NCBI RefSeq assembly: GCF_014905135.1
Contig: NZ_CP041406.1
Location: forward strand, 1,860,001 to 1,924,000
Reading direction: 5' to 3'
DNA: 64,000 nucleotides
From: Sulfurimonas paralvinellae
Lineage (GTDB): Bacteria > Campylobacterota > Campylobacteria > Campylobacterales > Sulfurimonadaceae
Made by a program: the position numbers and the translations under genes. Below the pieces are notes generated by a model. It searched no databases. It was not told the origin of the DNA and was given only the letters and a program-made list of their open reading frames with translations. This document shows, piece after piece, positions 1 through 64,000 of this stretch (within the stretch, counting starts at the first letter, position 1; each line of letters opens with the position of its first letter).

Positions 1-297
1 AGATATGAACAGACGACCTTCAAGACCTTCAAACTGTTCCATCTCTTTAATGATGGAACTTGGAGAGAGAACGACCCCGTTACCAACAACATTGATTGCT
101 TTTGGATTGAGCACACCCGATGGGATAAGGTGCAATGCATACTTGACGCCGTCAACCCAAATAGTGTGTCCCGCATTATGCCCGCCTTGAGAACGGCAGA
201 CCATATCATACTCCAATGCAAGTTTATCGACTATTTTCCCTTTACCTTCATCACCCCACTGGATGCCCACGATTACATCAGCTCTATTTCTACTCAT
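1..297 (-). CDS. purA: Adenylosuccinate synthetase, N-terminal part (cut by window edge)
   Basis: The product would join IMP and aspartate with GTP to make adenylosuccinate, the first committed step to AMP in the cytosol. Translating from the ATG at 295-297 on the minus strand gives [20 protein letters not shown], the glycine-rich GTP-binding/catalytic opening of this family (WGDEGKGK), followed by the [11 protein letters not shown] segment that contributes IMP binding. Only 99 codons are inside the window; the rest lies before base 1. The start is 3 bases after the hisZ stop, so it is the third gene of an aminotransferase-hisZ-purA operon. Identification is from family motifs seen directly and is secure. 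Confidence 0.95.
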
Positions 298-300
298 AAT

Positions 301-1158
301 TTATTTTTCCTCTTTTTGACATGCTTCGCATAAAGCATCTGTATATATTGCAAATCCTACAGAAGTAAGCTCTTCATTCTTGTAACGTCCGCCTCTTGCA
401 TAGACTTCATTATCAACGATACAACGGAAGTACAGCTCATCATAATAAAGCATTTTTGCATAGTACATAGGTGCAAGCACTGCATTGTCACACTTCATCT
501 CACTGCAGAGTTCTTTCATTTTCAGAAGTTCATCTGCTATCTCTTTTGGCGCACTCGCTATAACATCATCCACCTGTTCCACATGCTGCAAATAAACAAG
601 TTTTGTCAGCCACTCTTCGCCGATATTAATGAATTTATCAATATTGATATGTCGAAAATCATCGATTGTAAGTTCTGAAAACATTCCACTAAGCAGTTGC
701 GGAATTTTCATATTTGATATCTGAATCAGAGGTTTCACCTCAAGTCTTTCAAATATCTCCACAGCAATGTTCATAACGCTGGAGAGTTTTTTCTCCCCCA
801 TAAACTCTACGCCGACCTGATACTGTTCCGTTGTCGGAAATGTAAATACAGGCTGAATATAGAACCATTTTTTCTGCTCTGTATTACGACCAAGGCGTTT
901 TTCAATGATGCGCACGACATCGATCGTCGAGTCTGCACGCAGTGAAAGTGAATGATTTTTTTCGTCATTTATGCGAATCAACTCTTTTTCATCGGCAATG
1001 GATCTGTGCTGATGGTACGAAAAGACAGGGGTAACGATCTCTTCATAACCGTTTGCATCGAGTACTTCGCTCGCCGTATTTTCGATTCGACGTTTTAACT
1101 TGGCACTCTCACCAAAGTACAACTTCGAACCGTTTGGAATTTCATGTTCAAGTATCAT
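301..1158 (-). CDS. hisZ: ATP phosphoribosyltransferase regulatory subunit (HisZ-like)
   Basis: This 285-residue protein is a truncated class II histidyl-tRNA synthetase-like fold without the anticodon-binding domain, the hallmark of HisZ, which activates the short form of HisG at the first step of histidine synthesis. Visible are the motif-2-like region with YEEIVTPVFSYHQ near residues 38-50, SLRADSTIDVVRII near 71-84, and the late ARGGRYKNE segment near 253-261 that matches the synthetase 'A-GGRYD' loop. True HisS is about 420 residues, so length argues against a tRNA synthetase. Its ATG directly follows the stop of the upstream aminotransferase (TAGATG) and its stop is 3 bases before purA. 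Role as HisZ is inferred from fold and length; hisG is not in the window. Confidence 0.82.
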   Translation of the reverse strand: MILEHEIPNGSKLYFGESAKLKRRIENTASEVLDANGYEEIVTPVFSYHQHRSIADEKELIRINDEKNHSLSLRADSTIDVVRIIEKRLGRNTEQKKWFYIQPVFTFPTTEQYQVGVEFMGEKKLSSVMNIAVEIFERLEVKPLIQISNMKIPQLLSGMFSELTIDDFRHINIDKFINIGEEWLTKLVYLQHVEQVDDVIASAPKEIADELLKMKELCSEMKCDNAVLAPMYYAKMLYYDELYFRCIVDNEVYARGGRYKNEELTSVGFAIYTDALCEACQKEEK

Positions 1159-2286
1159 CTATATCTCTTTTTTTTCTAACGCTGTTTTAAAGTATGTTTC
1201 ATTGTAAACTTTTGAAGCAAGACCAGAATACTCCAAGCGTCCCATACGATGTAAAATAAGTTCGATCGCATTGACAACCCAGATAGACTCATATGGCTCG
1301 ATAAGTCCCATTTGGTTGATTCTGAAGATCTTACCTTTTAAATGGTCCTGTCCGCCCGCAACATTCACGCCATATTCTTCTTTGAGAGCTGAACGTATCT
1401 TTGAAGCATCTTTGTCATCAATTGTCGTCATACTTTTTGCAGGAACTTTTGGATAACTATGCAGACCTATCGCTTCAAGTGCGGCACGGGTCGCTTTTGC
1501 ACGGCGCGCAGTATTGCAGTAAAGAACACCGAAACCGCCTTGTTTTTCAATTGTCTCAAGAACTTCCAAAAGACCAATGACCAATGTCGTTGCAGCTGTA
1601 TAAGCTGTTGTATTTTGACGTTGCTTTTTAATCTCTGAAGCAAGATTGAAGTAGTATCCCGTACCTGAGCCGATCTTCTCGATCGCCGCATTTGAAAGAC
1701 CTAAAATAGCAAGTCCCGGTGGCAGCATAAGTGCTTTTTGGCTTCCTGCGATCAGACAGTCGATATGAGAAACATCGATACGCTCAACGCCGACAGCCGT
1801 AATACCGTCAGCGATAATCATAATTTCAGGATTGATCTCTTTAACAGCTTTTGCCAGCTCTTCTACAGGATGGCGCAGGCCGCCTGCCGATTCACTGATC
1901 TGTACCGCTATGGCATCGATATCACTGTTTGCTTTGACAGCTTCAACAACTGCTTCAACACTTACAGGTGTATCCCACTCATTTTTTATCTCAACGTTTT
2001 TCAGTCCGTGTGCTGTTGCGATCTTGCCAAAACGCTCACCGAACTTTCCGGAGTTTACATTTAAAAGTGTGTTTTTACAAAGATTTATTACAGCTGCTTC
2101 CATAGCTCCTGTTCCGCTTGAAGCGATCATAACGACTTCATCGGTAGCGAAAAGTTCAAAAAGATGTTTTCGTGTCTTTTCAAAGATAGCTTCAAATTCC
2201 GGTGTACGGTGATGCATTGTCTCTTCAGCCATTGCATTTCTAACATTTTGTGGTACCGGTGTCGGTCCAGGAGTAAAAAGTAACAT
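1159..2286 (-). CDS. Class V PLP aminotransferase (alanine/serine-glyoxylate type)
   Basis: The 375-residue product is a fold-type I, class V aminotransferase. It opens with LLFTPGPTPVP, typical of the alanine-glyoxylate/serine-pyruvate aminotransferase branch, has the SSGTGAMEAA phosphate-binding stretch near residues 56-65, the IADGITAVG aspartate that contacts the pyridine nitrogen near 158-166, and the Schiff-base lysine in GSQKALMLPPGL (K184). The exact amino donor cannot be read from sequence; glycine/serine/alanine metabolism is most likely. It is first in the operon with hisZ and purA. A -10 TATAAT lies at 2338-2343 and an AGGA ribosome site sits before the ATG. Confidence 0.85.
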   Translation of the reverse strand: MLLFTPGPTPVPQNVRNAMAEETMHHRTPEFEAIFEKTRKHLFELFATDEVVMIASSGTGAMEAAVINLCKNTLLNVNSGKFGERFGKIATAHGLKNVEIKNEWDTPVSVEAVVEAVKANSDIDAIAVQISESAGGLRHPVEELAKAVKEINPEIMIIADGITAVGVERIDVSHIDCLIAGSQKALMLPPGLAILGLSNAAIEKIGSGTGYYFNLASEIKKQRQNTTAYTAATTLVIGLLEVLETIEKQGGFGVLYCNTARRAKATRAALEAIGLHSYPKVPAKSMTTIDDKDASKIRSALKEEYGVNVAGGQDHLKGKIFRINQMGLIEPYESIWVVNAIELILHRMGRLEYSGLASKVYNETYFKTALEKKEI

Positions 2287-2337
2287 TGTGATTCCTATTG
2301 TTGCCTAATTTAATGTTTAATTTTAAAAAAACCTCGT

Positions 2338-2343
2338 ATTATA
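2338..2343 (-). promoter_or_regulatory. -10 box for the aminotransferase-hisZ-purA operon
   Basis: TATAAT on the minus strand, 52 bases before the aminotransferase ATG at 2286, in the divergent spacer shared with uppP. The leader between contains an AGGA ribosome site. No clear -35 is seen, as is usual in Campylobacterota. Confidence 0.55.
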
Positions 2344-2379
2344 TCGAAATATGTTTAAATTTAAGTTTTAAGGCAAAAG

Positions 2380-3150
2380 ATGACAATTTTTGATTCACTG
2401 ATTTTAGGAAGTATAGAAGGCTTTACAGAGTTTCTGCCAATCTCCTCGACAGGGCATCTTATTGTCGCTTCAAAATTTCTCGGCATCGATCAGACAAGCG
2501 TGACCAAAGCCTATGAAGTCATCATCCAGTTCGCTGCGATTTTAGCGGTCGTACTCAATTACAGAGAAAAATTTACGCTTCAAAAAATAGAACTTTGGAA
2601 AAAGCTCATTTTGGCCTTTATCCCCATTGGCGCTGTTGGATTTTTATTTTCCCATCAAATAAAAGAGCTTTTTAGCGTTACCATTGTCGCTGTTATGTTC
2701 ATTGTCGGCGGTATCGTTTTTTTGCTTGTTGAAAAATTTTACATTCCAAACGAGAAAAAGCTTATCGATGATGTCGAGAACGTCACCTACAAACAGGCTT
2801 TGTGGATCGGTATTGCTCAGATATTCGCTCTTGTTCCGGGAACAAGCCGTGCGGGATCGAGCATCATAGGAGCACTTCTTGTCGGTCTCTCACGCAAGGC
2901 AAGTGCCGAATTTAGCTTCCTGCTCGCTTTTCCTGTTATGTCTGCTGTCACCGGTTATGATCTGCTCAAACATTACCATGAGTTTTCTAGTGCCAATCTT
3001 GAAAACCTCTTCATCGGTTTTGTTGTCGCATTTTTCGTTGCCTATCTGACTATCAAACTTTTCTTGAAATTTCTGGAAAAATTCACCTTTGTAGCCTTTG
3101 GTATCTATCGTATTTTATTTGGCATATTACTTTTAACATTATTTAACTAG
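2380..3150 (+). CDS. uppP: Undecaprenyl-diphosphatase UppP/BacA
   Basis: This inner-membrane enzyme dephosphorylates undecaprenyl diphosphate so that the lipid carrier for peptidoglycan and other envelope polymers can be reused; extra copies give bacitracin tolerance. The 256-residue length is standard. The first family motif, [16 protein letters not shown], is at residues 13-28 and the second, [10 protein letters not shown], is at about 157-166; both contain the acidic, serine and arginine residues that form the active site. The rest is a series of hydrophobic helices. It is divergent from the aminotransferase operon; an AAGG ribosome site precedes the ATG. Confidence 0.95.
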
Positions 3151-3164
3151 CATATTTTTTAACA

Positions 3165-3180
3165 TTGGAATAGTTCTTGC
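3165..3180 (+). promoter_or_regulatory. Sigma-54 (RpoN) promoter
   Basis: TTGGAATAGTTCTTGC followed by a T-run. The GG (3167-3168) and GC (3179-3180) have the exact -24/-12 spacing of sigma-54 promoters, and the flanking bases fit the Campylobacterota flavour of the consensus (GGAA-N6-TTGCTT). The predicted start is near 3192, 14 bases before the ribosome site of the small ORF at 3217. Sigma-54 in this phylum mainly drives mid-class flagellar genes. Confidence 0.72.
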
Positions 3181-3216
3181 TTTTCTTTTAGCATCTTAAA
3201 TGTTAAAGGAGATATC

Positions 3217-3309
3217 ATGCAAAATCTTAGCAGATATAACGCCCACCTACATTTAGTTTTACAAAAACTCGAGCGCTCTTTTTATGGATTGAGCCGAAAG
3301 TTTTTATAA
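3217..3309 (+). CDS. Small 30-residue protein, sigma-54 driven, function unknown
   Basis: ATG at 3217, stop TAA at 3307-3309, with a strong AAAGGAG ribosome site six bases upstream. The peptide is basic and could form an amphipathic helix (it opens [20 protein letters not shown] and ends in a basic-aromatic stretch). I do not recognise it. Support for it being real is contextual: a textbook sigma-54 promoter at 3165-3180, a short leader, and a good ribosome site, all in a 150-base gap between uppP and the convergent rdgB, whose stop it overlaps by six bases. It could be a flagellar-regulon microprotein; alternatively the transcript may act as a small RNA and the ORF be incidental. Confidence 0.55.
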
Positions 3310-3894
3310 TACTTTCAAAACTTTAGAAGCCAAAGAGAGTGCTTTTGAGCGGTGCGATAATTTTTTCTTTATCGCATTGTCAAGCTCTCCAAGCGTCTTG
3401 TCAAATCCAAACGGTATGAACATCGGATCATATCCGAAACCACCATCACCTCGCGCTTCCGTTATAGCCGTTCCATACATCCATCCGTGAACTGTTCTCT
3501 CTTTGTCTTTTGTTATGATGGCAATAGCCGCTGTATAGTGAGCCGGTGAACTTGTCACACTTTTTGCTTTTATATCATCTATCAGTTTATAGAGATTGTC
3601 TTTATCACTCGCATTCTCTCCGGCATATCGTGCGCTGTATATTCCCGGTGCACCATCCAGCACATCCACACTTATCCCGCTGTCATCAGCCAAAACAACC
3701 GCATCTTCATCCCCCAAAGCTTTATAGACCGCCCGAGCTTTGATAAGTGCATTTTCCTTAAAAGTATCGGCATCTTCTACGATCTCAAAAGGTTCTATTA
3801 TGTCAGTATAGGGTACCACTTCATAATTTTCACACAGCTCTTTTATCTCTCTAACTTTTCCCTTGTTTGATGTTGCTAAAACCAATCTCTTCAA
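3304..3894 (-). CDS. rdgB: XTP/dITP diphosphatase (RdgB/HAM1 family)
   Basis: A house-cleaning pyrophosphatase that hydrolyses deaminated purine nucleotides (XTP, dITP) to monophosphates and keeps them out of nucleic acids. The 196-residue protein starts with the family signature [15 protein letters not shown] (residues 6-20), carries the catalytic/metal acidic patch [24 protein letters not shown] (about 68-91), and the [11 protein letters not shown] loop near 150-160 that recognises the base. Convergent to the small sigma-54 ORF and divergent from the MFS gene at 4024. Confidence 0.95.
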
Positions 3895-4023
3895 AGCACT
3901 TCCTTAAATTATCTTTTAAATTATACATTTTATCTTTCACAAATCAATTATAAATAATAGTTGCTCTATAATTTCAAAATTATACTATAAAGTAGTTATA
4001 AATCATTTCATAAAAGGCTTTTC

Positions 4024-5349
4024 ATGTTTAAAAAAGTTTTACCACTATCGACGATCTTATTCCTAAGATTTTTAGGACTTTTCCTCGTCCTTCCTGTTCT
4101 ATCTGTTTATGCGCTTGACCTCAAGGGTGCAACTCCTTTTCTTGTTGGTGTTGTTGTAGGTGGTTATGCCCTCACGCAGGCTGTCTTTCAGGTTCCATTT
4201 GGAAGCATGAGTGACAAGGTAGGTCGTAAACCGACGATTCTTTTCGGTCTGTTGATCTTTTTAGTAGGTTCACTTATCTGTGCCTATTCTGACAATATCT
4301 ATATGCTTATGCTTGGGCGTTTCTTACAGGGTGCAGGTGCCATAGGTTCTGTTGTTACAGCGATGATCGCCGATCTTGTCGAAGAGAAACAGCGTGGTCA
4401 TGCAATGGCCATTATGGGTGGATTTATAGCTATAAGCTTCGCTATCGCTATGGCAGTTGGACCGGTTATCGCTTCACACTATGGTATTAGCGCGATCTTT
4501 TTTATAACAGCGGTTCTTGCTGCTGTTGCGATCGTTGTTTTATTTACAAAGGTACCGACTCCGCCAAAGATTAAACACATCTATCATGGTAACACAAAGA
4601 CATCTGACATTCTTAAAGATCCGAATCTTTTGGGTATGATTATTATCAATGCAATGCAAAAAGGACTGATGACAGCTGCTTTTGTTATTATTCCTATCTT
4701 TTTAACAGACCCTAAATATGGTTTTAACTGGGCAAAAAGTGATCTTTGGATGGTCTATGCACCGGCGATGGTCGCAGGACTCATTGCAATGGGACCGGCA
4801 GCTGTCTTTGGAGAAAAAAGAAATATTCCAAAACAGATCTTTATGCTCTCTATCGTACTTTTTACAGCATCTTTTGTAATGATGGGACTAACGAACTCCA
4901 GTACAGTATTTGTTACAGCCGTTATCTTTTTCTTCATCGCGTTTAACATGATGGAACCGCTTGTTCAGTCAATGATCAGTAAATTCGCAAAAGTACACCA
5001 AAAAGGTGCTGCTCTTGGAATTGCAAATTCTGCAGCCTACTTCTTCACATTTATCGGCGGTACTTTTGCAGGTCTCTATCTTGATATCAGCTCACGTGAG
5101 ACACTTGGACTTACCATCGGAGGCATCAGTTTGGCATGGTTGATCTTTACAGCTGTTAAAATGAAAAATCCGCTTCGTTATTCACACCTTATCATTCCAG
5201 AGAATGAAGTAGATTTTGACAAACTCAATGCTCTTGAAAGCGAACATATTGCAGAGTGGTTTATCAATGAAACTGAAAAAGTAGTTGTTATCAAATACGC
5301 AAGTGAAAAACTGGATGAAGACAGACTCAAAGCACAAATTGTAAAATAG
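4024..5349 (+). CDS. MFS transporter, YajR-like with C-terminal YAM-type domain
   Basis: A 441-residue major facilitator with about 12 hydrophobic helices. The loop 2-3 signature GSMSDKVGRKPTILFG is at about residues 59-75 and a second antiporter-like motif (GRFLQGAGAIG) follows near 98-108, consistent with a proton-coupled drug or metabolite exporter. After the last helix a soluble tail of some 55 residues (from about LIIPENEVDFDK) resembles the small ferredoxin-like YAM domain of E. coli YajR in position and length; that assignment is by resemblance. The substrate is unknown. It stands alone with its own promoter region. Confidence 0.8.
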   Translation: MFKKVLPLSTILFLRFLGLFLVLPVLSVYALDLKGATPFLVGVVVGGYALTQAVFQVPFGSMSDKVGRKPTILFGLLIFLVGSLICAYSDNIYMLMLGRFLQGAGAIGSVVTAMIADLVEEKQRGHAMAIMGGFIAISFAIAMAVGPVIASHYGISAIFFITAVLAAVAIVVLFTKVPTPPKIKHIYHGNTKTSDILKDPNLLGMIIINAMQKGLMTAAFVIIPIFLTDPKYGFNWAKSDLWMVYAPAMVAGLIAMGPAAVFGEKRNIPKQIFMLSIVLFTASFVMMGLTNSSTVFVTAVIFFFIAFNMMEPLVQSMISKFAKVHQKGAALGIANSAAYFFTFIGGTFAGLYLDISSRETLGLTIGGISLAWLIFTAVKMKNPLRYSHLIIPENEVDFDKLNALESEHIAEWFINETEKVVVIKYASEKLDEDRLKAQIVK

Positions 5350-5424
5350 CCTTCATTTATTGATTTATATCATCGTGTAAATCATCATAATAAGCTAGAA
5401 TAATCCAAAAAAAGGGTTTTATCC

Positions 5425-5871
5425 ATGAGATTATTCTTCTTATTGCTTACCTTCACACTAACACTTTTTACAATGACAGGATGTGACAAGCAAGCAACTT
5501 CGCAAGTCCATGAGATACATTACGATAGAGATATGTGTGCTCGCTGTGCCATGGTTGTCAGTGACAGAAAAAATACCGTAGAAGCCATCAATCCTGCAAC
5601 AGGGAAATATTATCCGTTCGATGACATCGGCTGCATGATTCTTTGGTTCGATGATGAACAGATTCCATGGAAAGACAAAGCTGTTATCTGGGTAACGGAT
5701 GCCAAAACAGGCAAATGGATCGATGCCAGAAAGGCATACTATGACACAAATAACATAACTCCTATGGCCTATGGTTTTTCAGCTCATAAATCAAAAGAAG
5801 ATATTGCAAAAGGTGAAGAGATTATTGACTTTGATGAAGTTGTCTCGAGAGTGAAAAAGATTGGAAGGTAG
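5425..5871 (+). CDS. NosL-family copper lipoprotein
   Basis: A 148-residue lipoprotein with an N-terminal signal ending in the lipobox TMTGC (Cys about residue 20). The mature part has the NosL hallmarks: the paired-cysteine motif MCARCAMVV near 38-46, which includes the copper-binding Cys and Met, a following FDDIGCMILWF segment, and the WVTDAKTGKWIDARKAYY tail. NosL proteins bind Cu(I) and help metallate nitrous oxide reductase. It is on the plus strand at the end of the nos cluster and its last 50 bases overlap the convergent nosD-like gene. It is a second, divergent NosL compared with the gene at 7617. Confidence 0.85.
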   Translation: MRLFFLLLTFTLTLFTMTGCDKQATSQVHEIHYDRDMCARCAMVVSDRKNTVEAINPATGKYYPFDDIGCMILWFDDEQIPWKDKAVIWVTDAKTGKWIDARKAYYDTNNITPMAYGFSAHKSKEDIAKGEEIIDFDEVVSRVKKIGR

Positions 5872-7060
5872 GTTTTTTATCTTCCATAACCAAAGTAGGC
5901 TCTACAAAGGGAGCAAGCTTCAGTAGAAAATCAAGCAGCGCCATCACCGGTGCCGCGTAAAAAAATTTTACCTTGTGATTTTCCTGCCATAGCATATCGG
6001 CATGCTGATAGACCTTGTAGGGAGTGTCACCTACACCGTCATTATTCCTATCAAAACCGTCATATCTATCCCAATAATTAAACTCAACAACATTTGAAGC
6101 ATCAAAACCGCCTCCAACATCCTTAATGACATCATCGATATTGCCGTGGATGCTGTTATGGCGTATAGTATTATCTTTAATGCTTGCGTGAAAGTGCAAT
6201 GCTTCGGCATTATAAGCTATTTCATTCGCTTCTATAGTTCGTTTCATGCCTCGTGATTTTTCTGCGCCTTGAATATAGAGTCCTTTTGCATTGTAACGGA
6301 CACTGTTGTCTTTAAAAATAAAATTAGAAACATGACCTATCATCACACCGATTCCGGCCGCACCCGTAGCACTGAATATTTCATTGTCTTCAACAAGTGT
6401 ATCTTTTGCTCCCATAAACATCATAGATACTGAATTGTACCGGTAAACGTTCGCTTTAAAGTGGTTGCTGTTTGAGAGTTCCAAATGTGTTGCAAACCGG
6501 TTATTAACAAATATATTGTTCTCAAAAAAATTGTGGTGAGAGTAGTTGAGCGTAACATCACGCGTCTCATGGATTTTATTATGCTCTATAGTGTTGTAGT
6601 GAGAAAAGTAGAGTTTTAAACCGTTTCCACGTAAGGGGATTGTGTTTTTTGTTACCGTTATATCATTGTTCTTTATCAAAGAGTTTTCAACCATATCCAT
6701 ATCGATGCCATAAAGGACATCTCTGAGTCTGCAGTTACTTATTTCAACAAATACTGCTTTGTGAATTGTAACACCTGCGTCAATCTGCTGCATATTGCTG
6801 CCACTGTTGGTGATTATGAGGTTTTTTAAAACTACTTGTGAGCTTTGTATTGTAACGACTGAGCCATGAGCATCTCCGCGAATCTCTACCTGCTCGCCTT
6901 GTCCAACGATACTAAGAGGTTTTGTGATGAGAAGATTTCCCTGATAGATACCGTTTTGAAGTTTTATGACGGCACCGGGTTGTGCCTTGTCGATAGCATC
7001 CTGCAAAGGATTTGCGAATGCATAAGAGAAAAAAGTGAGAAATAACAGAAGGATTTTCAT
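5822..7060 (-). CDS. NosD-like periplasmic parallel beta-helix protein (second copy)
   Basis: A 412-residue exported protein with a short signal peptide (cleavage after about YAFA, residue 16) followed by repeating right-handed beta-helix rungs of the CASH/NosD type (for example ISNCRLRDVLYGIDMD and NSLIKNNDITV). NosD, with the NosFY ABC complex, is needed for assembly of the CuZ centre of nitrous oxide reductase in the periplasm. It resembles the nosD at 12373 along the whole length, including the C-terminal GVGDTPYKVYQHADMLW segment, so it looks like an old duplicate. It follows the PAS gene by 20 bases and is the last gene of the long minus-strand nos operon. Confidence 0.85.
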   Translation of the reverse strand: MKILLLFLTFFSYAFANPLQDAIDKAQPGAVIKLQNGIYQGNLLITKPLSIVGQGEQVEIRGDAHGSVVTIQSSQVVLKNLIITNSGSNMQQIDAGVTIHKAVFVEISNCRLRDVLYGIDMDMVENSLIKNNDITVTKNTIPLRGNGLKLYFSHYNTIEHNKIHETRDVTLNYSHHNFFENNIFVNNRFATHLELSNSNHFKANVYRYNSVSMMFMGAKDTLVEDNEIFSATGAAGIGVMIGHVSNFIFKDNSVRYNAKGLYIQGAEKSRGMKRTIEANEIAYNAEALHFHASIKDNTIRHNSIHGNIDDVIKDVGGGFDASNVVEFNYWDRYDGFDRNNDGVGDTPYKVYQHADMLWQENHKVKFFYAAPVMALLDFLLKLAPFVEPTLVMEDKKPTFQSFSLSRQLHQSQ

Positions 7061-7080
7061 TTTATCTCACGCAGCAGAAT

Positions 7081-7605
7081 CTAGTAAAATTTATGAATCT
7101 CTTCCATAATATTGGCAAACTCAATATCATCGCCTTTTTCTTTTAAAAACTCGATAAGATATTTTTCACTTGCCTCAATACCTTCAGACTTTTCAATCTC
7201 TAAAAGTTTTGCGTAAAGATCGGCAATAATCTCTATGACATGACGTGAGATCTTCTTGCGTGAAGCGTGATAGCCTATAATCTTACCCGTATCCGTATCT
7301 TTACGAATCTCAAACTCTGTAAATATCCAATAATAGCGTCCATCTTTTGCCAGATTTTTCACGACAGCATTGATGTTTTTCCCCGCCCCTATAGTCTCCC
7401 ATAAAAGTTTAAACACCACTTTTGGCATATCAGGGTGGCGAACAATACTATGCGGTTTGCCTATCAACTCTTCCTCACTGTAACCGGATACTTCCTGAAA
7501 GTAATCATTGGCAAAGGTAATTTTCCCTTTCTCATCAGTTTCACTGACAATATAGCGTTTTGGATCGAGTACTATCTCTTCATCTATCGGTGTTGGTTTT
7601 GTCAT
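7081..7605 (-). CDS. Aer/CetB-type PAS-domain redox sensor protein
   Basis: A 174-residue soluble protein with one PAS domain (about 15-125) of the aerotaxis type: TFANDYFQEVSGYSEEELIGKPHSIVRHPDMPK matches the FAD-binding PAS of E. coli Aer and Campylobacter CetB in the N-x-x-F, GY-x-EELIGKPH and VRHPDMP elements (shown here as elements, not a continuous read). The remaining C-terminal part is helical with no enzymatic or methyl-accepting domain. In Campylobacter such single-domain proteins pair with a membrane chemoreceptor for energy taxis. The AAGGAGG ribosome site is excellent, and it sits in the nos operon, which suggests redox sensing tied to N2O respiration; that link is inferred. Confidence 0.82.
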   Translation of the reverse strand: MTKPTPIDEEIVLDPKRYIVSETDEKGKITFANDYFQEVSGYSEEELIGKPHSIVRHPDMPKVVFKLLWETIGAGKNINAVVKNLAKDGRYYWIFTEFEIRKDTDTGKIIGYHASRKKISRHVIEIIADLYAKLLEIEKSEGIEASEKYLIEFLKEKGDDIEFANIMEEIHKFY

Positions 7606-7616
7606 TACATCCTCCT

Positions 7617-8087
7617 TTATAAACTGTCATTGAGCCAGTTTATCAGCCCACGATTTACTTCACGAAATCCGAAAATTCGCTTGCCATTATGCGCTTTTGA
7701 AAACTCTTCGGCAGCCTTATAAGAATCAAAAGGCACAAGGTCATCTCCTGAAGGTGAAGTTTTATCACTTCCATAGACATAAAAAGCACCTTTTGCATTA
7801 ACGGCTTTCGTTGTAGCAAAATCAGTCACATAAATCTTTTTAAAATCACTCTCTTGTTTGATGCCAAATTCAGGCCATTTTCCAGGTCTGAAATAAAACT
7901 CGAACATTGACTTTGGTGAAACAAAAAAAATCTCTTTACCGTTGGCAAGTTCTATTTTTGCAACCCACTGAGGATATTTATAAACTTTCATTTGTCGCAC
8001 AAGTCCGGTTGTATTTTTATCGTAATTTATTTCATTCGATAAAAGCAAACTTACAGATAACAACAGTAATACGATGACTTTTTTCAT
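7617..8087 (-). CDS. nosL: NosL-like accessory protein of the nos operon
   Basis: A 156-residue secreted protein (signal MKKVIVLLLLSVSLLLSN) of the NosL/MerB-like fold: the KIELANGKEIFFVSPKSMFEFYF stretch at about 44-66, the KKIYVTDFATTKAVNAKGAFYVYGSD core at about 83-108 and the DLVPFDSYKAAEEFSKAHNGK tail are characteristic of NosL C-terminal regions. Unlike the lipoprotein at 5425 it lacks the CxxC copper motif and has no lipobox, so copper binding in the standard way is doubtful. Position directly after nosY matches nosL of Wolinella succinogenes. Function in NosZ maturation is inferred from family and place. Confidence 0.78.
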   Translation of the reverse strand: MKKVIVLLLLSVSLLLSNEINYDKNTTGLVRQMKVYKYPQWVAKIELANGKEIFFVSPKSMFEFYFRPGKWPEFGIKQESDFKKIYVTDFATTKAVNAKGAFYVYGSDKTSPSGDDLVPFDSYKAAEEFSKAHNGKRIFGFREVNRGLINWLNDSL

Positions 8088-8095
8088 TATATCTC

Positions 8096-8923
8096 CTAAA
8101 CCAAATCTTTTTTCTCAAATATCTTGTAACCAAGAAATGCAAATACCAAACCTAAAACCAAAGGGTAAAGGATGGAAAGCAGAACAAAAGTGCTCTGTGA
8201 TACAGAGTCCAAAATATAAAAAGCAACAGGTCCCATTACCGTAAGCTGCGGATCAAATAGTGAGATAGCCGCTACACGGAAAATCTCCATAGGGTTGATA
8301 AGACTGATAAAAATGATAATACCCTCATCTATTCGCTGCTGCATCATTAAAGAGATAAGTGCTATGTCGATGAAAGCCAGTAAAAATATCCAGATGAAAA
8401 ATGAGATGCCAAGTGCTACCTCGGAAGATTTTACAAATGATGAAATAAAAAAAGCGATTCCCAAAAAAGTAGCACTCATGGCAAAGAGCAGTCCCGTATA
8501 CAGGAAGAAGATACTCCAAGGAATAGCTGCACCTTTAAAAGCTCCATATACTACGGCGATAATCATGGCAAAGACGACCGGCAGATAGACAGTGATGAAC
8601 CTGCCAATTATTTTACCCCAGTAATACTGTCTAAGCGAGATAGGGAAAGAGAGCATATACTCTAAAATATGAGAATCTCTGTCGCCTGATATGGAACGCA
8701 CTGTCGTAATGAGAATAAAAATCGGCAATATCACGATTGTTATCTGAATATACATCAAAAGCAGACGGCTTAGCCCGCTGAAACCCATCACTTGAGATTC
8801 AGTTACTCCTGCAATGAAAAAAAGTGCTATCAATCCGCCAAAAACGAGAGAATAGACCAAAAACCATTTTGCACGAATCGATTCTTTTAAATCAAGATAA
8901 GCTATTAAATATAAGTTTTTCAT
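8096..8923 (-). CDS. nosY: ABC transporter permease NosY
   Basis: A 275-residue integral membrane protein with about six hydrophobic helices, the ABC-2 type permease that pairs with NosF and periplasmic NosD in building the CuZ site of nitrous oxide reductase. The conserved cytosolic stretch SGDRDSHILEYMLSFPISLRQYYWGKIIGR at about residues 79-108 fits the coupling region of this family (seen in parts: ILEYML and SFPISLRQYYWGK). It begins directly at the nosF stop. Length and position match other clade II nos clusters. Confidence 0.9.
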   Translation of the reverse strand: MKNLYLIAYLDLKESIRAKWFLVYSLVFGGLIALFFIAGVTESQVMGFSGLSRLLLMYIQITIVILPIFILITTVRSISGDRDSHILEYMLSFPISLRQYYWGKIIGRFITVYLPVVFAMIIAVVYGAFKGAAIPWSIFFLYTGLLFAMSATFLGIAFFISSFVKSSEVALGISFFIWIFLLAFIDIALISLMMQQRIDEGIIIFISLINPMEIFRVAAISLFDPQLTVMGPVAFYILDSVSQSTFVLLSILYPLVLGLVFAFLGYKIFEKKDLV

Positions 8924-9562
8924 CTAAACCCTCTCATCCGAAACTATTTTTCCAAGATCCATATAGATCTGACGATTGACAAGATCTTTCACCTCTTCAA
9001 GTCTGTGTGTTACAAAAAGAAGTACTTTTTCCTCTTCATTCTGTTTGAGCAGTCTGTAAAAATCATCTCTTGCTTTTGGGTCAAGATTTGCTGTCGGCTC
9101 ATCATAAATGATGATGTCACTCTTCTTTGCCAATGAGATAGCGATCAGAAGTTTTTGTTTCATGCCACCGCTGAGTTTAAAAAATGACTTGCTCATGTTT
9201 GCTGCAATGTCAAGCTTCATCTCATTGGCATAATGCTTTATCAGCTCTTTATCGACATTCGCACTCACAGTTATATACTGCAAAAGTTCGTCGATACTGA
9301 GCTTTATTGGAGGTGGGAGCTGTGGCACAAAACTGATATGCTCAAGTACTTTCATACGCTCTTTGACAGGATTGAGACCATTAATAAGCACTTCGCCAGC
9401 ATCTGGATGATAATAACCCATAATAGAGCGAATCAACGTTGTCTTACCGGCTCCATTAGCTCCCATAAGTGCGATAGATTCATTTTTATTAAATTCACAA
9501 TTCACACTATCCAATGAGATATGCGAACCGAATTTTTTTGTCAAGTTTGAGACTTGTATCAT
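8924..9562 (-). CDS. nosF: ABC transporter ATPase NosF
   Basis: A 212-residue ATP-binding subunit. Walker A GANGAGKTTL is near residue 34-43, the ABC signature LSGGMKQK near 130-137, Walker B IIIYDEPTANLD near 150-161, and the switch histidine in VTHRLEEV near 184-191. With NosY and NosD it forms the complex that drives assembly of the NosZ copper centre. It is somewhat shorter than typical NosF (about 300 residues), as in other Campylobacterota. It lies 2 bases after nosH. Confidence 0.92.
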   Translation of the reverse strand: MIQVSNLTKKFGSHISLDSVNCEFNKNESIALMGANGAGKTTLIRSIMGYYHPDAGEVLINGLNPVKERMKVLEHISFVPQLPPPIKLSIDELLQYITVSANVDKELIKHYANEMKLDIAANMSKSFFKLSGGMKQKLLIAISLAKKSDIIIYDEPTANLDPKARDDFYRLLKQNEEEKVLLFVTHRLEEVKDLVNRQIYMDLGKIVSDERV

Positions 9563-9564
9563 AG

Positions 9565-10470
9565 CTACACCAAACTTTTCAGTCTAAAGTCGAAATTGAG
9601 CGCATCTTCATGACAGACATCGATACATCGTCCGCAAAGCGTACAATCTGCACCTGTGATATATTCATGCGTAATGCCCTCTTCTTCTCTTTGTTTATCA
9701 TATTTTGCCTTTGTGATCTCAAGCACCTGATTTTCAAAACAGACATCATGACAGACCATACAGTGGTCACAATTATCATTCCATTCTACCCGAAGTGCCG
9801 AAATTTTCCCTATCATACCATAAGTCGTTCCAATCGGACAAATATAGGTACACCAGGCACGGCGAGAGAAGAAAACTTCAAAAGCTAGAACAACAACTAC
9901 CCAGATAAGTGCCAAACTCCAGCCATAAGCAATAGCTCGGGAGAGAATACCGACAACATTAAAGGTTTCAAAGACAAGATAACCACTCGTAAAAGAGAGA
10001 ATTAAAAAGATAGCCCAAAATATATAGCGGACTCTATGGTCGAATTTTCTATTTTTAATTATCTTTTTATGCACAAGTGTGTCATGCCACTTCTCACCTA
10101 TCTCGCTGAGTATACCGTATGGGCAGACCCATGCACAGTAAGTTCGCCCTCCTACAAGTATATAAAAGACAACAATAGTCGTAACACCTATAATGATATT
10201 GATATGCAGATGATGCTCTGCCATCAACATCTCCAGAGTTGTAAAAGGGTCAATAAGGTGAAAACCTAAAAAACGAGAACCATTCAGCGTCCCCTCGAGC
10301 ATCTGAATGTCAACAGCAAAAGATAAAAAGAACATAAGATGAATAACGATAACAAGAATCCATCTTTTTGCTCTGTAACTCAGAACTTTTTTTCCGTCAC
10401 GAGTCGTATTGAAAAATGTCGACCAAAAAGTTGTTCTTTTTATCGTTTCTCTATTATGATACTTATCCAT
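9565..10470 (-). CDS. nosH: NapH-like membrane quinol dehydrogenase NosH
   Basis: A 301-residue polytopic iron-sulfur protein. It has about four transmembrane helices with the two paired CxxxCP motifs typical of NapH/NosR C-terminal domains (CAWVCPYG and CTYICPIG) and two C-terminal 4Fe-4S sites (CDHCMVCHDVC and CTLCGRCIDVC). Together with NosG it is believed to oxidise menaquinol and pass electrons through NosC1/NosC2 to NosZ, in place of the NosR used by clade I organisms. The gene order G-C1-C2-H-F-Y is exactly that of Wolinella. Confidence 0.92.
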   Translation of the reverse strand: MDKYHNRETIKRTTFWSTFFNTTRDGKKVLSYRAKRWILVIVIHLMFFLSFAVDIQMLEGTLNGSRFLGFHLIDPFTTLEMLMAEHHLHINIIIGVTTIVVFYILVGGRTYCAWVCPYGILSEIGEKWHDTLVHKKIIKNRKFDHRVRYIFWAIFLILSFTSGYLVFETFNVVGILSRAIAYGWSLALIWVVVVLAFEVFFSRRAWCTYICPIGTTYGMIGKISALRVEWNDNCDHCMVCHDVCFENQVLEITKAKYDKQREEEGITHEYITGADCTLCGRCIDVCHEDALNFDFRLKSLV

Positions 10471-10479
10471 TATATTTTC

Positions 10480-10977
10480 CTATTTCAGTGCTTTTGCTCG
10501 TGCCGGAAATTCACCTATTTCATCAGCAAATTTACGAAGATCCTCTTTTGTCATATGAAGTAAAAGACCCTTCATGACCATATTTTCTTTTCTGCCTGAT
10601 TTAAAATCATCAAGTTTTTTATAGATTGCATCAGCACTTTGTCCAAAAAGCTTTGGTCCCATCAGTTTTTTACCATACTGCATACCGCTGCCATCGACAC
10701 CATGGCATGATGAACATTTACTTTTATAGGCATCACTCACTTTAAATCCATTGATATTACCTGCTTTCTCACGCAGAGCATTGAGGGCTTCATCCTCTTT
10801 TTCTCTGTCACTCTTCTCTTGCGGTTCGCTGTCTTGGACAGCTGCCGTCGTTCTATTTCCAAGGTCAGCTATTACTTTACCATGCTCACCCCCGTTATAG
10901 GCACCACCGTTACTATATGTCCATCCCATCAGACCAAAAATAATCAATGTTAAAATTCCTACGATAACGTTTTTCAT
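10480..10977 (-). CDS. nosC2: Membrane-anchored monohaem cytochrome c (NosC2)
   Basis: A 165-residue c-type cytochrome. An uncleaved-looking N-terminal anchor (IVGILTLIIFGLMGW) is followed by a charged linker and one haem site, CSSCHGVDGSG near 87-97, with a downstream KLMGPKLFG methionine region. It is a likely electron carrier between NosGH and NosZ. Its ATG overlaps the end of nosC1 by one base, giving translational coupling. Confidence 0.87.
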   Translation of the reverse strand: MKNVIVGILTLIIFGLMGWTYSNGGAYNGGEHGKVIADLGNRTTAAVQDSEPQEKSDREKEDEALNALREKAGNINGFKVSDAYKSKCSSCHGVDGSGMQYGKKLMGPKLFGQSADAIYKKLDDFKSGRKENMVMKGLLLHMTKEDLRKFADEIGEFPARAKALK

Positions 10978-11609
10978 TATTTATTCCTCATATTTTTAAT
11001 TTCTTTATTAAAAGCGTAAATTTCATCTGCCATACTGCGAATCTGCTTGTCACTCATCATTTTAATCAGATCACTCATTAAAGGGTTTGATTTTTCGCCT
11101 GTTTTAAAACTTTGAATCTTTTTATAAATATAATCAGAATCTCGTCCTAAAAGAGACGGTCCGATGATTCCATTCGCATAATCGTTATGACAAGGCGAAC
11201 ATCGAACGATGAAATTTTTACTCAGTTTTCTTACAAGCATCGAAACCTGAACTTCTTCATAAGGACTTCGGACATGCATATTGGCATCAACTTCCGTTCT
11301 TGGACGCACTCTTACTGAGGCATCTTTATTCGCAGGTTGTGCATTTTGACTATATTCGCTTTTCTCTCCATAATCATAATAAAATGAATTTCCCTGCGTT
11401 TTTCCATCATCTTTTTGTGCAACTTTGATTGCGTGAGCATCACGGTTTTGTACAATCTCTATTTTCGGTGTTGCATTTGAGACCGGCTGTGCATTTTGTG
11501 ATGTCTCTTCTTTATTTGAATCACTGCATGCCGTAAAGCTGCCCATTAATACAAAAGATGGAATGACAATCAAACTATGTAAAAACTTCTTTTTATAACT
11601 ACTCTTCAT
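10977..11609 (-). CDS. nosC1: Monohaem cytochrome c lipoprotein (NosC1)
   Basis: Started at the ATG at 11609 because an AAGGA ribosome site lies seven bases before it; an upstream ATG at 11636 would overlap nosG by 17 bases and add nine charged residues. The product (about 210 residues) has a signal with lipobox SFTAC, a long low-complexity linker, and a single haem motif CSPCHNDYANG followed by IIGPSLLGR. It probably carries electrons from the NosGH quinol oxidase toward NosZ. Confidence 0.87.
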   Translation of the reverse strand: MKSSYKKKFLHSLIVIPSFVLMGSFTACSDSNKEETSQNAQPVSNATPKIEIVQNRDAHAIKVAQKDDGKTQGNSFYYDYGEKSEYSQNAQPANKDASVRVRPRTEVDANMHVRSPYEEVQVSMLVRKLSKNFIVRCSPCHNDYANGIIGPSLLGRDSDYIYKKIQSFKTGEKSNPLMSDLIKMMSDKQIRSMADEIYAFNKEIKNMRNK

Positions 11610-11619
11610 CTTCTTTTCC

Positions 11620-12363
11620 TTACCCTTGTTGTTCATACTGCTGCTCGTAGCTCACTCTTGGCTTCACGACAATAGACGGTTTTTGTGTCGGACAGATCTC
11701 TTCACATGCACCACAACCGATACAACCGTCATAAATTTCCGGCTTCTTGCCTCCGCCTGCATCGCTGACCATCGAAATAGCGCTTAGAGGACTTGGAATC
11801 GGGCAGATATCTGCACATAGTGTACACTCTTTGCCTTCATAACCGCTCATTTTGTCAAGCAACTGCAGCTCTAATTCAGTGACATTATTGACAGAGTCTG
11901 TAAATTTTTTCATTTTGTCAAGATAATTATCCGGTACAGGTGTATTGTTCATAGCCAGACAGGTATCTGGAAATTCCAACACGGCGACACCCATATGAAT
12001 ATCTTCAGGTTTTTCACAACTATGATCCAACGCACCACTTGGGCAGGCCAGAACACACGGAACAGCGCTACAGGCATAACAGCCGCGTTGTGTTGCATCG
12101 ATGTAAGGCGTACCCTCTCCGTATCCTTTTGCGATATCTGCCAATTTGATAGAGTGATAAGGGCAGACCTGCAAGCACTGTCCACACTTGATACAAAGTG
12201 CCAAAAACTCTTTTTCAGGTACTGCACCGGGTGGACGGAGTCTATTTTCTTTCCCATGCAGATAAGGACTAAAGACGATGCCTCCGCCCATAACCAATCC
12301 TAATATCCCCAAAGTCGAGTATTTTATAAATTCTCTTCTATCGGTTTGAACTTTTTTTGCCAT
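11620..12363 (-). CDS. nosG: NapG-like ferredoxin NosG (Tat-exported)
   Basis: A 247-residue polyferredoxin. The N-terminus DRREFIKYSTLGILGLVMGGG has a Tat-like arginine pair before a hydrophobic stretch (read in parts). Four cysteine clusters follow: CIKCGQCLQVCP (about 52-63), CYACSAVPCVLACP (about 91-104), CTLCADICP (about 177-185) and CIGCGACEEICP (about 213-224). Partner of NosH in menaquinol oxidation. It follows nosD by 9 bases. Confidence 0.92.
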   Translation of the reverse strand: MAKKVQTDRREFIKYSTLGILGLVMGGGIVFSPYLHGKENRLRPPGAVPEKEFLALCIKCGQCLQVCPYHSIKLADIAKGYGEGTPYIDATQRGCYACSAVPCVLACPSGALDHSCEKPEDIHMGVAVLEFPDTCLAMNNTPVPDNYLDKMKKFTDSVNNVTELELQLLDKMSGYEGKECTLCADICPIPSPLSAISMVSDAGGGKKPEIYDGCIGCGACEEICPTQKPSIVVKPRVSYEQQYEQQG

Positions 12364-12372
12364 AACTGTCCT

Positions 12373-13593
12373 TTATATTACTTTCTTTATTTTTGGTTTT
12401 GGATCTTCCATCAAAAAGAGCGGCTTTGTAAATGGTGCCAATTTTGCAAGAAAGTTTAGTAATGAAATCACCGGTGAACCGTAAAAAAACTTCACATCAG
12501 AGTTGTATATCCAGAGCTGGTCTGCGTATTGATAGACCTTATGAGGTGTATCACCTATGCCATCTCTATTTTTATCGAAACCTTCATATTTATCCCAATA
12601 GTTGCCCGAAATCTCATTTTGATTTGTTCTGGAACCTCTGGAATCATTAACAATATCTTCGATGTTTCCCATCACAATATTATCTTTGATGATATTATGC
12701 TCACTGACAGAATGAAAATGCATTGCCTCTGCATTATAAAGTATCTTATTGCCTTCTATCCAGTTGTGCGAATCCGGCTCAAAAGGGCTTCTGTCAATGT
12801 ACATTCCCTGTGCGCAATAGATCACTGTATTGTCTTTGATAGTGAAGTTGGAGACATCTTTAAGCCCTATACCCATACCTGTTGCACCTTGAGAGCTTTT
12901 CACGACATTTCCAACGGCAACAGAATCTTGGGAGTACATAAAGAATATGCCGACAGAGTTCAATTCATAATGATTGTTTTTGATTAGATTTTTTCCTGCA
13001 TACATAAAATGCAGTGAATACCTGTTCTCTCTGCCGTAATTATCTATGATCTTATTGCCATGTGAATACCATACAACCATATCTCGTGATTTTATAAGCG
13101 AGTTGCCTTTGACAATATTATCATTTGAATACCACAGTCTCAGTCCATCTCCACGCAGACCAAGTTCAAAATCTTTTGATGTTATTTCATTGTTTGCGAT
13201 GATAGAGTTATGTACCATCTGCAAATCTATGCCAAACAGACAGTTATCAATTTTACACTTGCTTATCTCACACTGCGAAGCATCGCTCATTGAAATGGCC
13301 GCATCGACTTTTTCATGTCTGTCGCCACTATTGATGATTGTAAGATTTTTCAGTGTGACATAAGAGCTTTTAACTGTTATAACCGTACCATTGTTCTCTC
13401 CGTCGATAATAACACCTTTGTCTTGTCCTATTATAGAGATCGGCTTGTCGATATGAACAGAACCCTTGTATACCCCTTTTGGCAGTTTTAAAATTGAACC
13501 GGCAGGTGCTTTATCTATAGCGTCTTGTAGAATATTTGCCCAGAGTGTACCAACACTTAGATACAAAAAAGATACAAATATTCTCAACAGCAT
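12373..13593 (-). CDS. nosD: NosD, periplasmic copper-centre assembly protein
   Basis: A 406-residue exported right-handed beta-helix protein. A signal peptide ends around LWAN (residue 20); tandem CASH rungs fill residues 50-330 (for instance CEISKCKIDNCLFGIDLQ). The tail GIGDTPHKVYQYADQLW is shared with the duplicate at 5822. NosD works with NosFY in making the CuZ cluster. It sits between nosB and nosG, the canonical clade II position, so I take this copy as the orthologue. Confidence 0.92.
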   Translation of the reverse strand: MLLRIFVSFLYLSVGTLWANILQDAIDKAPAGSILKLPKGVYKGSVHIDKPISIIGQDKGVIIDGENNGTVITVKSSYVTLKNLTIINSGDRHEKVDAAISMSDASQCEISKCKIDNCLFGIDLQMVHNSIIANNEITSKDFELGLRGDGLRLWYSNDNIVKGNSLIKSRDMVVWYSHGNKIIDNYGRENRYSLHFMYAGKNLIKNNHYELNSVGIFFMYSQDSVAVGNVVKSSQGATGMGIGLKDVSNFTIKDNTVIYCAQGMYIDRSPFEPDSHNWIEGNKILYNAEAMHFHSVSEHNIIKDNIVMGNIEDIVNDSRGSRTNQNEISGNYWDKYEGFDKNRDGIGDTPHKVYQYADQLWIYNSDVKFFYGSPVISLLNFLAKLAPFTKPLFLMEDPKPKIKKVI

Positions 13594-13594
13594 C

Positions 13595-14380
13595 TTACTT
13601 TTCTTCCATCTCTTTAAAGGCTTTTTGCTTTGCGAAGAAAGCTAAAATACTTAAAATACTAATCGCGAGCAGGGCATAAAAACCTATTGTCGGATAGGAG
13701 TGCGTTGTAAACTGTGCAATCTTTCCATCACCAAAGACCGTTGGCATAAACGGTTTTATCTTAAAGGCTCCCCAGTCATGCAGACTGTGTCCAAAGTGAT
13801 AGAGCCAATAAGAGTAGTCAGCAACAAAGATCAAAGGGAGTAATGCTGGTATAAGCATAATATAGTTGAATATTTTTTTATCATATGCAATAAAAAGAAT
13901 CATCCCTAAAGAGAGAAATAAAAGTGCATAAATGCCAATGGCACGTTCAATATGCCCACCGGCCCACATAGGGTCCATCCCTACATAGTGGTTGATTGTA
14001 TTCATCTCATGAACCTCTCCACTGTATCCGTCAAAATGAAAAAATACCGGAATTCCCTCAGGAAAGGCTTCTTTGGGATAGTTTGGAGCTTCAAGTGAAA
14101 CAGCCCATATAGGCAAAGAAGCCGGTCCTATCTCAGCTTCTTCTTCAATCATTTTCTCGAGGTTGTTACGGGCATCCTCAGGTGTCGTAACACTTTTATA
14201 TCTTCCTTTATTGTAAAGATTCCATATCGTTTTACTAAACGATGAGACTTCAGCGCCTTTACCGGCATCGACCTTGTTTAACGTACCATGAAAAGCGATC
14301 ATAGGTAAGGTAAAGGAAAATGTCAAAATCACTAAAGCTATTGCTGCAAATATCTTAGCTTTTATCAGACTTGGGTGCAT
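13595..14380 (-). CDS. nosB: NosB, conserved membrane protein of clade II nos clusters
   Basis: A 261-residue integral membrane protein with one N-terminal helix (about 14-30), a periplasmic domain of some 120 residues, then three to four helices in the second half. It contains several histidines at the membrane (for example LYHFGHSLHDWGAF near 193-206). NosB is found next to nosZ only in clade II clusters; its role is not established. First gene of the nosBDGC1C2HFYL operon; a promoter with a CRP/FNR-like site lies upstream at 14459-14501. Confidence 0.85.
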   Translation of the reverse strand: MHPSLIKAKIFAAIALVILTFSFTLPMIAFHGTLNKVDAGKGAEVSSFSKTIWNLYNKGRYKSVTTPEDARNNLEKMIEEEAEIGPASLPIWAVSLEAPNYPKEAFPEGIPVFFHFDGYSGEVHEMNTINHYVGMDPMWAGGHIERAIGIYALLFLSLGMILFIAYDKKIFNYIMLIPALLPLIFVADYSYWLYHFGHSLHDWGAFKIKPFMPTVFGDGKIAQFTTHSYPTIGFYALLAISILSILAFFAKQKAFKEMEEK

Positions 14381-14458
14381 ATTATTGTTCCTTATGTGAA
14401 TTCTTAGAGTAAATTATAATTATATAATTAATTATAAATTTAATTATAGATTGAGCTT

Positions 14459-14501
14459 ATTATATCGAAATGTTTTGGATAAATTAAATGATATATATCA
14501 A
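14459..14501 (-). promoter_or_regulatory. nosB operon promoter with CRP/FNR-like box
   Basis: On the minus strand the palindrome TTGAT-ATAT-ATCAT (14488-14501) matches the FNR consensus TTGAT-N4-ATCAA in nine of ten half-site bases. A -10 TATAAT follows at 14459-14464. With a start near 14452 the palindrome centre is about 42 bases upstream, the position of class II activation by this family. Confidence 0.65.
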
Positions 14502-14515
14502 TTTGGGATAAAAAA

Positions 14516-14540
14516 GGAGAAAGAGAGCCTCTCTTCCTCC
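14516..14540 (-). terminator. Probable intrinsic terminator after nosZ
   Basis: An interrupted inverted repeat (GGAGGAAGAGAG then CTCTCTTTCTCC on the minus strand) runs straight into TTTTTT. It begins 20 bases past the nosZ stop and implies that nosB onward is transcribed mainly from its own promoter. A second small inverted repeat (CTATTCT/AGAATAG) overlaps the nosZ stop. Confidence 0.6.
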
Positions 14541-14559
14541 TTATAGTAGACTATTCTTT

Positions 14560-17160
14560 CTAGAATAGATTTGCGTTTTCATCTACCCATTTAAGGTATT
14601 CGATGATGTTCTTAACTTCTTTTTCGTTCATATGTTGATTAGGCATTTTTAGATTGAAATAATCTATCATACTTTTCACATATGGATCGTTGTATTTAGA
14701 TGCAGGATCCATTACAAAATCTTTCACCCATTTTTCAGCATTTTCATGGCGTAGTAAAACACCTGTCAAGTCTGGTCCAGATGATACTTTACCGATAACG
14801 TGACATCCACCACAACCACCTTCACCAAAGGCTCTCTCACCGGCTTCAGCAGCAGGAGATTGTTTTGTAGCAACTTTTTTGACTAAAAGATCTTTTGCAC
14901 GAATACCAACATCCGCAGTTTTAACCATGTATTGCCAGATCATATTTTCAAACAGAACAGCTTTTTCATAATCTCCAGCTTTTACAGCAGCATCAGATTT
15001 TTTCTTCTGCTCCGGAATTTTTCCATACTGGTCAAGTGCATCTTCTACGAGTGCTTTTACAGTTGGATATTTTTCATAATGATTTGCTTTTAAGAATTTC
15101 ACAACTGATTGAATAACAGCATCAGTAGCAGCATTTACTGCAACAGTTTTGTCATACTCAGCTTTTAATTCTGCTTTAGACATTTTTTTCATTTTAAGTT
15201 TTTGAGCCGAAACATATTTTTTGTTTGGATCTTTAACCATTAAATAACCCATCATCTCTAAGTGAAGTGCAGAACAGAATTCTGTACAGTAATAAGGGAA
15301 AACACCTTCAATATCTGCTTTAAATTTAAGTTCAGCAGTTTCACCCGGTTCAAGTGATGCGTGAATATCAAAGTTATCAACTGTAAATCCGTGTGTCTCA
15401 TCTTGTGCACGTTCAAGGTTTGTCAAGTAGATAGTTACTGTATCACCTTTATTCACTGTAATTCTCTCAGGATTGATGTGAGATCTTACAAGTGTTGCAT
15501 ATACATAAACATTTTTACCTTTTCTGACAATTCTTTCCTGACCTGCCAAAGTTTTACCAATATGCGGCTTACCAGTTTTTGTATTTGTACCCATTTTATA
15601 GCGTACTTCCGGATGCAATTTACTTGCACGGATAGCAACTGCCTGGTGAGGTTCACCTAACGGTAAAGGCATATCAACAAGTAAGTCCATTTTTTTACCA
15701 CTTACATCAATCAACTGGTGATTTTGTGGATGCAGAGGACCAACCGGATCAAATCTGTCAATCGCAAGTTTATTCAAAGAGATAATGTATTTACCTTGAG
15801 GATCAGCAGATTTCCCTTCCATTCCACACAAGTGACCAACATTATAGTGAACATTTACTTTGTCAAGAACTTTAAGTTTTTTATAGTTCCATTTAACGAT
15901 TTGACTGTCAACATAAAGTGAAGTATATATTTCACCGTCTACGTTAGAGTATTGGTTATGCAGTGGCCCAAGTCCTAATTCTACTTGTCCGTGAAGAGAT
16001 TTTTTCATATCTAAGATAGGAATACCATAAGGATCTTTCCCTGCATATTCATGATTTTTGATCAGTTTTTTGATCTTGCTCCATTTATAAACAGATGCGT
16101 GAGTATCCAATTTACCACAAACCGTAATGTACTCACCATCAGGAGAAACATCAACACCATGCGGTGATTTTGGCTCAGGAATCAAGAAAAGTGCATTGTT
16201 AGCAACAGCAACGCTCATTGGAATTACTTTAATTCCATTGATCATTTTATAATTTTTCTTATTTTTAGCTAATTTAGCCAGTTTTTGCCAGTTATATACA
16301 TGTAAGAAGTCAGTATCGTTTCTAGAACAACCCGCTTCAAATGGAGGCATACCAACTTCGATACCACCTGTATACATTTCAGTATTAAATGAGTTTGTAA
16401 AGCCCCAACCGTAAGAAGCACCTTTACCTGCATCACTTAAATCCTGCATATATGGAGGCAGTTCAAGAACAAATGAGTCTTTTGGTTTAATACGACCCTT
16501 TTTAGGATCAAATTTCCAAAATGTCACACCACCACGATATGTCTCTTTGTACTCTTCAATTGGGTGATAGTTATTGTCAAACGGTGCAGCATATTGACAC
16601 GCTTCTAAAATATATTCAGAGTTAGGTGTAAAGAAAGCACCACCATGTTCTGATTTAAAAACAGGATTGACAACAATCTGTTTTGTTTCAAAGTCTTTCA
16701 AATCAATAACAGCAACACGAGGATTTGCTTTGTCATTGATAACAAGCCATTTACCATCATATTTTCCGTCTTTTTCAGATAATCCCGGGTGGTGAGTATC
16801 TCCCCAGTTGATTTCACGACCACGGATATTACCTTCTCTTAAAACCTTTTTAGAATCTTCATCATATCCGTACCCTTGCCAAGGCTCTGGCGTAAATACA
16901 GCAATATATTTCAAGATTCTCATAGTCGGAACACCATAGACAATTATCTGTCCAGACTGTCCACCGGAACTAAAAACGATAAATTCATCTCTACCACCGC
17001 TTGGTGTGTATGTTTTTGCAGCATGAATAACGTCTTTTTCAGTTAAACCCCTTGCTTTCATTATCTTCTGTAATTCCCCACCTACTGCTGCACTTGCAAC
17101 TGTAGCGGCTATGGAAGTACTTACAACAAGTGAAAGCAACTTACTTAAACGAGTAGCCAT
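14560..17160 (-). CDS. nosZ: Nitrous oxide reductase, clade II with cytochrome c domain (cNosZ)
   Basis: The terminal enzyme of denitrification, reducing N2O to N2 in the periplasm. I start it at 17160 because AAGGAG lies six bases upstream; a longer in-frame start at 17223 has no ribosome site. The 866-residue product has a Sec-type signal (cleaved after about VASAA), not the Tat signal of clade I. A seven-bladed beta-propeller carries the CuZ site, the CuA motif CTEFCSALHLEM is near residue 625, and a C-terminal monohaem cytochrome c (CGGCHVIG, near residue 783) is fused on, as in Wolinella and other Campylobacterota. It is monocistronic by promoter and terminator evidence. Confidence 0.97.
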   Translation of the reverse strand: MATRLSKLLSLVVSTSIAATVASAAVGGELQKIMKARGLTEKDVIHAAKTYTPSGGRDEFIVFSSGGQSGQIIVYGVPTMRILKYIAVFTPEPWQGYGYDEDSKKVLREGNIRGREINWGDTHHPGLSEKDGKYDGKWLVINDKANPRVAVIDLKDFETKQIVVNPVFKSEHGGAFFTPNSEYILEACQYAAPFDNNYHPIEEYKETYRGGVTFWKFDPKKGRIKPKDSFVLELPPYMQDLSDAGKGASYGWGFTNSFNTEMYTGGIEVGMPPFEAGCSRNDTDFLHVYNWQKLAKLAKNKKNYKMINGIKVIPMSVAVANNALFLIPEPKSPHGVDVSPDGEYITVCGKLDTHASVYKWSKIKKLIKNHEYAGKDPYGIPILDMKKSLHGQVELGLGPLHNQYSNVDGEIYTSLYVDSQIVKWNYKKLKVLDKVNVHYNVGHLCGMEGKSADPQGKYIISLNKLAIDRFDPVGPLHPQNHQLIDVSGKKMDLLVDMPLPLGEPHQAVAIRASKLHPEVRYKMGTNTKTGKPHIGKTLAGQERIVRKGKNVYVYATLVRSHINPERITVNKGDTVTIYLTNLERAQDETHGFTVDNFDIHASLEPGETAELKFKADIEGVFPYYCTEFCSALHLEMMGYLMVKDPNKKYVSAQKLKMKKMSKAELKAEYDKTVAVNAATDAVIQSVVKFLKANHYEKYPTVKALVEDALDQYGKIPEQKKKSDAAVKAGDYEKAVLFENMIWQYMVKTADVGIRAKDLLVKKVATKQSPAAEAGERAFGEGGCGGCHVIGKVSSGPDLTGVLLRHENAEKWVKDFVMDPASKYNDPYVKSMIDYFNLKMPNQHMNEKEVKNIIEYLKWVDENANLF

Positions 17161-17212
17161 TTTATTCTCCTTCATTTCATTTTGAGAAAATTCCTCAAAT
17201 GATAAGAAAATA

Positions 17213-17251
17213 ATAATACACAAACGACGTGAAAAATTTGACTCAGGTCAA
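17213..17251 (-). promoter_or_regulatory. nosZ promoter with perfect CRP/FNR-family palindrome
   Basis: TTGACTCAGGTCAA (17238-17251) is a perfect inverted repeat TTGAC-N4-GTCAA, the form associated with NNR/DNR-type nitric-oxide-responsive regulators rather than the TTGAT of FNR. A -10 TATTAT lies at 17213-17218, giving a start near 17206-17203 and placing the palindrome about 40 bases upstream. The regulator gene at 18213 is the natural candidate to bind it. Confidence 0.75.
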
Positions 17252-17266
17252 AAAAGTAAACTAACT

Positions 17267-18220
17267 TTATTTTTTAAAGTTATTGAGGTTCTCTTTAAGG
17301 TTTTGCAACTTCTGCAGTGAGAGACTAAGCTCGTCTAAAGTCTCTATAAGAATATCCTCTTTTTTAATCAACTCTTTATCAAAAGATTTATCTGTCTGCA
17401 TCGCCGCTATAAGTTCTATCAAATCTTCTATGTTTTTTTCTATATTTTCCAATGAACCAATACTCTGTTGCAGTGAAGTTTCGGAGGTTTCTATGGAGTT
17501 GTTTATTTTTTGGATTAAAAAATTAAAATCATTGGCAGCCGTAGAGATGTCTTTATTGTTCGTCTCTGTATCAATCGGCTTGACCCCTTGAACACTTGAC
17601 TTATGAATAATTTTTTTCGAAGTATGCAAAAATTTCTGAATAAAACCGAGAATATCTTTGAGCTGTGTAAAAAAGTAGACGAGAAGAAGCAGCAGGCTGA
17701 TAAAAAGTGTTATTTGAATGACTCTGTTTTGTTTTTTAACCGTATCAAAATACTCTTTGTGCATTGCAATAAGTTTGTCAAAAGCAACAACCAAGTCCAA
17801 ATTTGCATTATAGATATCGTTGACAAGTTTTTCCTGAATGATGTTAGTGTAACCATTATGCACTTTACTAACATCTCGAAATTTTTGTACCAGCAGATAA
17901 AATTTGTTCCAAAGCGCTATAATTTTTTGTATCTGCTGTCGTATATCTTTGTTGTCGAGGTCCTTTAGACGTTCTTCTTTGCTATTAACATTTTGTACAA
18001 AAGATTTAATGGATGCATCAAGCTGTTTCGTGGAAGCATGTTTATTATTATAAATATAAAATATATTTTTAGCAATTTCCTGTGTAAAAGCTTTTTGTTC
18101 GTTAATAGTTTTAAGCAGTAGTAAGTTGGCATCATTTTCTTCAGACACATGTTTTGAATAGAGTGCTAAAATTAAAGAGAGTATAAATATAAAGGCAGAA
18201 AGAGTTTTTATTTTATTCAT
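17267..18220 (-). CDS. Membrane sensor with PilJ/NarX-like periplasmic domain, no kinase domain
   Basis: A 317-residue protein: helix 1 at about 7-24, a helical periplasmic domain to about 168 that resembles the type IV pili methyl-accepting (PilJ-type) four-helix sensor seen in NarX/NarQ, helix 2 at about 170-190, then a cytoplasmic coiled coil (about 225-317) rich in Ser/Glu/Leu. There is no histidine kinase, GGDEF or full chemoreceptor signalling hairpin. It overlaps the preceding CRP/FNR gene by 8 bases, so the two are translationally coupled. Nitrate, nitrite or other nitrogen-oxide sensing is a guess from domain and place. Confidence 0.65.
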   Translation of the reverse strand: MNKIKTLSAFIFILSLILALYSKHVSEENDANLLLLKTINEQKAFTQEIAKNIFYIYNNKHASTKQLDASIKSFVQNVNSKEERLKDLDNKDIRQQIQKIIALWNKFYLLVQKFRDVSKVHNGYTNIIQEKLVNDIYNANLDLVVAFDKLIAMHKEYFDTVKKQNRVIQITLFISLLLLLVYFFTQLKDILGFIQKFLHTSKKIIHKSSVQGVKPIDTETNNKDISTAANDFNFLIQKINNSIETSETSLQQSIGSLENIEKNIEDLIELIAAMQTDKSFDKELIKKEDILIETLDELSLSLQKLQNLKENLNNFKK

Positions 18221-18881
18221 CGTTTATATCCTTGTAAATCTCTTCAAGTGCTTTGGTGTCTAAAACAGCAACCTCTCCATGTATTATATCAATTATATTA
18301 TTACGTTTTAAGCGGTTGAGAACCCGAGAGAGTGTTGCAGGCTGAATATGCAGCATCAAGGAGATATCATGACGCTTGAGTTTATTGAACATTTCAAGAT
18401 CTTCACGCAGCATCATACTTACCTTTGAAACCGCATCAAAAATAAATTCTCTGCTGATAAGGGACTGCATCTGCAGAGATCTCTCAACTACAGCATTTGT
18501 AAATTCCCTGCACAGAACTCCTTTATCCAAAAAATGCTCTTTGAATTTCTTATATTTTATTTTGACAACCTGCGCATCTTCAATTATGGAGACATTTGAA
18601 AAAGAGAAAAGGGTATCGGTTTGCAAATCAGATATTTCGGAGATCATAGAATTTTTATAGATATAGTAAAGAAATATCTCATTGTCATGTTTATCAAGTT
18701 TGTACGATTTTGCCAAACCGTCAACCAAAAAATAGAGTTCAGAGAGTTCTTCTTGTTCGTAGTATAAAATATACTCTTTTTCATAGTGATGCAGTGTAGC
18801 AAAAGAGGCGATATCATGAATCTGTTCATCATCGAGTCTGCTAAAAAAATCTAATGATTTAATTGCATCTTTTAGTGACAA
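18213..18881 (-). CDS. CRP/FNR-family transcription regulator
   Basis: A 222-residue regulator with an N-terminal cyclic-nucleotide-binding-type sensor barrel (about 10-125), a long dimer helix, and a C-terminal winged helix-turn-helix (about 165-215). It has only one cysteine (about residue 124), so it cannot hold an FNR-type 4Fe-4S cluster; haem-based or other sensing as in DNR/NssR is more likely. The recognition helix reads PATLSR where FNR has VETISR, so the DNA-contacting Glu is Ala. The start codon is TTG, seven bases after the upstream stop, with a weak ribosome site. Location 1 kb from nosZ points to control of N2O reduction. Confidence 0.85.
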   Translation of the reverse strand: MSLKDAIKSLDFFSRLDDEQIHDIASFATLHHYEKEYILYYEQEELSELYFLVDGLAKSYKLDKHDNEIFLYYIYKNSMISEISDLQTDTLFSFSNVSIIEDAQVVKIKYKKFKEHFLDKGVLCREFTNAVVERSLQMQSLISREFIFDAVSKVSMMLREDLEMFNKLKRHDISLMLHIQPATLSRVLNRLKRNNIIDIIHGEVAVLDTKALEEIYKDINDE

Positions 18882-18888
18882 AACAGGC

Positions 18889-19338
18889 CTATTTCATTGG
18901 TAAGTTTGCGCACTTTTCTTTTGTGATGTCAAATTTGAAAAGTGTTTTATCTGTTTTTGCGCTCACATAGATATATGTAGTATTTATACCCGATTCTAAA
19001 AATCTTTCCGAAGATTTACACACTCCCTGAGTGACAACCTTTTGCATTCTACTGTGATCTTCTTTGATGACAGCATCATCACTTTTTGCCCCTGTGTTAA
19101 TTGTAAACGTATAAACAAGTGTTGCATTATTATTGGTGATAGACTTCAGTGTTGTGTAGTTGTCGATTTTTTGCGGCAGTGTTTTTGAAAGTTCTTTTGC
19201 TGCCAGAGAAGCGATGAGCACTTTTTGCTTTTGCAGTTCTTCCTTTGGAAGCTCACGTGTCTGTATCGGCATCTCTTTTGCTGAGAGTGCCGAGACACAG
19301 AAAATAGCCAAGGTGTATAATAATAGATGTTTTTTCAT
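18889..19338 (-). CDS. Hypothetical exported protein upstream of the CRP/FNR regulator
   Basis: A 149-residue protein with a clear signal peptide (MKKHLLLYTLAIFCVSALSA, cleavage at about 20). The mature part is mixed alpha/beta with two late cysteines (CKSSERF and EKCANLP) that could form a disulfide. I do not recognise a family beyond a general periplasmic protein. First gene of a three-gene minus-strand unit with the regulator and membrane sensor; a -10 TATAAT at 19362-19367 and a GGGAGA ribosome site precede it. A role in periplasmic sensing is possible but unproven. Confidence 0.7.
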   Translation of the reverse strand: MKKHLLLYTLAIFCVSALSAKEMPIQTRELPKEELQKQKVLIASLAAKELSKTLPQKIDNYTTLKSITNNNATLVYTFTINTGAKSDDAVIKEDHSRMQKVVTQGVCKSSERFLESGINTTYIYVSAKTDKTLFKFDITKEKCANLPMK

Positions 19339-19361
19339 TCTTTTCTCCCTAATGTTGAGAA

Positions 19362-19367
19362 ATTATA
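19362..19367 (-). promoter_or_regulatory. Extended -10 for the hypothetical-CRP/FNR-sensor unit
   Basis: TGTATAAT on the minus strand, 24 bases before the ATG at 19338. A TTGACA-like hexamer exists further upstream but is too far away to be its -35. Confidence 0.5.
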
Positions 19368-19414
19368 CACTCTCGTCTATTTTAAAATGATGATATTTGT
19401 CAATAAAGTAAAAA

Positions 19415-19933
19415 TTACTTTTTAGGTATAACATACATATTGAAGTAACGGCCTTCAAATTTTGGCGGTTTTTCCATTACTGCGATATCTTCTACCATTG
19501 GCCAGACACGTTCTAAAACTTCTTTACCAGCTTCAGGGTGTGCCATTTCACGACCACGTAAAAAGACTCTAAATTTTACATGATATCCTTTTTCAAGGAA
19601 TTCTCTTGCATGTTTTACTTTGTAGGCGATGTCATTTTCTGCGATTTTTACAGAGAGTTTGATCTCTTTGACAACAATCTTAACTTGATTTTTTCTCTGC
19701 TCTTTGAGTTTTTTCTCTTCTTGGTATTTAAACTTACCATAATCCATGATCTTAGCAACAGGTGGTTTTGCATTTGGTGCTATAAGGACTAAATCTAATC
19801 CTAACTCGTTTGCTTTTGTCATAGCCTCATCAGTAGAAATAATCCCTAAAGATTCTCCACCATCTACATTACATCTTACTTCAGGAACACGGATGTCATC
19901 ATTCATGATGACGCGGTCTTTGTTTTTACTCAA
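19415..19933 (-). CDS. infC: Translation initiation factor IF-3
   Basis: A 172-residue IF-3 that binds the 30S subunit, prevents premature 50S joining and checks the start codon. The family signature [20 protein letters not shown] lies at about 62-81, split between the N-domain and the linker, and the C-domain holds [18 protein letters not shown] at about 120-137. The start codon is TTG, sharing bases with the thrS stop (TTGA), with GAGG upstream. A poor start codon fits the known self-control of infC, since IF-3 discriminates against non-standard starts. Confidence 0.96.
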
Positions 19934-21738
19934 AAATTTACCTCATTTATTTTAGTTTGTATAAGCTTCAAGAATTCCTCTTCGCTTAAATTGTACTGCT
20001 CTCTAGTACGTCTGTCACGTACTGCAACTGTTTTGTTCTCAATCTCTTCATCGCCGATGACGACGATCATAGGAACACGAGTTTTTTCTGCAGTTCTGAT
20101 TCTTTTGTTCAAAGAATCGTTCTTCGCGTAGATTTCACTATCGGCATTAATGTCAATAAGTTTATCTGATAAAAGCTTAGCATATTCTTTATGAGTCTCA
20201 GCAACTGGAACAATGGCAACCTGAGTAGGGGCAACGAACATCGGGAATTCTCCGGCATAATGCTCTGTCAAAATCCCGATAAAACGCTCAAAAGAGCCAA
20301 GAATAGCACGGTGAATCATCACCGGCTGAATCTTGTCGTTCTCTTCGCCATTGTACTCAAGCTTGAATCTTTCAGGAAGATTGAAATCAAGCTGTACCGT
20401 TCCACACTGCCACTCACGGCCGATGGCATCTGTTATCTTGATGTCGATCTTCGGACCGTAAAATGCACCGCCACCCTCATCAATTTCATACGCAAGGTTA
20501 TGCCTGTCCATCGCAGCTTTGAGCGCATTTGTAGAGACTTCCCACACTTCATCACTTCCTACCGCTTTATCAGGACGTGTTGAGATCATCATTTTATAAT
20601 CAAACTCGAAAGTTGACATAATTTTATCTACAAAGTCAACAACTTCAATGATTTGATCTTCAATCTGATCGGCACGGCAGAAGATGTGTGCATCATCCTG
20701 CGTGAACTCACGCACACGGAAAAGTCCGTGCAGCGCACCTGTCAACTCATGACGGTGAACAACACCGTATTCAAAGTATTTGATTGGTAAATCTCTATAT
20801 GAGTGCAATTCATCTTCATAGACTTTGATATGCCCGACACAGTTCATCGGTTTAACACCGAATTCCAACTCATCTATATGCGTGAAGTACATATTTTCAC
20901 CATAGTTTTGGTAGTGCCCTGATGTTTTCCAAAGATCAGAACGCAGCATTTCTGGCCCACGAACCGGCTCGTAACCACGTTTACGGTGCGCTTTAAACAG
21001 AAGTGATTCTAAACGTGCACGCAGACGTCCACCGGCAGGCAGCCAGATAGGAAAACCAGCCCCGACTTCTTCTCTGAAAGTAAAAAGCTTCATCTCGTTG
21101 CCAAGTTTACGGTGATCACGTTTTTCAGCTTCAGCCATCATTGTCATATAATCTTTAAGTGCTTCTTTTGTTGCAAACGCAATACCATAGATACGTGTCA
21201 GCATCTCATTTTTAGAGTCTCCTCCAAGATAAGCACCTGAGATTTTTGTCAGCTTGAAGTAACGAATAAGGCCGATATTTGGAAGGTGCGGCCCACGGCA
21301 AAGGTCTTCGAATTCACCTTGCTTATAGATGCTCACATCTTCATCAGGAATCATATCAAGAACAGCTTGTTTGAGGTGATCGTTCTTGAACTTCTCACGC
21401 GCTTCTTCTTTAGAGATAACATAACGCTCAATAGGAAACTTTTTCTTTGCAAAAGAGAGCATCTGCTTCTCGATCTTTTTAAGATCTCCCTGACCTATTT
21501 CAGCCGATGTTTTAAAGTCATAGTAAAAACCCTCTTTAACAACCGGCCCAACATAAAACTCCGCATCAGGGTAGAGTGACTTAATCGCCTGTGCCATCAA
21601 ATGGGCTGTTGAGTGACGTAGCACTTCCAGCGCTTCTGGAGAGTTGTCCAACTCTATCTCTTCACCCTTAAGACCAAGCTCTTCTGCAGTCTGCAGGTCT
21701 ACAATTGTATCTTCATATTTTATTGCTACTTTGCTCAA
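19930..21738 (-). CDS. thrS: Threonyl-tRNA synthetase
   Basis: A 602-residue class II synthetase. The editing-domain metal/nucleophile motif [11 protein letters not shown] is at about 38-48; motif 2 region [21 protein letters not shown] spans about 326-346 (read in parts), and the anticodon domain lies at the end. The TGS domain at the N-terminus is much reduced compared with the 642-residue E. coli enzyme. It is immediately followed by infC with a 4-base overlap, and preceded by ilvD with an 8-base gap. Confidence 0.97.
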
Positions 21739-21746
21739 AATCTTTC

Positions 21747-23438
21747 CTATAATTCAGTTTTTAATACTGCACCGTTCGATGCGTTAGATACAAGAAGCTG
21801 ATAACGTTTTAACCATTTTGATTTGACTTCATTTTTGTATGGTTTGTATGCAGCTTTTCTTTTTGCGATTGTTTCTTCATCAACATTCAAACGTAAAATA
21901 TGCTTATCTACATCAAGCTCTATCTCATCACCGTCTTCAATAAGTGCGATAAGGCCGCCTTCTGCAGCTTCCGGAGAAACATGCCCGATAGATGCACCTT
22001 TGGTAGCACCTGAAAAGCGCCCATCTGTGATGAGAGCAACACTTTCACCAAGTCCCATACCTTGAATAAGCGCCGTAGGTGCAAGCATTTCCTGCATACC
22101 CGGACCACCTTTTGGACCTTCATAGCGAATGACAACGACATTACCAGGTTTGACTTTTTTACCCATAATACCCGCAATGGCTTCAGGCTGTGAGTTAAAG
22201 CAGATGGCAGTTCCTTTAAAATGACGCATAGAGTCAACGATACCTGCTGCTTTGATAACTGCGCCATCTTCAGCCAAGTTACCAAATAAAATAGAGAGCC
22301 CTCCGACAGGCGAGTATGCATGCTCATTCGTATGGATAATAGAAGTGTCTTTAATGTATGCATCTTTAATACGCTCACCAAGTGTTTCACCTGTAATTGT
22401 CAATGCATCAAGATGAAGCAGGTCATCACCACGACGACTCACCTCTTTCATAACGGCATTCACACCACCTGCATCATCGATATCTTTCATATGAACAGTT
22501 GTTAATGATGGGGAAATTTTTGCAATATGTGCAACTTTTTCAGCAATTTTATTAATGTTTTCTATTTGATAATTAACATCTGCTTCTCTTGAAATTGCCA
22601 GCATATGAAGTACTGTATTTGAACTTCCGCCCATTGCCATATCGACAACGAATGCATTGTGAACAGCTTTTTCATTGAGAATATTTTTAAAATTGTATTG
22701 TTCATTGTTTTCCATTTTTGCAAGTTCTACGATGCGTTTTGCAGCCTTTTTAACCATCTCGATACGCTCAGGTGTCATCGCCAGTACTGTTCCGTTACCC
22801 GGAAGTGCGATACCCATCGCTTCGCAAAGAGTATTCATCGAGTTTGCTGTAAACATACCAGAACAGCTTCCCCCTGAAGGACATGCTTCACACTCTATTT
22901 CATGCAGCTCTTCTTCGCTCATTTTCCCGTCATTGAACTCACCTACCGCTTCAAAAGCCGTTGAAAGGTCTATCGGCGTACCATCTTTTTTATGACCTGC
23001 CGGCATTGGCCCGCCTGAAACAAATATAGTAGGAACATTTACACGAAGCGCGCCCATAATCATACCCGGTACAATTTTGTCACAGTTTGGAATACAGATC
23101 ATAGCATCAAGCTTGTGTGCATTCATCACTGTTTCAATAGAGTCAGCAATAATCTCACGTGAAGGCAGAGAATAAAGCATACCGTCATGCCCCATAGCTA
23201 TTCCGTCATCAACACCAATAGTATTAAAAACAAATGGTACACCACCCGCCTCACGAATAGCCTCTTTTACAATCTCTCCATACTCATGAAGAAAAAAGTG
23301 TCCGGGAATAATGTCGATGTAAGAGTTCGCAATTCCGATAAACGGTTTATCAAAATCTTCATCTTTCAGTCCTGTTGCACGCAGCAAAGAACGGTGAGGT
23401 GCTTTGTCAAAACCTTTTTTAATAATGTCACTTCGCAT
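21747..23438 (-). CDS. ilvD: Dihydroxy-acid dehydratase
   Basis: The 563-residue iron-sulfur enzyme dehydrates dihydroxy-isovalerate and dihydroxy-methylvalerate in valine, isoleucine, leucine and pantothenate synthesis. The signature [15 protein letters not shown] at about 119-133 and [20 protein letters not shown] at about 188-207 contain the cluster cysteines, and [16 protein letters not shown] near 498-513 is typical of the C-terminal domain. It begins a unit with thrS and infC. A leader of about 117 bases with internal inverted repeats precedes it (23439-23555). Confidence 0.97.
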
Positions 23439-23555
23439 AAAATTTCCTTAATTTATTACAGTGTCGAAAACAATTCCGTCACTTCATCTAAGACCGATTA
23501 GGTCACTAAAACCAAGCTCTCTCAAGCCAGCGTATACATATATTCTTATTAAATT
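23439..23555 (-). ncRNA. Structured 5' leader of ilvD (candidate regulatory RNA)
   Basis: The predicted transcript starts near 23555, seven bases past a -10 TATAAT at 23562-23567, so about 117 leader bases precede the ATG. CCAGC at the start can pair with GCTGG 30 bases later, and GACC-TAATC-GGTC forms a second hairpin; AGTGAC occurs twice. It contains no Ile/Val/Leu-rich leader peptide. The leader is richer in G and C than surrounding spacers. I do not recognise a known riboswitch class. Confidence 0.35.
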
Positions 23556-23598
23556 GCTGGAATTATAGCACTTTTTTACTATTTTTGGCTAAAAACTC

Positions 23599-23627
23599 TT
23601 TACAAATGAAAATAAAATCGCTATAAT
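23599..23627 (+). promoter_or_regulatory. Promoter of the Gly-Leu-Cys-Ser tRNA cluster
   Basis: TTTACA at 23599-23604 and TATAAT at 23622-23627 with a 17-base spacer, the standard vegetative layout, about 27 bases before the first tRNA start. A small hairpin CTTAC-AAATA-GTAAG lies between. Confidence 0.7.
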
Positions 23628-23660
23628 TCCGGCTCACTTACAAATAGTAAGCGTCAACAT

Positions 23661-23735
23661 GCGGGAATAGCTCAGTGGTAGAGCACAACCTTGCCAAGGT
23701 TGGGGTCGCGAGTTCGAACCTCGTTTCCCGCTCCA
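23661..23735 (+). tRNA. tRNA-Gly (GCC)
   Basis: GCGGGAA pairs with TTCCCGC to close the acceptor stem; the anticodon loop TTGCCAA gives GCC; the T-arm contains GTTCGAAC; CCA is encoded. First of four tRNAs transcribed together. Confidence 0.98.
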
Positions 23736-23768
23736 TTTAAAATTGAAACTGTTGAAAAACACCCATTT

Positions 23769-23855
23769 GCCCGGGTGGCGAAATCGGTAGACGCAGGGGA
23801 CTTAAAATCCCCCGGTAGCAATACTGTGCCGGTTCAAGTCCGGCCCCGGGCACCA
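23769..23855 (+). tRNA. tRNA-Leu (UAA)
   Basis: Acceptor GCCCGGG/CCCGGGC, anticodon loop CTTAAAA giving UAA, a long variable arm, T-loop GTTCAAGTC and encoded CCA: a class II tRNA of 87 bases. Confidence 0.98.
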
Positions 23856-23874
23856 CTGATAATAAACTGAAACT

Positions 23875-23948
23875 GGTGCCATCGCCAAGTGGTAAGGCCG
23901 CAGCCTGCAAAGCTGCTATCCCCAGTTCAAATCTGGGTGGCACCTCCA
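23875..23948 (+). tRNA. tRNA-Cys (GCA)
   Basis: Acceptor GGTGCCA/TGGCACC, anticodon loop CTGCAAA giving GCA, discriminator T with encoded CCA, 74 bases. Confidence 0.97.
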
Positions 23949-23975
23949 GTTTTATAATCAAACTACAACAAACGT

Positions 23976-24064
23976 GGATCTTTGGCAGAGTTGGTCGAAT
24001 GCACCGGTCTTGAAAACCGGCGAGGGTCATACCTCCCAGGGTTCGAATCCCTGAGGGTCCACCA
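23976..24064 (+). tRNA. tRNA-Ser (UGA)
   Basis: Acceptor GGATCTT pairs with AGGGTCC (two G-T pairs), anticodon loop CTTGAAA gives UGA, the variable arm is long as in class II tRNAs, and ACCA ends the gene. Last of the cluster; the following 210-base spacer to 24275 shows only an AT-rich promoter with TATACT near 24208. Confidence 0.97.
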
Positions 24065-24274
24065 CTTCTTTATAATACAATCCTTTACAAACCACTATAA
24101 TAACGAGATTTCAAGAGATTTACTCTCGCCAATTCAAATAGACAAACAATCAAAAAGTTATTAGCTGCCAAAAATAAAAAAAAGCACAAACAAAAGCCAA
24201 TATGCTATACTTCATTACGAAAAAGTACAGAATTTAACTCCACAGATAAATATACATACTAAAGGAAAATAAAA

Positions 24275-24811
24275 ATGGCACATATAAAATTACCGGAATT
24301 TGAAGAAATGACTCCTGCAATTCAAGATAAAGCAAGACCTATTTTAGAAAAAACAGGAAAACTTGGTGATATATTTAAACTCTTAGCGTTAGATGAAAAA
24401 ATCTATTTTGCTACAGATGGGATGATACAAAAATATCTCCTTGATGAAACAACGCTTTCTTATGATATAAAAGAAGCTATTGCACTGCTTATCTCCAAGG
24501 AGAATGGCTGTAAAATGTGTGTAGATGTCCATAAAAGTATTGCTAAAATGCTTGGTTTAAGTGAAGAAAAAATTGAAGAGATACTTCAAGGTATAGACTC
24601 AATGAATGTAGATACTAAAGATAAAGCACTTTTAAACTTTTGTATCAAAGCATCAGGAAAAGAAAATTATAAAATCTTAAAAGAGGAAATAGATTCATTA
24701 AAACAAATGGGATGGTCCGATGTTCAAATTGTAGAAGCTGTAGCAATTACTGGTTATTTTAACTATATCAATACACTCTCAAATGTATTTGGATTAGGAC
24801 ATAGTAATTAA
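24275..24811 (+). CDS. AhpD-like / carboxymuconolactone decarboxylase-family protein
   Basis: A 178-residue all-helical protein of the CMD/AhpD superfamily. The defining redox pair is in ENGCKMCVDVHKSIAKMLGLSEEKI at about 75-99, where the CxxC is followed by the conserved histidine four residues after the second cysteine, as in AhpD-type peroxidase reductants. A role in peroxide or thiol redox defence is the family expectation; the partner is unknown. The adjacent thioredoxin-like gene 40 bases downstream strengthens a redox reading. Confidence 0.8.
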   Translation: MAHIKLPEFEEMTPAIQDKARPILEKTGKLGDIFKLLALDEKIYFATDGMIQKYLLDETTLSYDIKEAIALLISKENGCKMCVDVHKSIAKMLGLSEEKIEEILQGIDSMNVDTKDKALLNFCIKASGKENYKILKEEIDSLKQMGWSDVQIVEAVAITGYFNYINTLSNVFGLGHSN

Positions 24812-24851
24812 GAATTATTCTATATAATTCAAGCAAAGACAAAGGAATATA

Positions 24852-25283
24852 ATGAAAAAACTAATTTTACTGCTACTGACTACACTTACACTTTTTGGAG
24901 CAAATGCCAAAGATGCGGCATTTTTGCTTGACTATGAGGAAGTTTATGGCACGGCACTTTCCAAGGCGAAAAAAGAGCATAAAGTGCTTATGATGGTAAT
25001 AGTCAAAGAACCTTGTCCTTACTGCGACAAACTTGTTGAAAATACGCTCGACACTCCAACCATAAAAGCAAAACTCAAAAACTTTGTACCGCTTGTCATA
25101 GCACATGATAGAAAATACCCAGATAGATTCAGACCACCGGTAAGACCTGTAACGCTTTTCATCAATCCTGATAACGAGACGGTTTTAAAAACTCTTGCCG
25201 GTTATAGAAATGTAGATGTATTTGCAGGTGCTATGAATGCAGCCTTTCAAAAATATAAAAAACAATACAAAGCAAAATTTTAA
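24852..25283 (+). CDS. Periplasmic thioredoxin-like protein
   Basis: A 143-residue exported thioredoxin-fold protein: signal MKKLILLLLTTLTLFGANA (cleaved at about 19), active site EPCPYCDKL at about 52-60 (CPYC), and the cis-proline loop in PPVRPVTLFINP at about 93-104. It resembles the SoxW/DsbD-C-terminal-like thioredoxins that keep periplasmic thiols reduced in sulfur-oxidising bacteria; which protein it serves is not known. Confidence 0.82.
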   Translation: MKKLILLLLTTLTLFGANAKDAAFLLDYEEVYGTALSKAKKEHKVLMMVIVKEPCPYCDKLVENTLDTPTIKAKLKNFVPLVIAHDRKYPDRFRPPVRPVTLFINPDNETVLKTLAGYRNVDVFAGAMNAAFQKYKKQYKAKF

Positions 25284-25321
25284 CTTTTATATAATATCAT
25301 TGCATTTCATGAATAAATCAT

Positions 25322-25397
25322 GGGGCATTAGCTCAGCTGGGAGAGCGCTTCGCTGGCAGCGAAGAGGTCAGCGGTTCGATCCCGCTATGCTCCACCA
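25322..25397 (+). tRNA. tRNA-Ala (GGC)
   Basis: Acceptor GGGGCAT/ATGCTCC, with the usual G3-T pair identity element of tRNA-Ala at G3-T70, anticodon loop CTGGCAG giving GGC, T-loop GTTCGAT, and encoded CCA. Confidence 0.97.
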
Positions 25398-25477
25398 TTA
25401 ACATGACAATCTGCCATATTTTCAACCATCTCTCTCTTTTTTTCTTATACTTCCAGCAATTTTAATCAGGAAACAGC

Positions 25478-25768
25478 ATGCACGCAAATAAAAAAACAAC
25501 ATTTATTTTTGAAAACTCTTCTTTGGATTTACACAAAACCATCACATCCACACTCGATAACGGGGGAGCTGTTACTTTTTTGTTAAAGGATGCTATCGAG
25601 TTTATTTTTTACAACAAATATGCTAACGAAAAAGAGTTCCTTTTGCATCTCTACCACACAAATTCGCTCACGCAAAATGCCTTGGAGTGCTTTTTGAAGC
25701 ATATGATGTTCAGTAAAGATACCGCCAAAAACTTTGTACGTTGGCAGCGAAAAAAAGCTCTGTTATAA
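25478..25768 (+). CDS. Hypothetical protein, 96 residues
   Basis: Small soluble protein with a CAGGAA ribosome site eight bases before the ATG. The first part looks beta-rich (KTTFIFENSSLDLHKTI), the second helical and basic (from SLTQNALECFLKHMM to the end). No family is recognised and no signal peptide or membrane helix is seen. It lies between tRNA-Ala and the cytochrome c peroxidase gene in the same direction. Coding is supported by codon pattern and the ribosome site. Confidence 0.6.
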   Translation: MHANKKTTFIFENSSLDLHKTITSTLDNGGAVTFLLKDAIEFIFYNKYANEKEFLLHLYHTNSLTQNALECFLKHMMFSKDTAKNFVRWQRKKALL

Positions 25769-25810
25769 GATTTAATTAACAAATAATCATATTTATAGTA
25801 TACTTTATTT

Positions 25811-26734
25811 ATGAATATAATCCAAAAATCAGCACTATTACTCGTTTTTCTTAACATACTGGTGTTGGCTGATGAGCCTATAAGTCCTATCCACACCCTG
25901 CAGGTAAACAATAAAAAAGCCAAACTAGGCAAAGAACTCTTTTTTGACCCAAGGCTTTCCAAAGATGACACCATCAGCTGTGCAACCTGCCATAACCTGC
26001 AAGAAGGCGGTGATGACGGACTAAAGTTCTCTTTTGGTATTAACGGGCAAGAGGGCAGTATCAATGCCCCTACTGTTTACAATGCCGCTTATAACTTTCG
26101 CCAATTCTGGGACGGACGAGCAAAAGACCTGCAAGACCAGGCAGCAGGTCCTGTAGAAAACCCTGTAGAGATGGGCTTTAATTTTCCCGATCTGATTCAA
26201 AAACTGAACAAAACTGATTACAAAGAAAAATTTCAATCTCTCTACAAAGACGGCATTACAAAAGCAAATATCACCGATGCCATTGCTGAGTATGAAAAAA
26301 CACTCATTACGCCAAATGCTCCTTTTGACAGATATCTCAAAGGAGATAAAAAAGCTATTAGTCAAGATGCAAAAGAGGGCTATGAAATCTTTAAGGAAAA
26401 GGGATGCGTGAACTGTCATCACGGCGTCAATATCGGTGGTAATCTCTACAACAAATTCGGAATCTTTACAAAAGAAGATAAAACATGGTTTGGTCGTTAC
26501 AATCTGACTCACAAAGAACGTGACAAGTTTATGTTTAAAGTCCCTTCTCTGCGAAATATTGCACAAACGGCACCTTATTTTCATGACGGGCGTACTTATG
26601 ATCTTAAAGAAGCCATCAAAATTATGAGCCTCTATCAGCTCGGGCGTCATATCACAGACGATGAAATAAACAAAATTGAAGCTTTTTTACAGTCTCTTAA
26701 CGGAGAACTCCCTAAAGATATCGAGCCGCAATGA
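25811..26734 (+). CDS. Di-haem cytochrome c peroxidase (MauG/CcpA family)
   Basis: A 307-residue periplasmic peroxidase with signal MNIIQKSALLLVFLNILVLA. Two haem motifs are present, CATCHNLQEGGDDG at about 56-69 (peroxidatic haem) and CVNCHHGVNIGG at about 199-210 (electron-transfer haem), plus the PSLRNIAQTAPYFHDGR segment near 251-267 with the loop residues of the family. It would reduce hydrogen peroxide with electrons from cytochrome c. The stop overlaps the start of the following PAS-GGDEF-EAL gene (ATGA), so the two are translated together. Confidence 0.93.
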   Translation: MNIIQKSALLLVFLNILVLADEPISPIHTLQVNNKKAKLGKELFFDPRLSKDDTISCATCHNLQEGGDDGLKFSFGINGQEGSINAPTVYNAAYNFRQFWDGRAKDLQDQAAGPVENPVEMGFNFPDLIQKLNKTDYKEKFQSLYKDGITKANITDAIAEYEKTLITPNAPFDRYLKGDKKAISQDAKEGYEIFKEKGCVNCHHGVNIGGNLYNKFGIFTKEDKTWFGRYNLTHKERDKFMFKVPSLRNIAQTAPYFHDGRTYDLKEAIKIMSLYQLGRHITDDEINKIEAFLQSLNGELPKDIEPQ

Positions 26735-29574
26735 TGCAAAAACTCAAACATGCAGACAGAACGACACTGATACTTTTTCTTTTTATCTTCTTCATTGCTA
26801 TACTCTTTTATACCAGTTATAAAATAAAAGCACAAATGAACTTTTTTGCTGTGGAGAATCAAAAGATAACAGAGCTGCAGATGCTTGATATAAAACTCAA
26901 CAATATTGCACTTGCAACTAATAAATTTACCAACTATGATATCATCGACAAAGCGGAATCTGATTTTACAAAACTAGTTGGCAACATACATAGTGCCTTA
27001 AAAAGATATAGCCCTGATGCAATACCACTGCTGGATAAAGTCTTACAAAAATTTCAACAAAAACGTGAAGATCTTGAATACTTCAAGGCGCAAAATGCTT
27101 CTCTTATCAACAGTTCCCATTTTCTTTTTGATCTGCATACTACCATTACACAAGACAACATGCTCGCCCTTGAAGCTAAAAATATTACCAACGAAATTCT
27201 TTTTTACATCTTACGATACGCATCGAGCGATTATATTGATAAAAAGATTATAGAGACTAAACTTGCAAAACTACAAAAAACAGCTGACAAGTATTCCAAC
27301 AGACATCTCCATACATTCTATAAACAGGCTGTTGTTATGCTAAACACACTGCAGTCGCTCAAGGAAGTTTCTGTAGATATTGAGAACAACCCTCTTCCAA
27401 AAGACATTCAGCGACTCAAAGAGCACCTGAGACTTGATTATGAACAAAATCTTGAGTATCAAACATTATTGGCACTTCTCTTTTTTATTTTTTCCATTAT
27501 TCTTCTCATTACACTGATTCTTTCTCATCTTGATTCCAACAGAAGAAAAAAAGAGCTTCTCGCTTTTCGTTCGGCAATCGAAAAAAGTGACAATAGTGTT
27601 GTTATCACCGATTCACAAAGAAATATCATCTACGTCAATGAAAGTTTTGAAAAAACAACCGGATACACAGCCAAAGAAGCACTTGGACATAATCCCAACT
27701 TTTTAAAATCAGGCATGCAGGATGAAAATTTCTATAAAGATCTCAACAGCACACTCGCTCAAGGAAAAAAATGGGAAGGAGAATTTATCAACAAACGTAA
27801 AGACGGTAGACTGTTATATGAGAAAACGTCCATTATTCCCATCTATCTTGAAGGTAAGATTCTTAACTTCATCGCACTCAAACTTGATATTACCGATTAC
27901 ATTGAGAGAAATAAAAAACTGGTACAGGCAGCTGCAGTTTTTGAAAATACCGAAGAGGCTATTATTATCGCTGATGCAGATGGCAAAGTCATCTCAGTAA
28001 ACAACGCTTTTACAAATATATACGGCTATACTCTCGATGAAGTCAAAGGCACAAACCTCAGTATGCTTCACGCCGGAGTATATGACGACAAATTTTATGC
28101 AGACGTATGGTACGAGATCAATAAAAATGGAATGTGGCGAGGTAAACTGATCAACAAAACAAAAGAGGGACAAAACATTCCTGTCTGGACTACAATCAAA
28201 AAAATCAAAGATGAGCATGGTAAGACTGTAAACTATACAGCTATTCAAACTGACCTGCGTGAGATTGAAAGGTCGCAGGCTAAAGCAGACTATCTTGCTT
28301 ATCATGATCCGCTTACAGGACTTTACAACCGGGTAAACTTTGAAGAGTACCTCGCACATGCACTCTTAGTGGCAAAAAGAAATGAGAGTCTGATGGCGAT
28401 TCTGTTCATCGATCTTGACAGGTTCAAGATCATAAACGACACCCTCGGACATGACATTGGAGATAAAGTGCTCATCACCGTAGCTGAACGCCTAAAGAAT
28501 ACACTTAGAGACAGCGACTTTATCTCTCGATGGGGAGGTGATGAATTTGTCGTCATTCTCGAAAACATAGTGAGTGCCAGTGATACTGCTATCGTTGCTA
28601 CAAATCTTGTAGAAGTCCTCAAAGAACCTATGAACATCGATGGTCATCATCTCATCACAACGGCAAGTATCGGCATAGCCCTTTTCCCTGAAAACGGAGA
28701 GGATACGAACACACTCATCAAACATGCCGACAGTGCAATGTATCAGGCAAAAGATCTTGGTAAAAACAACTTTTGCTACTACACTTCCGAACTTTCATCA
28801 CAGATACAAAAGAAGCTTGCCATAGATATGGCACTGCATAATGCACTTGAAAAGAACGAAATTTATATGCTCTTTCAACCGCAGTATGACCTGCAAACAC
28901 AACAGATCATATCTACTGAAGCACTTGTAAGGTGGGAGAATGCAGAGCTTGGATTTGTTCCACCTGATAAATTCATTCCTATCGCTGAAGACAGCGGCAC
29001 CATAGTTTCACTTGGCTATTTTATATTTGAAGAGTCCTGTAAAGCATACAAAAAGATGAAAGAGGCAGGCGTTGATTTGCAGCATATTGCTATCAATGTT
29101 TCAAGTATCCAATTTAAAGAACCGCATCTTTTAGATACATTTGTCTCTATTGTTAAACGTCATAATCTTCATCCTAGCGAGATAGAGATCGAAATAACCG
29201 AACGATTTTTAATGGACAACACCATTGCAAATATCAACCTTCTGCAAAGTTTTAGAAACTATGGTTTTCAGATCTCAATAGATGATTTTGGAACGGGTTA
29301 CTCTTCTATGTCCTATCTAAAGCAACTCCCGATTGACACGATTAAAATTGACAAATCTTTTGTTGACGATATAGCTGATGGAAGCTCTGACAATGTCATC
29401 ATAGAAGCCATGATAGCTCTTTCCAAAACACTTGGCTACCAAATAGTCGCAGAGGGCATAGAGACCAAAGAGCAAGAGGACTTTTTAGGGCAGACACATT
29501 GTGATATCGGGCAGGGATATCTCTTTTCAAAACCGATCAGCAGCAACGAGATTATTGCCAGATTCTCGTCTTAG
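26731..29574 (+). CDS. Membrane PAS-PAS-GGDEF-EAL c-di-GMP enzyme
   Basis: A 947-residue signalling protein. Helix 1 (about 14-32) and helix 2 (about 240-265) frame a helical periplasmic domain; two PAS domains follow (about 280-390 and 400-515), the second with the ENTEEAI and NNAFTNIYGYTLDEV elements. The GGDEF domain has an intact RWGGDEF near residue 600, and the EAL domain has EALVRW near 729, DDFGTGYSS and the late AEGIET glutamate, so both halves look catalytically competent. Overlap with the cytochrome c peroxidase gene suggests periplasmic peroxide or haem state as the input, which is inference. An alternative start is the ATG at 26734. Confidence 0.92.
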   Translation: MMQKLKHADRTTLILFLFIFFIAILFYTSYKIKAQMNFFAVENQKITELQMLDIKLNNIALATNKFTNYDIIDKAESDFTKLVGNIHSALKRYSPDAIPLLDKVLQKFQQKREDLEYFKAQNASLINSSHFLFDLHTTITQDNMLALEAKNITNEILFYILRYASSDYIDKKIIETKLAKLQKTADKYSNRHLHTFYKQAVVMLNTLQSLKEVSVDIENNPLPKDIQRLKEHLRLDYEQNLEYQTLLALLFFIFSIILLITLILSHLDSNRRKKELLAFRSAIEKSDNSVVITDSQRNIIYVNESFEKTTGYTAKEALGHNPNFLKSGMQDENFYKDLNSTLAQGKKWEGEFINKRKDGRLLYEKTSIIPIYLEGKILNFIALKLDITDYIERNKKLVQAAAVFENTEEAIIIADADGKVISVNNAFTNIYGYTLDEVKGTNLSMLHAGVYDDKFYADVWYEINKNGMWRGKLINKTKEGQNIPVWTTIKKIKDEHGKTVNYTAIQTDLREIERSQAKADYLAYHDPLTGLYNRVNFEEYLAHALLVAKRNESLMAILFIDLDRFKIINDTLGHDIGDKVLITVAERLKNTLRDSDFISRWGGDEFVVILENIVSASDTAIVATNLVEVLKEPMNIDGHHLITTASIGIALFPENGEDTNTLIKHADSAMYQAKDLGKNNFCYYTSELSSQIQKKLAIDMALHNALEKNEIYMLFQPQYDLQTQQIISTEALVRWENAELGFVPPDKFIPIAEDSGTIVSLGYFIFEESCKAYKKMKEAGVDLQHIAINVSSIQFKEPHLLDTFVSIVKRHNLHPSEIEIEITERFLMDNTIANINLLQSFRNYGFQISIDDFGTGYSSMSYLKQLPIDTIKIDKSFVDDIADGSSDNVIIEAMIALSKTLGYQIVAEGIETKEQEDFLGQTHCDIGQGYLFSKPISSNEIIARFSS

Positions 29575-30632
29575 GCAACCTCTCCATAGAAATAAAATCT
29601 GTTCTTGCCTGCCTGTTTCGCCGCATACATTGCCAGATCTGCTCGTTTTTTGATATCAAAGTCACTCGTTGCATCATCTGGGAAACGGGCGATTCCTATA
29701 CTTGCAGAGAGAACAATATTACTGTCTTTACATGGCATTGTAAGATTGAACATCAGATTTTTTGCAATATTTTCAAGTTCGTTCGCATTTTCATAATGTG
29801 TCATACAAACGAATTCATCGCCACCAAGTCTGTAGGTATCAAGAATAATACTCTCTAGTCTTCTTGATGCTTCAACTAAAACTTTGTCACCGATATCGTG
29901 TCCATACTCATCATTGATCTTTTTAAAAGAGTCCAAATCAACAAAAAAGAGAGCAAAAGGCTTAGCATCGTGATGAAATCTGCTTATGTACTCGTTTAAA
30001 TCTGCATCGAAAAGGTATCTGTTTCCAAGAGCTGTAAGCTCATCATGTCTTGCCTTGTGTGCTGATTCTTCCACATTTTCATACAAGATAGTGATATACT
30101 CATGCATTTGTGAAACCATCTTAAAATAGTAAAGTGGAATAACAAGATACGTAATAAGCCAGCCGATTGCCATTGCTCTTTCATCAAGCCAATATGTCGA
30201 TGTCGTTATAAGAACCATCCATGATATAAGAACTGCCACATAAGCCGTATAGGCCATAAGTTTTCCATACCGCATACCATAGCCGACAATGTACCACAAA
30301 AGGATTCCTGCAAAATATGCTGAAAGTGATCCAATCAGATACATCACATATACACTCAGAGCCACATCAATGATAATTGAAAATAGAATTCGCTCTTTTT
30401 GCATTACATAAGGAAAATATTTCAGTGTCAGAAAATAGAAAAGATTTAGAAAAACAACAAAAACAGGTGCGGCCATAATCTCCTCAGCAGAATAGCCTCT
30501 GTAGTCTACATTGTGTGCGTAATAATAGTCGTAATAAAAGACAGCCATGAAAATAGCGATAAAGAAAAGTCGTAAAAAAATCTGTACTTTCTCGTTTTCC
30601 AGATATCTTTGGGCTATAGAATCATTTTTCAT
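29571..30632 (-). CDS. Membrane diguanylate cyclase (GGDEF)
   Basis: A 353-residue protein with an N-terminal block of about five to six membrane helices (about 15-175), a linking helix, and a GGDEF domain with YRLGGDEFVCM near residues 266-276, so the catalytic site is intact. The input domain is not one I can name. It is convergent with the preceding gene (stops overlap by four bases) and its start overlaps the stop of the gene at 30629, forming an operon with it. Confidence 0.88.
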   Translation of the reverse strand: MKNDSIAQRYLENEKVQIFLRLFFIAIFMAVFYYDYYYAHNVDYRGYSAEEIMAAPVFVVFLNLFYFLTLKYFPYVMQKERILFSIIIDVALSVYVMYLIGSLSAYFAGILLWYIVGYGMRYGKLMAYTAYVAVLISWMVLITTSTYWLDERAMAIGWLITYLVIPLYYFKMVSQMHEYITILYENVEESAHKARHDELTALGNRYLFDADLNEYISRFHHDAKPFALFFVDLDSFKKINDEYGHDIGDKVLVEASRRLESIILDTYRLGGDEFVCMTHYENANELENIAKNLMFNLTMPCKDSNIVLSASIGIARFPDDATSDFDIKKRADLAMYAAKQAGKNRFYFYGEVA

Positions 30633-32785
30633 GAGAACTTCTCTGGTTGGGAAAAATAATAACCCTGTGAATATTCAATTCCCAAGGCTTCAACAACAGC
30701 CTGCACCTCAGATGAATGAACAAATTCAGCGATACAGGTAATATTGGAATTTTGTGCGAAGTTGGCAATTGATTTGACTATCTCATAACTTTTCTCATCA
30801 CGGTCAATATTTTTAATATATTTTGCATCTATCTTCAAAAAGTCAATATCCAAGTCAAGTATACGTTCAAAATTTGAATACTCTGCACCAAAATCATCGA
30901 TGGCCAAACCAAGTCCCATCTCTTTAAGTTCATTAAGCTGCTTTAGATGACTCTGCTTTCCATGCGAACTAACACCCTCCAAAATTTCCAAAATTATCCG
31001 TTGCGGATCAATGCCATACTCTTTTAGTTTTTGCGAGATATAACCACTCAAGTAGTTTCTTCCAAGATCATCCTCGGTAATGTTAAGCGAAAAAGATTCT
31101 CTACGATCCTGCATCACAGCGAAACTTTTATCTATCATTCTCATTGTGATCTCGGGCATCAGTCCCGATAACTGACCTGCTTCAAGAAACTCAAACGGCG
31201 AAATGACCCTGTCATCCATTTCTATTCGCACCAATGCTTCATACTTGCTTATTTCATTTGTCTCATTATTATGTATGCCTTGAAAATACGGTACGATTCT
31301 ATCAGATTCAAGAGCATCGAGAATAAGCCGGTTAGCCTTTACAAAACGGTTTTTATCCTCTTTTCTTGGCAGATCAGTCACCGGATCAAAGATGTGGTAT
31401 CTGTTCTTACCTAAATCTTTTGAAATTTTCAAAGCCAATGAAGCGTTTTCCATCAAGTTTTCAACACCATGGCATGCTCCATAGTTAAATGAAATATTGA
31501 GCACAACGCCATCAATCTCAAAAGAGTTCTCATAAAAATATTTTTGCACTTTCTTGATGATATCTTTAGCAAGATCTTTCTCACATAAAAAGGCGAATTC
31601 ATCAGAATTAACCCGAAATATATCCGGCAGTTCACAGATGTTGACTAATGTTTTTGCAATTTCTTGAAGCAGTCTGTCTGCAAAGGCAAAACCGTATGCA
31701 CTATTGATGTAGCTGAAATTATTGATATCAAAATGAATGAGCGTATAGGCTTTCTCATTGTTTGTCAATAATTGGGTAAGTTTTGATTTGTTGTCCAAAC
31801 CTGTCAATTGATCATGATACGCCAGATAATTCGCTCTTTGCTGCGCTTCTTTAAGCTCGGTTATGTCACTGAAGATTGCCAGATAATTTTTTGTTTCATC
31901 TTCTTCTTTAATAAGACTCACACTCATCCATTGTGTTATCTCTTGACCATTTTTTCTTCTGTTAATAATTTCACCAGACCAGTGTGTTTTGTGCAGAATA
32001 TCATCCCACATCTTCTTATAAAATGATTTATCATGATGCCCTGATGCCAGCATATTTGGGTTATGGTGCAAAACTTCTTCATCCGTATAGCCGTATATAT
32101 CTTTAAAGGCCTTATTAACTTCAATAATATTGTTCTCTCTGTCAGTAATAATAACGCCTTCCTTGGCGTTTTCCATTGCTTGCGTGAAGAGTTCTATTCT
32201 TCTTTCATTGAAGGTATTTTTCAACACGATACTAACAATATTTGCAGCAGTTTCAAGAAGCAGCTTATGAAATTGTGACGGAGAGCGGTGTTCAAACGAG
32301 GAGAGTGCAAAAGTCCCTATAGCCTCTTTTTGCTCATTCCTCACAGGCACTGACCAACAGGAGCATAGATTGAAATCGTAAGCAATCTCACGAAGATCTT
32401 CCCATTTGCTGTCTGTAAAGGTGTCTTTAATATACTGTGGCTCATTTCTATAAACAGCGTTCCCACAGGATCCTCCATGAGGACCTGGTTTGAGATCTTT
32501 AAACTTCTCTATACCTTCTGGAGGAACTGAGGGAGCATGGATCATATCCATCAAACCCGTCTTCTTGTCTTTGAGCATAATGGAAGCGACAGAGTTTGGC
32601 AAGAGAGATTCTGCCATTAAACAGAGTTCATCCAAGATTTGGGAGCTTGAACCTCTTTCTGCTACTTTTTCAAGAATTACTTTCTGGATGTTGAGAATAT
32701 GGTTATACTGCTCCTGCGTTACAGAAACCTCATCCATCTTTAAATCCTCAAGTAGCGCACAGTTGGAATTTTCTTCCTTACTCAT
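30629..32785 (-). CDS. GAF-PAS-degenerate GGDEF-EAL phosphodiesterase
   Basis: A 718-residue cytosolic protein. An N-terminal GAF domain (about 35-190) with GGSCGNAVYRNEPQYI and CSCWSVPVRN elements, one PAS domain (about 205-320), then a GGDEF-like domain whose signature reads VNSDEF, so cyclase activity is unlikely. The EAL domain keeps EALVRI, the asparagine in LNITEDD, DDFGAEYS, LKID and the late AEF glutamate, so c-di-GMP hydrolysis is plausible. The odd DDFG-A-E-Y-S (usual T-G) is noted. It is coupled to the downstream diguanylate cyclase at 29571 by a 4-base overlap, making an opposed synthesis/degradation pair. Confidence 0.88.
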   Translation of the reverse strand: MSKEENSNCALLEDLKMDEVSVTQEQYNHILNIQKVILEKVAERGSSSQILDELCLMAESLLPNSVASIMLKDKKTGLMDMIHAPSVPPEGIEKFKDLKPGPHGGSCGNAVYRNEPQYIKDTFTDSKWEDLREIAYDFNLCSCWSVPVRNEQKEAIGTFALSSFEHRSPSQFHKLLLETAANIVSIVLKNTFNERRIELFTQAMENAKEGVIITDRENNIIEVNKAFKDIYGYTDEEVLHHNPNMLASGHHDKSFYKKMWDDILHKTHWSGEIINRRKNGQEITQWMSVSLIKEEDETKNYLAIFSDITELKEAQQRANYLAYHDQLTGLDNKSKLTQLLTNNEKAYTLIHFDINNFSYINSAYGFAFADRLLQEIAKTLVNICELPDIFRVNSDEFAFLCEKDLAKDIIKKVQKYFYENSFEIDGVVLNISFNYGACHGVENLMENASLALKISKDLGKNRYHIFDPVTDLPRKEDKNRFVKANRLILDALESDRIVPYFQGIHNNETNEISKYEALVRIEMDDRVISPFEFLEAGQLSGLMPEITMRMIDKSFAVMQDRRESFSLNITEDDLGRNYLSGYISQKLKEYGIDPQRIILEILEGVSSHGKQSHLKQLNELKEMGLGLAIDDFGAEYSNFERILDLDIDFLKIDAKYIKNIDRDEKSYEIVKSIANFAQNSNITCIAEFVHSSEVQAVVEALGIEYSQGYYFSQPEKFS

Positions 32786-32876
32786 ATCTCTTACCTTGTA
32801 TATCCATAGAATGGAATGTATTACTTCATTATATCGCCTAAAAAGTAAAAATGGTATTAAGTACTATCATGAAATA

Positions 32877-35108
32877 TCAGCTCTTATCCGGTAGTCCCAC
32901 TTGTAAGATATGCTGCATTTTCTCTTTTGTAATAGCTTTAGAGTAATAAAAACCTTGAATGTTCTCACAGCCGTTTTGTACGCAGAACTCTTTTTGTTCT
33001 TCTCTCTCCACTCCCTCTGCAATGAGATCAAGATGCAAAGCTTTTGCAAGGGCGATAATCGCTCTTATTATGGCAGCATCTTCTGCATCATTTGGAAGGT
33101 CTTGAACAAAGGATTGATCGATCTTAAGTTTATCTATCGGCAGTTTTTTCAAATAAGAAAGCGACGAGTAGCCCGTTCCAAAGTCATCGATGGCTATTGC
33201 TATGCCCAGCTTACTCATCTTCGTAAGAACTACTATGGCCTCTTGCATATTTTGCATGAGTTCATTTTCCGTCACTTCAAACTCCACCCATTCTGCTTTA
33301 CATTCAGTTTCCGCTAACGTTATTGTTAAGAATTCTAAAGAATCCTGTTGTCTGATTTGGCGACTGGAGAGATTCAAAGCCAAAACGCCAGGAGAGAGAC
33401 CCTCTTTATACCACCGGCTTATCTGCATCATTGCCGTTTTTATAACATATCTGTCCAGTTCAATAATGAATCCGGTTGACTCAGCCAGAGGAATAAATTT
33501 CGATGGAAACACTAAGCCCGTATTTGGATGATTCCAGCGCACGAGAGCTTCCATACCCACAACTTTTTGCTTCTTTGCATTGAGCTGTGGTTGGTAGTAA
33601 ACCTCAAACTCTCCATTTTTAAGTCCCGCTCGCATACTCGCTTCCATAACAACTCTTTCAAATGCAAGCGTTGTCATTTCAGAGGAGTAAAACTGAAAAT
33701 TACTTCTACCTTCCTCTTTTGCTTTGTACATTGCTGCATCTGCATTCTTTAACAAATTTTGCACAGAAGTACCGTCTGCAGGGTAGAGACTGATACCGAT
33801 ACTACATGAAAGATAAAAGGTGTTCTCTTTTTCCACGACCGGTTCTGCCAATGCATGAAGAAGTTTTTGTGCTAAAACGGAAGCATCCTGCTCATCTTGA
33901 AGATTTTCCATTATAATGGTAAATTCATCTCCTCCAAGTCTAGCAAGTGTATCTTCTTCACGCATAACTGATTGAAAGCGAGTTGCTACTTCTTTTAGCA
34001 CTTTATCACCAATATCATGCCCCAAAGTGTCGTTTATCTCTTTAAAATGATCCAAATCCAAAAACAACACTGCAAATTTTTTCTTCTCACGTTTGGCTTT
34101 TTGTATCGCTTGATTTAACCTGTCATGCAGCAGTATTCTGTTTGGCAGTTGCGTCAATGTATCATGATGCGCCAAATGTGCCATGCTCTCTTTTTGTTCA
34201 TAAAGCATCTCTTCGAGCAGTTTTCTTTTTGTTATATCTGTTTGTGTTCCTATAAGACGGTAAGGCTTTCCATTTTTGTCATAAAAAATGCGTGTCCGTC
34301 CTAAAACCCAGATATAACTACCATCTTTTCGTCTCAACCTGTAAGTAGTTTCAAAGATCTCTTTTTTATTTTTGAGGTCTTCGCGTAATGCACTTAAGAG
34401 TATTGGTCTGTCATCGGGATGCAGTTGTTTTAACCAAGTGCCAAGTTTATTAGGCAACTCTTCATCACTGTATCCAAGCAGTATCTTCCAACTTGTAGAT
34501 ATATAAAGTTCATTGAGCGGTATGATCCAGTCAGATATGGCTGTATTACTGCCATCAAGAGCTAACTTCATCCGTTCATTGAGTAAATTTGCCCGGCTCT
34601 CTTGCAAGAAGCTCTGTCTATAATTCGTTGCAAAACGTCTGGCTGAAACAATCAGATATATCATAAGTACAACAAAGGGAACTACAAGTATCATAAAGAT
34701 TGGGTCATCATGCAGGTGCATCAACAGCCAGAGAAAAGAGAGCATCAGACTTGGCAGCATCAAAGAGAGATAGACGGAAAATATTGTCCCCAGTGTCGAC
34801 ATGCCAATGGAAACTATTCCTGTGATAATAAGCAAGACAAACAGGTCATATGTAAAAGGTACATTATCAAGAAAAAAAAGCATACTTCCCCAGGCAATTC
34901 CTGTAAGAAGCGGTCCTGTTCTAAAGATATAAGTCCAGTACTCTATAGCTTCTTTTGTGTTGAGAGTATCTCCTGATTTTTTATATTCCAGTAAATAGTA
35001 GACTCTGTACACAAATACGGCCGTATGCATAAAAAGTATGATATAGAAATTATCAGTAGAGATAAAATCTTTTACTATAAAAAGCACAAAAAGAGCCATG
35101 GCATACAT
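32877..35108 (-). CDS. Membrane PAS-GGDEF-EAL c-di-GMP enzyme, start uncertain
   Basis: From the first ATG (35108) the product is 743 residues: about six membrane helices (1-160), a PAS domain with PAC (about 175-305), GGDEF near residue 393 (RLGGDEFTII) and an EAL domain with EALVRWNHPN, DDFGTGYSS and AEGVER, both intact. The same frame stays open upstream to a stop at 35214-35216, and that stretch reads like protein (IAIEFAVENIVAQKSLKQIL...), yet it contains no ATG, GTG or TTG. Either translation starts at a non-standard codon, or a frameshift or sequence error hides the true start. No ribosome site precedes the ATG at 35108. Confidence 0.82.
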   Translation of the reverse strand: MYAMALFVLFIVKDFISTDNFYIILFMHTAVFVYRVYYLLEYKKSGDTLNTKEAIEYWTYIFRTGPLLTGIAWGSMLFFLDNVPFTYDLFVLLIITGIVSIGMSTLGTIFSVYLSLMLPSLMLSFLWLLMHLHDDPIFMILVVPFVVLMIYLIVSARRFATNYRQSFLQESRANLLNERMKLALDGSNTAISDWIIPLNELYISTSWKILLGYSDEELPNKLGTWLKQLHPDDRPILLSALREDLKNKKEIFETTYRLRRKDGSYIWVLGRTRIFYDKNGKPYRLIGTQTDITKRKLLEEMLYEQKESMAHLAHHDTLTQLPNRILLHDRLNQAIQKAKREKKKFAVLFLDLDHFKEINDTLGHDIGDKVLKEVATRFQSVMREEDTLARLGGDEFTIIMENLQDEQDASVLAQKLLHALAEPVVEKENTFYLSCSIGISLYPADGTSVQNLLKNADAAMYKAKEEGRSNFQFYSSEMTTLAFERVVMEASMRAGLKNGEFEVYYQPQLNAKKQKVVGMEALVRWNHPNTGLVFPSKFIPLAESTGFIIELDRYVIKTAMMQISRWYKEGLSPGVLALNLSSRQIRQQDSLEFLTITLAETECKAEWVEFEVTENELMQNMQEAIVVLTKMSKLGIAIAIDDFGTGYSSLSYLKKLPIDKLKIDQSFVQDLPNDAEDAAIIRAIIALAKALHLDLIAEGVEREEQKEFCVQNGCENIQGFYYSKAITKEKMQHILQVGLPDKS

Positions 35109-35204
35109 TGTAAAAATACTTGATTTTGTACTTTTTAGTATCTGTTTCAGCGATTTCTGTGCTACGATATTTTCTACTGCAAACTCGATGGCAATACCCT
35201 TGTA

Positions 35205-35220
35205 TACATAAATTTATGTA
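35205..35220. promoter_or_regulatory. Perfect 16-bp palindrome TACATAAATTTATGTA
   Basis: Exact palindrome about 100 bases upstream of the GGDEF-EAL ATG at 35108, next to a TATATT that could be a minus-strand -10. Its size and symmetry fit the operator of a dimeric repressor, but AT-rich chance palindromes are possible. Confidence 0.3.
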
Positions 35221-35294
35221 ATATACTAGCTCATAAAAGCTTAAAAACATAATGGAGAGTAATAAAGGTTAATAGGGGAAGGTTAAAAAAGAGG

Positions 35295-35321
35295 TTTCAA
35301 AACCCAAAAAGGGTTTTGAAA
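35295..35321 (-). terminator. Intrinsic terminator of the rpmI-rplT unit
   Basis: TTTCAAAACCC and GGGTTTTGAAA form a perfect 11-bp stem with a five-base loop directly after the rplT stop, followed on the minus strand by CCTCTTTTTT. Confidence 0.85.
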
Positions 35322-35681
35322 TTATTTTGCCAATGCAGCTTTAGAAGCGTCAACAACCGCAGCAAATGCAGCCGCATCGTTCATTGCCATATCAGCAAGA
35401 ATTTTACGATCAAGTTCGATACCAGATTTATGAAGTCCGTTCATAAAAGTAGAGTAGTTCATACCGTTTAAACGACATGCAGCATTGATACGAATGATCC
35501 ATAGTTTACGGAACTCACGTTTTTTCTGCTTTCTGTCACGGAATGCGTACATTAATGAGCGTTCTACCTGCTCTTTAGCTTTTCTGAAGTGTTTACGGCG
35601 ACCGCTGTAAAAACCTTTCGCTAATTTTAATAATCTTTTGTGTCTTCTTCTACGAACAACACCTGTTTTAACTCTTGGCAT
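35322..35681 (-). CDS. rplT: 50S ribosomal protein L20
   Basis: A 119-residue basic protein essential for early 50S assembly. The N-terminal extension [23 protein letters not shown] and the globular part with [24 protein letters not shown] are diagnostic (cited as elements). It follows rpmI after a 110-base spacer that contains three consecutive hairpins, and it is closed by a strong terminator. Confidence 0.98.
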
Positions 35682-35709
35682 TTTCTTTCCTTATTGTTTC
35701 TTTACCCAG

Positions 35710-35770
35710 CTACTCTTTGTAGTCAAGGTGCCACTTCTGTGGTGGACTTGCCCAACTCTTTTAAAGTTGG
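35710..35770 (-). ncRNA. Three-hairpin element in the rpmI-rplT spacer (candidate L20 control site)
   Basis: On the transcript strand three hairpins follow each other: CCAACT-TTAAAAG-AGTTGG, CCAC-AGAA-GTGG (extendable by wobble pairs) and CTAC-AAAGA-GTAG. The array ends about 27 bases before the rplT ATG. In other bacteria L20 binds its own mRNA upstream of rplT using mimics of 23S rRNA; this spacer could serve the same role, but no direct match to a known L20 leader is claimed. Confidence 0.4.
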
Positions 35771-35791
35771 AGATTAAAAATCTATCAGCAC

Positions 35792-35986
35792 TTAGCTGAC
35801 GATCATTTCCTTGATAGCTTTTGCGTCTGATGCAGCAACAACTTTTGGAGTGTGTTGTTTGCGACGAGTTTTCGCATCTTGTTTTGTAAGAATGTGACTT
35901 CTAAACGCTGTTCCACGTTTAACTTGTCCGTTTTTCTTAACTTTAAAACGCTTTACAGCGCCTTTTACCGATTTCATTTTTGGCAT
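35792..35986 (-). CDS. rpmI: 50S ribosomal protein L35
   Basis: Sixty-four residues from the ATG at 35986 ([20 protein letters not shown]), the normal L35 length; the longer in-frame start at 36019 overlaps the -10 box and is rejected. An AAGGA ribosome site sits seven bases upstream. A -10 TATAAT is at 36019-36024. First gene of the rpmI-rplT pair, which in many bacteria follows infC but here is about 16 kb away. Confidence 0.97.
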
Positions 35987-36018
35987 CGATAATCCTTTTC
36001 GTAAAATTTGGGAACGCA

Positions 36019-36024
36019 ATTATA
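36019..36024 (-). promoter_or_regulatory. -10 box of rpmI-rplT
   Basis: GGGTATAATTG on the minus strand 33 bases before the rpmI ATG, giving a leader of about 27 bases with an AAGGA site. Confidence 0.7.
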
Positions 36025-36047
36025 CCCAAACTTTTCTGATTTTTTGC

Positions 36048-36053
36048 TATACT
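36048..36053 (+). promoter_or_regulatory. -10 box placing the start at the ATG of the 36060 gene
   Basis: TATACT ends six bases before the ATG at 36060, so the expected transcription start coincides with the A of the start codon. No ribosome site is present in between. This predicts a leaderless mRNA. Confidence 0.45.
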
Positions 36054-36059
36054 TTGCCT

Positions 36060-36296
36060 ATGATAATAGATAATTCCATACAACACATAAAAAATGCACT
36101 CAAAGATTTAGACGATGAAGTGCAGAAAATCCTCTTAGACTGGGGCATTCCCCTCAATGAAAAAGACAATCTCATGCTGCCTATTTTACAGCAGAAAAAA
36201 GTCCTCACGCAGACATTGGAAGACCTTGAGTACCTAAAAGCACACCCGCCAAAACCTAATCAGCCTTGCGGCATTTCGAAATACAGAGATGATTAA
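36060..36296 (+). CDS. Small conserved-looking hypothetical protein, probably leaderless
   Basis: Seventy-eight residues from ATG 36060 (a TTG six bases earlier is also in frame). The protein is helical and acidic in the first half (HIKNALKDLDDEVQKILLDWG), with a proline-rich segment (AHPPKPNQPCGIS) near the C-terminus. No family is recognised. It is divergent from rpmI and precedes the SRP RNA gene by about 35 bases. The -10 TATACT at 36048-36053 suggests transcription begins at the ATG itself. Confidence 0.65.
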   Translation: MIIDNSIQHIKNALKDLDDEVQKILLDWGIPLNEKDNLMLPILQQKKVLTQTLEDLEYLKAHPPKPNQPCGISKYRDD

Positions 36297-36319
36297 GCCT
36301 AGTCTTAAGCTAAATCGAC

Positions 36320-36325
36320 TATAAT
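36320..36325 (+). promoter_or_regulatory. -10 box of the SRP RNA gene
   Basis: TATAAT, seven bases before the predicted 5' end of the RNA at 36331-36332. Confidence 0.7.
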
Positions 36326-36330
36326 TTCAC

Positions 36331-36438
36331 CGCTTCTCTTTAGACCTGTGCAATGGGTTTGTGAGTTAACGTGTCAGGGTAGGAATACAGCAGCACGACT
36401 TACTTGCTCATGTGCCGCAGCCATCTGGAGGGGAGCAC
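36331..36438 (+). ncRNA. ffs: Signal recognition particle 4.5S-type RNA
   Basis: The conserved apical domain is seen as GTCAGGGTAGGAATACAGCAG (here cited in part: GTCAGG, then GGAA, then CAGCAG), the Ffh M-domain binding site with its asymmetric loop. The ends GCTTCTC (36332-36338) and GAGGGGAGC-type 3' bases (to 36436) can pair over seven positions with wobbles, closing a hairpin of about 105 bases. A -10 box lies just upstream. Exact ends are estimates. Confidence 0.88.
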
Positions 36439-36463
36439 CTTCAAAATAATAAAAAGAGAAACT

Positions 36464-37003
36464 ATGCTCTACATAGTAAGCGCTCTCAAACCAGAAGCTC
36501 AAGCCTTCGTCGATCACTACAAACTCAAAAAATCAAAACTGAATAATTTTACAATTTTTTCCAATTACAACATCAGGCTTATAATCTCAGGCATGGGAGT
36601 AGAAAATGCCCGTCTTGCAACACAGACGCTCATCAACAATTTTGATATCACCGATGATGACACCTACCTCAATACAGGTATCTGCGGTGCCTCACGCAGC
36701 TATACAATTGGCGAGCTCATAGAGTGCGGCGGCGTAAATTACAATGGAATTGACCATATTTTTCAAGAGAATAGACCAATTATCAGCTGCGTAAGCGAAG
36801 AGGTTGCTACACCATCATATGAACTAGCAGATATGGAAAGTTACGGCTTTTACGATGCCGTTATCCATAACCCTGCCATCAAACAGTTTCATATCATCAA
36901 AGTCGTAAGTGACCATTTTGAGCCGCAAAAAGTAGGTAAAGAAGAGACAAAATCACTTCTTTTTAATGTTATTGATGATATAAATAAGATTATTAACTTT
37001 TAG
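36464..37003 (+). CDS. Nucleoside phosphorylase/hydrolase-superfamily protein (short)
   Basis: Started at ATG 36464; the frame extends into the SRP RNA and earlier starts are rejected. The 179-residue protein shows the purine nucleoside phosphorylase fold: IISGMGVENARLATQTLI (about 44-61), LNTGICGASRSYTIGEL (about 71-87) and ADMESYGFYDA (about 123-133), where the Met-Glu pair binds the ribose as in MTA/SAH nucleosidases. It is about 50 residues shorter than the usual family member. It lies 7 bases before the NagZ-amidase gene, so it probably shares the operon; its substrate is unknown. Confidence 0.78.
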   Translation: MLYIVSALKPEAQAFVDHYKLKKSKLNNFTIFSNYNIRLIISGMGVENARLATQTLINNFDITDDDTYLNTGICGASRSYTIGELIECGGVNYNGIDHIFQENRPIISCVSEEVATPSYELADMESYGFYDAVIHNPAIKQFHIIKVVSDHFEPQKVGKEETKSLLFNVIDDINKIINF

Positions 37004-37010
37004 GATATCT

Positions 37011-38696
37011 ATGAAAATCTTTTTACTTCTTTTTACTTTTTTCTTCACACTTCACGCAACTCAAAATATCAACGATACAGAGCTTAAAAAGATGATAGGA
37101 CGGATGCTTATTGTCGGCTTCGATGAGCAGTTCGTCGATGAAAACTCACAAATCGTTAAAGATATAGAGTGTTATGACCTCGGCGGTGTCATTCTCTTTG
37201 ACAGATTTTACAACGATAGAAACAAAACAAAGAACATCAGCTCACCCGAGCAGCTGCGTGAGCTTACAAAAGAGCTGCAAAGCTTCTCACGCAAACCACT
37301 CTTTATCGCCGTTGATCAAGAGGGCGGCAGAGTTGCACGGCTCAAACCAAAGTACGGCTTTTTAAAAATAGCTTCTGCCAAAGTACTTGGCTCGCTCCCT
37401 GTTAAGTTTGCACAAGAGGCTTATGCAAAAAATACCAAAATGCTGCACGAATGCGGCATAAATATGAACTTCGCACCGGTAGTTGATTTAGCCGTCAATC
37501 CGAAGAACAAAGTTATTTTTGCTCTTGAACGCTCGTATTCAAATGAGCCGAAAAAAGTCGCCAAATATGCAGGCATTATGATAGATGCACAGACAAAAAC
37601 AAATATCATCTCCGTTTTAAAGCATTTTCCGGGGCACGGCTCTTCGCTTGGTGATTCGCACAAAGGTTTTGTTGATATTACAGACACATGGAGCAAAAAA
37701 GAGCTGGAGCCTTACAAAATTCTCCTGCGTGAGGGCAAAGCCGATGCCATAATGACGGCGCATGTCTTCAACCGCCATTTCGATGAAAAATACCCGGCAA
37801 CCCTCTCACGCAAAATAAACACATATCTTCTACGTAAGCAGCTCGGATTTAGAGGTGTCATCATTAGTGACGATATGCAGATGAAAGCTATCTCTGCCGA
37901 GTATTCTTTGAAAGAAGCAACAACATTAGCCATCAATTCAGGAGTGGACATACTACTCTTTGGCAATCAGCTCGCTCATAATTCTGTAGAGGAGATTGTA
38001 AATACCATCTTCACACAGGTCAAAAATGGTGCAATTCCACTTGAGCGCATCCAAGAAGCCGACAGACACATAGAAAATCTTCATACGAAACAATCCATCA
38101 TTCAAAAGCCCATCATCTTCACGCAAAAACGCATAGATATGACAAAAGCTTACATCAAAAAACATTATGGCATTGATGCAAAAGACATTACGATAAAGCC
38201 TAAAATCATTGTACTTCACTGGACAGCAGAGCCTGACTTCAATGACAGTTTCAAGCGTCTATACCCCGAAAAACTCTTCTCAGACAGAAAAGACATCGCA
38301 GCGGCTTCGCTATTAAATGTCTCCGCTCATTTTTTGGTTGCACGTGATGGAACTATCTACCAGCTTATGCCAGATAACTGGATGGCACGCCATGTCATCG
38401 GTCTGAACCACTCCAGTATAGGGGTAGAAAATGTCGGCGGTGAAGACAACAAAAAAGAGGACCTGACTCCCGCTCAAATTCGTGCAAATATCCGTCTTGT
38501 CAAATATCTTAAAGCAAAATATCCAAGCATCGACTATCTCATCGGACATCTGGAGTACAGAGAGATGGAAAAAAATCCGCTCTGGCTGGAGAGGGACAAA
38601 GGTTACAGAACGAAAAAAGCCGATCCTGGAGCAAAATTTATGAAAGCGGTGCGTGAGGGCGTGAGCGATCTTCATCTTAAAATGCCAAATGAATAG
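37011..38696 (+). CDS. Exported beta-N-acetylglucosaminidase (GH3, NagZ-type) fused to N-acetylmuramoyl-L-alanine amidase
   Basis: A 561-residue two-enzyme protein. A signal peptide (MKIFLLLFTFFFTLHA) is followed by a GH3 domain (about 20-365): VDQEGGRVARL near 102-112, the NagZ catalytic loop KHFPGHGSSLGDSH near 203-216 with the Asp/His pair, and the nucleophile in IISDDMQMKAI near 284-294. The C-terminal part (about 395-550) is an amidase_2/AmpD-like zinc amidase: VLHWTAEPD, HVIGLNHSSIGVENVGG, IGHLEY and KADPGAKF provide the His/Glu/His/Asp set. The fusion would release GlcNAc and cut the peptide from MurNAc. Because of the signal it should act in the periplasm, unlike cytosolic NagZ and AmpD of enterobacteria. 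It heads an overlapping salvage operon. Confidence 0.9.
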   Translation: MKIFLLLFTFFFTLHATQNINDTELKKMIGRMLIVGFDEQFVDENSQIVKDIECYDLGGVILFDRFYNDRNKTKNISSPEQLRELTKELQSFSRKPLFIAVDQEGGRVARLKPKYGFLKIASAKVLGSLPVKFAQEAYAKNTKMLHECGINMNFAPVVDLAVNPKNKVIFALERSYSNEPKKVAKYAGIMIDAQTKTNIISVLKHFPGHGSSLGDSHKGFVDITDTWSKKELEPYKILLREGKADAIMTAHVFNRHFDEKYPATLSRKINTYLLRKQLGFRGVIISDDMQMKAISAEYSLKEATTLAINSGVDILLFGNQLAHNSVEEIVNTIFTQVKNGAIPLERIQEADRHIENLHTKQSIIQKPIIFTQKRIDMTKAYIKKHYGIDAKDITIKPKIIVLHWTAEPDFNDSFKRLYPEKLFSDRKDIAAASLLNVSAHFLVARDGTIYQLMPDNWMARHVIGLNHSSIGVENVGGEDNKKEDLTPAQIRANIRLVKYLKAKYPSIDYLIGHLEYREMEKNPLWLERDKGYRTKKADPGAKFMKAVREGVSDLHLKMPNE

Positions 38697-40161
38697 TGCT
38701 TTTTCAACGCTCGACTGGTTTGTATTTTTAACCTATTTTCTCATACTTGCCATCTCTTCCTATCTTTTTTCACAATTTAGCGTCAAATCCTCACGCGACT
38801 ACTTTACTGCCTCAAACTCCATGCCGCTATTGGCCGTTGCCGTCTCCATCGTTGCGACCAGCCAGTCGGCCGCCACCTTTTTAGGTGCTCCCGAGTTTTC
38901 TTACGCTCACAACTTCACATTCATCGGCTTTTATATCTCCGCTCTTTTAGCCGTTGTTTTCATCGCCAAATATTTTGTACCGAAATTTTATGAGATGCAA
39001 GCCGTAACCGTTTATGAACTTTTAGAAAAACGCTACGGAGCAAGAGCAAAAAGAAATGCCGGTATTATGTTTCTGCTAGGGCGTATTATGGCAAGTGGAG
39101 CGAGGCTCTACATCGGAGCATTGGCGGTCAGTATGATCCTCTTTTTAGACATCGGCTTTTGGCATATGCTGCTCTCCATTAGTATTCTCGTCATCGGCGC
39201 ACTACTTTACACCTACTTCGGCGGTATCAAGTCTATCATCTTCTCAGATGTCATTCAGGCTGTCACCTATGTCGGTGCAGGTATTTTGGTATTTTGGTAT
39301 CTCTACACTTCTCTGCACGGTGTGGACATCATGGCAGTTTTACATAAAGCCGGGAAATTAAAAATAATTGACACCTCTTTGAACGGCAAATTTAGCATCC
39401 CTGCGCTGCTAAGCGGCTGGCTGCTTTTAAACATCGCCGCTTTCGGTCTCGATCAGGATATGGCACAGCGAATGCTCAGCTGTAAGAATAAAGAAGACGC
39501 ATCACGTTCACTTATTCTCTCCATCATCATTACCATTCCCATCGTTCTGCTCTTTTTAGGCATTGGCGCGCTTTTGTATGTGCATTATCAGACAATACCC
39601 CTCACGCAGAGCTTCAAAGGTGAGAGCATCACCATCTTTATGTACTATATCTTAAATGAGATGCCATCCGGTCTGCGCGGACTTGTAACCGTTGGTGCCA
39701 TTGCCGCAGCCCTCTCAAGTACCAACTCGGTGCTTGGTGCTATGGCTTCGGTTGCGGTGGAAGATATGTATAGACCATGGAAATTAAAAAAAGAGCCACA
39801 GACAACAGAGCAGCACTTTTTGCAAGCCTCACGCAGAACCGTACTCTTTTTTGCTTTTGTTCTGACACTTATGGCAGTGGTGAGTTACTTTTGGCAGCAA
39901 AACAGTGACACTTCACTTATCGGCTTTGCTCTTGGGATCATGGCCTTTGCCTATGCCGGACTTTTAGGTGTTTTCTTCTCAGCCATCTTTACAAAAAGAG
40001 GCGGCACTGCTCTTGTTCCCTATGCCCTCATCGGAGGCTTTCTCACTGTTTTAGCGCTGCAGCCTTACATCTTTGGAGTGAGCATAGGATTTGCTTGGCA
40101 GATAGTTATAGGCACAATTGTATCTTTTACAATTATGCAGTTAGGAAAATCTTATGGCTAA
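38689..40161 (+). CDS. Sodium:solute symporter (SSS family), candidate amino-sugar importer
   Basis: A 490-residue membrane protein with about 13 helices. SSS hallmarks include the FTASNSMPLLAVAVSIVATSQSAATFLGAPEF region in helices 2-3 (cited in part: SIVATSQSAATFLG), a YFGGIKSIIFSDVIQ loop near 180-194 and GLRGLVTVGAIAAALSSTNSVLG near 330-352 with the Na2-site serines. Relatives carry sugars, sialic acid, proline and others. It overlaps the NagZ-amidase gene by 8 bases and the next gene by 8, so it belongs to the operon; anhydro-MurNAc or a related muropeptide sugar is the obvious candidate substrate, by context only. No AmpG-type permease is in the window. Confidence 0.88.
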   Translation: MNSAFSTLDWFVFLTYFLILAISSYLFSQFSVKSSRDYFTASNSMPLLAVAVSIVATSQSAATFLGAPEFSYAHNFTFIGFYISALLAVVFIAKYFVPKFYEMQAVTVYELLEKRYGARAKRNAGIMFLLGRIMASGARLYIGALAVSMILFLDIGFWHMLLSISILVIGALLYTYFGGIKSIIFSDVIQAVTYVGAGILVFWYLYTSLHGVDIMAVLHKAGKLKIIDTSLNGKFSIPALLSGWLLLNIAAFGLDQDMAQRMLSCKNKEDASRSLILSIIITIPIVLLFLGIGALLYVHYQTIPLTQSFKGESITIFMYYILNEMPSGLRGLVTVGAIAAALSSTNSVLGAMASVAVEDMYRPWKLKKEPQTTEQHFLQASRRTVLFFAFVLTLMAVVSYFWQQNSDTSLIGFALGIMAFAYAGLLGVFFSAIFTKRGGTALVPYALIGGFLTVLALQPYIFGVSIGFAWQIVIGTIVSFTIMQLGKSYG

Positions 40162-40510
40162 AAAACGAAAACATCAGGAAGACAAAGAAGCGAAAGTACA
40201 AAAACTTCAAGAGCACAAAGAGAAGACGAAATGGTTTTGGTGGGAAGATGATGTGCTTGTCTTCAATATTTTAGGCAAGCCCTCGGCAAAACTGACAAAA
40301 ATCGGAAAACCCTTTGGAAATCAGCTCAAGATCTCTGTAGCAGCCGCACCCGTCAACGGAAAAGCAACCGACCATCTTGTAAAATTTCTGGCAAAAGAGT
40401 TCGATGTAAAAATAAGAGATATTGAAGTGGTTTTTGGCAGAATGAATGTAAATAAGCAGCTGCGTGTAAAAGCACCAAACAAACTGCCTTCTGTATTTAA
40501 AGAGAGATAA
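40154..40510 (+). CDS. DUF167/YggU-family protein
   Basis: A 118-residue protein: a lysine-rich N-terminus (residues 1-30), then the DUF167 core with ISVAAAPVNGKATDHLVKFLAKEFDVKIRDIEVVFG (read in parts: AAPVNGKATDHLV and DIEVVFG). The family is widespread and of unknown function. Its placement inside the salvage operon, overlapping the symporter gene and 1 base from anmK, may be incidental or may hint at a role. Confidence 0.85.
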   Translation: MAKKRKHQEDKEAKVQKLQEHKEKTKWFWWEDDVLVFNILGKPSAKLTKIGKPFGNQLKISVAAAPVNGKATDHLVKFLAKEFDVKIRDIEVVFGRMNVNKQLRVKAPNKLPSVFKER

Positions 40511-40511
40511 A

Positions 40512-41600
40512 ATGAATGAATATTACATTGGCGTTATGAGTGGAACAAGTCTTGACGGTGTTGATGTTGCTTTGTGTGAAATTGATGCAGCTTCCTGTCG
40601 GCTTATTGCCTCTTATGAACACCCTTTTGAAAAAGAGTTAAAAAGTAAGATTTTAGAGGCAATCACTCATGCTGTCACACTCAAAACCATCGGTGAGCTT
40701 GATGTAAAACTCGGAGTGCTTTTTAGCGATGCCGTCAATGCACTGCTTACGCACCATCCCGAGCTGCGTGAGAAGATTAAAGCCATTGGTCTGCACGGGC
40801 AGACACTCTGGCATGAGCCAACATCTCCCTACCCTTTTTCTATGCAGTTTGGAAATGCCAATGAGGTTGTCGCTCGTACCGGCATAGATGTCATCAGCGA
40901 TTTTCGCGGTGCAGACATTGCAAACGGCGGAGAAGGCGCGCCGTTCGCACCTGCTTTTCATCAGGAGATATTTAAAAATCTCGGTGAGAAAATTGCCGTT
41001 GTGAATATCGGAGGCATAGCAAACATCAGCTGCCTCGGTGATGAACTGCTCGGTTGGGACATTGGCTGCGGTAATGTTTTGATGGACGGTTTCATCAGCC
41101 TCACGCAGAATAAACCCTACGACAAAAATGGCGATTTTGCACGCAGCGGCGAGCTTAATATGGATCTGCTTCAAACGATGCTGCGGGATGATTACTTTGC
41201 AAAAATACCGCCAAAGAGTACGGGACGTGAGTATTTTAACAGCGAGTGGCTGCAGAACTATTTACAAGATTTTCAAAGCCTGCGTGAGGCAGATATGCAG
41301 CGAACACTACTGGAACTGACCACTGTAACCATTGCCAACGAAGCCAACCGTCTTGGGGTACGTGAGCTTATCATCTGCGGCGGCGGAGCAAAGAACGGCT
41401 TTTTGATGGAGCGTCTTGAAAAACTCTGCCGTGCCGAGGTCAAAACAAGTGATAAATATGGCGTGAGCAGTGATTTTCTTGAGGCAATGATATTTGCCTG
41501 GCTCGCTTACAAACGCATTCACAAAGAAGCAATCAATCTCAAATCTGTTACCGGTGCAAAGAAAAATGCCATCTTAGGAGCCCATTATGCAGCAAATTAA
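40512..41600 (+). CDS. anmK: Anhydro-N-acetylmuramic acid kinase
   Basis: A 362-residue kinase of the ASKHA fold. YIGVMSGTSLDGVDVALCEID at the N-terminus is diagnostic (cited in part: MSGTSLDGVD, residues 9-18), IGLHGQTLWHEP near 93-104, ISDFRGADIANGGEGAPFAP near 130-149 and INIGGIANIS-type segment VVNIGGIANISCL near 164-176 complete the family pattern. It opens the 1,6-anhydro ring of anhydro-MurNAc while phosphorylating O6, producing MurNAc-6-phosphate in the cytosol. It overlaps amgK by 14 bases. Confidence 0.96.
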   Translation: MNEYYIGVMSGTSLDGVDVALCEIDAASCRLIASYEHPFEKELKSKILEAITHAVTLKTIGELDVKLGVLFSDAVNALLTHHPELREKIKAIGLHGQTLWHEPTSPYPFSMQFGNANEVVARTGIDVISDFRGADIANGGEGAPFAPAFHQEIFKNLGEKIAVVNIGGIANISCLGDELLGWDIGCGNVLMDGFISLTQNKPYDKNGDFARSGELNMDLLQTMLRDDYFAKIPPKSTGREYFNSEWLQNYLQDFQSLREADMQRTLLELTTVTIANEANRLGVRELIICGGGAKNGFLMERLEKLCRAEVKTSDKYGVSSDFLEAMIFAWLAYKRIHKEAINLKSVTGAKKNAILGAHYAAN

Positions 41601-42528
41601 AAAGTTTTTACAAACAACACCTTACAGAGATTATGAACTCTCGATAGCTTCTGCCGATGCAAGCTTTCGAAAATATTACCGCCTCACGCAGGGAGACAAA
41701 ACTCTTCTTCTCATGGACAGCTCTTTAGAAAAAGAGTCACTCAAGCCTTTTTTGGATGTCACGCAGAGGCTTTTACAAGTTGGGGTTGCTGTACCAAAGA
41801 TCTATGAGCAGAATTTAGAACTCGGTTACCTCATCATCGAGGATTTCGGCAACACGCATCTGCTGAATGTTTTAAATGAAGACAATTTCAAAACACTCTA
41901 CAAAGAGGCCATAGATGAAATAGTCACGATGCAAAAAGCAGATGCAGAGGGTCTGCCGCTCTATGACAAAGCCTTTTTACATTTTGAGATGGATTTGATG
42001 CAGGAGTGGTATCTGCAAAAACATCTCTCATGTAGCCTCACGCAGGAGCAAAAAGAGCTTTTGAGAGCTTCACTGAACACTATTTCTGATGTTGTTCTCA
42101 CTCAGCCCCAAGGTATTTTCGTTCATCGTGACTATCACTCACGCAACATTATGGTGCGCGCAGATAATTCGCTTGGTATTATTGACTATCAGGATGCTAT
42201 GAGCGGGGTGCTTACCTATGATCTGGTATCACTTTTAAAAGACTGCTACATTACCTTTGACAGAGAGAGTGTTCTTGAGCTTGTGCTTTACTTTAAAGAG
42301 CAGATCGGTTCAGATGCAAGCGATGAGCAGTTCATCAAATGGTTCGATTTTATGGGGATGCAGCGACACATCAAAGTGCTTGGCATCTTTTCACGGCTCT
42401 TTTTACGTGACGGCAAAGACGGTTATCTTAAAGATATTCCGCTGACCCTTGCCTACACGCTTGAGAGTGCCAAAATGTATGATGAAACAAAAGCACTGGC
42501 ACAACTGCTTGAAGAACTCACGCAGTGA
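41587..42528 (+). CDS. amgK: N-acetylmuramate/N-acetylglucosamine kinase AmgK
   Basis: A 313-residue aminoglycoside-phosphotransferase-fold kinase. The catalytic loop FVHRDYHSRNIMV (about 177-189) and the metal-binding IIDYQDAMSGVLTYDLVSLL (about 198-217) match the AmgK family, which phosphorylates C1 of MurNAc (and GlcNAc). SADASFRKYYRLT near the N-terminus (about 18-30) is also typical. Gene order directly before murU is the same partnership as in Pseudomonas. The stop overlaps the GTG start of murU. Confidence 0.93.
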   Translation: MQQIKKFLQTTPYRDYELSIASADASFRKYYRLTQGDKTLLLMDSSLEKESLKPFLDVTQRLLQVGVAVPKIYEQNLELGYLIIEDFGNTHLLNVLNEDNFKTLYKEAIDEIVTMQKADAEGLPLYDKAFLHFEMDLMQEWYLQKHLSCSLTQEQKELLRASLNTISDVVLTQPQGIFVHRDYHSRNIMVRADNSLGIIDYQDAMSGVLTYDLVSLLKDCYITFDRESVLELVLYFKEQIGSDASDEQFIKWFDFMGMQRHIKVLGIFSRLFLRDGKDGYLKDIPLTLAYTLESAKMYDETKALAQLLEELTQ

Positions 42529-43184
42529 AGGCACTGATACTGGCAGCCGGCCGCGGAGAGCGTATGCGACCGCTTACCGACATTTTGCCAAAACCGCTTC
42601 TTGAGGTCGGCGGCAAGCCGCTTATCGTCTGGCATCTTGAGAGACTCTCACACAGCGGCTTTAAAGAGGTCGTTATCAATATCGCCCATTTAGGTTACAA
42701 GATTCCCGAAGCTTTGGGAGACGGCTCACGCTGGGGAGTCAAGATAAGCTATTCCGATGAGCAGGAAAGCGGTGCCCTTGAATCTCTCGGCGGCATTGTC
42801 AAGGCTCTGCCGCTTTTGGGAGATGAACCTTTTTTAGTCGTTAACGGCGATGTTTTTTGCGACTACCCATTCAATGCCGATTTTGATTTGGGAAATAAGC
42901 TTGCTCATCTCATTCTCGTACCCAATCCACCACATAACGAAAAAGGTGATTTTGGCTTAGAGGGCTCTTTAATTTGTAATAAAAGTGCCAGCATGTTCAC
43001 TTTTTCAGGAATAGGATACTATAATCCGAAAATATTCAAAGATATCACACCGATAAAAGCTCCTTTGGCACCACTCCTGCGCAAGTTGATAGAGAAAAAA
43101 GAGATTTCAGGAGAACTTTACAAAGGCATTTGGCACGATATCGGCACTCCCCAAAGGTTGAACAAGATAAATGAAAATTTTTAG
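42525..43184 (+). CDS. murU: N-acetylmuramate alpha-1-phosphate uridylyltransferase MurU
   Basis: A 219-residue sugar nucleotidyltransferase starting at GTG 42525 (GTGA overlap with amgK). The opening KALILAAGRGERMRPLTD (about 2-19) with LPKPLLEVGGKPLI is the nucleotide-binding signature; VVNGDVFCDYPF near 105-116 carries the metal-binding aspartate and WHDIGTPQRL near 204-213 closes the active site. It makes UDP-MurNAc from MurNAc-1-phosphate, bypassing MurA and MurB, and in Pseudomonas this route confers tolerance of fosfomycin. Confidence 0.93.
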   Translation: MKALILAAGRGERMRPLTDILPKPLLEVGGKPLIVWHLERLSHSGFKEVVINIAHLGYKIPEALGDGSRWGVKISYSDEQESGALESLGGIVKALPLLGDEPFLVVNGDVFCDYPFNADFDLGNKLAHLILVPNPPHNEKGDFGLEGSLICNKSASMFTFSGIGYYNPKIFKDITPIKAPLAPLLRKLIEKKEISGELYKGIWHDIGTPQRLNKINENF

Positions 43185-44172
43185 CATACTCTTTTTACTC
43201 ATACTCACAACACAGCTCTTTGCAAAATACAGCTATAACAATTGTACTTTTAAAAATCCACACTACACAGAAATATGCAAAGAAGTCGTCAAACACGGAG
43301 TTTCTTATAAATATGCCAATCAGTTTCTCCTCTCTTACTTTAAAACACAAAAGTATGATGAGATCACATGGAAATATATCCAGCCTTCAAAGATCAAATA
43401 CCATAGAAAAAAAGAGCGTCAGGCAAACAATGTACTTGTGAAATTTGTCCCAAAAATGGTTGCCAATTTGCAGGAGTATAAACACGCATATGATCTGGCA
43501 GAACTAAAATATGGCGTCAACAGAGAGATAATTGCCGCAATTTTGCTCAAGGAGACCAAGCTCGGCAAAATAAAACCGACACATGATGCCTTCATTGTTT
43601 TCAATACCATCCTCACGCGGACCAAACCGAAAAGCTCACGTGAAAAATGGCTGCTGAACATGAGCAAGACAAATATGGCTTCCATTATCGAGCACTGTTA
43701 CAAAGAGGGAGTCAAACCTGAGCAATGCAATCTGCCAAGCTCCTACGCCGGAGCTGTTGGCATACCACAGTTCATGCCAAACTCTTTTATCTACACAGAC
43801 AGCTTTTACGGTAAAGTAGCGGACCTTACAAAGATGGAAGATGCCATATTATCGGCTGCAAAATTCTTACATAAAAAAGCAAAGTTTAATAAGCTCATAG
43901 ATTGGAATAAAATGCCTGATATTCAGAAAGTGGAGAGTGCCTGGTACGCTTTTGAGTTTGAAAACGAAAACTGTTCTTTCGTTCACGAAGAAAATAAGAA
44001 AACCGGGAAGAAATACCGCTGTTTCACTAAAGGAAAACCGGAACTCAACTATCTGCGTGAGTATGTCAAAAAGATCATGCGTTACAATAACTCTTCAAAC
44101 TACGCCATCGGCGTCATTCGGCTAGCCTATGAAGCACATAAGGCGTTGGCTAAACCTTCTCGCTCAAAATAA
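43171..44172 (+). CDS. Exported lytic murein transglycosylase (MltB/SLT_2 family)
   Basis: A 333-residue periplasmic enzyme with signal MKIFSILFLLILTTQLFA. The catalytic glutamate is in REIIAAILLKETKLGK (about residues 117-132) and the fold signature SSYAGAVGIPQFMPNSF at about 190-206. Lytic transglycosylases cut glycan strands leaving 1,6-anhydro-MurNAc ends, which is the substrate supply for the upstream NagZ-amidase and AnmK. No lipobox is seen. Overlaps murU by 14 bases; its end runs 23 bases into the convergent GAF gene. Confidence 0.9.
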   Translation: MKIFSILFLLILTTQLFAKYSYNNCTFKNPHYTEICKEVVKHGVSYKYANQFLLSYFKTQKYDEITWKYIQPSKIKYHRKKERQANNVLVKFVPKMVANLQEYKHAYDLAELKYGVNREIIAAILLKETKLGKIKPTHDAFIVFNTILTRTKPKSSREKWLLNMSKTNMASIIEHCYKEGVKPEQCNLPSSYAGAVGIPQFMPNSFIYTDSFYGKVADLTKMEDAILSAAKFLHKKAKFNKLIDWNKMPDIQKVESAWYAFEFENENCSFVHEENKKTGKKYRCFTKGKPELNYLREYVKKIMRYNNSSNYAIGVIRLAYEAHKALAKPSRSK

Positions 44173-44638
44173 CAAGTTCCAAAGAACCGCTGACATAGTT
44201 GGCAAAGAATGTCAGCAGTTCAAGATCGGCACTGTCAAAATCCCGGCTATTTTTATTGAGCAGCTGCATGACACCCATCACATTGCGCTTGGAATCAAAG
44301 ATAGGAACGGTAATCATATTCTTTGTCGTATAACCACTTTTTTTATCGATGCTTGGTAAAAATCTCTCATCTTCGTAAGGATTGTTGACTATCTGCGGTG
44401 ATTTTGTTCTGTATGTATCGCCAACAACACCTGAGTCGAGACCTATGACAATTCTGCCTATGCCGTCGCTGTGTTTCGTCCATAAAATCTTATCTTCATT
44501 ATCAACGATAAATATCGAGCATCTGTCTGCATCAACCAAGTTTCTCGCCTCTTGAGAGATGAGATTTATGACATTTTCCATGTCATCCATCGACATGAGT
44601 TTTTTTCCAAATTCGGCAATCTGATTAAATTTTTTCAT
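44150..44638 (-). CDS. GAF-domain protein (second of a tandem pair)
   Basis: A 162-residue single GAF domain: VDADRCSIFIVDNEDKILWT (about 36-55), GVVGDTYRTKSPQIVNNPYEDERF (about 70-93) and TVPIFDSKRNVMGVMQLLNK (about 110-129) are GAF elements (cited in parts). GAF domains bind cyclic nucleotides, haem or other small ligands; there is no output domain. It overlaps the paralogous GAF gene upstream by 14 bases. Ligand unknown. Confidence 0.85.
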   Translation of the reverse strand: MKKFNQIAEFGKKLMSMDDMENVINLISQEARNLVDADRCSIFIVDNEDKILWTKHSDGIGRIVIGLDSGVVGDTYRTKSPQIVNNPYEDERFLPSIDKKSGYTTKNMITVPIFDSKRNVMGVMQLLNKNSRDFDSADLELLTFFANYVSGSLELVILSEKV

Positions 44639-45134
44639 CTAATTCCTCTGTAATGTATGTATTTAAAAGTTCTAAAAATCCACTGACATAGTGTGCAAAA
44701 AATATCATAAACTTCACATCCTCATCATCAAAACCACCCTCTTTATTGAGCAGTTCCAAAACACCGATGACCTTTCTCTGTGAATCAAAAATGGGTGCCG
44801 TTACAATATTTTTGGTTTTATATCCTGTTCGCTCGTCCACTTCTGCAAGGAATTCTTCATGTCCGTAGGCATCATTCGCGATAACAGGCTTTTTTACTTT
44901 TATGGTATAACTGACCAATCCTTTGTTTGCCGGTATAACTATCTTATCGACACCGTCTGCCAAAGTCGTCCAGAGTTCATGCTTGAGATTATCATAGATA
45001 AAGATGGAACAGCGCTGTGCACCGATGACATCTTTTACATACCTGGCAATAAGCGGCATTCCCTCTTCAAGGGAACGTTTCGTGAGTAACTCTTTTGCGA
45101 ATTCCGTTAGTTTACTGTAGCGATTGGCTTTCAT
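44625..45134 (-). CDS. GAF-domain protein (first of a tandem pair)
   Basis: A 169-residue single GAF domain closely similar to the gene downstream (shared RCSIFI, APIFDSQRKVIGVLELLNK and FFAHYVSGFLELL). The pair probably arose by duplication and, being co-translated, may form a heterodimeric sensor. No output domain. Confidence 0.85.
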   Translation of the reverse strand: MKANRYSKLTEFAKELLTKRSLEEGMPLIARYVKDVIGAQRCSIFIYDNLKHELWTTLADGVDKIVIPANKGLVSYTIKVKKPVIANDAYGHEEFLAEVDERTGYKTKNIVTAPIFDSQRKVIGVLELLNKEGGFDDEDVKFMIFFAHYVSGFLELLNTYITEELDEKI

Positions 45135-45238
45135 GGAATATGCCTTTTTGAAAATCTTGTAAATTATTATACCAGATTAATATGACGTTAAGCGTTGAAG
45201 TGTTTTAATCACATCAAGAAAATTCACAAGGATTATAT

Positions 45239-45595
45239 ATGAAAAATGTACAAATATGGCACAATCCACGGTGTTCAAAGTCACGTCAGGCACTCGCACT
45301 TCTCGATGAAAACGGCGTAGAAAAAGATGTCGTAAAATATCTTGAAGAAAACCCCGACAAAGAGACAATAGAAAAACTGTTAAAAATGCTCGGTTTTACA
45401 TCTGCACGTGAACTGATGCGTACAAAAGAGGATATTTATAAAGAGTTAAACCTCAAAGACGAAACAGATGAGTCCAAGCTCATCGATGCAATGGTAGAGC
45501 ATCCAAAACTCATAGAACGTCCTATCATCATCAAAGGCGACAAAGCGATCATTGCAAGACCGCCTGAAAAAGTTACAGAGTTCTTAAAGGACTAG
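45239..45595 (+). CDS. ArsC/Spx-family arsenate reductase-like protein
   Basis: A 118-residue thioredoxin-fold protein of the glutaredoxin-coupled ArsC family: IWHNPRCSKSRQALALL (about 5-21) holds the catalytic cysteine with the following arginine-containing loop, and ERPIIIKGDKAIIARPPEKV (about 92-111) is the family's C-terminal signature with its conserved arginine. It lacks an adjacent arsB/arsR, so arsenate may not be its real substrate. AAGGA precedes the ATG. Confidence 0.85.
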   Translation: MKNVQIWHNPRCSKSRQALALLDENGVEKDVVKYLEENPDKETIEKLLKMLGFTSARELMRTKEDIYKELNLKDETDESKLIDAMVEHPKLIERPIIIKGDKAIIARPPEKVTEFLKD

Positions 45596-46029
45596 ACCTC
45601 GAGCTTTTCAATGCTCACGCCGTTGTCTTTAAGAAACTTTGAGACAACTTCGGAGTGGGTATGTTCATACTCTTTTAAAAAGACGATACGTTTAATACCA
45701 GAAGCGATAAGATTTTTGCTGCACTCACTACACGGCTCGAGTGTCACATAGATCGTCGCACCCTCGATACTGATACCTTTACGTGCCGCCCAGATGATAG
45801 CATTCATCTCTGCATGGATCTCATAGGTCTTACTCCACTCATGATGCTCCGGCGTGTACTCATCATTCCAGTGTTCACAGCAGTTTACATAACCTGCAGG
45901 AGTCCCGTTGTAACCTGTTGAGAGAATACGACCGTCTTTAACGATGACCGCTCCTACCTGCTTGGAGACACACTTCGAAGCCGATGCTATCTCGGAAGCG
46001 ATATTAATGAAGATCTTGTCGTTTATCAT
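45592..46029 (-). CDS. dCMP deaminase-family protein
   Basis: A 145-residue zinc-dependent deaminase. Zinc ligands are in IHAEMNAIIWAARKG (HAE) at about 71-85 and TLEPCSECSKNLIASG (PCxxC) at about 95-110. The N-terminal CVSKQVGAVIVKDGRILSTGYNG matches deoxycytidylate deaminases (ComEB type), which supply dUMP for thymidylate synthesis. It overlaps the SurA-like gene by 4 bases and ends against the convergent arsC-like gene. Confidence 0.92.
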   Translation of the reverse strand: MINDKIFINIASEIASASKCVSKQVGAVIVKDGRILSTGYNGTPAGYVNCCEHWNDEYTPEHHEWSKTYEIHAEMNAIIWAARKGISIEGATIYVTLEPCSECSKNLIASGIKRIVFLKEYEHTHSEVVSKFLKDNGVSIEKLEV

Positions 46030-46868
46030 GACTCTTCTGGCATTCTTATGATGTTGATGTCCGCATTGTCACGCAAACGCGCAAAATAATCACTCAAGAT
46101 AGCCTCACGCTTCTCTGACATAATCGCATTGACGATCTGTGGTCGTAGACTCTCCATATCGACATCCGCCGCCGAAGTTACCGACTTGACATAAAAGCTC
46201 ATAAAACCGCCTTTACCGTTTGGAACTATCGGAGTAAAACTGCCTACTTTCGTTTTTGAAAGCAAAGAGGCAAGTTCAGGAGAGATTCTGCCATATGGCA
46301 GTTCCTGTTCATTTGAAGCGATCTGTGGTGAATAGAACATAGGGTTGTCAACTTTCTCTTTTAAAAGGCTCTTCTCTTTTGAATCGTAAATAACAACAGA
46401 GAAAGATGCCGGATGCTTAAAATCATTTTTATGCAGTTCATAATAATCTTTTATCTCCTCTTCACCCGGTTCGCTCATAGAACTCATTGCAATGGCACTA
46501 TAAAGCTTCTGAGAGAGCAGTTTTTGTTTTATCTTCTCTTTGAGCTGCTCTGAACTCAGACCGTTCGACTCACGCACAGCATCGTAAAATTCACTGATAC
46601 TCATGTTGTTACGTGCTGCCATTTGTTTTATGTCAGCATAAACTTCTGCGGAAGTTACATCGATTTTTCTCTTTTTAACCTCAAGACTCTCCAGCTTTTT
46701 ACGGATCAAAATATCGACAGCCTTTTTCGCATCGACTCTATCTGTCTGCATCTCTTTTTTTATATCCAAAAGCGTTATCGCCTTATCTTCAACCACGACA
46801 GCCACACCGTCATATACTTTCGCTTCCAGAGCCGCCGTTAATAAAAGTGCCAAAATTATTTTATACAT
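46026..46868 (-). CDS. SurA-like periplasmic chaperone / peptidyl-prolyl isomerase
   Basis: About 280 residues from ATG 46868 (a start at 46883 adds five residues; both have weak ribosome sites). A signal peptide (MYKIILALLLTAALEA) is followed by a SurA N-terminal helical domain (VYDGVAVVVEDKAITLLDIKKEM, cited in part) and a divergent parvulin-like segment. It would guide outer-membrane proteins across the periplasm. It is preceded by the structured leader element at 46893-46969 and is divergent from gltX. Confidence 0.8.
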   Translation of the reverse strand: MYKIILALLLTAALEAKVYDGVAVVVEDKAITLLDIKKEMQTDRVDAKKAVDILIRKKLESLEVKKRKIDVTSAEVYADIKQMAARNNMSISEFYDAVRESNGLSSEQLKEKIKQKLLSQKLYSAIAMSSMSEPGEEEIKDYYELHKNDFKHPASFSVVIYDSKEKSLLKEKVDNPMFYSPQIASNEQELPYGRISPELASLLSKTKVGSFTPIVPNGKGGFMSFYVKSVTSAADVDMESLRPQIVNAIMSEKREAILSDYFARLRDNADINIIRMPEES

Positions 46869-46892
46869 CCATATTCCATTCATTACTTTGTT

Positions 46893-46969
46893 AATATTTT
46901 TGGCAGTATGTTTTTGAGGCTCAGAGCGCAGGGAGGATTTGTCCTCTAAAATAGACTGCCAAAAATATT
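46893..46969 (-). ncRNA. Structured leader element E1 upstream of the SurA-like gene
   Basis: Perfect 15-bp closing stem AATATTTTTGGCAGT (46893-46907) with ACTGCCAAAAATATT (46955-46969). Inside, read on the minus strand, are TTAGAGGACAAATCCTCCC (hairpin GAGGA-CAAA-TCCTC) and a small GCTC/GAGC hairpin followed by CTCA. A minus-strand -10 TAAAAT at 46977-46982 puts the transcription start at the first base of the stem. The interior core is shared with the element at 47020 but the closing stem has a different sequence. Confidence 0.6.
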
Positions 46970-46976
46970 TTCCAAT

Positions 46977-47011
46977 ATTTTACCAACCTTTAACCAACAA
47001 TTGCCTAAAAT
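46977..47011. promoter_or_regulatory. Divergent promoters for the SurA-like gene and gltX
   Basis: A minus-strand -10 TAAAAT lies at 46977-46982 and a plus-strand -10 TAAAAT at 47006-47011, each about 8-9 bases before the start of its structured element. No convincing -35 boxes. Confidence 0.45.
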
Positions 47012-47019
47012 TACGTGAA

Positions 47020-47095
47020 ACTTCTTACATAAGCTTAGCTTAGAGGACAAATCCTCCCTGGCTCACGAGCCTCACACTAACCTTATGTAAGAAGT
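47020..47095 (+). ncRNA. Structured leader element E2 upstream of gltX
   Basis: Perfect 14-bp closing stem ACTTCTTACATAAG (47020-47033) with CTTATGTAAGAAGT (47082-47095), extended by TTAG/CTAA after one mismatch. The core TTAGAGGACAAATCCTCCCTG (21 bases, 47040-47060, cited here without its last bases elsewhere) is identical to that in E1, followed by GGCT-CACG-AGCC and CTCA. It ends 15 bases before the AAGG ribosome site of gltX. The layout is a three-way junction with one variable and two conserved helices. Confidence 0.6.
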
Positions 47096-47120
47096 ATAAA
47101 AACATATAAAAAGGTTACAC

Positions 47121-48515
47121 ATGGTTGTCACACGTTTCGCACCTTCTCCTACAGGATACCTGCATATCGGCGGTTTAAGAACAGCGCTCTTCTCTTACCT
47201 CTGGGCAAGAACAAACAACGGAAAATTCGTTCTTCGTATCGAAGATACAGACAAAAAAAGAAATTCCGAAGAAGCAACCGAAGCGATTCTCAAAGCCTTT
47301 GACTGGCTCGGACTCGAAGCTGACGGAGAGGTCACCTACCAAAGTAAACGTGACAATATCTATGCCAAGTACATCCAACAGCTTCTCGATGAAGGCAAAG
47401 CCTATAAATGCTACATGTCAAAAGAGGAACTCGATGCTTTGCGTGAGGAGCAGATGGCAAATAAACAGCGTGCAAAATATGACGGGCGATACCGCGATTT
47501 TGACGGGACACCGCCTGAGGGTATCGAGCCTGTTATCCGTATTAAAGCACCGACTTCGGGTGAGATCGTCGTGCATGACGGCGTTAAGGGCGATGTTGTC
47601 TTTCAAGCCGAAGACATTTTGGATGATTTTGTCATCGCCAGAGCTGACGGCAGCCCGACGTACAACTTTGTCGTTGCCATCGATGATGCACTCATGGGCA
47701 TTAACGAGGTCATCCGCGGAGACGACCACCTCTCAAACACTCCAAAGCAGATAGTCGTCTATGAAGCACTCGGTTTTGAGATTCCGAAATTTTACCATGT
47801 TCCTATGATTCACAATCAACAGGGCAAAAAACTCTCAAAACGTGACGGTGCAACTGATGTTATGGCCTACAAAGAGATGGGATATCTTCCAGAAGCACTG
47901 CTGAACTTCTTAGTGCGTCTTGGCTGGAGTCACGGCGATCAGGAGATATTTTCCCTGCAAGAGATGAAAGAGCTGTTCGATCCAAAAGACATCAATAAAT
48001 CAGCTTCCATCTATAATACTGAAAAGCTCGACTGGCTCAATGCCCACTACATAAAAAACAGCTCAAACGAAAGACTCACCGAACTGTTGAGCGACTTTGG
48101 CGTTATGCTGAGCTCACACGATAAAAAAGAGATTATTCTCGATGCGCTTAAAGAGCGGGCAAAAACACTCAAAGAACTCGCTGAACTTATCAATGAGATC
48201 ATCGTAGCACCTACTGAGTATGATCCTAAAGCCGTCAAAAAAGCTTTCAAAGGCAATGCTGTCGAAGTACTTGAAACCTTTGCAAACAGACTTGAAGAAG
48301 CGAATGAACTGCACCTGCCAAGTGATTACCATCACATCATGGAAAAGGTTGTTGAAGAGATGGAGATAGGTTTTGGTAAGATCGGCCAACCTCTGCGTGT
48401 CGCCCTGCTTGGAAAGCTCAGCGGTCCCGGCCTTGATGTGGTCATGAGTGTCCTTGGAAAAGATGAAACACTCGATCGCATTGCAAAAGCGATTCTTGCC
48501 AACATCAACGAGTAA
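47121..48515 (+). CDS. gltX: Glutamyl-tRNA synthetase
   Basis: A 464-residue class I synthetase. The HIGH-type motif is in RFAPSPTGYLHIGGLRTALF (about 5-24), and the KMSKS-type loop is KKLSKRDGATDV at about 236-247. Length and motifs match bacterial GltX; many Campylobacterota carry two copies, one with relaxed tRNA-Gln specificity, and this window does not show which one it is. The transcript carries the structured leader E2 immediately upstream. Confidence 0.96.
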   Translation: MVVTRFAPSPTGYLHIGGLRTALFSYLWARTNNGKFVLRIEDTDKKRNSEEATEAILKAFDWLGLEADGEVTYQSKRDNIYAKYIQQLLDEGKAYKCYMSKEELDALREEQMANKQRAKYDGRYRDFDGTPPEGIEPVIRIKAPTSGEIVVHDGVKGDVVFQAEDILDDFVIARADGSPTYNFVVAIDDALMGINEVIRGDDHLSNTPKQIVVYEALGFEIPKFYHVPMIHNQQGKKLSKRDGATDVMAYKEMGYLPEALLNFLVRLGWSHGDQEIFSLQEMKELFDPKDINKSASIYNTEKLDWLNAHYIKNSSNERLTELLSDFGVMLSSHDKKEIILDALKERAKTLKELAELINEIIVAPTEYDPKAVKKAFKGNAVEVLETFANRLEEANELHLPSDYHHIMEKVVEEMEIGFGKIGQPLRVALLGKLSGPGLDVVMSVLGKDETLDRIAKAILANINE

Positions 48516-48538
48516 AATAGTCTTTATTAAGATTAGGG

Positions 48539-48544
48539 TATACT
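48539..48544 (+). promoter_or_regulatory. -10 box of the HD-GYP/diguanylate cyclase unit
   Basis: TATACT 30 bases before the ATG at 48575; the leader carries a strong AAAGGAGG ribosome site. Confidence 0.55.
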
Positions 48545-48574
48545 TAATGTAGGAAAAAGAAAGGAGGGTGTCCA

Positions 48575-50317
48575 ATGCAAAAAAGAAGACAATATCTTCT
48601 TTTTCTTACAAGAGGATTATATTTTATCTGGACACTCCTGCTTTTAGGAATTCTCACTATCATCATAGAAAGAACCTATACTTACGCTAAATACATCGCT
48701 ATCCAAGAAGCAAAAACAAGTGTCAACAAAGATCTTGCATACAGAAGCTGGGTCGCTTCACACGGCGGAGTCTATGTTCCCGTTGACAAAAAAACCCAAC
48801 CAAATCCCTACCTCAGTCATATAAAAGAGAGAGATTTCACCGCACTGGGGAAAAAATATACTCTGATGAATCCTGCATACACACTCTCACAAATGATGCA
48901 TGACTACACAAAGCTCTATGGTGTAAAAACCCACATCACAAGTAAAAAACTTCTCAACCCAAAGAACAAACCCGATGAGTGGGAGACACTTGCTCTCAAT
49001 GAGATCGAGCGTTCCAGAAAACAGTATTATGAACTTAATAAAATTAACGATGAAGAGTACCTTCGTCTGATGAACCCACTGGTAACAAAAAAATCCTGTC
49101 TGAAATGTCATGCTTTTCAAGGTTACAAGGTTGGTGACATCCGTGGAGGGGTCAGTGTTTCAATACCAATGCGACCACTCTATAAAGATGCTCTGAAAAG
49201 CTCACTTTTAGTCGCTGCACTCTTTTTTATCATTTGGCTTGCAGGTATGCTGATCATCCGTTACTTTATTAAAAAGACCTACAAATATATAGATGAACAA
49301 GAGGAAATGTATGAACAATATATCTATGGACTTGTTAATATCGTTGAAAAGCGCGATACATACACGGCAGGGCACTCTTCACGAGTGGCTTCGTATGCAG
49401 CGCTCATTGCAAAAGAGATGGGAATCTCGCAAGAGCAGATCCATACACTTCATAGAGCCGGAATGCTCCATGACATCGGTAAAATAGCGATTCCGGATTC
49501 TGTCTTTCTAAAACCAAGCAGGCTCATGCCAGAAGAGTATAAACTCATCCAGGAACATGTCATCATGAGCTATGAGATACTCAACAAAATTGCCATCTTC
49601 GATGACATAAAAGAGGTCGTTCGCGATCACCATGAACACTATGACGGTAGTGGTTATCCACGTGGTTTACGTGGAGATGAAACGCCGATATTGGCACAGA
49701 TTTTAACACTTGCAGACTCCTTTGATGCCATGACAACTGACAGAATATACAAAGGTAGAAAAAGTGTTGCAGAGGCACTTGAAGAGATCGAAGCACTCTC
49801 AGGAAAACAGTTCAATCCAAACATTGTGCAAGCTGCGCTCAAAGCACTTCAAGGTATAAAAATCCAAGAAGTTCCTCACCAAAAACCACAAAACATGCTT
49901 GAACGTGAGCGTTTCAGCTATTTTTACAAAGATGCACTGACAGGCCTTTACAACGAAACATCTTTGACAAAAGATATACATACGATTCAAAATTACAAAC
50001 ATATCCTCTGGATATCACTCAAAGGCTTCCATAACTTTAACAAAACAAAAGGATGGAATGCAGGTGATGACCTTCTCAAAGAAATTGCGGAAATATTAAA
50101 AAACAACTTTTCAAAAGAGAGCCTGCTCTACCGTTTTTATGGAGATAATTTTTTAGTCTTTACCAATTCTAAAAAAGAGATAGAGAATACCCTGACAATA
50201 CTCAATGAACGTTTTGATGACAAAGAAGTAACAGTCGATGTCAAACACAATACAAAAGAGATCACTGCAGATATGCAGATAGAAAGTTTACGCGATGTTC
50301 TACAAAAACTTTTTTAA
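48575..50317 (+). CDS. Haem-binding (Tll0287-like) sensor HD-GYP protein with degenerate GGDEF tail
   Basis: A 580-residue membrane protein. Helix 1 (about 8-30) and helix 2 (about 213-232) flank a periplasmic Tll0287-like/DUF3365 domain with a c-type haem motif SCLKCHAFQGYKVGDIRGG (Cys about 174). The HD-GYP domain (about 250-430) has HSSRVA, the HDIGK pair in GMLHDIGKIAIPD, HHEHYDGSGYPRGLRGDE and LADSFDAMTTDR, so c-di-GMP hydrolysis is likely. The last 130 residues resemble a GGDEF domain (DALTGLYNETSL) but the signature is YGDNF, so it is probably not catalytic. It overlaps the following diguanylate cyclase gene by 23 bases. Confidence 0.88.
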   Translation: MQKRRQYLLFLTRGLYFIWTLLLLGILTIIIERTYTYAKYIAIQEAKTSVNKDLAYRSWVASHGGVYVPVDKKTQPNPYLSHIKERDFTALGKKYTLMNPAYTLSQMMHDYTKLYGVKTHITSKKLLNPKNKPDEWETLALNEIERSRKQYYELNKINDEEYLRLMNPLVTKKSCLKCHAFQGYKVGDIRGGVSVSIPMRPLYKDALKSSLLVAALFFIIWLAGMLIIRYFIKKTYKYIDEQEEMYEQYIYGLVNIVEKRDTYTAGHSSRVASYAALIAKEMGISQEQIHTLHRAGMLHDIGKIAIPDSVFLKPSRLMPEEYKLIQEHVIMSYEILNKIAIFDDIKEVVRDHHEHYDGSGYPRGLRGDETPILAQILTLADSFDAMTTDRIYKGRKSVAEALEEIEALSGKQFNPNIVQAALKALQGIKIQEVPHQKPQNMLERERFSYFYKDALTGLYNETSLTKDIHTIQNYKHILWISLKGFHNFNKTKGWNAGDDLLKEIAEILKNNFSKESLLYRFYGDNFLVFTNSKKEIENTLTILNERFDDKEVTVDVKHNTKEITADMQIESLRDVLQKLF

Positions 50318-51857
50318 AAATAACCGACGCCCTCTGCTTATCAGCCTGATCTTCTTTGCAGTAGTGGAGGCCGTAATCCTTCTCTCTACAAGTTACCTTA
50401 AACAAAAAGATATAAATTACTACCTCGATATCTTTACCAATAACCTTGAAACAAATATTAACATGACAAATGCACATCTCAGTGAATTGACGCAAAGCTT
50501 CTATGACTTTAAGATAAATAACCCAAAAGTTGACGCTATCATGGCTAAAGCAGCAGCAACACAGGACAAGCATGAACGAGATAGACTTCGCAAAGAGCTT
50601 TTTAGATTACTGAATGATGACTATAAAAAAATGCATCATTACGGCATACGACAGCTTCATTTTCATCTTCCGAACTCTATCAGTTTTTTGCGTTTTCACA
50701 GACCAAACAAATATGGGGATTCACTTCAAAATGTCCGCGAGACCATCGATTATGTCAACAAAAGAAGAATTCCCATCAGTGCATTTGAAGAGGGGCGGAT
50801 TTTCAATGGCTTTCGCAACGTGTATCCAATCTTTCACGATGGAGAGTTTGTCGGTACAGTTGAGCTTTCCTTCTCTTTTCTGGCAATGCAGGAGTTCTTG
50901 ACAAAAACAGACCATACCTCCTATCTCTTTCTCATCAAGCAAGAAGTTGTCAATAAAAAAGTTTTTACAAGCGAAAAGAGGAACTATCAAAAAAGTGAGT
51001 TTGACGGTTTTGACTACGATAAAGCTACATTAAGTAAAAGCATGCAGATGCGGCTTAACAAAATGTTTAGCATCAATAAAGCAATCTCCAAACAAGTAGC
51101 ACAAAGAGTTGCCAAGGGAGAGTCATTTTCGATCTATTTTCATCAAAATGACATCTACAATGATAGCCCTATCATTATCTCTTTCATTGCCGTACCGAAC
51201 CTTGACAGCAAGACAGTGGCCTACATTCTCAACTATCAGTTTGGCGATACACTTAAAATTTTAATCAAAAATTCACATATGATTTTTATTATTCTCTCTT
51301 TACTCCTAATTTTTATCTCTCTTATCTTGTTTATCTATTTTTATAATGATGAGAAGAGGAGAGCAAAGATATTTCAAGATGCGACACATGACGCATTGAC
51401 AGGTCTTTACAATCGTCATGCGGTCAATTACTTCTTCAAACAGAAAATAGATGAATCAAAACGCTATCATAAACCACTGAGCATCATTTTTTGCGACATC
51501 GATTTTTTTAAAAAAATCAATGATACCTATGGACATGACATCGGAGATTATGTTCTAAAAGGTATCGCAGCCATACTACAAAACCATCTTCGTTCAAGTG
51601 ATATATCTGCCAGATGGGGAGGAGAGGAGTTCATCATTTTCTTACCGGAAACATCTCTTGAAGAAGCTGTTGCCATCGCTCAAAAACTACGCAAGATCAT
51701 CGAAGCATCACTCTTTAGCTCCATCGAGACAACTACCTGCAGTTTTGGTGTTACACAACTACGAGAAGATGACACTTCTGACTCTCTGCTCAAACGAGTT
51801 GATGAGCTGCTCTATAGAGCAAAAGAAAACGGAAGAAATCGTGTTGAGAACGACTAG
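50295..51857 (+). CDS. Membrane diguanylate cyclase with periplasmic sensor domain
   Basis: A 520-residue protein with helix 1 (about 12-30), a large periplasmic domain to about 330 that looks like a double-Cache sensor (RQLHFHLPNSISFLRFHRPNKYGD at about 119-142, cited in part), helix 2 (about 335-353), and a GGDEF-type domain with the active-site variant RWGGEEF near 439-445. It would make c-di-GMP and is co-translated with the HD-GYP phosphodiesterase, giving a matched on/off pair. Confidence 0.9.
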   Translation: MFYKNFFKNNRRPLLISLIFFAVVEAVILLSTSYLKQKDINYYLDIFTNNLETNINMTNAHLSELTQSFYDFKINNPKVDAIMAKAAATQDKHERDRLRKELFRLLNDDYKKMHHYGIRQLHFHLPNSISFLRFHRPNKYGDSLQNVRETIDYVNKRRIPISAFEEGRIFNGFRNVYPIFHDGEFVGTVELSFSFLAMQEFLTKTDHTSYLFLIKQEVVNKKVFTSEKRNYQKSEFDGFDYDKATLSKSMQMRLNKMFSINKAISKQVAQRVAKGESFSIYFHQNDIYNDSPIIISFIAVPNLDSKTVAYILNYQFGDTLKILIKNSHMIFIILSLLLIFISLILFIYFYNDEKRRAKIFQDATHDALTGLYNRHAVNYFFKQKIDESKRYHKPLSIIFCDIDFFKKINDTYGHDIGDYVLKGIAAILQNHLRSSDISARWGGEEFIIFLPETSLEEAVAIAQKLRKIIEASLFSSIETTTCSFGVTQLREDDTSDSLLKRVDELLYRAKENGRNRVEND

Positions 51858-52120
51858 ATGTCATCCCTGTAGACATCGGTCATATCAAAATCATAATCCG
51901 GCTTGATATCAGGTATTGAGTCCAGATCATTGGGGTCTACTTTTTGTTCGGAAAGATTATACTCTTTACCTTGGTAAAACTTCTGTTCCTTGGCAAACCT
52001 CTTCTCTTTTTGCATCTGTTCTTGAACATGTTTTGCTTTGAGTTCTTCAGCTGTACTTTTTGCCTGCAGTCCAGAAACTCCCATAAACAGGACAAAGAAT
52101 AACAAAGTTCCTTTTTTCAT
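51854..52120 (-). CDS. Small exported protein of unknown function
   Basis: An 88-residue protein with a signal peptide (MKKGTLLFFVLFMGVSGLQA) and a highly charged mature part: a lysine/glutamate-rich helix followed by an aspartate-rich tail (DPNDLDSIPDIKPDYDFD). No family recognised. Its stop overlaps the convergent diguanylate cyclase stop, and an AGG ribosome site is present. The acidic end might bind metal ions, but that is speculation. Confidence 0.6.
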   Translation of the reverse strand: MKKGTLLFFVLFMGVSGLQAKSTAEELKAKHVQEQMQKEKRFAKEQKFYQGKEYNLSEQKVDPNDLDSIPDIKPDYDFDMTDVYRDDI

Positions 52121-52220
52121 AACCTATCCTTATTAAGATATTAATCTTAAATTATACCTAAAAGAATCCCGTTTTCAAAATATTGTCTGCGGATTTGAAC
52201 ATATCCGATATAATTCCACT

Positions 52221-53993
52221 ATGAAAAACAGATCTGTAGACATTCGAACCATTTTCAAACTTGCCCTGCATCATAAAAAAGCTTTTATCTACGGGCAGCT
52301 TATAACACTGGCAGCCATCATCATAAGCATACCTGTTCCTTTGATGCTTCCTGTAATGGTCGATGAAGTACTTCTGCATAAGCCGCACTACATCGTTCCG
52401 GCGATCGATAAACTCTTTGGCAGCGGTTCCGCATTTTACTACATCGCACTTGTTGCCGCCGTTGTTATATTTTTACGCTTTTTATACTATTTTCTCACAG
52501 TTGTTACGACAAAGATCTTTACAAAAATATCCAAATATGTAACCTTCATGATACGTAGACACCTGCTCACACACCTGCAGTATACCTCAATGAATGCCTA
52601 TGAAACACTAGGAAGCGGTGCTATCACGGCTAACCTCATCACTGACATCGATACACTCGATGCCTTCATCATGAATTCGGCTTCAAAGTTTGTCGCTTCC
52701 GTTTTAACACTTTTAGCCGTCGGTATTGTCATGATAGCCATTGATCCGATACTGGGTATTTTGATTCTTTTCGTTCAGCCGCTTATCATGTTCATCAGCA
52801 AAAAAATGTCGACTCGTATCGGTGAGCTTAAAGCCAAAGAGAACCAAGCCATCGCCGAGTTTCAAGAAGATGTCGGTGAGACACTTGAGCTTTTTGGACA
52901 GATAAAAGCGAGCAACAAAGAGGAGTATTTTTTCTCAAAATCCATAGAGCAGGCAAAAAAGATAAAAGAGACTTCCAATGCTTTTGGATTTAAAAGTGTC
53001 GCCTATGAAAAGCTCTCCTACACAATCTTTCTCTCCGTTTTTGAGCTTATTCGTGCTACGGGACTGTTGCTTGTTGCCTACAGTGATTTGAGCATCGGTA
53101 TGATGTTTGCGATGTTTGGCTACATCTGGTTTATCATGACGCCTGTTCAGGATATTCTCTCCATGCAATACAGCTATGCTTCGGCAAAGGCAGCACTTGG
53201 GCGTATCAATAAAGTGCTCACCCTCAAACATGAAGCAAACGGCAGAGAAAAGATACAAACTAAAGCCCTTGACATTTCACTAAGTAATCTTTCTTTTTCT
53301 TATGAAAGCAGTGACAAAGAGGTCCTCAAAGATATCACTTTTGACGTCCCTTACGGCTCAAAAATAGCGCTCATCGGTGCAAGCGGCAGCGGTAAAACGA
53401 CACTCGCACAGATAATCTCAGGGTTTTATGAAAAAAAATCCGGCACTCTGGCTTACAACAATATAGAAATCGAAAATCTCGACAGACACTCCCTGAGAGC
53501 GAAGATATTTCTTGTCCTGCAGATGCCCATTCTTTTCAATGCAACGCTGCGGTTTAACATAACCATGGGAAATGAGAACATCGATGATACAGCTTTGATT
53601 CGTGCTCTTGAGACTGCCCAGCTCTCTGAAATGTTAGCGGGTATGCCCGATGGTCTTGACACTATAGTAGGACATCACGGCATCCGACTCTCAGGCGGGC
53701 AGCGACAGCGTTTGAGCATCGCCCGCATGATTGTTGCCGACCCGAGCGTCGTCATCTTCGATGAATCAACCTCTGCACTCGATGTTCATACCGAGACAAA
53801 ACTCTTTGTAGCCCTTGAGCCTCTGCTCAAAGACAAAACAGTTATCACCATTGCCCACCGCCTCAGCACCGTAAAAAATGCCGACAGGATCTATGTGCTC
53901 AATGAGGGCAAGATAGTCCAGCAGGGAACACATGAAGAGCTAGAACAACAAGAAGGCCACTACTATGAATTTATCAAAGAGCAACTGCTATGA
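52221..53993 (+). CDS. ABC exporter, transmembrane plus ATPase half-transporter
   Basis: A 590-residue type IV ABC half-transporter: six helices in residues 20-320 and an ATPase domain after about 350 with Walker A IGASGSGKTTL (about 388-398), Q-loop LVLQMP, signature LSGGQRQRLSIA (about 490-501), Walker B VVIFDEST and switch HRLSTV. It is a homodimer-forming exporter of the MsbA/lipid-drug kind; the substrate cannot be read from sequence. The gene overlaps mutY by 4 bases. Confidence 0.9.
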   Translation: MKNRSVDIRTIFKLALHHKKAFIYGQLITLAAIIISIPVPLMLPVMVDEVLLHKPHYIVPAIDKLFGSGSAFYYIALVAAVVIFLRFLYYFLTVVTTKIFTKISKYVTFMIRRHLLTHLQYTSMNAYETLGSGAITANLITDIDTLDAFIMNSASKFVASVLTLLAVGIVMIAIDPILGILILFVQPLIMFISKKMSTRIGELKAKENQAIAEFQEDVGETLELFGQIKASNKEEYFFSKSIEQAKKIKETSNAFGFKSVAYEKLSYTIFLSVFELIRATGLLLVAYSDLSIGMMFAMFGYIWFIMTPVQDILSMQYSYASAKAALGRINKVLTLKHEANGREKIQTKALDISLSNLSFSYESSDKEVLKDITFDVPYGSKIALIGASGSGKTTLAQIISGFYEKKSGTLAYNNIEIENLDRHSLRAKIFLVLQMPILFNATLRFNITMGNENIDDTALIRALETAQLSEMLAGMPDGLDTIVGHHGIRLSGGQRQRLSIARMIVADPSVVIFDESTSALDVHTETKLFVALEPLLKDKTVITIAHRLSTVKNADRIYVLNEGKIVQQGTHEELEQQEGHYYEFIKEQLL

Positions 53994-54913
53994 TGCACAG
54001 TAAGCTTTTAGAGTGGTACAAAAATTACGGCAGACATGAACTTCCATGGAGAAACACCGACAATATCTACCATATCTACCTCAGCGAGATAATGCTGCAG
54101 CAGACGCAGGTAAGCCGTGTACGTGATGAGTTCTATCCGAATTTTTTAGAGAAATTTCCAACGCTCAAAGCCCTTGCAGATGCAAAAGAAGAAGATGTTC
54201 TTGCAGCATGGAGCGGTCTGGGCTACTACTCACGTGCGCGAAATCTGCATAAAACAGCAAAGCTCACGCACAAAAATTTTCCCACCGAGTATGAAGAGCT
54301 GTTACAACTTCCCGGAATCGGCAGTTACACGGCATCCGCCGTTTGTTCTTTTGGCTACCATCAAAATGTTGTCGTCATCGACACCAACATTAAAAGAGTT
54401 CTCAAACGTTTCTACGCCCTGCCAAATCCAAGCGACAAAGAGCTTGCCGACAAAGCACAGAAACTGCTCAACCATAAAGAACCGCGAGCACACAATCTCG
54501 CACTGATGGATCTGGGATCGCTTATCTGCATACCAAAAGAGCCAAGCTGTGAGAGCTGTCCGCTGCGTGAGAGTTGTCAGGGAAAAAGTGAGCCGGAGCT
54601 CTACAGTAAAACAAAAAAAACACAGTATGAATCTATGGATCTTTTTTACGGAATATGGATTCAAGAAGGGAAAATAGCTCTCACGCAATCAGAAGGAAGT
54701 ATGTACAAAAACATGCTCACACTTCCAAGTATAGACCCCATTGAAGAGAATTACATTACATCTTTCAAACATGCCTACACCAAGTACCGTCTTACCGTCA
54801 AACTCTATCATGGCAATGAGCTGCCGCAGCAAAAGCTCTTTTGGAAAAGTTTTGAAGAGCTGCCAACCCTGCCAATATCTTCTTTGACAAAAAAAGCACT
54901 GAAGCTCTTATAA
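53990..54913 (+). CDS. mutY: A/G-specific adenine DNA glycosylase
   Basis: A 307-residue base-excision enzyme that removes adenine paired with 8-oxoguanine. HELPWRNTDNIYHIYLSEIMLQQTQVSRV at the N-terminus (cited in part: EIMLQQTQV) holds the catalytic Glu, the helix-hairpin-helix LLQLPGIGSYTASAV is at about 104-118, the catalytic Asp is in VIDTNIKRVL (about 128-137), and the 4Fe-4S cluster cysteines are in CIPKEPSCESCPLRESC (about 179-195). The C-terminal domain is short. Confidence 0.95.
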   Translation: MMHSKLLEWYKNYGRHELPWRNTDNIYHIYLSEIMLQQTQVSRVRDEFYPNFLEKFPTLKALADAKEEDVLAAWSGLGYYSRARNLHKTAKLTHKNFPTEYEELLQLPGIGSYTASAVCSFGYHQNVVVIDTNIKRVLKRFYALPNPSDKELADKAQKLLNHKEPRAHNLALMDLGSLICIPKEPSCESCPLRESCQGKSEPELYSKTKKTQYESMDLFYGIWIQEGKIALTQSEGSMYKNMLTLPSIDPIEENYITSFKHAYTKYRLTVKLYHGNELPQQKLFWKSFEELPTLPISSLTKKALKLL

Positions 54914-57481
54914 TCCTTGCTGTGGTTTTGGCTGCTCTACTTTTCCGCGATAGATCACTTTGCATGTACTTGGCAAAACAAACTCTGCCGTATCTGTCAA
55001 GACATCATCTATTGACTGCGTAAGATCATCTGTCAGTGATACTTTTTTATCACTTATATGTGTTGTATTAAGAGCAAACGACGAGATAGAATCAACAGTA
55101 GAGGTACCAACATGAACGACCTTTTTTCCAGTGTTTAAAATAGCCGTAGGCATTTGTGAGACAAGATCTATAATAGCTCCTGATGTATTCGTTACTTCCG
55201 GAGAACGGAGATTACCCTTGAGATCCTGCGTGAGTGTTGCACACCCATGCTTTTCAAGTATATTGACGCTCAGGTTGATGATGTCACCGTTATCGCGAAT
55301 CTTTCCAAGAGCAGCTATACGGAACTTCTTCGTTGCAAGTGCCACATCATTTAACTTTATAATCTTGTTGTTCAAAGAGACGTTTATCTGTGCTTTTTTT
55401 ATCAATGTTTTTTGAGAGGTGTATTGATAAGATTTAAGAAGGTTTCTTCCCATACTTACAACATTGAGCCCGATGGTATTTTCTATATTCGAAAGCTCTC
55501 TATCCAAATCTATCCCATTTAGCACAACATCTGAAGCGGTGATATAAGTGTCCGCACTCTTTGTCGGAATATGATAGCTGACATTACCAAAGAGATAGCC
55601 ATCATCAAAAAGTTCGTTTTTATTGAGCAGATTATCTATCTTGGTGAGTTCAAGGCCTCTAAAGTGGGCAAAAACAGCATCTTTTTCTATTTCGGCTTCC
55701 AAATAACCACCAAGAGAAGGTGTTGAAATGAGAAGCTTTTTATCATATTTTCCGGTTATTTTAGCAGGACCGAAAAGGTCGCGTTTTGTCAGTTTATGAT
55801 AGCGCTGCAGCTCTTTTATATCAACAACGAAGTCACTCTTCACTCCTTCTGTTGGAGAATAAGAGAAGTCATATATCTCTATCGTATCCTGATCGTTGCC
55901 TATGCTGGCTTTACTGCTATATGGTTTTTTCAACATTGTCTGCAGTTTTATATCAATATCTGCCGTTTTATTGTCATCCAACAATGTAAGTCTGCTTGCA
56001 AGACGTAATTTTTTCGTTTTTATCTCATATGTAGATCTATCCCCTGCAAACAAAAAGTCTTCGTTTTTTATAAGCGGTCGAAAGGTGACTTTATCTTTAT
56101 TTAACTTTCCACTGACAGTAACCGCTGCACTCTTTTGAAAATATTTCGTATATTTTAAAACCTTCACACTATCAGAGTGGAGAGTGAAATCCATGTTTGC
56201 AAGGTCACCCTTTGCCTCAATATCAACATCAGCTGCAGCATACTGTGGCAGCCCCAGAGCCTTTTGCAGTTTCAACAGGTTCAAATGTTTTGCATGCAGT
56301 GTAAAAACTTTTTTTTCATAAACAAGCGATATGGCAGAATCAAATTTTCCTGTAGAGAGCTTCAACTTCACAGCATCATGAAAATCCGCTTCTCCCTGAA
56401 TATCAAGATCACTTTTTTTAATGTTGGCATGCAGCGTAAAGTTTACCTTTTTAAAGCAGGAAGTCCCCTTTGCCTCAATAGCTTTTATATTTATCTTATC
56501 AGTTTTGAGCTGCTTTGAATGCAGGTTAAAACGACTCTGCAGCGTTGCCAGATCCACAAAGCCTTTTGCATCGACATAACCGCTTACAGGGAGTTTCTTA
56601 TCTATAATATCTGCTGCTTTTTGGATATTGATATGTTTCAAAACGTATGCGAGTTGTTTTTGCTGCAGGGTTAAGGATACTTTTCCATCGAACATTGGAG
56701 ACTCTATCTGCAGTTTTTTATCTTCGCTGTAGCGCAGTGATGAGAGTACGATATGTCTGTGTCTTGTATCTATCTCCGCTTTTGCCTGTAGCTCTTTATC
56801 AAATCTTCCCCAACTTTTTATATGGACTTTTCCTCTCGTTGGCGTAACAAAATCACCCACAAGTCTGACCTTTTTATCTTTACGCTGCAAATCAAACGCT
56901 ATATCTTTATAACTTTTATGTTTATAGCTCACTTTTTTACTCTGCAAGTGTAAAGAAATATCATTGCCAGTAGACCATGCCAATACTCCATCAAGCTTGC
57001 CATCAAGAGCATATTCTCTGTTATTTTGCTTTTCAAAGCTCTGCAGATCCAGATGCTTTACATCTGCATCTACCTCGTAGCTTTTCTCGCCTCGCTGTTC
57101 TATGGTTGTCTGAATTTTTGCCTTATACAAAGATGCGACGGTTTCAATGTGCAGATACTTCTCATAAGTCAGATTTCCATCGACAACGGCATCTCCTTTG
57201 AGCGGTTGATATTTTGAAAATGCAGCTATATCGCCTTTGTAGTAGATCTGTAAACGCAGAGGCGAGATTTGAAGAAGCGTGATGTCTGCAATATTGTCTT
57301 TGCCGCCGATAGAAGCAACGATAGCGGAATCCATTATGTCAAAACGCTGCACCGTCACATTTTTATCAAGCACAGCAGAAGCATAGCTCTGCATCAAAAA
57401 TATGCCCACAGGCTTAAAATAAAAAGCGACAGTGAGAAAAAGTACCAAAAGTATGGTTAAAGGCAGATATGTTCTTAACAT
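54908..57481 (-). CDS. AsmA-like / DUF3971-type large envelope protein
   Basis: An 857-residue protein with one N-terminal signal anchor (about 5-25) and then repetitive amphipathic beta-strands of the AsmA/TamB-like beta-taco kind, without any enzymatic motif. Such proteins span the periplasm and are linked to phospholipid transport to the outer membrane. A single late cysteine-containing stretch (KHGCATLTQDLKG) and two short polar blocks near the end complete it. The specific subfamily cannot be fixed by eye. Convergent to mutY (6-base overlap). Confidence 0.7.
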   Translation of the reverse strand: MLRTYLPLTILLVLFLTVAFYFKPVGIFLMQSYASAVLDKNVTVQRFDIMDSAIVASIGGKDNIADITLLQISPLRLQIYYKGDIAAFSKYQPLKGDAVVDGNLTYEKYLHIETVASLYKAKIQTTIEQRGEKSYEVDADVKHLDLQSFEKQNNREYALDGKLDGVLAWSTGNDISLHLQSKKVSYKHKSYKDIAFDLQRKDKKVRLVGDFVTPTRGKVHIKSWGRFDKELQAKAEIDTRHRHIVLSSLRYSEDKKLQIESPMFDGKVSLTLQQKQLAYVLKHINIQKAADIIDKKLPVSGYVDAKGFVDLATLQSRFNLHSKQLKTDKINIKAIEAKGTSCFKKVNFTLHANIKKSDLDIQGEADFHDAVKLKLSTGKFDSAISLVYEKKVFTLHAKHLNLLKLQKALGLPQYAAADVDIEAKGDLANMDFTLHSDSVKVLKYTKYFQKSAAVTVSGKLNKDKVTFRPLIKNEDFLFAGDRSTYEIKTKKLRLASRLTLLDDNKTADIDIKLQTMLKKPYSSKASIGNDQDTIEIYDFSYSPTEGVKSDFVVDIKELQRYHKLTKRDLFGPAKITGKYDKKLLISTPSLGGYLEAEIEKDAVFAHFRGLELTKIDNLLNKNELFDDGYLFGNVSYHIPTKSADTYITASDVVLNGIDLDRELSNIENTIGLNVVSMGRNLLKSYQYTSQKTLIKKAQINVSLNNKIIKLNDVALATKKFRIAALGKIRDNGDIINLSVNILEKHGCATLTQDLKGNLRSPEVTNTSGAIIDLVSQMPTAILNTGKKVVHVGTSTVDSISSFALNTTHISDKKVSLTDDLTQSIDDVLTDTAEFVLPSTCKVIYRGKVEQPKPQQGL

Positions 57482-57502
57482 GAAGTGATTATAGCAAATA
57501 AG

Positions 57503-57533
57503 TTGTAAAAACCGTGGAAGAAAGTGCTATAAT
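57503..57533 (+). promoter_or_regulatory. Promoter of the arginine kinase-like gene
   Basis: TTGTAA (57503-57508) and TATAAT (57528-57533) with a 19-base spacer, and a leader of about 36 bases to the ATG at 57577. Confidence 0.5.
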
Positions 57534-57576
57534 TTATACACTACAGATGGATAACATTACCATAGAAAGGCTAGAA

Positions 57577-58608
57577 ATGAACTACCCAAACTTTCCAAAA
57601 GATTGTAAATCACTACTATGCAAATACTTAACGCCAAAGATTTTTGAAGTACTTAAAGATAAAAAAACACCAAATGGTTTTACACTGCAGCAAGCCATCA
57701 ACTCAGGTGTAAAGAACATTGACAGCGGTATTGGTGTTTATGCGGGAGACAAAGAGTCTTATGATGTTTTTGCTCCTCTTTTTGATCCTATCATCAAAGA
57801 GTATCACGGCTTTGACAGAAACGATATGCACAAAAGCAATCTCAATCCCGATGACCTAGAAGCTCCAAACCCCGACCCAAAAGGTGAATTTATCGTCTCA
57901 ACACGTATCCGTGTGGGAAGAAATATGAACAATATGCCTCTCGGCCCTGCCATCTTAAAAGAGCAGCGTGACGAAGCAGAGGCAAAAGTTGTTGACGGTT
58001 TGCGTACATTAAAAGGTGAACTTGCAGGTGATTACTATCCCCTTCTTGGAATGAGCAAAGAAGTTCAGGATGAGCTTATCAAAGATCACTTTTTATTTAA
58101 AGAAGGTGACCGCTTTTTAGATGCGGCAGGACTTAACCGCGACTGGCCTGCAGGACGCGGCATCTACCATAACAAAAACAAAACATTTTTAGTCTGGGTA
58201 AATGAAGAGGATCAACTGCGCATCATCTCGATGCAGCAAGGCGGCGATATTAAAGAGGTCTTTATCCGTTTAACCCAAGCCATAAACTCTATAGAAACAA
58301 AAGTACCTTTTTCATACAGTGACCACTTAGGCTACATCACTTCCTGTCCGACAAACCTCGGAACGGCAATGCGGGCAAGTGTTCACATCGCACTGCCAAA
58401 TCTGGCAAAAGACATGGATGCTTTTAAAGCCATTACCGATAAACATCACTTGCAGATTCGCGGTATTCACGGTGAACATTCTGAGAGTGAAGGCGGTATT
58501 TATGATATCAGTAACCGTCGTCGCTTAGGCATCACTGAAGTGCAAGCGGTTCAGGATATGTATGACGGTGTTGTAGAGTTAATAGCGGCAGAAAAAGCAT
58601 TACGATAG
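57577..58608 (+). CDS. ATP:guanidino phosphotransferase (bacterial arginine kinase-like)
   Basis: A 343-residue phosphagen kinase from ATG 57577 (AAAGG upstream; an earlier GTG at 57514 overlaps the promoter). Family features are complete: the N-terminal helical domain, STRIRVGRN (about 110-118) for ATP phosphates, the catalytic-cysteine signature CPTNLGT (about 268-274), an IRGIHGEHSESEGGIYDISNRRRLG stretch near 307-331 (cited in part) with the conserved glutamate and ATP-binding arginines. These enzymes store ATP energy as phosphoarginine and are typical of animals and protists; only scattered bacteria have them. Substrate (arginine versus another guanidine) is inferred. McsB-type protein arginine kinases are excluded by the presence of the full N-domain. 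Confidence 0.92.
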   Translation: MNYPNFPKDCKSLLCKYLTPKIFEVLKDKKTPNGFTLQQAINSGVKNIDSGIGVYAGDKESYDVFAPLFDPIIKEYHGFDRNDMHKSNLNPDDLEAPNPDPKGEFIVSTRIRVGRNMNNMPLGPAILKEQRDEAEAKVVDGLRTLKGELAGDYYPLLGMSKEVQDELIKDHFLFKEGDRFLDAAGLNRDWPAGRGIYHNKNKTFLVWVNEEDQLRIISMQQGGDIKEVFIRLTQAINSIETKVPFSYSDHLGYITSCPTNLGTAMRASVHIALPNLAKDMDAFKAITDKHHLQIRGIHGEHSESEGGIYDISNRRRLGITEVQAVQDMYDGVVELIAAEKALR

Positions 58609-58619
58609 TTTTTTAAAAA

Positions 58620-58654
58620 CTACACACAAATACTACACACAAAACAGCTATACT
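58620..58654 (+). promoter_or_regulatory. cusC promoter with 13-bp-spaced direct repeats
   Basis: CTACACACAAA occurs at 58620-58630 and again at 58633-58643, followed by a -10 TATACT at 58649-58654. The second repeat starts 16 bases before the -10, so the pair covers the -35 region. The same layout is found before cusA at 62243-62276. Confidence 0.55.
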
Positions 58655-58685
58655 TTTTTCAATAAAACATTAAAAAGGTGTAGTT

Positions 58686-59864
58686 GTGAAAATATTTTTC
58701 GTTGTTCCTCTGCTTATTGGAACACTTTCGTGGAGCATGACTCTAGATGACCTCATCAACACTGCATTGTCCAAAAGTCCTTCACTTGAAGTTATCAATG
58801 CAAGACTTAAGGCAAACAAGCAAAATATTGCTATATCAAATCAGTTTGACAACCCCGAACTGCTCTTTACAAAAAACACCATTGATGCAGCACAGCCTAT
58901 GAGTCAAAGTGTCATCACCGTGAAACAAAAAATCCCTTACTACTCAAAAAGAGAAAAAAGGGAAGATGTTGCAGTTGCAGAAGATAAAATTCTTCAAGAA
59001 AAACTGCAGGCTGCAAGAGTAGCACTTGTTGCACGTATAAAAAACGAAGCCTATACCATTTGGGAGCTGCGTGAGCTTGAGAACATCATTGATGAATATA
59101 TTACGCTGACAAAACAGAACATTAACCTCTATGAGTCCTACACGAGTGTCAGTGATAATCAACACATGGGCATCATGAAAGCGGAACTTTCTCTCTCAGA
59201 TTTAAAAGTTCAAAAAACAGCACTCGATGCTAAAATCTCCACAGCCTATGCAAGACTTTCGTATCTTGGAGCTGTAAAAGTAGATAATCTTGATATCGAT
59301 CTGTACTTAGATAAAAAACCAAATCTCGCAGCACTCAAAGCTTCTCTTGGAAGCAATCCCGACATCTTGATTCAAGAACGTGAGATTGGCAGACAAAATG
59401 CAAAAGTGCAGCTTGCAGACATTAACAACTACCCGGATGTGACTCTGCTTGCAGGCTATGCATACAGAGAAAAACATGATAACTACTTTAACTTTGGTCT
59501 TGGACTTTCCCTGCCGATGTATGGCACAGAAGATGCAAAAGAGCAGCAGGAGCGCGCACTTTTACTTGCTAAAAAGAGTCAAAAAAATGACACAGTTTTA
59601 GCTATTGGTTCACAAATTGAAATCTATTATGCACAGATGCTTGCTTCTTATAAGATATATCATATCATCCATGATGAGGCACTGCCGCAGGTTGCGCATA
59701 TGTTCGAGCTCTCTTCCTCTTCCATATCGATAGGAAGCGATCTCTTTAAATACATTGACGTCCTGTTTCAAAAACTCGATTTAGAGAAAAAAAGTATCAA
59801 TGCCGTTGCAAATTATAAAAGAAGTGAAGCACAGATTGCAGCACTTAAAGGGGAGACGAAATGA
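58686..59864 (+). CDS. Outer-membrane efflux protein (TolC/CusC family)
   Basis: A 392-residue protein starting at GTG 58686 with an AAGGTG ribosome site. A signal peptide (MKIFFVVPLLIGTLSWS) leads into two repeats of the TolC-type helical barrel (about 25-200 and 215-390). It is short for the family, as in Campylobacterota metal exporters. It forms the outer-membrane channel for the CusB and CusA partners; overlap with the adaptor gene is four bases. Confidence 0.87.
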   Translation: MKIFFVVPLLIGTLSWSMTLDDLINTALSKSPSLEVINARLKANKQNIAISNQFDNPELLFTKNTIDAAQPMSQSVITVKQKIPYYSKREKREDVAVAEDKILQEKLQAARVALVARIKNEAYTIWELRELENIIDEYITLTKQNINLYESYTSVSDNQHMGIMKAELSLSDLKVQKTALDAKISTAYARLSYLGAVKVDNLDIDLYLDKKPNLAALKASLGSNPDILIQEREIGRQNAKVQLADINNYPDVTLLAGYAYREKHDNYFNFGLGLSLPMYGTEDAKEQQERALLLAKKSQKNDTVLAIGSQIEIYYAQMLASYKIYHIIHDEALPQVAHMFELSSSSISIGSDLFKYIDVLFQKLDLEKKSINAVANYKRSEAQIAALKGETK

Positions 59865-60865
59865 ACAAATTAACACTGCTGGCACTTTTAGCACCACTCG
59901 CACTTTTTGCACAGCCAAAAGAAAAACCGACTGTTGAACAGCTTTTCTCGGTCCAGACCGTAAAGGTACAAAAAGTAAGAACGGCACACAGCAAAGAGAA
60001 CTACGGTTTTATAAAAGCCGATGAAGCACGCATTTATGACATTTCTCCTCGTTTTGGAGGATTTGTAGAAAAACTCTATGCAGATAAAATCTACAAATAT
60101 GTAAAAAAAGGCGAGCCGCTTGTCACTCTCTACTCTCCTGAAGTCTATAAGGCAAAGGAAGATTACCTCAACTCTTACAGATACACAAAAGTAAGAGACA
60201 ACAAAGCGATGCTCAGAAGCGCAAAACTAAAACTAGAGCTTTTGGGTGTAGATGAGAAAGAGATTACCGCTGTTCTTAAAAACAAAAAAGTTTCACAAAA
60301 CATAACTATCTATGCACCTGTTTCCGGTTATATCTTCACAAAGAACATTGTTGACGGCGCAGCATTTTCGGCAAAGAACAAACTCTTTGAGATTGTAAAT
60401 CTTGATGAAGTCTGGGTAGAGACAAAAATATTTGAAGATGATGTAAACTGGATAAAAAAAGCAAATGACTTTCGTGTAAGCTTTAAAACAACCAATAAAG
60501 TCTACACAACACATAACAAACTGCTCTACCCGAATCTGAATCCAAAAGAGGCAACGCTTACTATGCGTCTGAGACTGGACAATGCCGACAACACACTCTT
60601 TCCAGGGATGTATGCAACAGTTGTATCAAAAGGCACCCCGCATGAATACCTCACGCTGCCGCAAAGTGCCGTGATACGAAAAGACGGCAAATATTACGTC
60701 TTTGTCGTGGGTGAATTTGAAGGAGAGTACGAGCCAAAAGAGGTCAATGCACAACCGCTTAACAACGATACCTACATCATCAAAGGTTTAAATGCAGGCG
60801 ATGAAGTCGTCAACAATGCGATGTTTATGATGGACAGTGATGCGCAGATAAACGGACTCTTTTAG
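59861..60865 (+). CDS. Periplasmic adaptor (membrane fusion protein, CusB family)
   Basis: A 334-residue HlyD/CusB-type adaptor with a signal (MNKLTLLALLAPLALFA). A barrel-sandwich/lipoyl half (FGGFVEKLYADKIYKYVKKGEPLVTLYSPE, about 66-95, cited in part), a hairpin, the second lipoyl half (IYAPVSGYIFTKNIVDG, about 148-164) and a beta-barrel with FPGMYATV near 247-254 are visible. It links the RND pump to the outer-membrane channel; the short N-terminal tail lacks an obvious Met-rich copper site. The stop overlaps the opposing MFS gene. Confidence 0.88.
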   Translation: MNKLTLLALLAPLALFAQPKEKPTVEQLFSVQTVKVQKVRTAHSKENYGFIKADEARIYDISPRFGGFVEKLYADKIYKYVKKGEPLVTLYSPEVYKAKEDYLNSYRYTKVRDNKAMLRSAKLKLELLGVDEKEITAVLKNKKVSQNITIYAPVSGYIFTKNIVDGAAFSAKNKLFEIVNLDEVWVETKIFEDDVNWIKKANDFRVSFKTTNKVYTTHNKLLYPNLNPKEATLTMRLRLDNADNTLFPGMYATVVSKGTPHEYLTLPQSAVIRKDGKYYVFVVGEFEGEYEPKEVNAQPLNNDTYIIKGLNAGDEVVNNAMFMMDSDAQINGLF

Positions 60866-62136
60866 TCTAGTGCCTCACGCACCTCTTTTGAGATTTCTTT
60901 CTCATCCACAAAAAAGAGCAAAACGCCTCCAATGACAAAAAGAGTGGCAACGGAAGCGATGGATAGTCGTGAATTGTGGCTAAAGAGTGCCACACCTGCG
61001 ATGAGCAGCGGTCCTAAAATAACGGCGAACTTTCCAAGCAGATCGTAAAAGCCAAAAAACTCTGCCGAATATTTTTGCGGTATCATCTTTGAATAGTACG
61101 AACGGCTGAGTGCCTGAATACCTCCTTGAACGAGTGAGATCATCACTGCCAAGATGTAGAATTCTGAAACTTTTTCCATCATTGACGCAAAAACGATAAT
61201 AACGATATAGATCAGCAAAGAGAGATAGATCACTTTTTTTGTATCCCAGATCTCTGCAAGCTTTGCAACGATGAGCGTGGCAGGAAAACCGACAAACTGC
61301 ACAATGAGCAGCGCCATAATAAGACTGCTGCTGTCAAATCCAAGCGCCATGCCATAGTCAACTGCCATACGAATGATGGTATCTACTCCGTCGATGTAAA
61401 ACCAGTAAGCAACCAAAAAGAGAAAAAGCCCCTTCAGGCTTGTCACTCTCTCAAAGGTCTTTTTGAGCCGTAGATATCCGGCAAGAACAAGAGAAAATTT
61501 TTCTTTTTTGTGTTCTTTTTTTTCTTCGACAAACAACAAAAGAGGCAGTGAAAAGAGCGCCCACCACACTGCCACACTGATAAAAGAGGCCTTGATGGCT
61601 TCCGCTTTATCTACAAAACCGAAAAAATCAGGTTCCTGCACCATAAAGACATTGAATGCAAATAAAATACCGCCGCCGAGATAGCCAAGAGAAAAACCAA
61701 GTCCTGAAACGAAGTCCACGTTTTTATCATCACTCACAGAGGGAAGCAGTCCGTCATAGAAGATATTTGAGCCCATAAAACCGACGTTTCCAAGTGCATA
61801 GACAAACGCAGCGAGTTCCCAGTTACCCTGCTCAACAAGTGCGAGTGAAGCACTCATCAAAATACCCAAAAATGCAAACAAAAATAAAAAACGCTTCTTC
61901 AAAGAGCCCGCATCGGCAATAGCCCCAAGCAGAGGAGCCAAAAGAACAACCACAAAACTAGAAACCGAGTTGGCAATTCCAAGCTGCGCCGTACTCACAG
62001 TTACATCTGTCCCCACACTATAATAAGACTTAAAAAAGATAGGAAAGAATCCGGCCATGACCGTAGTAGCATAAGCAGAGTTCGCCCAGTCATACAATGC
62101 CCACGAGTAGATACTTTTCTTTATGTCGTTTTGCAT
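60862..62136 (-). CDS. MFS transporter, UMF1/Atg22-like family
   Basis: A 424-residue major facilitator with about 12 helices. It begins SIYSWALYDWANSAYATTVMAGFFPIFFKSYY (cited in part: YDWANSAYAT), which is the UMF1 signature, and has QLGIANSVSSFVVVLLAPLLGAIAD near 48-72 and GIQALSRSYYSKMIP near 340-354. Substrate is unknown; Atg22-like relatives export amino acids. It is inserted between cusCB and cusA on the other strand, so it is not part of the metal efflux operon. Confidence 0.85.
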   Translation of the reverse strand: MQNDIKKSIYSWALYDWANSAYATTVMAGFFPIFFKSYYSVGTDVTVSTAQLGIANSVSSFVVVLLAPLLGAIADAGSLKKRFLFLFAFLGILMSASLALVEQGNWELAAFVYALGNVGFMGSNIFYDGLLPSVSDDKNVDFVSGLGFSLGYLGGGILFAFNVFMVQEPDFFGFVDKAEAIKASFISVAVWWALFSLPLLLFVEEKKEHKKEKFSLVLAGYLRLKKTFERVTSLKGLFLFLVAYWFYIDGVDTIIRMAVDYGMALGFDSSSLIMALLIVQFVGFPATLIVAKLAEIWDTKKVIYLSLLIYIVIIVFASMMEKVSEFYILAVMISLVQGGIQALSRSYYSKMIPQKYSAEFFGFYDLLGKFAVILGPLLIAGVALFSHNSRLSIASVATLFVIGGVLLFFVDEKEISKEVREALD

Positions 62137-62242
62137 GAAATAATTTTATAGGAAGTTTGGTTAAGGGGGTGTTAACATCAGTAATTGAAATTAGCAAAAA
62201 CAAAATAATAGAAATAAATTATATCTTTCCTACCCCCACTCT

Positions 62243-62276
62243 CTATCACAAACTCTACACAAAGCCCCGCTATAAT
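62243..62276 (+). promoter_or_regulatory. cusA promoter sharing the cusC operator layout
   Basis: CTATCACAAA (62243-62252) and CTACACAAAG (62255-62264) are direct repeats 12 bases apart, and a -10 TATAAT lies at 62271-62276. The second repeat begins 16 bases before the -10, exactly as in the cusC promoter, and both are followed by TTTTTTCAA-like sequence. Confidence 0.55.
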
Positions 62277-62304
62277 TTTTTCAAACTAAAAAAACGGAAA
62301 AATT

Positions 62305-64000
62305 ATGATAGAAAAGCTCATTGCCTTTAGTATAAAGAACAAATTTATTATCCTTTTAGCCTCTTTGGTCCTGGTTGCTGCTTCTATTTGGAGTATGAAG
62401 AACACGCCACTTGATGCACTGCCTGATTTGTCACCTCCTCAGGTTATTGTGCAGATTAACTGGGCTGGTCAGTCTCCTGAGATTGTGGAGTCGCAAGGGA
62501 CGTATCCGCTTGTGGCGCAGTTTTTGGCTATTGCGAACATTGATACTGTTCGTGGGTATTCTACTTATGAGAATGGGCTGATTTACATCATCTTTAAAGA
62601 AGGAACTGATCTTTACTGGGCGCGCAGTCGTGTGCTTGAACAGCTCGCTTCCATACAGTCACAGCTCCCTGCAAATATGAACGTTGCACTCGGACCAGAT
62701 GCCAGCGGTGTAGGCTGGGTGTATGAGTACGCACTCAAATCAAAAACAAAAAACCTTGCCGAGCTTCGTACGCTACAAGACTACTATTACAAATATGCGC
62801 TAATGGGTGTTGATGGAGTGAGCGAAGTGGCAAGCATTGGCGGGTTTGTTCCAACCTTTCAAGTCACCGTTAACAATGACAATCTTGTCCGTTACAACCT
62901 CAGCATCCAAGATATCGCCAAAGTATTAAAGAAAAACAACAATGACACCGGCGGGCGTATTGTCATCCAAAACGGGTATGAGTGGATGGTACAGGCAAAA
63001 GGCTACATCAAAAACCTCGATGATATAAGAGGACTTGTTGTCACGACAAAAGCAGGTACACCTGTAAAACTCGGCGATATTGCAAGAGTGGAACTCACTC
63101 CCTCACCACGCCGCGGTTTGGCTGATCTTAACGGTCAAGGAGAAGTAGTCGGTGGTATCGTGATGGCACGTTACGGCGAAGATGTTTACACGATGATACA
63201 GCGTGTGCAGAAGAAGATGAAAGAGCTGAAAGTTGACGGTGTAGATGTCGTCACTGTTTATGATCGCTCAGGGCTTATCGACAAAGCGGTCGATACTTTA
63301 AAAGATACGCTCATCGAGGAGAGTATCATCGTTGTTATCATCATCGGGCTTTTTCTGATGCACTTTCGCTCTTCGCTCATCGTCATCATTGTTCTACCTT
63401 TGACGGTCGGCTTTACCTTTTTACTGATGAAACTCTTTGGCATAGGCTCCAACATCATGAGTCTCGGCGGTATTGCCATTGCCATCGGTGCGATGGTGGA
63501 TGCTTCCATAGTCATGATAGAAAATGCCCACAAAATGCTGCACAAGTTTGAGCACAAAGAGGGAAGAATACCGAATGACAAAGAACGCATCGGCATCATT
63601 CTCAAATCGTCACAGCTTGTCGGGCGTCCTATCTTTTTTGCACTTGCACTCATCGTAGTTTCATTTTTACCTATCTTTGCACTCAGCGGACAAGAGGGCC
63701 TGCTCTTTACACCTCTTGCCTTTACAAAAACCTTTGCAATGGCTGCAGGAGCACTGCTGAGCATCACGCTTGTTCCTGCACTTATGATATTTTTCATCAA
63801 AGGAAAAGTACCTGCTGAAAATAAAAATCCTCTAAACAGGTTCTTTATTTGGCTGTACCATCCTGTCATTGTTTACGGGCTCAAACTAAAATACCTTGTA
63901 ATTGTTTTGGTGCTGCTCTCTCTTGGTTATATGTACCCCCTATACAAAAGTCTCAAATGGGAATTTATGCCGATGTTAAATGAGCAGACCTTTATGTATA
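62305..64000 (+). CDS. Heavy-metal RND efflux pump (CusA/CzcA family), C-terminus beyond window
   Basis: The frame starts at ATG 62305 with GGA upstream and runs open to the end of the window (about 565 codons; the family is about 1040 residues). N-terminal helix, then DALPDLSPPQVIVQINWAGQSPE (about 33-55, cited in part), GVSEVASIGGF near 172-182, and the helix 4 proton-relay motif AIGAMVDASIVMIENAHK near 392-409 with its aspartate are HME-RND hallmarks. The visible part would carry Cu(I)/Ag(I) or a divalent metal out of the periplasm/cytosol; the methionine relay needed to tell which is only partly in view. Confidence 0.93.
   Translation, partial: MIEKLIAFSIKNKFIILLASLVLVAASIWSMKNTPLDALPDLSPPQVIVQINWAGQSPEIVESQGTYPLVAQFLAIANIDTVRGYSTYENGLIYIIFKEGTDLYWARSRVLEQLASIQSQLPANMNVALGPDASGVGWVYEYALKSKTKNLAELRTLQDYYYKYALMGVDGVSEVASIGGFVPTFQVTVNNDNLVRYNLSIQDIAKVLKKNNNDTGGRIVIQNGYEWMVQAKGYIKNLDDIRGLVVTTKAGTPVKLGDIARVELTPSPRRGLADLNGQGEVVGGIVMARYGEDVYTMIQRVQKKMKELKVDGVDVVTVYDRSGLIDKAVDTLKDTLIEESIIVVIIIGLFLMHFRSSLIVIIVLPLTVGFTFLLMKLFGIGSNIMSLGGIAIAIGAMVDASIVMIENAHKMLHKFEHKEGRIPNDKERIGIILKSSQLVGRPIFFALALIVVSFLPIFALSGQEGLLFTPLAFTKTFAMAAGALLSITLVPALMIFFIKGKVPAENKNPLNRFFIWLYHPVIVYGLKLKYLVIVLVLLSLGYMYPLYKSLKWEFMPMLNEQTFMY

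Follow-up and report, generated by a model that had tools for sequence, protein, structure and literature searches.

Hairpins with a near-invariant bulged core and sequence-free stems in gene leaders of Sulfurimonas and other Campylobacterota

The divergent promoter region between a gene for a SurA-like peptidyl-prolyl isomerase and gltX in Sulfurimonas paralvinellae holds two elements that face away from each other, and the question raised by this locus is whether they are structured leader RNAs, plain mRNA-stabilising structures, or members of a palindromic repeat family, as an earlier note made from the sequence alone had variously proposed. The window, i.e., the whole stretch of DNA that was analysed, comprises 64,000 nt of contig NZ_CP041406.1 (positions 1,860,001 to 1,924,000).

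Two hairpins between the SurA-like gene and gltX

The features of the locus, in window coordinates, are:

46026..46883, minus strand: gene of a SurA-like peptidyl-prolyl isomerase (PF13624, SurA_N_3, and PF13145, Rotamase_2, above cut-offs)
46893..46969, minus strand: element A, whole hairpin, SurA-like side (match to covariance model R2 at 1906893-1906969, 78 bits, E 2.2e-15)
46893..46916, minus strand: 3' arm of element A (sequence, pairing columns)
46917..46945, minus strand: core of element A, AGGACAAATCCTCCCTGCGCTCTGAGCCT (comparison of copies)
46946..46969, minus strand: 5' arm of element A, AATATTTTTGGCAGTCTATTTTAG (sequence, pairing columns)
46977..46982, minus strand: TAAAAT, -10-like box of the SurA-like gene (sequence; alignment)
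47006..47011, plus strand: TAAAAT, -10-like box of gltX (sequence; alignment by eye)
47020..47095, plus strand: element B, whole hairpin, gltX side (match to covariance model R2 at 1907020-1907095, 53.7 bits, E 3.5e-9)
47020..47043, plus strand: 5' arm of element B, ACTTCTTACATAAGCTTAGCTTAG (sequence)
47044..47072, plus strand: core of element B, AGGACAAATCCTCCCTGGCTCACGAGCCT, its apical hairpin being the variant GGCTCACGAGCC (comparison of copies)
47073..47095, plus strand: 3' arm of element B (sequence)
47121..48515, plus strand: gltX, glutamate--tRNA ligase (TIGR00464, E 1.9e-176)

The description of the twins in the earlier note holds in full: the outer stems are without mismatch (AATATTTTTGGCAGT/ACTGCCAAAAATATT, 15 bp; ACTTCTTACATAAG/CTTATGTAAGAAGT, 14 bp) and unrelated in sequence, 21 bases of the interior (TTAGAGGACAAATCCTCCCTG) are identical, and profile searches confirmed both downstream genes. 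An 18-mer of the core has 2 exact matches in the window against 0.02 expected by chance (3 mismatches allowed), and the RNA folding z-scores are -3.4 for element A and -6.8 for element B. In both, the TAAAAT box lies 7-8 nt before the stem, and the box of gltX is kept in most of the sister genomes without the element (alignment by eye). The idea that transcripts start at the stem fits both window copies in this respect; no fixed distance to a -10 box was found across the family. By comparison with sister genomes, the SurA-like gene probably starts with the ATG at 46868 rather than at 46883, and its start would then be 24 nt from element A. The window also contains a bacterial small SRP RNA gene (36337-36434) and a tRNA gene cluster (23661-25394).

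Fold of the element

A covariance model (A3, R2) was made from 96 copies. One copy spans about 77 nt and consists of a stem of about 22-23 bp, sequence-free between copies, around a near-invariant bulged core; comparison of copies showed that only about 24 nt of core are common and that the arms differ at every site. Above the stem comes either an internal loop (3x3 or 3x2) or a fully paired stretch, and then an AGG/CCT helix (helix 2). Towards the tip, helix 2 is followed by a bulge of 7 nt (ACAAATC) and a CTC/GAG helix, and these in turn by a TCT bulge and a capped hairpin of 2 bp. In the 96-copy alignment 89% of the cells are paired, all 19 of the 19 outer-stem pairs have changed on both sides, and the covariation score is 0.63 (0.15 when shuffled, at most 0.21 in slid controls), so that the closing stems do covary, as had been expected of a structured RNA.

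The three-way junction assumed by the earlier note did not survive the comparison. Helix 2 is an invariant AGG/CCT in most copies and covaries in diverged ones (ACG/CGT, ATG/CAT, AAG/CTT, AGA/TCT), and the apical 2-bp helix covaries as well (CC/GG, GC/GC, CT/AG). In the copies ACGACAAATCC..GAGCGT, ATGACAAATCC..GAGCAT and AAGACAAATCC..GAGCTT the outer helix is intact and the GAGGA-CAAA-TCCTC hairpin is broken; the ACG, ATG and AAG copies pair helix 2 with the 3' side, which leaves a junction with a GAGGA/TCCTC hairpin unsupported. Since helix 2 and the apical helix covary, the element is read as a single hairpin with a 7-nt and a 3-nt bulge, and since the closing helix of about 22-23 bp plus AGG/CCT is present in all copies, the core is the apical bulged hairpin.

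Complementarity reaches several bases outward past the usual 23 bp or so in some copies (L174, L181, L182, L191, L194 in our numbering of loci). A weak common flank motif, CC directly before the stem and TA directly after it, together with a terminal G-C pair, is seen in Sulfurimonas copies such as L001 and L008-L012.

Distribution of the family

The 2.08-Mb source genome has 15 intact copies, elements A and B among them. By covariance model, four sister genomes carry 5-19 copies each and others none, and eight of 298 complete genomes of the class (three of 58 genera) were positive; about half of the genus carries the element (strict filters in these large searches, the absences being approximate). 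In a collection of 84,980 species, only Sulfurimonas, Sulfurospirillum, Sulfurovum and other Campylobacterota were among the matches listed for a strict core pattern. The same pattern, again under strict filters, had no match in 2.9 million viral contigs, and a phage or viral origin was rejected on this basis.

The 56 copies in five genomes score 45-86 bits, and below 45 bits nothing follows until reverse-strand echoes of at most 38 bits, i.e., these genomes are without decayed relics; near-identical fresh copies were not found among those of the source genome either. The missing relics point to selection on each copy, or to fast and clean loss of damaged ones.

Rfam gave no match at curated thresholds in the element region of the window or at 20 other loci (unrelated families match only below threshold), and a known Rfam family was therefore rejected for every copy checked. 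Searches of the open-access literature found no earlier description, and the letters of the core led to unrelated papers. We regard this family of free-living Sulfurimonas-type bacteria as undescribed, its copies being apparently kept intact; no described repeat or RNA family was found that joins an invariant head, an arbitrary stem of fixed length and recurrence before the same genes in different species.

Position and orientation relative to genes

Copies lie mostly 20-60 nt 5' of a start codon (ORFs were called mechanically, and single distances are rough). As the earlier note had anticipated for a leader RNA, they occupy 5' leaders or intercistronic gaps (105 of 206 are intercistronic, ‘++’), and 52 of the 57 copies in five near-complete genomes are sense to the downstream gene. 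The orientation classes are 68 ‘++’ and 29 ‘-+’ against 18 ‘--’ and 7 ‘+-’; wider mixed sets are 80-85% sense, with 27 of 206 copies clearly antisense, and in long divergent gaps the copy is mostly 24-37 nt from its sense gene. Nine copies on fork-opposing genes in the five genomes are sense to the gene all the same, and none there is sense to the fork but against the gene; an orientation set by replication was rejected, as orientation follows the gene. Positional signals of a promoter or terminator of the element's own were found on neither strand; the T/A counts 3' of the reverse complement, distorted by the ends of loci, were left out of account.

The target genes include, by profile searches, gltX, the SurA-like gene, a frdA/sdhA-type flavoprotein, mog, hemN, queD, formate dehydrogenase, a VTT/DedA-family protein and an FGGY kinase, to which glmM, thiG, ffh and ribE (named by eye from the sequence) are added. 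Orthologous genes carry the element across species, and no common function or pathway among the targets is evident.

Insertion and conservation in place

At gltX, three of 30 loci of the genus have a filled leader, and the element is missing from the other leaders that can be recognised; the SurA-like side is filled in the source genome only. The gltX leader has about 28 nt without the element and about 32 nt plus the whole element, arms included, when filled. The flanks thus equal the whole empty leader, and copying of the arms from the target at insertion was rejected at this site. No target-site duplication is evident at gltX; recurrent ACTTCTT..AAGAAGT ends occur in some copies, the arms not being common.

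Among 332 orthologous pairs, which are not independent of one another, identity is 0.90/0.87 in the core, 0.52 in the arms and 0.37/0.38 in the flanks. Some copies before the same gene have unrelated arms (e.g., at mog in the genomes G031 and G327), and replacement as well as descent has therefore to be assumed.

Pairing of the arms

In the stems of orthologues, 352 double Watson-Crick changes stand against 183 single breaks, compared to 103 double and 567 single changes at unpaired control positions. Isolated mismatches on the mRNA strand are A.C far more often than G.U (108 vs. 25, p 2e-13) and are concentrated 6-12 bp from the core (97 A.C, 23 C.T and 10 C.C vs. 12 G.T). Seen on the opposite strand they are G.U, G.A and G.G (145:33). 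The bias in antisense copies is weaker and not reversed (9:6, too few to decide). The opposite strand is the better-folding one in 187 of 206 copies, and folding of the mRNA strand is 5.4 kcal/mol less favourable than that of its complement. Compensations are of the transversion type about as often as of the transition type (66 vs. 61), and their occurrence in long tracts was rejected, adjacent changes (18) being barely above those in shuffles (13.6).

At two orthologous pairs of sites (L002/L121 and L070/L270) the core is inverted and the arms are conserved. Between L002:1478-1555 and L121, which lie in two Sulfurimonas species upstream of the gene of a small ribosomal-type protein, a core segment of about 36 nt is exactly inverted, with arms and outer flanks co-linear. 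In rRNA and microRNA hairpins, template switching in replication has been predicted and observed to cause multiple compensatory changes and to invert loops (PMC8794818); the present case differs in that a core of about 30 nt is inverted as one piece, at orthologous sites within a family of dispersed repeats. From the A.C excess, the weaker fold of the mRNA strand, the equality of transversion and transition types, the core inversions and this precedent, we infer that the complementarity of the arms is due in large part to DNA-level copying between them. Two causes may be considered for the preference for C-containing mismatches on the mRNA strand, namely selection acting on the opposite strand and selection that favours weaker mRNA hairpins. 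Strong covariation alone, then, need not mean RNA-level constraint, and the family offers many natural replicates for asking why long stems stay complementary, by RNA selection or by DNA-level copying.

Proposed function and alternative explanations

Tentatively, at a probability of about 0.45, we interpret the element as a leader hairpin module with a core that a putative trans-acting factor recognises. The invariant bulged core on the leader RNA would be read by this factor, most likely a protein, and this would adjust how stable the downstream cistron is or how well it is translated; selection on the core would keep each copy in place, and template switching would copy arm onto arm in the DNA and now and then flip the core. 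The sense position, the constraint on the core in place, the absence of relics, the covarying core structure, the compensation, the signs of DNA-level copying and the insertion of whole elements at gltX count for this interpretation; the A.C excess, the worse fold of the mRNA strand, the antisense copies, the patchy presence in class and genus, targets of no evident common function, and a search that found no partner protein count against it. If a core-binding factor exists, genes in this ecologically important group would be controlled at a level not known so far.

A wider version seems unlikely to us. In it, free-living Campylobacterota would have one leader module of global reach, through which a single putative factor reads the same bulged core before unrelated genes, a dozen or more in each genome; the stem could drift freely, as DNA replication would restore one arm from the other and could even flip the core, and the hairpin would be self-mending and possibly switchable.

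The main rival, which we consider possible though doubtful, is a selfish non-autonomous palindromic repeat (like MITEs, REPs or Rickettsia palindromic elements) that tolerates insertion into leaders, host selection merely removing badly placed or oriented copies and favouring weaker mRNA hairpins. Presence or absence of the whole element between sister species at gltX and the SurA-like gene, the patchy distribution with variable copy number, the orientation flips, and transcription of the weaker-folding strand with its A.C excess all speak for it, and the palindromic repeat family named in the earlier note is still to be taken seriously. Against it, Y1/RAYT transposase and reverse transcriptase, looked for as partner proteins, are both absent from the 15-copy source genome, fresh copies and relics are missing, the core is kept in place while the flanks saturate, and viral contigs gave no match. 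Rickettsia palindromic elements and bacterial MITEs have sequence in common along the whole element. Like them, the present copies are dispersed palindromic insertions of the order of 100 bp without a gene of their own, and filled and empty orthologous sites were found as in MITEs; unlike them, only the core is common and the copies have a preferred position before start codons. Like REP/BIME sequences with their RAYTs, the family consists of small intergenic palindromes, forms twins in opposite orientation and may have roles at the mRNA level. REPs have 20-40 bp of conserved sequence, one end of which carries a tag of the GTAG or CGTC type (PMC3733652), and usually occur in more than 100 copies (PMC2817692), whereas the present family has sequence-free arms, few copies per genome and no sequence-conserved palindrome with a GTAG/GGAG- or CGTC-type tag; PF01797 (Y1/RAYT transposase) also showed no pattern of co-occurrence with the element in the genus.

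That the functional strand is the opposite one (AGGCTCAGACC-NNNN-GGGAGGATTTGTCCT), acting as folded single-stranded DNA in recombination or as antisense leader RNA, is improbable. It would account for the better fold of that strand, for its G.U, G.A and G.G mismatches, mainly 6-12 bp from the core (97:12), and for a bias that is not reversed in antisense copies; yet that strand has no promoter or terminator signal that we could find, orientation follows the gene, and the bias weakens in antisense copies.

More improbable still is a plain 5' stem that protects the mRNA from 5'-to-3' decay, its core having no specific role. Such a stem would sit, as here, at the start of both window leaders, and would form in either orientation, so that flips would be harmless; against it, conservation of the core far exceeds that of the arms, and many copies are intercistronic. 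Moreover, selection for an mRNA stem would give more G.U than A.C on the sense strand, and the reverse is seen, which weakens this explanation.

A leader module read through its core shares with Rfam riboswitches and protein-binding leaders a covarying stem, a conserved bulged core and the leader position, and both covariation beyond the controls and a consistent sense position were found; unlike Rfam cis-regulatory RNAs, it has many unrelated targets, its orientation is not strict, and G.U is not favoured over A.C on the transcribed strand. The earlier suggestion of a new cis-regulatory RNA or mRNA-stabilising 5' structure has support from leader position and covariation; as regards a plain mRNA-stabilising stem it is weakened by the A.C excess and the weaker-folding mRNA strand. 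A ligand-binding riboswitch, which a conserved bulged core within covarying stems in leaders might suggest, is hardly credible with targets of no common pathway, no Rfam match and both orientations tolerated.

Paired copies and reading frames through the element

Twins in opposite orientation, about 75-140 bp apart, occur elsewhere (G031:C1:688806/688914, G009:C1:971393/971466, G327:C1:429382/429466, L126, L141, L171 and L188); most are convergent, and the window pair and L188 are divergent, each copy being sense to its own gene. At L288, L313, L076 and similar loci, mechanically called ORFs run through the element and give the spurious peptides RTNPPxGLSL or RLRPTGGFVL, which may stand in annotations as false N-terminal extensions.
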